Virus record (IMG/VR): IMGVR_UViG_3300035204_002194
Span: 1-20,549 of that record
DNA: 20,549 bases
Source of the DNA: a virus
Reading direction: 5' to 3' (one strand)
This document shows positions 1 through 20,549 of the stretch, one piece after another. Position numbers and translations under genes: made by a program. Each line of letters begins with the position of its first letter. Positions within the stretch are counted from its first letter, which is position 1. The notes beneath the pieces are model-generated. The model saw only the letters and a list, made by a program, of their open reading frames with translations, did not search any database and was not told the DNA's origin.

Positions 1-122
1 TTAACATAATCATCGATTCGCTGTCTTTTTTGCTCATCTTCCGTTACGTTTTTAAGTTCCTCTGAATTAATTTTAATAAATAATCCGAACTCTTCGTAGT
101 TGTTAAATACAAATTCACTCAT
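1..122 (-). CDS. Partial hypothetical protein (N-terminal 40 residues)
   Basis: An open minus-strand frame starts with the ATG at 122-120 and runs off the left edge without a stop, so only the N-terminus (begins MSEFVFNNYEEFGLF) is visible. The start overlaps the stop of the upstream gene at 119-463 in an ATGA junction, the usual translational coupling in this genome, which supports the start. The visible part is rich in charged residues (SEELKNVTEDEQKRQR) with no membrane segment or recognisable motif. No function can be given. Confidence 0.6.
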   Translation of the reverse strand, partial: MSEFVFNNYEEFGLFIKINSEELKNVTEDEQKRQRIDDYV

Positions 123-463
123 GACGATTTCTTAAGTAGGGTTTTAAGGGTCAAATACAAAAATAGTGTTAACCAAAAATTTATAACAAGAAAACCCCAG
201 CTTCCGTGCAACGAAAAGCATCCTAAATTAAGCCAAAAACTTACACATAGTGGGCAAGAAACTAACTTTCTTAAGAAGCTAGGGTTTTCAAAGGTTAAAT
301 ACTCCCAGTAAGCACCTCCAACCGAGTCTAGGTATTTTTCATATTTATCTATCTCAAAATACTTACTAAGCCTAAAAAGTTTAACATACTCTACGAAAGC
401 TTCGGTTTCGTAAAGAAAAAACAAAAAGCTAGCATTTAAAAAGGAATATATTATACCTTCCAT
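119..463 (-). CDS. Small membrane protein with a CPLC motif
   Basis: A protein of 114 residues with a hydrophobic stretch near the N-terminus (about 3-18) and a longer one at about 87-110, ending in a short basic tail (LKKSS). Between them is SCPLCVSFWLN with C70 and C73. The CPxC-x-x-F-W pattern resembles small membrane proteins of bacteria and phages described as DUF1360-like; that match is from memory. The Cys pair could bind metal or form a disulfide, but no partner is visible. It overlaps the next gene (122-1) by four bases. The region upstream of its start is very A+T-rich with TATATA close to the ATG, but no convincing -35. Function unknown. Confidence 0.6.
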   Translation of the reverse strand: MEGIIYSFLNASFLFFLYETEAFVEYVKLFRLSKYFEIDKYEKYLDSVGGAYWEYLTFENPSFLRKLVSCPLCVSFWLNLGCFSLHGSWGFLVINFWLTLFLYLTLKTLLKKSS

Positions 464-506
464 ATCGTTATATAATTTAAATACTAATCAATTATTCTAA
501 TTAATT

Positions 507-926
507 TTAATGAGATCTTTGTTGTAGTTGAATTCCATAAAAACTAAGTATCTCAAAAGCTTTATCATCTTTATGGTAGGTATCTAGATAAACCACTTTT
601 TGCACCCCGTAAGAGGCTATTAACGTGGCACAATACGAACAGGGTAGAAGTGTAACGGCCAGCAAGCGAATCTCGCCCTTCTTGCAGAGAGAGAGGCAAT
701 TTGCTTCAGCGTGTATCATGTAAGGCCTACGTGCGTCCCTGTCTTCCCAGAACTCTGGAGAAACATCTTTGCCTGAAGCCAACCCGTTGTACCCGACACC
801 TACAACCATATTTTGATGATTTAAAGCACAAGCCCCCACTTTATGGTGGGGGTCTTCGCTTCTCAAAGAGGCTGTGTCAGCAATATCAATTGCAAACTTC
901 TCCCAAGATATTCTAGAGGCTGGCAT
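507..926 (-). CDS. dCMP deaminase (cytidine/deoxycytidylate deaminase family)
   Basis: Deaminates dCMP to dUMP, feeding thymidylate synthesis in the cytoplasm during phage replication. The 139-residue length is normal for a compact dCMP deaminase. The zinc site is complete: H72-A73-E74 (HAEANC) supplies the histidine ligand and catalytic glutamate, and P95-C96-S-Y-C99 supplies the two cysteine ligands. The N-terminal SEDPHHKVGACALN and VGYNG segments match the substrate-binding part of the family. The C-terminus (VVYLDTYHKDDKAFEILSFYGI) is the usual end. It lacks the extra zinc-binding insert of T4 dCMP deaminase. It belongs functionally with the dNMP kinase at 2402 and nrdA/nrdB at 5828-9585, although it lies on the opposite strand. 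A ComE-type or tRNA-editing deaminase is less likely because of the phage context. Confidence 0.9.
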   Translation of the reverse strand: MPASRISWEKFAIDIADTASLRSEDPHHKVGACALNHQNMVVGVGYNGLASGKDVSPEFWEDRDARRPYMIHAEANCLSLCKKGEIRLLAVTLLPCSYCATLIASYGVQKVVYLDTYHKDDKAFEILSFYGIQLQQRSH

Positions 927-973
927 CTTTAAAGAAAATTAAATAACTTACTCTAAAGAAGAAATAACATACG

Positions 974-979
974 ATTATA
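974..979 (-). promoter_or_regulatory. Possible -10 box for the dCMP deaminase gene
   Basis: Minus strand reads TATAAT 48 nt upstream of the deaminase ATG, in the 69-nt gap behind the upstream gene. No good -35 hexamer is found 16-18 nt further upstream, so this is weak. Confidence 0.3.
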
Positions 980-995
980 GTTAAGAATTCCATAA

Positions 996-1292
996 CTAAC
1001 CTTGGCAATAATCTGTGGGGCTAGGGGAAACTTTATCCATTGAGCACGAAGTTTCAGTTTCTTCTTGCTTTTGATAAGTTACCCTAGGTCTTCCGTTTTT
1101 AGTCTTTACCTTGCCGACAACTACTAATTCTCCTTGGTCCACAGCTTTGTTCAATTTACTGTGAATAGTTACTCTTGAGACTTTATCTGGTTGGGTGTCT
1201 ACCACATCTTGGGCGGTAAATACGACGTCGGGCCATTGTATTTCTACAGGTGGGCGACCTCTTTGCTGTGAAACTTTAATTTTATCATTCAT
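996..1292 (-). CDS. Small winged-helix-like DNA-binding protein
   Basis: A basic-to-acidic protein of 98 residues. Residues about 25-65 read as a helix-turn-helix followed by a beta-wing: TAQDVVDTQP, then VSRVTIHSKLNKAVDQG (candidate recognition helix), then ELVVVGKVKTKNGRPRVTY. Two basic GRP elements (RGRPP near the N-terminus and NGRPRV in the wing) resemble AT-hook cores and would suit minor-groove contact. The C-terminus is Ser/Thr-rich and carries two cysteines. The gene has a strong promoter of its own (1303-1330) with the ATG only 10 nt from the -10 box, so it may be expressed early and act as a transcriptional regulator. That role is an inference; no target is shown. Confidence 0.6.
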   Translation of the reverse strand: MNDKIKVSQQRGRPPVEIQWPDVVFTAQDVVDTQPDKVSRVTIHSKLNKAVDQGELVVVGKVKTKNGRPRVTYQKQEETETSCSMDKVSPSPTDYCQG

Positions 1293-1302
1293 ACTTTATA
1301 AA

Positions 1303-1330
1303 AGTATAACCCGCCTTTATGTGAAGTCAA
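1303..1330 (-). promoter_or_regulatory. Sigma70-type promoter, minus strand
   Basis: On the minus strand TTGACT (1330-1325) is followed by a 16-nt spacer and TATACT (1308-1303). The ATG of the winged-helix gene begins exactly 10 nt after the -10 box, so the predicted transcript has a leader of only about 3-4 nt and no room for a Shine-Dalgarno. Confidence 0.8.
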
Positions 1331-1372
1331 CTTTTTTTTTGAACAAATCCATCTTTTTTTTAAGTATATTAT

Positions 1373-1909
1373 ATGAATGTTTTAGACGCATCTAATCATC
1401 TTTTTGAGTGGTTCGGGGCTAATGATAGCTTTGAAATCAATAAAGATTTAAAAAGGGTATTAACAATAATAGACAACGAAGAGGAAACTATCTCTGCGTT
1501 CAAATTAGCTTTGAGTCAACTAGAAGAGCAAGGAATGGTTTGCTCTCAAAAATATGGAGACAAGGACTACTTCGTCCTTACCAAACCCTATGACGCCTAC
1601 ATTCAAAACATTGAGCTATCTGCTTTTACAGCTAAGTGGTTAGCTGGGGAAATTAACGAATTCTGTGATATGATACAAGATAACACTGACGCTGCTGTTG
1701 CGAGTGGTATAGTCGACAAAGACGTAAGAAATGCTATTCATATAATTCAATTTTACAAACAAAAAATGACAGAAAAAGAAGATATTATATCGAACTTAAG
1801 CGTGGGTGGTGATATAAACGATCTAGTTGATGGCCTCTCCGGATTAAAGGGAGATGATAACAGTGACGCTTCTGGCGAAGATAAAAAAAATAACAAAAAG
1901 AAAAAATAG
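1373..1909 (+). CDS. Hypothetical protein, possible winged-helix N-terminus, lysine-rich tail
   Basis: A protein of 178 residues that I do not recognise. The N-terminal 70 residues (DLKRVLTIIDNEEETISAFK, then LALSQLEEQGMVCSQK and the strands DYFVLTKP) have the helix-helix-strand order of a winged helix. A helical middle follows (about 80-135, KWLAGEINEFCDMIQ). The end is an acidic linker with a run of lysines (KKNNKKKK), typical of a flexible tail. It is divergent from the gene at 996-1292. A weak promoter (TTGAAC at 1339-1344, 16-nt spacer, TAAGTA at 1361-1366) would again put the ATG 6 nt after the -10. The gene ends just before the promoter of the structured RNA. Function unknown. Confidence 0.65.
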   Translation: MNVLDASNHLFEWFGANDSFEINKDLKRVLTIIDNEEETISAFKLALSQLEEQGMVCSQKYGDKDYFVLTKPYDAYIQNIELSAFTAKWLAGEINEFCDMIQDNTDAAVASGIVDKDVRNAIHIIQFYKQKMTEKEDIISNLSVGGDINDLVDGLSGLKGDDNSDASGEDKKNNKKKK

Positions 1910-1912
1910 TTC

Positions 1913-1940
1913 TTGCTTCAAATAAAAAAGTTGTTAGACT
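1913..1940 (+). promoter_or_regulatory. Promoter of the structured non-coding RNA
   Basis: TTGCTT (1913-1918), a 16-nt spacer and TAGACT (1935-1940) form a sigma70-type promoter immediately after the stop of the preceding gene. The predicted start is near 1947. The same TTGCTT -35 recurs at 4033 and 12057. Confidence 0.65.
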
Positions 1941-2135
1941 AGTCGAAGTTCTTTGTAAGCGGTGAATAGCTTGTGAGGGGATAACCTCATACGAACTCGT
2001 AAGAGACCACAGGCCCGTAAAAAGACCTTAGCCAATTAGACCTAATAAGTCTACTGTTATTTCGGGAAAAAGCGGCAGTTGAGGCTAATGTAAGTAGAAA
2101 TACTTAAGCTAGAAACTTAATCCTCCCAAGAGGAA

Positions 2136-2151
2136 AAAGGATAAGCAGTCA
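2136..2151 (+). repeat. 16-nt direct repeat, copy 1 (inside the ncRNA)
   Basis: AAAGGATAAGCAGTCA, identical to the copy at 2334-2349. In both places it lies just 3' of a hairpin arm and an AGGAAAAA run, so a structural module appears to be duplicated, not just a short string. Confidence 0.8.
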
Positions 2152-2333
2152 ATAAGAAAAGTCCCACCGCATAAAACGAAGAGCTACATATCTTAACAAG
2201 TCAGCCAGCGAAACTAAAAGAGGTTAACGCGAAGGACTGAAGCGGCTTGGTTAAGGATTGCATTTTGGTTCAAGTGGACAGCTATGTTCTTATCTCGAAA
2301 GCCTATCCGGCTTTCTCAACCCATAGGAAAAAT

Positions 2334-2349
2334 AAAGGATAAGCAGTCA
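2334..2349 (+). repeat. 16-nt direct repeat, copy 2 (3' part of the ncRNA)
   Basis: Identical to 2136-2151, 198 nt downstream. Its GATAAG can pair with CTTATC in the loop region at 2289-2294 to form a pseudoknot. Confidence 0.8.
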
Positions 2350-2367
2350 CCTTGAAGATTGTTACAA

Positions 2368-2395
2368 TTAAACATTAAATATAAATATATATACT
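2368..2395 (+). promoter_or_regulatory. Promoter of dNMP kinase, with a T4-late-like box
   Basis: TTAAAC (2368-2373), a 16-nt spacer and TATACT (2390-2395) lie 6 nt before the ATG at 2402. Overlapping this, 2380-2387 reads TATAAATA, the exact T4 late promoter -10 octamer, so early and late transcription could both start here. The surrounding A+T richness lowers certainty. Confidence 0.5.
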
Positions 2396-2401
2396 TACGT
2401 T

Positions 2402-3031
2402 ATGGTAAACCAAATAATCGGTGTATCCGGAGTCGCTGGGTCAGGTAAAGATACGTTTTACTCTCTTTTATCTCAATCCGTACCGTGCAAACAATTTTCC
2501 TTAGCCTCCGCGCTTAAGGCGGAGGTAAATAATTGGTGTAAGCTGCACTACAGAATAAATTCAACCGACTGTACGAGAGAAGAAAAGGAAGTTATACGCC
2601 CATTCTTAGTGGCACACGGTACGACAAAAAGAAAACTCACGGAGGGAAGGCATTGGATAGAAACTCTTCATGAAAAAATCATCAAGGACGACTTTAAAGG
2701 GATTAAGGTTATTACAGATATTAGGTATGATGACTACGAAAATGATGAAGTAAGCTGGCTCCGAGATGAACTCAACGGAATATTAGTTCATGTTTCTCAA
2801 TATGAGCTTATATCTAAAAATTCATTCAAACCTTCGCAAGGGCCATTTGATAAGAAATTCTTACCCCCAGCAAACTCAGAGGAAGCTAGAAACGACCCCA
2901 AGGTTAAGAAAAAAAGTGACTTTCAAATCGAATGGGAATTCCTTAAAAGTGGTCAAATCAGTGAATTATCTCCGTATGTGGATAATTTCATCGAATGGCT
3001 ACAGAAAAAAAACGAGGGAAAAAACCATTAG
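2402..3031 (+). CDS. Deoxynucleoside monophosphate kinase (P-loop, T4 gp1-like)
   Basis: Phosphorylates dNMPs to dNDPs for phage DNA synthesis in the cytoplasm. The N-terminus IIGVSGVAGSGKDTF holds the Walker A loop, GVAGSGKD at residues 10-17 with K16; GxxGSGKDT is characteristic of T4 gp1-type dNMP kinases. The segment around residue 84 (HWIETLHEKI) and the strand VITDIRYDDYENDEVSWL resemble the substrate and lid regions, where other members read D-x-R-x-x-x-E. At 209 residues the size is close to that of T4 gp1. The start is fixed by the promoter 6 nt upstream. Its end overlaps the sigma factor gene by 37 nt in another frame. It works with the dCMP deaminase and ribonucleotide reductase of this window. 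Confidence 0.85.
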   Translation: MVNQIIGVSGVAGSGKDTFYSLLSQSVPCKQFSLASALKAEVNNWCKLHYRINSTDCTREEKEVIRPFLVAHGTTKRKLTEGRHWIETLHEKIIKDDFKGIKVITDIRYDDYENDEVSWLRDELNGILVHVSQYELISKNSFKPSQGPFDKKFLPPANSEEARNDPKVKKKSDFQIEWEFLKSGQISELSPYVDNFIEWLQKKNEGKNH

Positions 3032-3627
3032 TAGATAACACTCTTGTAAGGAGGGTAAAAAACGATGGCTGCAATGACAGTTTTATAGAAATTCTCAACA
3101 GGCACGAGAAACTGTACTATAAAATCTGCCAAAAGTACATTCCTGTAGTTCTAGCCAAGGGATTAAGGAAGGACGACCTCCTTGACGATAAAGAATTCGT
3201 AGTCTTTAAGGCTGTTTCATCATATAAAATTAATAAAAAATGTAAATTTTCTACATGGCTGGGTAATTGCACAAAATATCACTGCTTAACCTTTATAAAC
3301 TCAAATAATAAAGAAGTAGACCTAGAGGACGAAACAATTAATTTATATTTAACCGACAAGAGCAAGGAGGACTTCGATACAGAATGCTCATTAAAAGACG
3401 AAAAGGAATATGTATTTAAAATATTAAATAAATTAAAAGACAAAAGAATATCTAAGGTTTTTAAATTAAGATACTTTGATAAAAACACTGAAAAGAAAAA
3501 AGTAACATGGAGTTCCATAGCGTCCCAAATAGATACCAGCACTCAAACAGCCATCAACTTACATCAAAGAGGAGTCAATATTCTCAGTAAAAAATTAAAA
3601 TCAAAAGAACTTTATGACGATATTTAA
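2995..3627 (+). CDS. Phage sigma factor (sigma70-like, possible gp55-type late sigma)
   Basis: A 210-residue protein with the layout of a minimal sigma factor. Residues about 28-105 match region 2: a core-binding helix (LYYKICQKYIPVV), then FKAVSSYKINKKCKFSTWLG and NCTKYHCLTF, which correspond to the 2.3-2.4 segment seen as FSTYLYWWIRQAI in sigma70. Residues about 150-200 match region 4: RISKVFKLRYF, then a helix-turn-helix TWSSIASQIDTSTQTAINLHQRG. It would direct host core RNA polymerase to phage promoters, probably late ones, as T4 gp55 does. It is coupled to the dNMP kinase by a 37-nt overlap. Its target motif is unknown; TATAAATA at 2380 and the TGTAAT boxes at 11282, 11418 and 11758 are candidates. 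The N-terminus is basic. Confidence 0.8.
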   Translation: MATEKKRGKKPLVDNTLVRRVKNDGCNDSFIEILNRHEKLYYKICQKYIPVVLAKGLRKDDLLDDKEFVVFKAVSSYKINKKCKFSTWLGNCTKYHCLTFINSNNKEVDLEDETINLYLTDKSKEDFDTECSLKDEKEYVFKILNKLKDKRISKVFKLRYFDKNTEKKKVTWSSIASQIDTSTQTAINLHQRGVNILSKKLKSKELYDDI

Positions 3628-3636
3628 ATTTAGTTG

Positions 3637-3664
3637 TTGACACAAGTAAAAATTAAGGTATACT
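3637..3664 (+). promoter_or_regulatory. Strong sigma70 promoter
   Basis: TTGACA (3637-3642), 16-nt spacer, TATACT (3659-3664). This is the best host-type promoter in the window. The ATG of the next gene starts 10 nt after the -10 box. Confidence 0.85.
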
Positions 3665-3674
3665 TTACGTTAAG

Positions 3675-3983
3675 ATGAGTGAACAAAATAACAAAAATGA
3701 TTGGGCCGAAAGGGAAGTCGGCGCTCTATGGAAGAAACAATCCCCTACACAAAAATTTCTTTCAGGTCACATTAAGATAGATGACGGCATGGGCGGCGAA
3801 GAGATGCTGCAGGTCGTAATCTTTAACAACAAACATAAACAAAAAGACAATCACCCTGATTTTCGAATCTACAAATCGGTCCCTCGAACACAATCCACTA
3901 CAAGTGGGCAGAAACCTCCCGCCTCTGAAGAGGCTGTCGTATCCTCCGGCGTACAGGAGGTCTCCGAGGAGGACGTACTGTAG
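3675..3983 (+). CDS. Small single-domain phage protein (DUF736-like fold suspected)
   Basis: 102 residues. Residues about 17-68 form a compact beta-rich domain: GALWKKQSPTQKFLSGHIKI, a glycine turn (DDGMGG), QVVIFNNKHKQKDNHPDF and RIYKS. The pattern of a GxLWKK start, a 'sGhi' strand and an 'NxxKxxxxxPDFRIY' end resembles DUF736-like small proteins common in phages and plasmids; this is from memory and not tested. The C-terminal third is a disordered Ser/Glu/Val tail. It is transcribed alone: a strong promoter precedes it and a rho-independent terminator follows. This suggests an early, highly expressed factor, but its role is unknown. Confidence 0.65.
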   Translation: MSEQNNKNDWAEREVGALWKKQSPTQKFLSGHIKIDDGMGGEEMLQVVIFNNKHKQKDNHPDFRIYKSVPRTQSTTSGQKPPASEEAVVSSGVQEVSEEDVL

Positions 3984-4004
3984 CTGGTACCTCGGGAAAC
4001 CAAG

Positions 4005-4034
4005 CCCCCTTTCTTTAGGGGGTTCTTTTTTTTT
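4005..4034 (+). terminator. Rho-independent terminator
   Basis: CCCCCT (4005-4010), loop TTCTTT, AGGGGG (4017-4022), then a T-rich tract to 4034. It closes the 3675-3983 transcript, and its T tract runs into the -35 of the next promoter. Confidence 0.85.
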
Positions 4035-4061
4035 GCTTTTTTTTAAATCTTGCACTATAAT
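4033..4061 (+). promoter_or_regulatory. Sigma70 promoter
   Basis: TTGCTT (4033-4038), 17-nt spacer, TATAAT (4056-4061). The ATG at 4072 is 10 nt after the -10 box, the same geometry as at 1303 and 3659. Confidence 0.8.
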
Positions 4062-4071
4062 AAAACCCACT

Positions 4072-4431
4072 ATGCCACTTTATGAATTCACAAACCCAAA
4101 GACGGGAGAAGTTGTTGAAGTGGTTCAATCAATGCAGGAAGATCACGTATTTTTCGATGAACACGGCAACGAATGGAAAAGAGTATGGCACTCACCTAAC
4201 GCTTCCATAGACACAGAGATAGACGCGTTTTCCGAAAAAGACTGGATGAGGCGTACAGCCAAAAAAGGCATGACCGCAGGAGATATGTTTGACTTATCAT
4301 CAGAACTATGCAATAAAAGGGAAAAGTCCGCTGGACTCGACCCAATTAAACAGAAAGCTGTAACCAACTACGAAAAGAAAACAGGAAAAGCTCACCCAAA
4401 TAAATCAGGAAACAAAAAAAGAACATTATGA
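4072..4431 (+). CDS. FmdB-like small protein without zinc cysteines
   Basis: The frame is open further upstream, but the start is set at 4072 because a terminator and a promoter lie between 4005 and 4061. This gives 119 residues beginning MPLYEFTNPKTGEVVEVVQSM. That beginning is like the FmdB/zinc-ribbon family (MPxYEYxC...G), which occurs in phages as a putative regulator, yet the CxxC pairs of the zinc ribbon are missing here; the only cysteine is distal (LCNKREK). The rest is charged, with a Lys-rich tail (HPNKSGNKKRTL). It overlaps the downstream glycosyltransferase by an ATGA junction. Function is unknown; a structural variant of the FmdB fold is a guess. Confidence 0.65.
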   Translation: MPLYEFTNPKTGEVVEVVQSMQEDHVFFDEHGNEWKRVWHSPNASIDTEIDAFSEKDWMRRTAKKGMTAGDMFDLSSELCNKREKSAGLDPIKQKAVTNYEKKTGKAHPNKSGNKKRTL

Positions 4432-5765
4432 AATTCTCAGTATTCACACCCACTCACGATCTTAAAGATATAGATCAACCATTAGAAAGCCTTAAGGCAC
4501 AGACCTTCAAAGACTTTCAATGGGTTATTTTATTAAACGGCGACGCCCTGAATCACGAACTAGAACTGGAGTCCAAACTATCAGACTCTGAAATAAAATT
4601 TAAAATTATTCGACAAGAACAAGAGACAACACCACCGCCAGAAAACCCAAACCAGCAACAACCCATAGAGAAGAATATAGGATTTCTTAAAAAAAGATGC
4701 TGCGCTGAATCAGAAGGGGAATACTTAGTTGAATTAGACCACGATGACGCTCTGTTGCCCGAATGCCTAGAAGAATTGTCGAAAGCCTTCGACGAGGGGT
4801 ACGATTTCGTTTACTCAGACGACTACTTCCTGACAGAAAGAAAAAACGAATCCGGAGCCATACCCGAATCAAAAGAATGGGATTACGTTGTACCATTCTC
4901 TTCTGATTACGGGTGGAAAACAGAAATGGATGAAGAAGGAAATCAATATCACCCTTCTCATGAACCCTCCGCACTAGCACTCTCTTACATATGGTATGCT
5001 CCCGACCATGTTCGCGCTTGGAAGAAATCCTTCTACGAAAAGATAGGTGGTCACGAAAAAAACCTAGATGTATGTGACGATTACGAGCTGCTATGCAGAA
5101 CATATATAGAAGGTAGTTGTCATAGAATCCCTAAACCTTTATATAAATATTATGCTTTTGATAAGCGCACCTCGGCTAATGAAAAAAATAAAAAAATTCA
5201 AGAACTTACCATGCAAATACATGACGCATACATGCTCGAAATAGCGAGCAAGTGGTCGGATACAAACAACCTCAAAAAAGTTGACCTAGGCTCAGGCTCA
5301 TCAACGTATAAAGACTTCATAGGCGTAGATAAAAAAGAAAACAAAGACAATATAGTGTTTGATTTAAATGAACCCGACTGGCCCTTCGAAGATGGTTCCG
5401 TAGGTGTGTTTAGAGCTTGGAATTCGCTTAACTTCCTTAAAGACCCGATTCACGTAATGAAAGAAGCTTACAGATGCTTAAGTGATTACGGGTGGTTTAT
5501 AATAGATGTACCAAGCACTGATGGCAGGGGAGCCTTTATGGACCCCTTCGAAGTTAGTTACTGGAACTCTAACAGTTTTTGGTATTATACTAAAAAGGAT
5601 TGGTCAAGGTTTATAGACACTCCTGTTAAATTTCAACTCAACAGAATCGACAACTACCACCCTAGTCAGTTTGAAGAATATCATAAGATATTATTTACTA
5701 GAGCTCACTTAGTTAAACTTCCCGAAAAAGGATTCAACGTTCCTATTAACGGAAGGGAAATTTAA
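4428..5765 (+). CDS. Glycosyltransferase family 2 fused to a SAM methyltransferase
   Basis: 445 residues in two domains. Residues 1 to about 245 are a GT-A glycosyltransferase: FSVFTPTHDLKDI is the nucleotide-binding start, a middle segment carries KNIGFLKKRCCAESEGEYL, and DHDDAL (104-109) is the metal/nucleotide-sugar DxD-like motif; VCDDYELLCR (215-224) matches the acceptor/base segment. Residues about 265-445 resemble a class I methyltransferase: KKVDLGSGSS (motif I, 283-292), GVDKKE (motif II acidic turn), FDLNEPDWPFEDGSV and a post-motif loop ('CLSDYGWFIIDVP'). The fusion may glycosylate and methylate phage DNA bases, a capsid protein or a host surface glycan; the sequence does not tell which. 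It overlaps the previous gene by 4 nt. Confidence 0.8.
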   Translation: MKFSVFTPTHDLKDIDQPLESLKAQTFKDFQWVILLNGDALNHELELESKLSDSEIKFKIIRQEQETTPPPENPNQQQPIEKNIGFLKKRCCAESEGEYLVELDHDDALLPECLEELSKAFDEGYDFVYSDDYFLTERKNESGAIPESKEWDYVVPFSSDYGWKTEMDEEGNQYHPSHEPSALALSYIWYAPDHVRAWKKSFYEKIGGHEKNLDVCDDYELLCRTYIEGSCHRIPKPLYKYYAFDKRTSANEKNKKIQELTMQIHDAYMLEIASKWSDTNNLKKVDLGSGSSTYKDFIGVDKKENKDNIVFDLNEPDWPFEDGSVGVFRAWNSLNFLKDPIHVMKEAYRCLSDYGWFIIDVPSTDGRGAFMDPFEVSYWNSNSFWYYTKKDWSRFIDTPVKFQLNRIDNYHPSQFEEYHKILFTRAHLVKLPEKGFNVPINGREI

Positions 5766-5793
5766 CTTTAGGCTTCCATTTTTAAAAAGATCC

Positions 5794-5812
5794 GTTACTA
5801 TAATATAGTAAC
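5794..5812. promoter_or_regulatory. Palindromic operator over the nrdA -10 box
   Basis: GTTACTATAATATAGTAAC is a perfect inverted repeat (9-bp arms, one central base). It contains the -10 hexamer TATAAT at 5799-5804, so a dimeric protein bound here would block transcription. The core CTATAATATAG is one base longer than the CTATATATAG centre of NrdR boxes as I recall them. Only one copy is present, whereas NrdR sites usually come in pairs. No good -35 is visible. A Shine-Dalgarno-like AAGG lies at 5816-5819. Confidence 0.6.
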
Positions 5813-5827
5813 GAAAAGGTCCCCCTA

Positions 5828-8305
5828 ATGGATAAAGATTCTATAAATGTAAAGAAGAGAAACGGACGCCTCCAGAAACTAGACATAAATAAAATCAACC
5901 TTTGCGCAGAAAGGGCGTGTGAGAATATAAGTAATGTTTCAGCAAGTGAAGTAGTATTAGATGCTCACGTACAACTGTACGATAAAATAACCACAAAAGA
6001 AATAGATAAAGCTTTAATATTATCTGCTAGGCAAAAAATAGAGAAAGAGCCCAACTATAACTACGTCGCGTCTAAGCTTTTACTATTCAACATTCATAAA
6101 GAAGTTTTCGGAAGTAGCGTCGATAAGGACGCTTTCGACCACCAATACAGGCTATCATTCATAAAAAATATAAAACTGTTGATTAAAAAAGATATACTAA
6201 GTTCAAAATTCCTTAATTTTGATTTAAAAAAATTATCAGAACACCTCTCCCTGAAAAGAGATTTTAAATTTAAATACCTAGGACTACAAATTCTTCATGA
6301 TAGGTACCTACTAAAGCTAGACAACAGAAGGCTCGAAGCCCCACAGTCTTTCTGGATGCGAGTAGCCATGGGTCTCGCCCTCAATGAAAAAAATAAAGAA
6401 GAAAAAGCTATAGAATTTTATGACTCCATTTCTAAATTCCTTTTATGCTGTTCTACACCCACTCTTTTTAATAGCGGGACTAATCATAGTCAGCTTAGTT
6501 CTTGCTATCTCAACACTTTCGATGACAGCATTGATGGTATATTCGAGGGTGCTTGGCAAGAGGCGCGAAAATCTAAATTCGCAGGAGGACTAGGTTTTGA
6601 TGTCACTAATTTTCGCTCTTCCGGCTCTCACATTAAGGGAACAAATGGGACTTCTAGCGGCCTCGTGCCTTGGCTTAAAATTTACAACGACCTACTTGTG
6701 GCAGTTAATCAAGGAGGTAAACGTCCCGGTGCTGGCTGCGCTTATCTTGAGCCTTGGCATTTGGATATAGAAGATTTTCTTGATCTTAAAAAGAATACTG
6801 GCGACGAACGCCGTAGGTGTCACGACTTGAATACGGCTAATTGGTTGCCTAATTTATTCTTAGAGCACGTTGAAAAAGATAAAGATTGGTATCTCTTTTC
6901 TCCCTCAGATGTTCGTGATCTTCACGAGCTCTATGGAACAAGCTTTGATAAACGGTACAAAAGATACTGTAAAATGGCGGACTCTGGAGAAATAATCAAC
7001 TACAGGAAAGTTAATGCTAAAACCTTATGGAAGAAAATGCTTCGAGTCCTGTTTGAAACAGGTCACCCTTGGATGACGTTCAAAGATAACGCGAACATGC
7101 GTTACTCAAACTCCCATGAAGGAGTAATACACAGCTCTAATCTTTGTACAGAAATATTCCTCCACACTAAACCATCACAATACACAAACGGAACTAAAAC
7201 AGAAGTAGGCGAAACTGCAGTATGTAATTTAAGCTCCATAAACCTAAAAGAACACCTCAAAGATAATGGAAAACTAGACTTCAAGAAGCTATCGAAAACG
7301 ATAGCGGTTCAAATGAGAATGTTAGACAATGTTATTGATTTAAATTTTTACCCTACAGCTGAAGCGAAAAAGGCAAATTTATCTCATCGCCCAGTTGGGG
7401 CAGGCAGCATGGGTTGGGCAGACGTACTTCATTCCTATAAAATTAATTTTTCTTCAGACGAAGCTGTAAAATTTAACGATGAACTTTATGAATTTATCTC
7501 ATATCATTGCATACTTAACTCAAGTAAGTTAGCTAAAGAAAAAGGTAAATACTCTACGTACGAAGGCTCACTGTGGGATCAAAACATCCTTCCTATTGAC
7601 TCGTATAAAAACCTCATGGATTATCTTAACGAAAAACCGATAGTACACAGAGGTAAAAGGTTCTGCCCAGATCTAGACTGGAAAGAGGTTCGCTCTAACA
7701 TAAAAGATAACGGAATGAGAAATAGCAACACTATGGCTATAGCACCAACAGCGACCATATCCTACATACAAGGGTGTTCTCCCTGCATCGAACCAGACTT
7801 TTCAGTTCTATTTGTATACGAAAACAAATCTGGCAACCTCACCATAACAAACGAATGGTTCGTTAAGGAATGCAAGGATGCTGGAATTTGGGACCAAAAC
7901 TTAATAGACCTCATTAAGTCAGTCGACGGAGACGTTAACAGACTAAACGGAGAACTAACGCCTGACATAAAAGACAGATACAAAACAGCATTTGACCACG
8001 ACCAATTTAAGTTGCTAGAATGTGGAGCGGCTAGACAAAAATGGATTGACATGGGGCAAAGCTTGAATCTGTTCAACAACAGCACCTCATTAAAATACTT
8101 AAATGACTTGTATTTTTATGCAAAAAAGCTAGGACTTAAAAGCACCTACTACCTAAGGAATAGATCAGCAAGTGAAATCGAAAAGTCTACAGAAATTAAA
8201 AAAGATAGTAACGATGGTATTAATGATTCAGATAATCCTGATAATAATAAGCCTACTCCTGAGGCTTGTTCCATACTAGACCTAACCTGTGAAAGCTGTC
8301 AATAA
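5828..8305 (+). CDS. nrdA: Ribonucleoside-diphosphate reductase alpha subunit (class I)
   Basis: Reduces NDPs to dNDPs with NrdB; the catalytic subunit of a cytoplasmic complex. The 825 residues begin with an ATP-cone (about 7-95, VKKRNGRLQKLDINKI), the allosteric dATP/ATP site. Catalytic residues are all visible: C226 (SSCYLNT), C440 with E442 (NLCTE), C466 (VCNLSSINL), Y774-Y775 (KSTYYLRNRS) for radical transfer, and a C-terminal CESCQ (C821, C824) that receives electrons from thioredoxin or glutaredoxin. They fall within a few residues of the E. coli numbering except for an insert before the Tyr pair. The tail before the terminal cysteines (about 788-812) is Asp/Asn-rich and flexible. Arginine codons are mostly AGA/AGG except in the middle, where CGN predominates. 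It is followed by a small gene and nrdB. Confidence 0.95.
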   Translation: MDKDSINVKKRNGRLQKLDINKINLCAERACENISNVSASEVVLDAHVQLYDKITTKEIDKALILSARQKIEKEPNYNYVASKLLLFNIHKEVFGSSVDKDAFDHQYRLSFIKNIKLLIKKDILSSKFLNFDLKKLSEHLSLKRDFKFKYLGLQILHDRYLLKLDNRRLEAPQSFWMRVAMGLALNEKNKEEKAIEFYDSISKFLLCCSTPTLFNSGTNHSQLSSCYLNTFDDSIDGIFEGAWQEARKSKFAGGLGFDVTNFRSSGSHIKGTNGTSSGLVPWLKIYNDLLVAVNQGGKRPGAGCAYLEPWHLDIEDFLDLKKNTGDERRRCHDLNTANWLPNLFLEHVEKDKDWYLFSPSDVRDLHELYGTSFDKRYKRYCKMADSGEIINYRKVNAKTLWKKMLRVLFETGHPWMTFKDNANMRYSNSHEGVIHSSNLCTEIFLHTKPSQYTNGTKTEVGETAVCNLSSINLKEHLKDNGKLDFKKLSKTIAVQMRMLDNVIDLNFYPTAEAKKANLSHRPVGAGSMGWADVLHSYKINFSSDEAVKFNDELYEFISYHCILNSSKLAKEKGKYSTYEGSLWDQNILPIDSYKNLMDYLNEKPIVHRGKRFCPDLDWKEVRSNIKDNGMRNSNTMAIAPTATISYIQGCSPCIEPDFSVLFVYENKSGNLTITNEWFVKECKDAGIWDQNLIDLIKSVDGDVNRLNGELTPDIKDRYKTAFDHDQFKLLECGAARQKWIDMGQSLNLFNNSTSLKYLNDLYFYAKKLGLKSTYYLRNRSASEIEKSTEIKKDSNDGINDSDNPDNNKPTPEACSILDLTCESCQ

Positions 8306-8306
8306 T

Positions 8307-8582
8307 ATGAATAAAAAAAAGCTAATAATCAAAACTCCGAAAGAGAAGATTGAAGCCCTTGCTAAAGAACTAGAAGGAAACCCTGACACCCAAGAGTTGG
8401 CCGTCGTCATGTATGTTGTCGCAGGAGCGACGCTTTTAGGGAAGGAAGCACAAAAGTCTTTAGCCTTATGGAACGCTACGTGGGCAGATAGCGTGATTAA
8501 CGAGGTACATAAAATAAAAGAAGAGGAAACCGTAGAGGGTTTAACCAACAATATTCTAGAAAAGGATAGTAACGATGAATAA
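8307..8582 (+). CDS. Small hypothetical protein between nrdA and nrdB
   Basis: 91 residues from the ATG at 8307, one base after the nrdA stop. A GTG at 8289 in the same frame would add six residues inside nrdA and is less likely. The protein is helical and charged at both ends (KTPKEKIEALAKELEGNPDT; HKIKEEETVEGLTNNILEKD) with a small hydrophobic middle (AVVMYVVAGATLLG). It has no CxxC, so it is not a glutaredoxin, the usual small partner in phage nrd operons. Its stop overlaps the nrdB start by 8 nt, so it is translated with the reductase and may help or regulate it. That is an inference from position only. Confidence 0.65.
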   Translation: MNKKKLIIKTPKEKIEALAKELEGNPDTQELAVVMYVVAGATLLGKEAQKSLALWNATWADSVINEVHKIKEEETVEGLTNNILEKDSNDE

Positions 8583-9585
8583 GGATGGGATGCTCTTAAG
8601 CGAAGATATAGCTGGGGTTAACCAAATACTCCCGCATAAGCATCCATATGCTTGGGATCTTTTCATTAAAGGTGCAGCCAATAACTGGTCCCCTGCGGAA
8701 ATAAATATGGGGGACGATGTCAACCAATGGAAAAGCGACCTTTTAACTGATGACGAGAAACTTTTAGTTAAAAGATGTCTCGGTTTTTTTGCAGGAACCG
8801 AATCTCTAGTAGGTAACAACCTCTTACTTACCGTGAATAGATGGATAACTGACCCAGAATGCAGACAATATATTCTCCGACAAGCCTACGAAGAATCTCT
8901 ACATAACTGGACAATCGTGACCTGCTGTGACAGTTACGGATTAAAAGTTTCAGAAGTTTACGAGGCATATATAAATATTCCTAGCATAAAATCCAAGGAT
9001 GATTTCCTTATGAATATAACTTCTGACGTTAACAGGCAAGACTTCTCCACCAAAACGGTCGAGGGTAAAAGAGAATTCTTAAGAAACCTAATTACGTACT
9101 ACATAGTATGCGAAGGTACCTTTTTCTTTAGCGGCTTTGCTATGCTTCTTGCGCTAGGTCGACAAAATAAACTACCCGGCCTCTCGGACCAAATTAGATA
9201 TACTCTCCGAGACGAAAGTTTACATATTCAATTCGGTACATACCTCATCAACACAATCAGGGAGCAATACCCCTCGGTATGGACTAAAAAATTTGAACAA
9301 GAAACCATTAATCACATTAAAGAAGCCGTTGATCTCGAAATAAAATATGCTCACGACGTATTACCAAGAGGCATATTGGGGTTAAATGCAGATATGTTTG
9401 TTGATTACATGCAATACATCGGTAACAGAAGACTCGAGGGTATCGGCATTGACTTCCGTTTTGATAGCGATAAAAACCCATTCCCTTGGCTCTCTGAGGT
9501 AGTAGACACGGGTGCGATGACTAATTTCTTTGAAAGAAAAGTGAAGGATTATCAAAGTTCAGGCGTCTTAGAAGACGATTTTTAA
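8575..9585 (+). CDS. nrdB: Ribonucleotide reductase beta subunit, radical tyrosine replaced by Ile
   Basis: 336 residues, closest in pattern to the R2c (Chlamydia trachomatis) type. Metal ligands are all present: E76 (TESLVGNN), E107 and H110 (YEESLH), E180 (CEGTFFFSG), E214 and H217 (RDESLH). With C. trachomatis numbering as I recall it, all six keep a constant offset of 13, and the site of its Phe127 (Tyr122 in E. coli) is I114 (HNWTI). No tyrosine is available to hold a radical there, so the enzyme should use a class Ic-like Mn/Fe cofactor. W38 (NNWSP), Y209 and the C-terminal Y326 (KDYQ) of the electron path are kept, but the position of chlamydial Tyr129 is Thr. A Shine-Dalgarno AAAAGGA precedes the ATG, and the start overlaps the preceding gene. 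Confidence 0.93.
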   Translation: MNKDGMLLSEDIAGVNQILPHKHPYAWDLFIKGAANNWSPAEINMGDDVNQWKSDLLTDDEKLLVKRCLGFFAGTESLVGNNLLLTVNRWITDPECRQYILRQAYEESLHNWTIVTCCDSYGLKVSEVYEAYINIPSIKSKDDFLMNITSDVNRQDFSTKTVEGKREFLRNLITYYIVCEGTFFFSGFAMLLALGRQNKLPGLSDQIRYTLRDESLHIQFGTYLINTIREQYPSVWTKKFEQETINHIKEAVDLEIKYAHDVLPRGILGLNADMFVDYMQYIGNRRLEGIGIDFRFDSDKNPFPWLSEVVDTGAMTNFFERKVKDYQSSGVLEDDF

Positions 9586-9591
9586 ACCAAA

Positions 9592-9804
9592 ATGAAAACA
9601 CTAGTAACATTAACTGTAGGGATGCTGCTTTTTGCGGTGTCGGGTTGTTCGAGTACAATGACGGTTGGTCCTCAAGCTAATGAGGACGCTGTGGTAGGCG
9701 CAAGTCTCAGCACCGAAGGTGCCAGCGTAACACTTCCGTTAATTAAAGGTAGCGTCGGTACAGCTTCGACTACCGCTCCGGCTACTACGAAGAAAAAGAA
9801 GTAA
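9592..9804 (+). CDS. Small lipoprotein
   Basis: 70 residues with a clear type II signal: MKTLVTLTVGMLLFAVSGC, lipobox AVSGC with C19 as the lipidated residue. The mature part is about 50 residues, Gly/Val/Thr-rich, ending in TTAPATTKKKK. Lipidation implies export and attachment to a membrane of a diderm host. Its size would suit an o-spanin, but it lacks the proline-rich linker typical of those; other roles (superinfection exclusion, adsorption) are possible. It starts 6 nt after nrdB and is closed by a terminator, with a signal peptidase gene converging on it. The lipobox itself would need host signal peptidase II, not the phage enzyme. Confidence 0.75.
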   Translation: MKTLVTLTVGMLLFAVSGCSSTMTVGPQANEDAVVGASLSTEGASVTLPLIKGSVGTASTTAPATTKKKK

Positions 9805-9828
9805 ACAAATTACATCCCATTGCACACG

Positions 9829-9854
9829 CCCCCTTTTCGAAGGGGGTTTTTTTT
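9829..9854 (+). terminator. Rho-independent terminator with UUCG loop
   Basis: CCCCCTT (9829-9835), TTCG loop, AAGGGGG (9840-9846), then eight T (9847-9854). It ends the nrdA-nrdB-lipoprotein transcript. The opposite strand has no T tract, so it is not bidirectional. Confidence 0.9.
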
Positions 9855-10353
9855 ATCTTATGATTTTTCCGTGAATTTCAGAAACCTTCACTAATCCGTA
9901 CCAAGAAGCTTCCCTGTTGTCACCTATAACCCAAACGTAACCCTTGGGTACTTTTATCTTATTTCCATTTTCATTAAGCCATAGGGTCTCCTCCTCGTTA
10001 ATATAAAAAATAATAGCTATATTAGAGAAGTCGTCCTTCAATTCGTGATCATTTAAAAATATTTTACCATATTTAATTTGAACAGTATCCCCCTCAACAG
10101 CTATCACCCTTTTAAGCAATTCGTCACGCTTCTCCTCGGGGTCTCTCAGTATTACAACTTCACCCTTTTCCGGCCTAAAGAATCTATAAGTCCACTCATC
10201 CACGAGAAGCCTCTGCCCTTGAATAAATGTAGGCTCCATACTGTTCCCCTCCACCTTAGAGAAACTGTACCCCAGATGAAAAAATACAGAAAAAACCACA
10301 AAAAGGAAAAATATTCTCATGATCCTACAAAATTTCTTGTTGTCTATTTTCAT
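9853..10353 (-). CDS. lepB: Signal peptidase I (phage-encoded)
   Basis: A Ser/Lys leader peptidase that cleaves signal peptides on the outer face of the inner membrane. 166 residues: a single N-terminal membrane anchor (about 11-30, basic residues in front), then VEGNSMEPT with catalytic S38 (box B), RPEKGEVVILRDP (box C), ELLKRVIAVEGDT with the general base K81 (box D), and YVWVIGDNREAS (box E, GDNR 144-147). The usual box E ending SxDSR is replaced by ASWYGLV, as in some short peptidases. The S-K distance (43) and size resemble Bacillus SipS-type enzymes rather than the longer E. coli LepB. It is the last gene of a four-gene minus-strand operon whose other members are membrane proteins. Conjugative TraF-type proteases share these boxes but are less likely here. 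Confidence 0.88.
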   Translation of the reverse strand: MKIDNKKFCRIMRIFFLFVVFSVFFHLGYSFSKVEGNSMEPTFIQGQRLLVDEWTYRFFRPEKGEVVILRDPEEKRDELLKRVIAVEGDTVQIKYGKIFLNDHELKDDFSNIAIIFYINEEETLWLNENGNKIKVPKGYVWVIGDNREASWYGLVKVSEIHGKIIR

Positions 10354-10532
10354 TCTGATTGAGGTAGGTTTTCTTCTTTGTAATATTTAATTATTTTATA
10401 TTGGTATACATTAAATACAAGACTTACTATCAATAATAAAACCATCGAAAGCTTTATCCAACAGGAGTTCCTCTTCAACCAACTCTTAGCCCCTGAAAAA
10501 AGGTCAATTTTAGGAAAAAAACAATGATTCAT
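10350..10532 (-). CDS. Small single-pass membrane protein
   Basis: 60 residues: a short hydrophilic start with a basic patch (SWLKRNSCW), one membrane segment at about 26-47 (IKLSMVLLLIVSLVFNVYQY), and a charged tail (KYYKEENLPQSE). The stop overlaps the signal peptidase start (ATGA) and the start overlaps the next upstream gene's stop in the same way, so it is translated as part of the operon. The positive-inside rule would place the N-terminus in the cytoplasm. Function unknown; holin-like or a peptidase partner are guesses. Confidence 0.55.
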   Translation of the reverse strand: MNHCFFPKIDLFSGAKSWLKRNSCWIKLSMVLLLIVSLVFNVYQYKIIKYYKEENLPQSE

Positions 10533-10786
10533 AATATTTTAAATAAAAAAATTAAATTAATTAGATTAAAAGCTAAACTAACCCCCAGAAGTGAAGCTAA
10601 AATAATCACAGTATACTCCTTGATAGACATAACGTTAGACTTACTCAAACGCTTACGTTTTGGGATTTTAGTTTTCACTTCTTTATGCTTGAATATCCAC
10701 CAATTGCCACTTCGATCCTGAACACACCAATCGGTTTTTTGACCAGCCCACCATCGTCCATCCTCATCAACCTTGGTTAGCTTCAT
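10529..10786 (-). CDS. Small tail-anchored membrane protein with Trp-rich N-terminal domain
   Basis: 85 residues. The N-terminal part is Trp-rich and looks like a tiny beta domain (GRWWAGQKTDWCVQDRSGNW, then WIFKHKE), followed by a strongly basic linker (KTKIPKRKRLSK) and a C-terminal membrane segment (about 58-84, YTVIILASLLGVSLAF). The basic linker should sit on the cytoplasmic side, leaving the C-terminal anchor inserted. It overlaps both operon neighbours by a few bases. Not recognised; the combination with the upstream coiled-coil protein suggests a membrane complex. Confidence 0.6.
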   Translation of the reverse strand: MKLTKVDEDGRWWAGQKTDWCVQDRSGNWWIFKHKEVKTKIPKRKRLSKSNVMSIKEYTVIILASLLGVSLAFNLINLIFLFKIL

Positions 10787-11274
10787 TAAGTTGAGTCTCC
10801 TTCTTTTAACTTAATCCACTTGTCAGGATCAACGGGGTCAATTTTGGGTGGCCATTTTCCCAACTTCTTTATATATTCCACGAGAGCGTCAATTGTAGCC
10901 TTGTACGAGTTAATTATATCATTAGCCCGAATTAGGGCAGTTTCCTGAGACTGAATAGTCTTCTTCCAGTCACCTATGATTTCTCCTTGAAAATCTATGA
11001 CTTCCTCCCGCTCGACAAGCCTTCTCTCGTAATCTTTTAATACATATTGAATCCTTATATTGTCCTCCATCAATAAGAACTTCTCCTTGGAATGCTCTAG
11101 GTTCTTACATGTATTAAATAAAATAAAAATAATAGTTATAAGTAAAATGGAACATACGGAAAAATAATTCTCACACAATACCCCAAAGATTTTCTTTGAA
11201 CTTTCCTTAATCCAGTTTAGAAAGCCATACAAACCTTTAGTCATCTTAATCCATGAATCATTAAGAGCCTTCAT
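10786..11274 (-). CDS. Membrane-anchored coiled-coil protein (i-spanin-like topology)
   Basis: 162 residues, first gene of the minus-strand operon. An amphipathic, basic N-terminus (about 1-33) is followed by one membrane segment (about 38-57, VCSILLITIIFILFN), then a long charged helix with heptad-like spacing (about 60-140) that should form a coiled coil, and a proline-rich end (WPPKIDPVDPDKW). One membrane anchor with a long periplasmic coiled coil is the topology of i-spanins (Rz); the small lipoprotein at 9592 could be the outer-membrane partner. It is longer at the N-terminus than typical Rz, and the two genes are not adjacent on one strand, so this is only a possibility. The start follows the TGTAAT box at 11282-11287. 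Confidence 0.6.
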   Translation of the reverse strand: MKALNDSWIKMTKGLYGFLNWIKESSKKIFGVLCENYFSVCSILLITIIFILFNTCKNLEHSKEKFLLMEDNIRIQYVLKDYERRLVEREEVIDFQGEIIGDWKKTIQSQETALIRANDIINSYKATIDALVEYIKKLGKWPPKIDPVDPDKWIKLKEGDST

Positions 11275-11281
11275 GTATATA

Positions 11282-11287
11282 ATTACA
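11282..11287 (-). promoter_or_regulatory. TGTAAT box, 7 nt before a start codon
   Basis: Minus strand TGTAAT (11287-11282), then 7 nt, then the ATG at 11274. The same TGTAAT-N7-ATG arrangement occurs at 11418 and 11758. An alternative sigma70 reading (TTAACT, 17 nt, TATATA) overlaps it but would place the start codon almost on the -10. Confidence 0.45.
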
Positions 11288-11417
11288 CCCTTTAGTTAAG
11301 TTAAGGATCTTTTAAAAGAGAGTGCTCGCTTACACTTTTTCACTTAAAAATAGAAAAATTTTTAGACCAACCCTCGATAAAATATAACCCACACCCGGAT
11401 AACACTTTCAATAATCG

Positions 11418-11423
11418 TGTAAT
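11418..11423 (+). promoter_or_regulatory. TGTAAT box, 7 nt before a start codon
   Basis: TGTAAT, then TACAAAT, then the ATG at 11431. No -35 hexamer is found 16-18 nt upstream. It is divergent from the copy at 11282. Confidence 0.45.
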
Positions 11424-11430
11424 TACAAAT

Positions 11431-11736
11431 ATGAAATCATGGAACTGGTTTAAAAATAAGTGCAAATGTACAAGAAACTGTAAATGTTTCCGATGCAAGC
11501 TTGTGAAATTAGCTAAAAGTTGGTATAAATCCCTCAAAACGACAACAAACAAAGTCTTCAATTGGTTTAAAAAGGCGGTCTTGAATCACCTACCCGGCCC
11601 ACAACTAATAAAAGCCCTAGTGGCAATTGGTGGTTCTTTCTGGTTAATATTTACAGGTAGCCTTGAGTGCACGATATCGATACTACTACTAGGATGGGGT
11701 GCCGCAGAATTAATTGACTGGTTGGAGTGGAAATAA
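11431..11736 (+). CDS. Membrane protein with a cysteine cluster at the N-terminus
   Basis: 101 residues. The first 22 contain five cysteines in CxC, C, CxxC spacing (positions 11, 13, 17, 19, 22) among lysines, which looks like a small metal-binding knuckle. A basic amphipathic helix follows (about 23-50, with repeated aromatic W/F), then a hydrophobic region at about 60-97 (KALVAIGGSFWLIFTGS and ISILLLGWGAAELI) that could be one hairpin or two short membrane segments. Holin or anti-holin is possible from size and position beside other small membrane genes, but the cysteine cluster is not a holin feature I know. It is preceded by a TGTAAT box and no Shine-Dalgarno. Not assigned. Confidence 0.6.
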   Translation: MKSWNWFKNKCKCTRNCKCFRCKLVKLAKSWYKSLKTTTNKVFNWFKKAVLNHLPGPQLIKALVAIGGSFWLIFTGSLECTISILLLGWGAAELIDWLEWK

Positions 11737-11757
11737 TTATCTTTTTTAAGAAATTAG

Positions 11758-11763
11758 TGTAAT
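11758..11763 (+). promoter_or_regulatory. TGTAAT box, 7 nt before a start codon
   Basis: TGTAAT, then AGACTAC, then the ATG at 11771. Third instance of this arrangement within 500 bp; no clear -35. Confidence 0.45.
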
Positions 11764-11770
11764 AGACTAC

Positions 11771-12055
11771 ATGGACTATCAAATTCTTGTAAATATAGCT
11801 GTCGGTATTGTTACCTTAATGGGAGGGTGGGTATTCAAGATGATTCTTGGTCATATCAACGAGATCAAATCAGAACACAACGCCTTAATGATAAAACATC
11901 ACGAAGACGTTGAGAAAGTTACTTCCAAGTATACTGATCTCGCTCTTTCGCTACCAGAAAAATACGTCAGCAAAGATGATTTCAAAATGTTCTCCGAAAG
12001 GATGAACGACAGATTCGACAGAATAGAAGAGAAGCTCGATAACATGAAGAAATAA
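11771..12055 (+). CDS. Small membrane protein with C-terminal coiled coil
   Basis: 94 residues: an N-terminal membrane segment (about 5-26, VNIAVGIVTLMGGWVFKMIL) followed by a charged helical region. The sequence LPEKYVSKDDFKMFSERMND followed by a heptad-like helix ending IEEKLDNMKK is a pattern often seen in small phage membrane proteins near lysis genes (XhlA-like hemolysin/holin accessory type). It is a good candidate for a lysis accessory protein, but no catalytic residue is involved and the endolysin is not in this window. Its start follows the TGTAAT box at 11758. Confidence 0.65.
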   Translation: MDYQILVNIAVGIVTLMGGWVFKMILGHINEIKSEHNALMIKHHEDVEKVTSKYTDLALSLPEKYVSKDDFKMFSERMNDRFDRIEEKLDNMKK

Positions 12056-12056
12056 C

Positions 12057-12084
12057 TTGCTTTTATTAAAAGGCGTGTTAATAT
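12057..12084 (+). promoter_or_regulatory. Sigma70-type promoter next to a GTG start
   Basis: TTGCTT (12057-12062), 16-nt spacer, TAATAT (12079-12084), 6 nt before the GTG at 12091. An in-frame TAA at 12079-12081 means translation cannot begin further upstream, so the message must be nearly leaderless if this promoter is used. Confidence 0.6.
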
Positions 12085-12090
12085 TGGGCT

Positions 12091-12465
12091 GTGAAGAGCT
12101 TCAAAAGATCAGACTATTCTACGCTTGTGCATCTGTTCCTGAAGGAGCCCACTAAGATAAACTATGCAAGAGAGTATGGTATAGCTAAGAAATTACTCAG
12201 CACCTATGGTGACTTTACTTTTTGGAAATCGACCCTCTTAGACCCCAAGCGGTCTATCTTAAACTCTTTAGCCTACTTCTTAACCGAAGACGGTAAATAT
12301 TTTTTAAAATATAATTACAGCATCCATAAGAAGAGGGAAAAACTCTCCTTAGTCTCCCTTGAATCTAAGAAGATACCACTCAAGGAAGAAAAGGTTGGGG
12401 AAGACTTATCTCCGAAAATAAAAAGCAAGCTATCACTAATGGATTTTATCAAAAATGACACGTAA
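12091..12465 (+). CDS. Hypothetical protein, first gene of the recombination/replication block
   Basis: 124 residues starting with GTG; the frame is closed by a stop 10 nt upstream, so no earlier start is possible. The protein is basic and helical (KKLLSTYGDFTFWKSTLLDP, then YFLTEDGKYFLKYNYSIHKK) and ends SLMDFIKNDT. No known motif was seen. Its end overlaps the RecA-like gene by 11 nt in another frame, so both are probably expressed together. A DNA-binding or recombination-mediator role (a UvsY-like position next to a RecA homologue) is possible from context, but similarity to UvsY was not recognised. Confidence 0.6.
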   Translation: MKSFKRSDYSTLVHLFLKEPTKINYAREYGIAKKLLSTYGDFTFWKSTLLDPKRSILNSLAYFLTEDGKYFLKYNYSIHKKREKLSLVSLESKKIPLKEEKVGEDLSPKIKSKLSLMDFIKNDT

Positions 12466-13549
12466 AAAACAAGAAAAAACCAACATAGGACCAGTAGGCC
12501 AAATCCAAGCCTACCTCGAACAAAACAAGGGAGATCACTACAACTTTGAGGAAGATAGGGTTTACAGTGTTTCAAGCGGCAGCCTTCTGTTAGACATAGA
12601 ACTAGGCGGAGGGGTGAAACCCGGAGTAGTTAGAGCTACAGGAGTAACTGAGGGTGGAAAAACTTCATGCGCCCTAGCTTTTGCTAGGAATTTTCAAAAG
12701 ATGGAAAACTCAATGGTAATTTATGTCAAAGCCGAAGGGAGACTGTCTGATGATTTAATAGAAAGAATGGGCATAGATACTGATCCCCAAAAATGGCAAA
12801 TCATAAAGTCTAACGTTTACGAAACTGTAATTAATTTGATGAGGCAAATGGTAAAAGATAACCCCACGGACTCACGCTATATGTTCATAATTGATTCCAT
12901 GGATGCACTAATTCCCAAAAGTGACCTAGAGAAAGGATCGGAAGAAGCACTTAAGGTTGGTGCTGGGGCACTACTAAGTTCGGATTTTCTCCGCAGGATG
13001 GCTCTCGCACTAGCTACACGCGGTCACGTTTGCTATATGATTTCGCAAGTAAGAAGTACTATAAAAATTAATCCGTACGAAAAATCCGACCCTCAAGTAA
13101 CTAACGCTTCAGGAGGAAACGCCGCACTTCACTATAGCGATTGGATTTTAGAATTTCAACCAAGGTATGTGAAAGACATAATCTCCACCCAACCAAATGG
13201 AAAGGGTGACGTGCTTGGCCATTGGTGTAAAGTTGTATTCAGAAAAACCCCGAACGAAAAAACAGGAACAACCGTTAGATATCCTATCCGATACGGCAGA
13301 GTAGGAGGTAAAAGTATTTGGGTGGAATACGAAGTGGTAGACATGCTCCTTCAGTGGGAAATGGCCACAGCTAAAGGCGCATGGGTTACGGTATCAGATG
13401 AAATTATTGAAGAAGTCAAAAACGAAACAGGTTTAGAATTTAAAAAGCAACACCAAGGTATGGATAACTTAAGAAAATATTTTGAAGAAAACCCTGATAT
13501 AGGCAAGTACTTATTCCATAAGTTTAGAGAAGCACTAAAGAAAAGCTGA
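12455..13549 (+). CDS. RecA/UvsX-family recombinase
   Basis: 364 residues of the RecA ATPase core. The N-terminus carries SSGSLLLDIELGGGVKPG, the segment that precedes Walker A in RecA. Walker A is GVTEGGKT (63-70, K69), slightly different from the usual GPESSGKT. VKAEGRLSDD (91-100) corresponds to the catalytic AEH segment of RecA, with E94. Walker B is MFIID (143-147). The loop and DNA-binding area includes RRMALALATRGHVCYMISQV and a Gly-rich NASGGNAA. It should form filaments on ssDNA and drive strand exchange in recombination-dependent replication. The C-terminus (about 310-364) is a charged helical domain. UvsX of T4-like phages and bacterial RecA are both possible labels. It is joined to the next gene by a TGATG overlap. 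Confidence 0.88.
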   Translation: MTRKKQEKTNIGPVGQIQAYLEQNKGDHYNFEEDRVYSVSSGSLLLDIELGGGVKPGVVRATGVTEGGKTSCALAFARNFQKMENSMVIYVKAEGRLSDDLIERMGIDTDPQKWQIIKSNVYETVINLMRQMVKDNPTDSRYMFIIDSMDALIPKSDLEKGSEEALKVGAGALLSSDFLRRMALALATRGHVCYMISQVRSTIKINPYEKSDPQVTNASGGNAALHYSDWILEFQPRYVKDIISTQPNGKGDVLGHWCKVVFRKTPNEKTGTTVRYPIRYGRVGGKSIWVEYEVVDMLLQWEMATAKGAWVTVSDEIIEEVKNETGLEFKKQHQGMDNLRKYFEENPDIGKYLFHKFREALKKS

Positions 13550-14154
13550 TGGAACAACTCTTCCTATTTGGTGAGGAGCCTTCCGTTATAATCAATGAAG
13601 GTGGCTTAGACATCTCGGAAGTTCCCGAGATGGACTTCGTATCTAAAAACCCCAAATTTAAAAAATACCAGAGAGGCATAAAAACTAAAAAAATAAAACA
13701 ACTCCGCCAACTCCCGCCAGAAAAATACATAGCGTACCCAACAGGAGCATTACACAGTATAAAAGAATATCATGATCTTGGCCCCATTTTTCCCTACATA
13801 CTTAACGTAAGCAAAGGTACGCACCTTTCGATAAGGGTAAGCAGAAACCAATACCCAGCCTTAGCAATTTCCATAGATAAAGGTATCCAGCTGGACTACA
13901 ATGCTCATGAAATTTTTGCAATAGCATTTGTAGAGAACCCACACCCAGACATACTGTGGATGGTGGACCACAAAAACGATGATAAATTAAATTACCAAGT
14001 AAACAACTTATCTTGGGTAACTCAAGCATACAACCAAAAAAAGGCTGTTGAAGCTTCCAAGAATTCCACAACCAAGATATTGTCAGTTGGGTCCCACCGC
14101 ATTAAATATGAAACAGGAAACGCAGGTGAAGAATCATGCGACTATATGATATAA
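13549..14154 (+). CDS. HNH endonuclease
   Basis: 201 residues. The C-terminal half holds an HNH motif of the kind found in free-standing phage homing nucleases: AHEIFAIAFVENPHPD (H120), then MVDHKNDDKLNYQVNNLSWV with D140-H141 and the N152-N153-L element. The family reads 'vHrlva.aFipnp...vnHidG.k.nN...NLewvt', and this one fits well. The N-terminal half is not recognised and may bind DNA; it contains a basic stretch (GIKTKKIKQLRQLPPEKY). It sits between the recombinase and the helicase, overlapping both neighbours (TGATG with recA, 19 nt with the next nuclease). A role in host DNA degradation or as a homing endonuclease is possible; no intron is seen. Confidence 0.75.
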   Translation: MEQLFLFGEEPSVIINEGGLDISEVPEMDFVSKNPKFKKYQRGIKTKKIKQLRQLPPEKYIAYPTGALHSIKEYHDLGPIFPYILNVSKGTHLSIRVSRNQYPALAISIDKGIQLDYNAHEIFAIAFVENPHPDILWMVDHKNDDKLNYQVNNLSWVTQAYNQKKAVEASKNSTTKILSVGSHRIKYETGNAGEESCDYMI

Positions 14155-14552
14155 ACGGAAGACTCAGGAACAAAAATGTAAACAAGTATTTAATTGACTG
14201 GAATAAAAAATCTAGGTCTAAAATACAATTTACAACAAAAAAATTCTTAGAAACGTACTGGAGAAGGCATATAGTTTTTGAAGAGTTTCCTGTCTACGGC
14301 ACCAGACAGAAGGTTGACATACTAAACGCAACAATAAAGGTCGCCATAGAGGTCCAAGGGAATCAGCATAGTTCTTTTAACAGGTTTTTTCACAATAACT
14401 CTAGAGCTAAGTATCTAGAGTCGATTAAAAGAGATGTCGCAAAAAGCGGATGGCTTCACAAGAATAATTACAAATTGATAGAAGTTGAAGAAAACGAAAT
14501 AAGCCTGTTATCCGAAGAATTTTTCCTAAAAAAATTCGACCTCAAACTTTAG
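14136..14552 (+). CDS. PD-(D/E)XK-type nuclease
   Basis: 138 residues. After a basic N-terminus, HIVFEEFPVYGTRQKVDILN and IKVAIEVQGNQHSS give the core of a PD-(D/E)XK nuclease: E49/E50, D61 and the E72-x-Q74 strand (lysine of the classic motif replaced by Gln, which is common in phage members). H78 and D100 in the following helix (SIKRDVAKSGWLHKNNYKLI) are typical of the DUF559/Vsr-like group. It could resolve branched DNA or cut host DNA; T4 uses gp49, from an unrelated family, for resolution. It overlaps the HNH gene by 19 nt in a different frame. Confidence 0.7.
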   Translation: MRLYDINGRLRNKNVNKYLIDWNKKSRSKIQFTTKKFLETYWRRHIVFEEFPVYGTRQKVDILNATIKVAIEVQGNQHSSFNRFFHNNSRAKYLESIKRDVAKSGWLHKNNYKLIEVEENEISLLSEEFFLKKFDLKL

Positions 14553-14554
14553 TG

Positions 14555-14582
14555 TTGCCCCAGCAAAAAGAAGACATATACT
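14555..14582 (+). promoter_or_regulatory. Sigma70-type promoter of the helicase-primase genes
   Basis: TTGCCC (14555-14560), 16-nt spacer, TATACT (14577-14582). The predicted start is near 14589, giving a leader of about 34 nt before the helicase ATG at 14623. A seven-codon ORF (14596-14619) lies in this leader. Confidence 0.65.
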
Positions 14583-14622
14583 TGTTGGAGTAGAAATGGA
14601 AGAAGTAATAAGAAAGTAAAGT

Positions 14623-16110
14623 ATGGATTCAATATATTCAATAAAGATAGAAAAGCACGTATTAGGAGGATTAATAAAAGAACCAAAGATGTTCGCAGAT
14701 GTAGAAAGATTCGTTTCAGAAAAAGATTTTATAAATGAAGTTCATCAAACTATTTTTTGCGTTATAAGAAATTGTTACGTAAACAATGAAAGCATTGACC
14801 CTGTCGTTCTAGCAGAAAAAATTAAAAATATCGGCATATCATTCAAAGACGATATAGATATTTATGATTATATAGAAGCGATCTCATTTAATACAATAAA
14901 CAAGAACGGCGTTCTAGAGGCTTGCAGAGAATTAAAAAAGCTCACAGTCAGAAGAGACCTGTACCACAAATGCGATGATATAAAAAAGTTCCTAAAAGAA
15001 AACGGGGAAAAAGCTGTAGATGAAATTATAACTACCGCAGACCACCTCTATGGAGACCTCATTAGAGATTTCGAATGCGCTGAGAAGGATCCAGAAAATC
15101 TTTACGAAGGCCTCCCGGAGTTAATAGAAACCACGGGAGAAATCCCGCAGGACGATTTCGGTTTCTCTACCCCATATCAAGAATTTAACAGGCTGTACGG
15201 AGGACTAAGACCCGGAAACCTTTATGCTGTAGTCGCAAGACCGGGGCAAGGAAAGTCTACATTAATTCTTGATATATGTAGAAAGACAGCGAAAAAACAC
15301 GGAGTAAAAACCTTGATGTTAGACACAGAGATGAGTACTGAAGATATCAAATTCAGAATAGCTTCGGCTGAGTCTGGTGTCTCTTTATGGCATCTAGAAA
15401 CCGGTAACTGGAGGCGCAACCCAGAGCTAGTGGAAAAGGTTAGAAATTCTCATAAGTCAATGGGAGAACAGTGCGTTTATCATTATCCAGTGGGTAATAA
15501 AAATATAGATCAAATTTGTTCTTTTGTTAGAAGATGGTACTACACCAATGTAGGAAGAGGTAACCCCTTTATCTTGGGCTATGATTACGTAAAACTAACT
15601 GGAGAAAAAGTTGGAAACAACTGGGCAGAACACCAAGCCATAGGTGATAAAATTGACAAGCTTAAAAAGTTATCGGAAGAGCTTAACTGCCCGATTGTAA
15701 CAGCTATGCAAATGAATCGCACAGGTGAAAGCTACAACAGGAGGGCGGGAGCAGTCGTTGATGATAGTTCCGCTATAGCCCTGTCAGACAGGCTTCAATG
15801 GTTTGCTTCGTTTGTAGCTATCTTCAGGAGAAAGACCTTGGACGAGATAGCTGAAGACGGTGAAGACTTCGGTACTCACAAATTAGTACCCTTAAAAACA
15901 AGATTCCAAGGAAGAGATGCGGCGGGTCACCACGACCTAGTAAGGAGACCAATGGCCGACGGAACAGTTAGATTCACCAATAACTTCCTTAATTTCTCAG
16001 TTCAGAACTTTAATGCTGAAGAAATGGGATCTCTTAACGACATAGTTAACAGAGAAAGAGATCAGCACAACCTGAACGACCCCGCTCAAAACGACGGAGA
16101 AATTCTGTAA
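14623..16110 (+). CDS. dnaB: Replicative DNA helicase, DnaB family (T4 gp41-type role)
   Basis: 495 residues. The N-terminal domain (about 1-145; KIEKHVLGGLIKEPKMFADV, then FINEVHQTIFCVI) matches the DnaB N-terminal dimerisation/primase-contact domain. The C-terminal RecA-like domain starts with GFSTPYQEFNRLYGGLRPGN and has Walker A ARPGQGKST (205-213, K211). TLMLDTEMST (230-239) is the H1a/catalytic-glutamate segment, and ILGYDYVKL carries the Walker B aspartate. QMNRTG and the region DRLQWFASFVAIFRRK continue the DnaB core. It unwinds the fork as a hexamer. The gene is followed directly by the primase with a TAATG overlap, so the two are coupled as in other phage primosomes. Own promoter at 14555. 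Confidence 0.92.
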   Translation: MDSIYSIKIEKHVLGGLIKEPKMFADVERFVSEKDFINEVHQTIFCVIRNCYVNNESIDPVVLAEKIKNIGISFKDDIDIYDYIEAISFNTINKNGVLEACRELKKLTVRRDLYHKCDDIKKFLKENGEKAVDEIITTADHLYGDLIRDFECAEKDPENLYEGLPELIETTGEIPQDDFGFSTPYQEFNRLYGGLRPGNLYAVVARPGQGKSTLILDICRKTAKKHGVKTLMLDTEMSTEDIKFRIASAESGVSLWHLETGNWRRNPELVEKVRNSHKSMGEQCVYHYPVGNKNIDQICSFVRRWYYTNVGRGNPFILGYDYVKLTGEKVGNNWAEHQAIGDKIDKLKKLSEELNCPIVTAMQMNRTGESYNRRAGAVVDDSSAIALSDRLQWFASFVAIFRRKTLDEIAEDGEDFGTHKLVPLKTRFQGRDAAGHHDLVRRPMADGTVRFTNNFLNFSVQNFNAEEMGSLNDIVNRERDQHNLNDPAQNDGEIL

Positions 16111-17039
16111 TGGACGTAAAGACCATACTCTTAGACATCGGCTATTCCAACATTAAAGATAACGGTCGAGAACTAAGGATGAGGCCTATTTACAGGGACT
16201 CAGGGAATGATTCGGTACTTTCCGTAAGGAAAGATACCGGTCATTTTATTGATTTCAGTAAATCTATTAGCGGCTCCTTTGAATATTTGATTCAACTATC
16301 TCTAAGACTAAAAAGCGTTACCGAGGCTAAGCAGCACCTTCAAGACAAGTGGTCGATCACAACCATAGAAAGGGATCACAGGCCAACTGTAGAAAATTTA
16401 AAATTTTTCCCACAAAGCTACCTCACAAAGCTCATGCCCAATCATGAATATTGGGAAAGTAGGGGCGTCTCGAAAGAGACTATAGAAATATTTGAGGGTG
16501 GAGTCGTGGAAAACGGTACGATGGCTAATAGATATGTGTTTCCTATTTTTGACTCAAAGCGAAATCTCATCGGAGTAACGGGCCGACTAATTAACGAAGC
16601 CCAAAATAAAAACACCCCAAAGTGGCTCCATAAAGGTAAAACCTCTGAATGGAAGTACCCACTTCAATACAACTATAACTCGATAAAAGAAAAAAAAGAA
16701 GTTTTCCTGATAGAAAGCATAGGAGATATGCTGGCAATGTGGGAAGCTGGAGTCAAAAACACCCTGATAGTCTTCGGGCTTAACCTTTCCCCTTCGATAA
16801 TGAGTTTATTAATTAAATTAAACTTAAATAAAATTTTTATTTCTTTTAATAATGACTCCTATAATAATAGTGCAGGGAACAAGGGTGCAGCTAAAGCTAA
16901 GAATAAATTAAACAAGCACTTCGACCCCGAAGACATACAGATTCATTTACCCGAAAAAAATGACTTCGGAGAAATGACTCCCAAGGAAATACAGGAATGG
17001 ATGATGAACAATTTTGCAAAGAAGTCAGAAGGGTTCTAA
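16110..17039 (+). CDS. DNA primase (TOPRIM, DnaG/gp61-like) without zinc-finger cysteines
   Basis: 309 residues. The N-terminus (about 24-65; RMRPIYRDSGNDSVLSVRKD, then GHFIDFSKSISGSFEYLIQL) aligns in pattern with the CHC2 zinc-binding domain, but every Cys position is substituted; the whole protein contains no cysteine. Then follow the RNA-polymerase-basic-like region (EYWESRGVSKETIEIFEGGV; NRYVFPIFDSKRNLIGVTGR) and the TOPRIM domain: VFLIESIGDMLAMWEAG with the conserved E, and IFISFNNDSYNNSAGNKGAA with the D-containing metal site. It lays RNA primers for the helicase-loaded fork. The start overlaps the helicase stop (TAATG), and the 3' end overlaps the next small gene by 43 nt. Confidence 0.82.
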   Translation: MDVKTILLDIGYSNIKDNGRELRMRPIYRDSGNDSVLSVRKDTGHFIDFSKSISGSFEYLIQLSLRLKSVTEAKQHLQDKWSITTIERDHRPTVENLKFFPQSYLTKLMPNHEYWESRGVSKETIEIFEGGVVENGTMANRYVFPIFDSKRNLIGVTGRLINEAQNKNTPKWLHKGKTSEWKYPLQYNYNSIKEKKEVFLIESIGDMLAMWEAGVKNTLIVFGLNLSPSIMSLLIKLNLNKIFISFNNDSYNNSAGNKGAAKAKNKLNKHFDPEDIQIHLPEKNDFGEMTPKEIQEWMMNNFAKKSEGF

Positions 17040-17227
17040 ATGAAGTAGAGCCCGACAAAAGAATTTTCAAAAAAGTACTAAAAATACAAGAAGCGGAAAT
17101 GGAGTTTGCAGCATACAGATATCAATATAAGAAAGGCGAAGAAGCCTATAAAAAGCTAATAAAATTTAAAAAAGTTAGTAACTTAATTTGCCATTTACTA
17201 GAATTAAACAGCCATTCAAACAAATGA
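16997..17227 (+). CDS. Small hypothetical protein overlapping the primase end
   Basis: 76 residues, almost entirely charged helix (EVRRVLNEVEPDKRIFKKVL, then YRYQYKKGEEAYKKLIKFKK). The ATG at 16997 lies within the primase gene in another frame, and 17040-17227 is covered only by this frame, so a gene is likely here; a later start is possible. No motif was recognised. Context (directly after helicase and primase) suggests a replication accessory, but this is not shown by sequence. Confidence 0.5.
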   Translation: MDDEQFCKEVRRVLNEVEPDKRIFKKVLKIQEAEMEFAAYRYQYKKGEEAYKKLIKFKKVSNLICHLLELNSHSNK

Positions 17228-17294
17228 GACTAGATTAAAGGATTCTGTGAAGTCAATGTTAAAGGGCTTATGGAAAGCACAAAGGAAATTTAAC

Positions 17295-18833
17295 ATGAGA
17301 GATTACGAAGGAAGAAATTATATAAACGGGGAATGGCATAAACCCGATCACGAAACATACTCCAAGATTAATCCGTCAACCGGAAAATATATGGGCATTT
17401 TTCCTAATAGCGAAGCGCCAGTAGTGCACGACGCTTATGTGGCAGCAAGAGAAGCTTTTGACGATTGGAGAAAAGTCAGCCGATTCGTTAGGTCAGATTA
17501 CATGTATCGAGTTTCCCAGATAATAGAAAGAAGAAGAGAGGATTTAGCAAAAGCTATCTCTTTAGAAACTGGAAAAAATTATAATGAAAGTATCGCAGAG
17601 GTTAATGAAGCCTTACATATGGCTCAATTTGCTTTTGGCTCTGGCCGCTATAGTCACGGTGAAGTTGTCTCTTCAGAAATTGAAGAGAAAGATTCTTACA
17701 TGCTTAGAAAACCCAAAGGAGTCATCGCAATTATTTCTCCTTTCAATTTTCCTTTAGCTATCGGAGCCTACTGGTGTGCGGCACCAGCTATAGTGGAAGG
17801 CAATACTGTTATCCTAAAACCGTCTGAAGACGCCCCCTTGTCCACAGAGTTAGCGGTACAAATTTATGAAGAAGCAGGCTTACCTAACGGCGTGGTTAAT
17901 TTGATTCACGGTAAAGGTGAGACAGGAGACGCCTTAATACACGAAGACGTAGACCACATATGTTTTACTGGAAGCGCCGAAGTGGGTCAGCACATAAGAA
18001 AAGTTGCAGCAGAAAGCTGGCACAAAACCACTTCCTGCGAAATGGGCAGTAAATCTGCATGTATTGTTTTTGATGATGTCGAAATTCCATTAGCAATAGA
18101 AGCTACAATAGCAAGTGCCTTTAAGTTATCTGGTCAAAGATGCGTTTCCTCTAGTCGAATCCTAGTGCAAAGAACAATTTATAATGATTTCGCCAGAAGG
18201 TTTGCAGAAAAGGCTTCAGAACTTAAAACCGGTAACCCGTTTAACTCAAACCTAGGCACCTCTGGCTGCCCAGATGGAATGGTATGGGAAGAGTTAACCC
18301 CTAATAACGACATGTATTACGGTCCAATTATTAACGAGCAGGGTTTCGATAAGGTTAGACATTATAATAACTTAGTTCTTCAAGATAGCCGAGTGGAGGT
18401 ACTGTTATCTCCTGTTTACACCGGTGATGGTAAATCACATTACTCTACTCCGATGGTTTATAAGTGTGAATGGCTTGGAACTGACGCTAAATTCTTAAGA
18501 AACGAAGTCTTTGGGCCCCACGTGGCAATTATACCTTTCGACACTTTAAATGATGCAATTAATATTTACAATGATACTGATTACGGTCTTGCGGTGGGTG
18601 TGCTTACGAATGATTTTCGCAAAGCACGGGTACTGCGAGACGAATGCGAAGCGGGAATGATTTACTGGAACGGTGGATCTATAGCTGCTGAATCCCACCT
18701 CGCTTTTGGTGGGGTTAAAAAATCAGGAAACGGATTCCCTAGCGCAGCCAGAACATTTAGGGCGGTGACGCACGAAATAAGCTGGACTGTTAATCACGCA
18801 GACAAACTCACATTCCCTCAGGGGATGAAGTAA
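17295..18833 (+). CDS. Aldehyde dehydrogenase, aminoadipate-semialdehyde (ALDH7)-like
   Basis: Oxidises an aldehyde to a carboxylate with NAD(P)+. All active-site elements are present in 512 residues: N151 (FNFP), K175 (LKPSE), FTGSAEVG (224-231) of the cofactor fold, general base E249 (CEMGSK, usually ELGGK), nucleophile C283 (GQRCVS), and E404/F406 (NEVFGP). The C-terminus HADKLTFPQGMK resembles the LPLAQGIKF end of ALDH7 aminoadipate semialdehyde dehydrogenases. A loop of about 20 residues (320-340) is inserted before YYGP. The start at 17295 is chosen for its Shine-Dalgarno AGGAA 7 nt upstream; GTG 17247 is also in frame. Arginine codons are mainly AGA like the neighbours, so the gene is not newly acquired. 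A dehydrogenase able to make its likely substrate follows three genes later. Ketoglutarate semialdehyde and betaine aldehyde dehydrogenases are alternatives. Confidence 0.88.
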   Translation: MRDYEGRNYINGEWHKPDHETYSKINPSTGKYMGIFPNSEAPVVHDAYVAAREAFDDWRKVSRFVRSDYMYRVSQIIERRREDLAKAISLETGKNYNESIAEVNEALHMAQFAFGSGRYSHGEVVSSEIEEKDSYMLRKPKGVIAIISPFNFPLAIGAYWCAAPAIVEGNTVILKPSEDAPLSTELAVQIYEEAGLPNGVVNLIHGKGETGDALIHEDVDHICFTGSAEVGQHIRKVAAESWHKTTSCEMGSKSACIVFDDVEIPLAIEATIASAFKLSGQRCVSSSRILVQRTIYNDFARRFAEKASELKTGNPFNSNLGTSGCPDGMVWEELTPNNDMYYGPIINEQGFDKVRHYNNLVLQDSRVEVLLSPVYTGDGKSHYSTPMVYKCEWLGTDAKFLRNEVFGPHVAIIPFDTLNDAINIYNDTDYGLAVGVLTNDFRKARVLRDECEAGMIYWNGGSIAAESHLAFGGVKKSGNGFPSAARTFRAVTHEISWTVNHADKLTFPQGMK

Positions 18834-18855
18834 AGAATAAAGGACATAACACAAA

Positions 18856-19224
18856 ATGGAATTCCATGAATCAGATAGACTAGCCCCAAAGGGGCAGCAA
18901 AAAGTAGTTTTAGTAGATATAGACGAAACAGTCTGTTGTTACGGAGAAAAACGACAATATGATTTAGCTATTCCAATTAATAAAAATATACAAAAAATAA
19001 ACGACCTATACGATGAAGGCTGGAAAGTTATATACTGGACAGCTAGAGGCGGTTCACCCAAATCTAAAGCTGCAGGCAGATGCTACTATGACTTTACTTG
19101 GGAGCAGCTAGAGTCGTGGGGGTGTAAGTTTCACGAACTGTCAACCGGTACGAAAGGGGAATACATCAAGCCCCCCTTTGATTTAGTGGTGGACGACAAA
19201 GCCAAGCGAATAGAGGAGGTTTGA
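18856..19224 (+). CDS. HAD-family phosphatase
   Basis: 122 residues with the minimal HAD core. Motif I is VDIDET (DxDxT, nucleophile and acid/base Asp), motif II is IYWTARGG (Thr), and motif IV is LVVDDKA (DD, Mg2+ binding); a Lys for motif III is probably in TKGEYIKPPF. The small size and lack of a large cap fit a C0-type phosphatase acting on a large or exposed substrate such as nucleic acid or a phosphosugar; phage proteins of this kind are often annotated as capsule-synthesis-like or polynucleotide phosphatases. It lies in the metabolic block but shows no specific link to lysine. It overlaps the next gene by TGATG. Confidence 0.75.
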   Translation: MEFHESDRLAPKGQQKVVLVDIDETVCCYGEKRQYDLAIPINKNIQKINDLYDEGWKVIYWTARGGSPKSKAAGRCYYDFTWEQLESWGCKFHELSTGTKGEYIKPPFDLVVDDKAKRIEEV

Positions 19225-19427
19225 TGCCAAGTTACAAAGAGTGGCTAAAATGGAGAAAAGGATATTTTAAAAGAAAAAATGATATGGACAAAAAAAATTG
19301 GAAAGATTTATTTATTGGAGCTTCGTTAATATCTTTGTCTATTTTTTTATACTTTAATAGTATGTATACAATTGAAATTGCTATACTGATTGGAATATTA
19401 ACCTTATGGTGGTTGGAGTTTTTTTAA
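19224..19427 (+). CDS. Small membrane protein
   Basis: 67 residues from the ATG at 19224, which overlaps the HAD stop (TGATG) and has a very strong Shine-Dalgarno (AGGAGGT) just upstream, so this start is preferred over the TTG one codon earlier. A basic N-terminus (KWRKGYFKRKNDMDKKNWKD) leads into hydrophobic segments at about 32-45 and 48-66 (LFIGASLISLSIFLYF; IEIAILIGILTLWWLEFF). Positive-inside rule: N-terminus in the cytoplasm. Function unknown. Confidence 0.65.
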   Translation: MPSYKEWLKWRKGYFKRKNDMDKKNWKDLFIGASLISLSIFLYFNSMYTIEIAILIGILTLWWLEFF

Positions 19428-19661
19428 ATGAAAGAAGAAGAAAATTTTTTTAATAAGTTCAGGTCGCCCATACCAAATAACCTTACCCCGGAAGAGCTAA
19501 AGGAGTGGGAAAAACAGGCGGAGTGGGATAAGCAAGAATACCAAAGAAGAAAAAAAGAAGGAATGTACCCAGACCAGCAAAACAATGGTTTCGTTTCTAG
19601 AATTTTCAGGAAATTCTCACCCAACAACAAAAAAGATGGAAATATTGGATACGGCCCCTGA
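19428..19661 (+). CDS. Small hydrophilic hypothetical protein
   Basis: 77 residues starting directly after the preceding stop (TAAATG). It is highly charged: FRSPIPNNLTPEELKEWEKQ, a predicted helix with KQEYQRRKKEG, then an Asn/Lys/Gly-rich end. No motif was recognised. The genomic position suggests co-expression with the small membrane protein and the dehydrogenase that follows. Confidence 0.5.
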   Translation: MKEEENFFNKFRSPIPNNLTPEELKEWEKQAEWDKQEYQRRKKEGMYPDQQNNGFVSRIFRKFSPNNKKDGNIGYGP

Positions 19662-19678
19662 TACAACAATAATAAAGT

Positions 19679-20549
19679 ATGGATCAAAAACCCAGAGCAG
19701 TGGTCTGCGGCGTTGGCCACATCGGAAAAGCTATCATTTTCTGTATGACCAAGCTAGGGTTTCACGTAATCGCCTTAGATAGAGACAAGGACGCAGCCAA
19801 CCACTTGCCAGCCCAGTTGTTCGATTTTTTAGTCACCCCTGATCAAGAATCCATAGAAAAAGCCATCTTCCTTTCGCAACCCCATGTAGTAATATCCTCC
19901 CTACCCTACCACCAGACACAACAAGTTGCAGAATACTGCATAAGAAATAAACATAATTACTGCGACCTAGGAGGAAAAGTCAGGGTGTCTCAAAAAATTA
20001 ACCAACTTGCCAACTCAGCCGGAAACCCTTCTGACAGCTTTCATGTATTCACGGATCTAGGGTTGGCTCCGGGGTGGGTTAATATTTTAGCCGAACACGG
20101 AAGAAAACAATTGTACGGAAAATCTAAAGACATAAAAGATGTAAAAATGATGGTAGGAGGCATCCCCGATCAACCCCGAAACCCACCACTGAATTACGTA
20201 ATGACTTGGTCGCTAGATGGATTGATAAATGAATATGAAGATAAGTGTAAGATATTAATTAATGGTCAAGAAAGTTGGGTTGATGGCATGGAGGGCCTCG
20301 AGAAGGTAGATACTAAGTCTCGCGGTGAGCTAGAAGCGTTCTATACTAGCGGTGGAGCATCTCACTCAATAGAATCAATGAAATCTGCTGGCGTACAAAA
20401 TTGTTCCTACAAGACCCTAAGGTACAAAGGCCACAGAGACATAGTACGATTTCTGATAAAGGACTCCAAACTCAGTAAAGAATGTCTAGGGGAGTTGTTT
20501 AAAAACACCGTTGTCCGTGAAGCTAGGGTTTTAGATATAGTTATAATCA
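19679..20549 (+). CDS. Saccharopine / lysine 6-dehydrogenase family protein (partial)
   Basis: The frame opens at 19679 (MDQKPRAVVCGVGHIGKA) and is uninterrupted to the window end, so the C-terminus is missing; 290 residues are visible. The Rossmann motif GVGHIG (11-16) is followed by a basic-to-acidic NAD(P) site (VIALDRDKD). Downstream blocks match the saccharopine dehydrogenase/lysine 6-dehydrogenase family: VVISSLPYH, CDLGGKVRVS, TDLGLAPGWVN, GGIPDQPRNPPLNYVMTWSL followed by DGLINEYED, EAFYTSGGASHS and KTLRYKGHRDIVRFL. Lysine 6-dehydrogenase turns lysine into 2-aminoadipate 6-semialdehyde, the expected substrate of the ALDH at 17295; saccharopine dehydrogenase makes the same product from saccharopine. 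Carboxynorspermidine dehydrogenase is a related alternative. Which activity applies cannot be settled from sequence. Confidence 0.82.
   Translation, partial: MDQKPRAVVCGVGHIGKAIIFCMTKLGFHVIALDRDKDAANHLPAQLFDFLVTPDQESIEKAIFLSQPHVVISSLPYHQTQQVAEYCIRNKHNYCDLGGKVRVSQKINQLANSAGNPSDSFHVFTDLGLAPGWVNILAEHGRKQLYGKSKDIKDVKMMVGGIPDQPRNPPLNYVMTWSLDGLINEYEDKCKILINGQESWVDGMEGLEKVDTKSRGELEAFYTSGGASHSIESMKSAGVQNCSYKTLRYKGHRDIVRFLIKDSKLSKECLGELFKNTVVREARVLDIVII

Follow-up and report, generated by a model that had tools for sequence, protein, structure and literature searches.

A structured RNA class in uncultured phages with a duplicated, lineage-specific strand

The locus and its neighbouring genes

The DNA analysed here, referred to as the window, comprises 20,549 nucleotides of an IMG/VR virus record (IMGVR_UViG_3300035204_002194). 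Between two phage genes it contains a gap (positions 1910 to 2401) without any open reading frame of 40 or more amino acids on either strand, as the first-pass annotation of the sequence had stated. The gene upstream of the gap (1373–1909, + strand) encodes a small protein and precedes the gap in most homologous loci. This protein is conserved and unannotated, and has a lysine-rich tail in the window. Its AlphaFold model (mean pLDDT 85) predicts a winged-helix-like N-terminal half, and Foldseek returned weak matches to winged-helix regulators, none of them below an E-value of 0.001. Downstream of the gap, a deoxynucleoside monophosphate kinase (dNMP kinase) is encoded (2402–3031, + strand), which is replaced by other genes in some relatives.

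Several other genes of the window are of interest in their own right. A family 2 glycosyltransferase is apparently fused to a methyltransferase domain (4428–5765, + strand), and a small lipoprotein-like gene (9592–9804) lies beside a phage-encoded signal peptidase I (9853–10353, − strand; Peptidase_S26, E 1.8e-27). Two overlapping endonuclease-like genes (13549–14154 and 14136–14552, + strand; HNH_3 and homing-endonuclease-like) are located between the genes for a RecA/UvsX-like protein and a DnaB-like helicase. An aldehyde dehydrogenase (17247–18833, + strand; Pfam E 2.5e-123) and a saccharopine-dehydrogenase-like protein (19679–20549, + strand; E 1.1e-20) are possible auxiliary metabolic genes.

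The gap almost certainly encodes a noncoding RNA, extending on the + strand from position 1947 to approximately 2360 (annotated as 1947–2362), for which homologues were obtained with blastn, nhmmer and a covariance model. The 5′ end was placed from the −10 box, and the 3′ boundary (2357) is approximate. A TTGCTT-16-TAGACT promoter proposed earlier for the gap is present as placed: direct reading gives a promoter-like site at 1913–1940 on the + strand (TTGCTT at 1913–1918, a spacer of 16 nt and TAGACT at 1935–1940), a weak match to the consensus that lies under the threshold of the promoter scanner. Nearly all homologues possess a promoter-like pair (one box resembling TTGAC or TTGC and one resembling a −10 element) at the matching place directly upstream of the RNA. 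The strong versions, with up to 11 of 12 consensus positions, include TTGACA-16-TATACT in contig L036 and TTGACA-17-TATACT in contig L018. Since the promoter is sigma-70-like and the RNA gene heads a cluster of nucleotide-metabolism and sigma-factor genes, early expression is plausible, most likely by the sigma-70 RNA polymerase of the host. Folding of the + strand (1947–2357) gave −105.1 kcal/mol (z −2.25; 1 of 100 shuffles as good), and the − strand folded no better than shuffles (z −0.63); these z-scores are weak evidence if taken alone.

Homologues of the RNA were found in approximately 40 other IMG/VR phage contigs and in one contig of a metagenome-assembled genome (MAG), with identities down to about 65% and lengths of about 370 to 430 nt across the family. 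A search of IMG/VR for the adjacent kinase yielded 19 contigs, and the noncoding stretch was present in nearly all of those covering the region. Among near relatives, the full-length RNA is 82–92% identical at the nucleotide level and the kinase proteins 58–78%, the RNA thus being better conserved than the neighbouring proteins. The set was widened with nhmmer, with DNA patterns, with a covariance model (R1) built on the core and with a broader search for the kinase. Among the divergent members are L017, L036, L057, L070, L085, L089, L090, L094, L109, L116, L127, L129, L133, L148, L153 and L155; the deepest group is formed by L018, L104, L106 and L160. In the five phage contigs searched whole, the core was matched once per contig. 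In the GTDB genomes, an exact 22-mer had zero matches, and a gapped pattern gave one true match (L139, binned with a Verrucomicrobia MAG) and three by chance; 24 matches to a badly designed DNA pattern (GAGCTAGGCTNAAAGN{3,6}GCC) are not homologues. In the phage GenBank collection the RNA had no homologue and the neighbouring proteins had only distant relatives, which points to an uncultured phage group without a cultured model phage.

A same-strand gene usually follows the RNA, often the dNMP kinase, as would be expected for a cis-acting, riboswitch-like 5′ leader of the downstream operon. Such a leader should be followed by one kind of gene in the same transcript, but the neighbour varies: a sigma factor is found in L109 and L129, tRNA-Gly in L127, and other genes, including enzymes, in L071, L073, L089, L090 and L133. 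In L018 an intrinsic terminator directly follows the RNA, the sequences of L104, L106 and L160 show equivalent hairpins followed by T-rich tails, and L070 has a promoter-like sequence after the RNA. The varying downstream gene and the L018 terminator make a leader function improbable as a general explanation. On the upstream side, no homologue of the 1373–1909 protein was called in L071 and L073, where the RNA is still present. As judged from its genomic contexts, the RNA is a free-standing gene, separate from the gene downstream.

Fold and compensatory changes

The first-pass annotation had described a large structured RNA with many stems and had suggested a covariation analysis on homologues. 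Compensatory changes in these homologues confirm many of the stems. In an alignment of 27 homologues (MAFFT alignment A3), 96.5% of the cells of the named structure hold standard pairs and 29 of its 44 pairs are changed on both sides; the structure counted was partly taken from related alignments, so that the paired fractions are favourable and more weight belongs to the double changes. The covariation score was 0.41, compared to 0.19 for shuffled and at most 0.11 for slid controls. When the deepest members were added, the core was paired to 97.8% and scored 0.62 (0.22 shuffled, at most 0.15 slid), in an alignment fitted to P5, P5a and P5b and not to pseudoknot b. Our own tree-based (phylogenetic) covariation null is conservative and gave E-values of 0.03–0.3 for the best single pairs; the counts at helix level are stronger.

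Helix P1 (1952–1956/2009–2013) is paired in 94% of cells, with two pairs changed on both sides. P2 connects GCGGUG (1959–1964) with CACCGC (2165–2170), is paired to 98.1% and has four of six pairs changed on both sides. In L018, L104 and L106 the P2 strands are wholly different with pairing kept, for example AAUGGU/ACCAUU in L104 and AAAGGU/ACCUUU in L106, and P9 pairs in these contigs too. The end-closing helix suggested earlier (1957–1964 with 2348–2353) was not supported, as our version of its pairing was found in 32% of cells and 1959–1964 pairs with the P2 partner instead (98%). The P3a hairpin (1973–1979/1985–1990, with a one-base bulge on the 5′ side) has five pairs that vary, is paired to 88% across the diverse set and is missing from some lineages. 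Pseudoknot a joins GCUU (1969–1972) to AAGC (2070–2073), with 96–99% paired and three of four pairs changed on both sides (GCUU/AAGC, GCGC/GCGC, GUGC/GCAC). Pseudoknot b (CCCG 2014–2017/CGGG 2063–2066), already noticed in the single sequence, is paired in 100% of cells, with a CG to UA exchange in L070, L085 and L109.

P5 (2028–2033/2083–2088), P5a (2037–2041/2049–2053) and P5b (2054–2058/2074–2078) are together paired to 94–99%; all pairs of P5 and P5a and two pairs of P5b covary. The variable P6 hairpin (2092–2096/2101–2105), which is outside the separate count, takes forms such as AAGUA/UACUU and GGGUA/UACCC in the alignment. The P8a hairpin (2212–2215/2222–2225) is paired to 92.6% with three covarying pairs. 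P9, a long-range pseudoknot between AGUCC (2160–2164) and GGACU (2234–2238), is paired to 97–99% and occurs as AGUUC/GAACU, AAUCC/GGAUU and AACCC/GGGUU. Pseudoknots a and b cross P5, P9 crosses P2, and P1 crosses both P2 and pseudoknot a. The long-range contacts of pseudoknot a, P9 and P2 were absent from the earlier annotation. Two elements that it had listed are not shared across the family: the pseudoknot 2289–2294/2338–2343 holds in near relatives but retains only one to four pairs in most of the divergent ones and is not a conserved element, and the GAAA-capped hairpin (GAAAGCC/GGCUUUC, 2297–2315) is present but was inserted at the periphery in the nearest relatives alone.

In group I introns the core strands follow the order P7/P3/P8. 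The P2/P9/P8 order of the present RNA resembles the P3/P7/P8 order of these introns, a resemblance of topology only: the 5′ strand of P9 abuts the 3′ strand of P2, and P8a lies between the 3′ strands of P2 and P9. A ribozyme or intron relic is very improbable nonetheless. Rfam gave no match to a group I intron core in the window, in positions 1900–2420 or in the deep homologues L018 and L104, nor, in 1900–2420 at E-values up to 10, any match to models of group I or II introns, RNase P or tmRNA. Unlike a group I intron, the RNA lies between complete open reading frames, with no interrupted gene or splice context and with its own promoter-like site, and it has extra crossing helices, including the pseudoknots that cross P5.

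Two arms with an identical variable strand

Two peripheral arms of the RNA are built alike from a GAAACUUA-like strand, a hairpin, GGAAAA and a repeat, termed y. Arm 1 (2110–2151, + strand) consists of the conserved GAAACUUA, the hairpin, GGAAAA and the copy y1 (2136–2151). Arm 2 (2273–2349, + strand) consists of x2 (GACAGCU, 2277–2283), CUUA, the hairpin, GGAAAA and the copy y2 (2334–2349). In the window, y reads AAAGGATAAGCAGTCA in both copies, which are 198 nt apart. Across homologues y is 12–17 nt long and its copies are separated by about 180–215 nt, a near-constant spacing. Other lineages carry other sequences at the same two places, namely AAAGGCAAGCAGTCAT (L036), GAAAGCTGGGAGTCA (L017), AAAAGACTAGTGGTC (L094), AAAGGAAGGCTGG (L057), AAAGCTAAGAGTCAGT (L089), AAGGACGGTAGC (L073), AAAAGGCTGGCAGACA (L090), AAAGGCTGACAGTCAA (L127), AAAGGCGATGGCTGT (L129) and GGAAGGAAGAAGTTAAA (L153).

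The two copies are 97% identical within one RNA and 54% identical between lineages, and none of 100,000 permutations reached the observed sum. In 15 of 17 RNAs, repeats as long as y were obtained in 0 to 2 of 200 shuffles. Column pairs between y1 and y2 are among the strongest of 79,800 couplings, with an E-value of about 0.3–1 each. In L071 and L109 the copies have drifted apart. By inspection, L116 and the L018 group (the deepest relatives) lack both arms together; the arms thus appear to have been gained or lost jointly.

Direct repeats at near-constant spacing would also suit an element working as DNA, for instance an origin or recombination site with the repeats as DNA sites. This is extremely improbable, as the compensatory changes follow one strand and include pseudoknots and G-U pairs, and the opposite strand folds no better than shuffles.

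Within the RNAs, no site complementary to y fits all lineages. The best is x2, for which 78% of cells pair when it is set against y1 and 75% when it is set against y2; the pairing is poor in L057, L089, L090 and L129, and where y1 and y2 differ (L070, L085, L071 and L109) x2 fits y1 better. The 5′ part of y lacks a consistent partner within the RNA. Directly after the RNA, a GAUUGUU (2356–2362, + strand) is conserved in near relatives and could pair with AGCAGUC of y2 to form a 3′ hairpin; a complement downstream of y2 is likewise present in L153 and L155. A pairing of y with tRNA anticodon arms, or y as a small hairpin, was seen by eye in some lineages only and was dropped.

Elsewhere in the phage contigs searched, y and its complement were absent except for one match with a single mismatch. 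An antisense or decoy RNA acting in trans, whose y strands would both bind a single target in the host, for instance an mRNA, a tRNA or the RNA of a defence system, fits this absence of a complement and the identity of the copies. The position of y after an A-run and its variation by phage lineage would also be expected if hosts differ. Considering the shortness of y and a fold more elaborate than an antisense RNA needs, such a function is unlikely.

Relation to known RNAs and proposed role

Rfam 15 gave no match above chance in the window (E ≤ 5) or in positions 1900–2420 (E ≤ 10), and only chance-level matches at relaxed thresholds for L018 and L104. This agrees with the first-pass annotation, which had recognised no family and had judged tmRNA, RNase P, group I/II introns, GOLLD and ROOL not to fit; none of them was matched. 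Like the present RNA, tmRNA is pseudoknotted and of similar length. Neither tRNA-like ends nor a tag frame were found, with ARAGORN and Rfam both negative at this RNA. Contig L085 encodes a real tmRNA (192–611, − strand; RF00023, 140.5 bits, E 9e-55) next to tRNA-Leu, apart from the present RNA. The Rfam models of RNase P RNA had no match in the window or in 1900–2420. As far as these tools and the open-access literature tell, the RNA is a previously undescribed structured class without a relative in Rfam.

The only comparable work found in the open-access literature, considered here in part, is a cryo-EM study of GOLLD, ROOL and OLE (PMC12286853), large phage or bacterial RNAs forming homo-oligomers. 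According to the part considered, ROOL and GOLLD often occur near tRNA islands and have no established function (PMC12286853). ROOL shares with the present RNA that it is large, multiply pseudoknotted, phage-borne and of no established function (PMC12286853). It differs in length (659 nt in the published example compared to about 410 nt) and in its tRNA islands, the present RNA lying beside nucleotide-metabolism and sigma genes; a twice-copied lineage-specific strand, as in the present RNA, is not reported for ROOL in that part of the study (PMC12286853). The ROOL covariance model of Rfam had no match in 1900–2420 (E 10) or in the window (E 5). GOLLD is likewise phage-encoded with tertiary contacts supported by covariation, but many examples exceed 800 nt and, from the part of the source considered, it shares no demonstrated structural element with the present RNA (PMC12286853). 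The GOLLD model was without a match in the window, 1900–2420, L018 and L104.

A homo-oligomer made of RNA alone, as in GOLLD and ROOL, in which the y strands would pair with the x of a neighbour to give a dimer, ring or cage, draws on several of these similarities. The RNA is phage-encoded and large with several pseudoknots, and has a tRNA neighbour in one contig (L127). Its x2 can pair with y1, with y2 or with the y of another copy, and prefers the distant y1 where the two copies differ. Intermolecular pairings of such RNAs covary as well, as described in the part of the study considered (PMC12286853). We regard this assembly as doubtful, given the clearly smaller size, the missing sequence or Rfam relation to GOLLD and ROOL, the short and incomplete x:y pairing and the deepest members lacking both arms.

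We favour a free-standing, compact RNA gene with one tertiary fold, in which two arms bind a shared partner via the identical y (probability roughly 0.55). The core, consisting of P1, P2, P5-P5a-P5b, P8, P9 and the two pseudoknot contacts, adopts a single defined tertiary fold, and both arms carry the same 12–17-nt strand. That y1 and y2 are kept identical as the sequence changes between lineages suggests that both probably hold the same partner, a component to which we assign odds of slightly less than even. The partner could be x2 of the same molecule, giving a switch, an adjacent RNA of the same kind, giving an oligomer, or some nucleic acid from outside. Recombination between the 12–17-nt repeats could explain their identity by concerted evolution without a shared partner. 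In the favoured reading the RNA may act as a scaffold or an assembling RNA. A scaffold was among the candidate roles named in the first-pass annotation, beside an early regulator and an anti-defence RNA. More tentatively, it might self-assemble or dock via the duplicate strand as a lineage-specific “address”, each phage lineage having its own pairing code.

Few large conserved RNAs are known from phages, and GOLLD and ROOL, which are comparable, are without established function. What is new here, measured against Rfam and the open-access literature, is the RNA class; the loose category of large ornate phage RNAs already exists. The approximately 40 homologues and the covariation-supported fold with several pseudoknots provide material for structure work, and the duplicated variable strand inside the RNA leads to a direct, testable prediction on partner binding.
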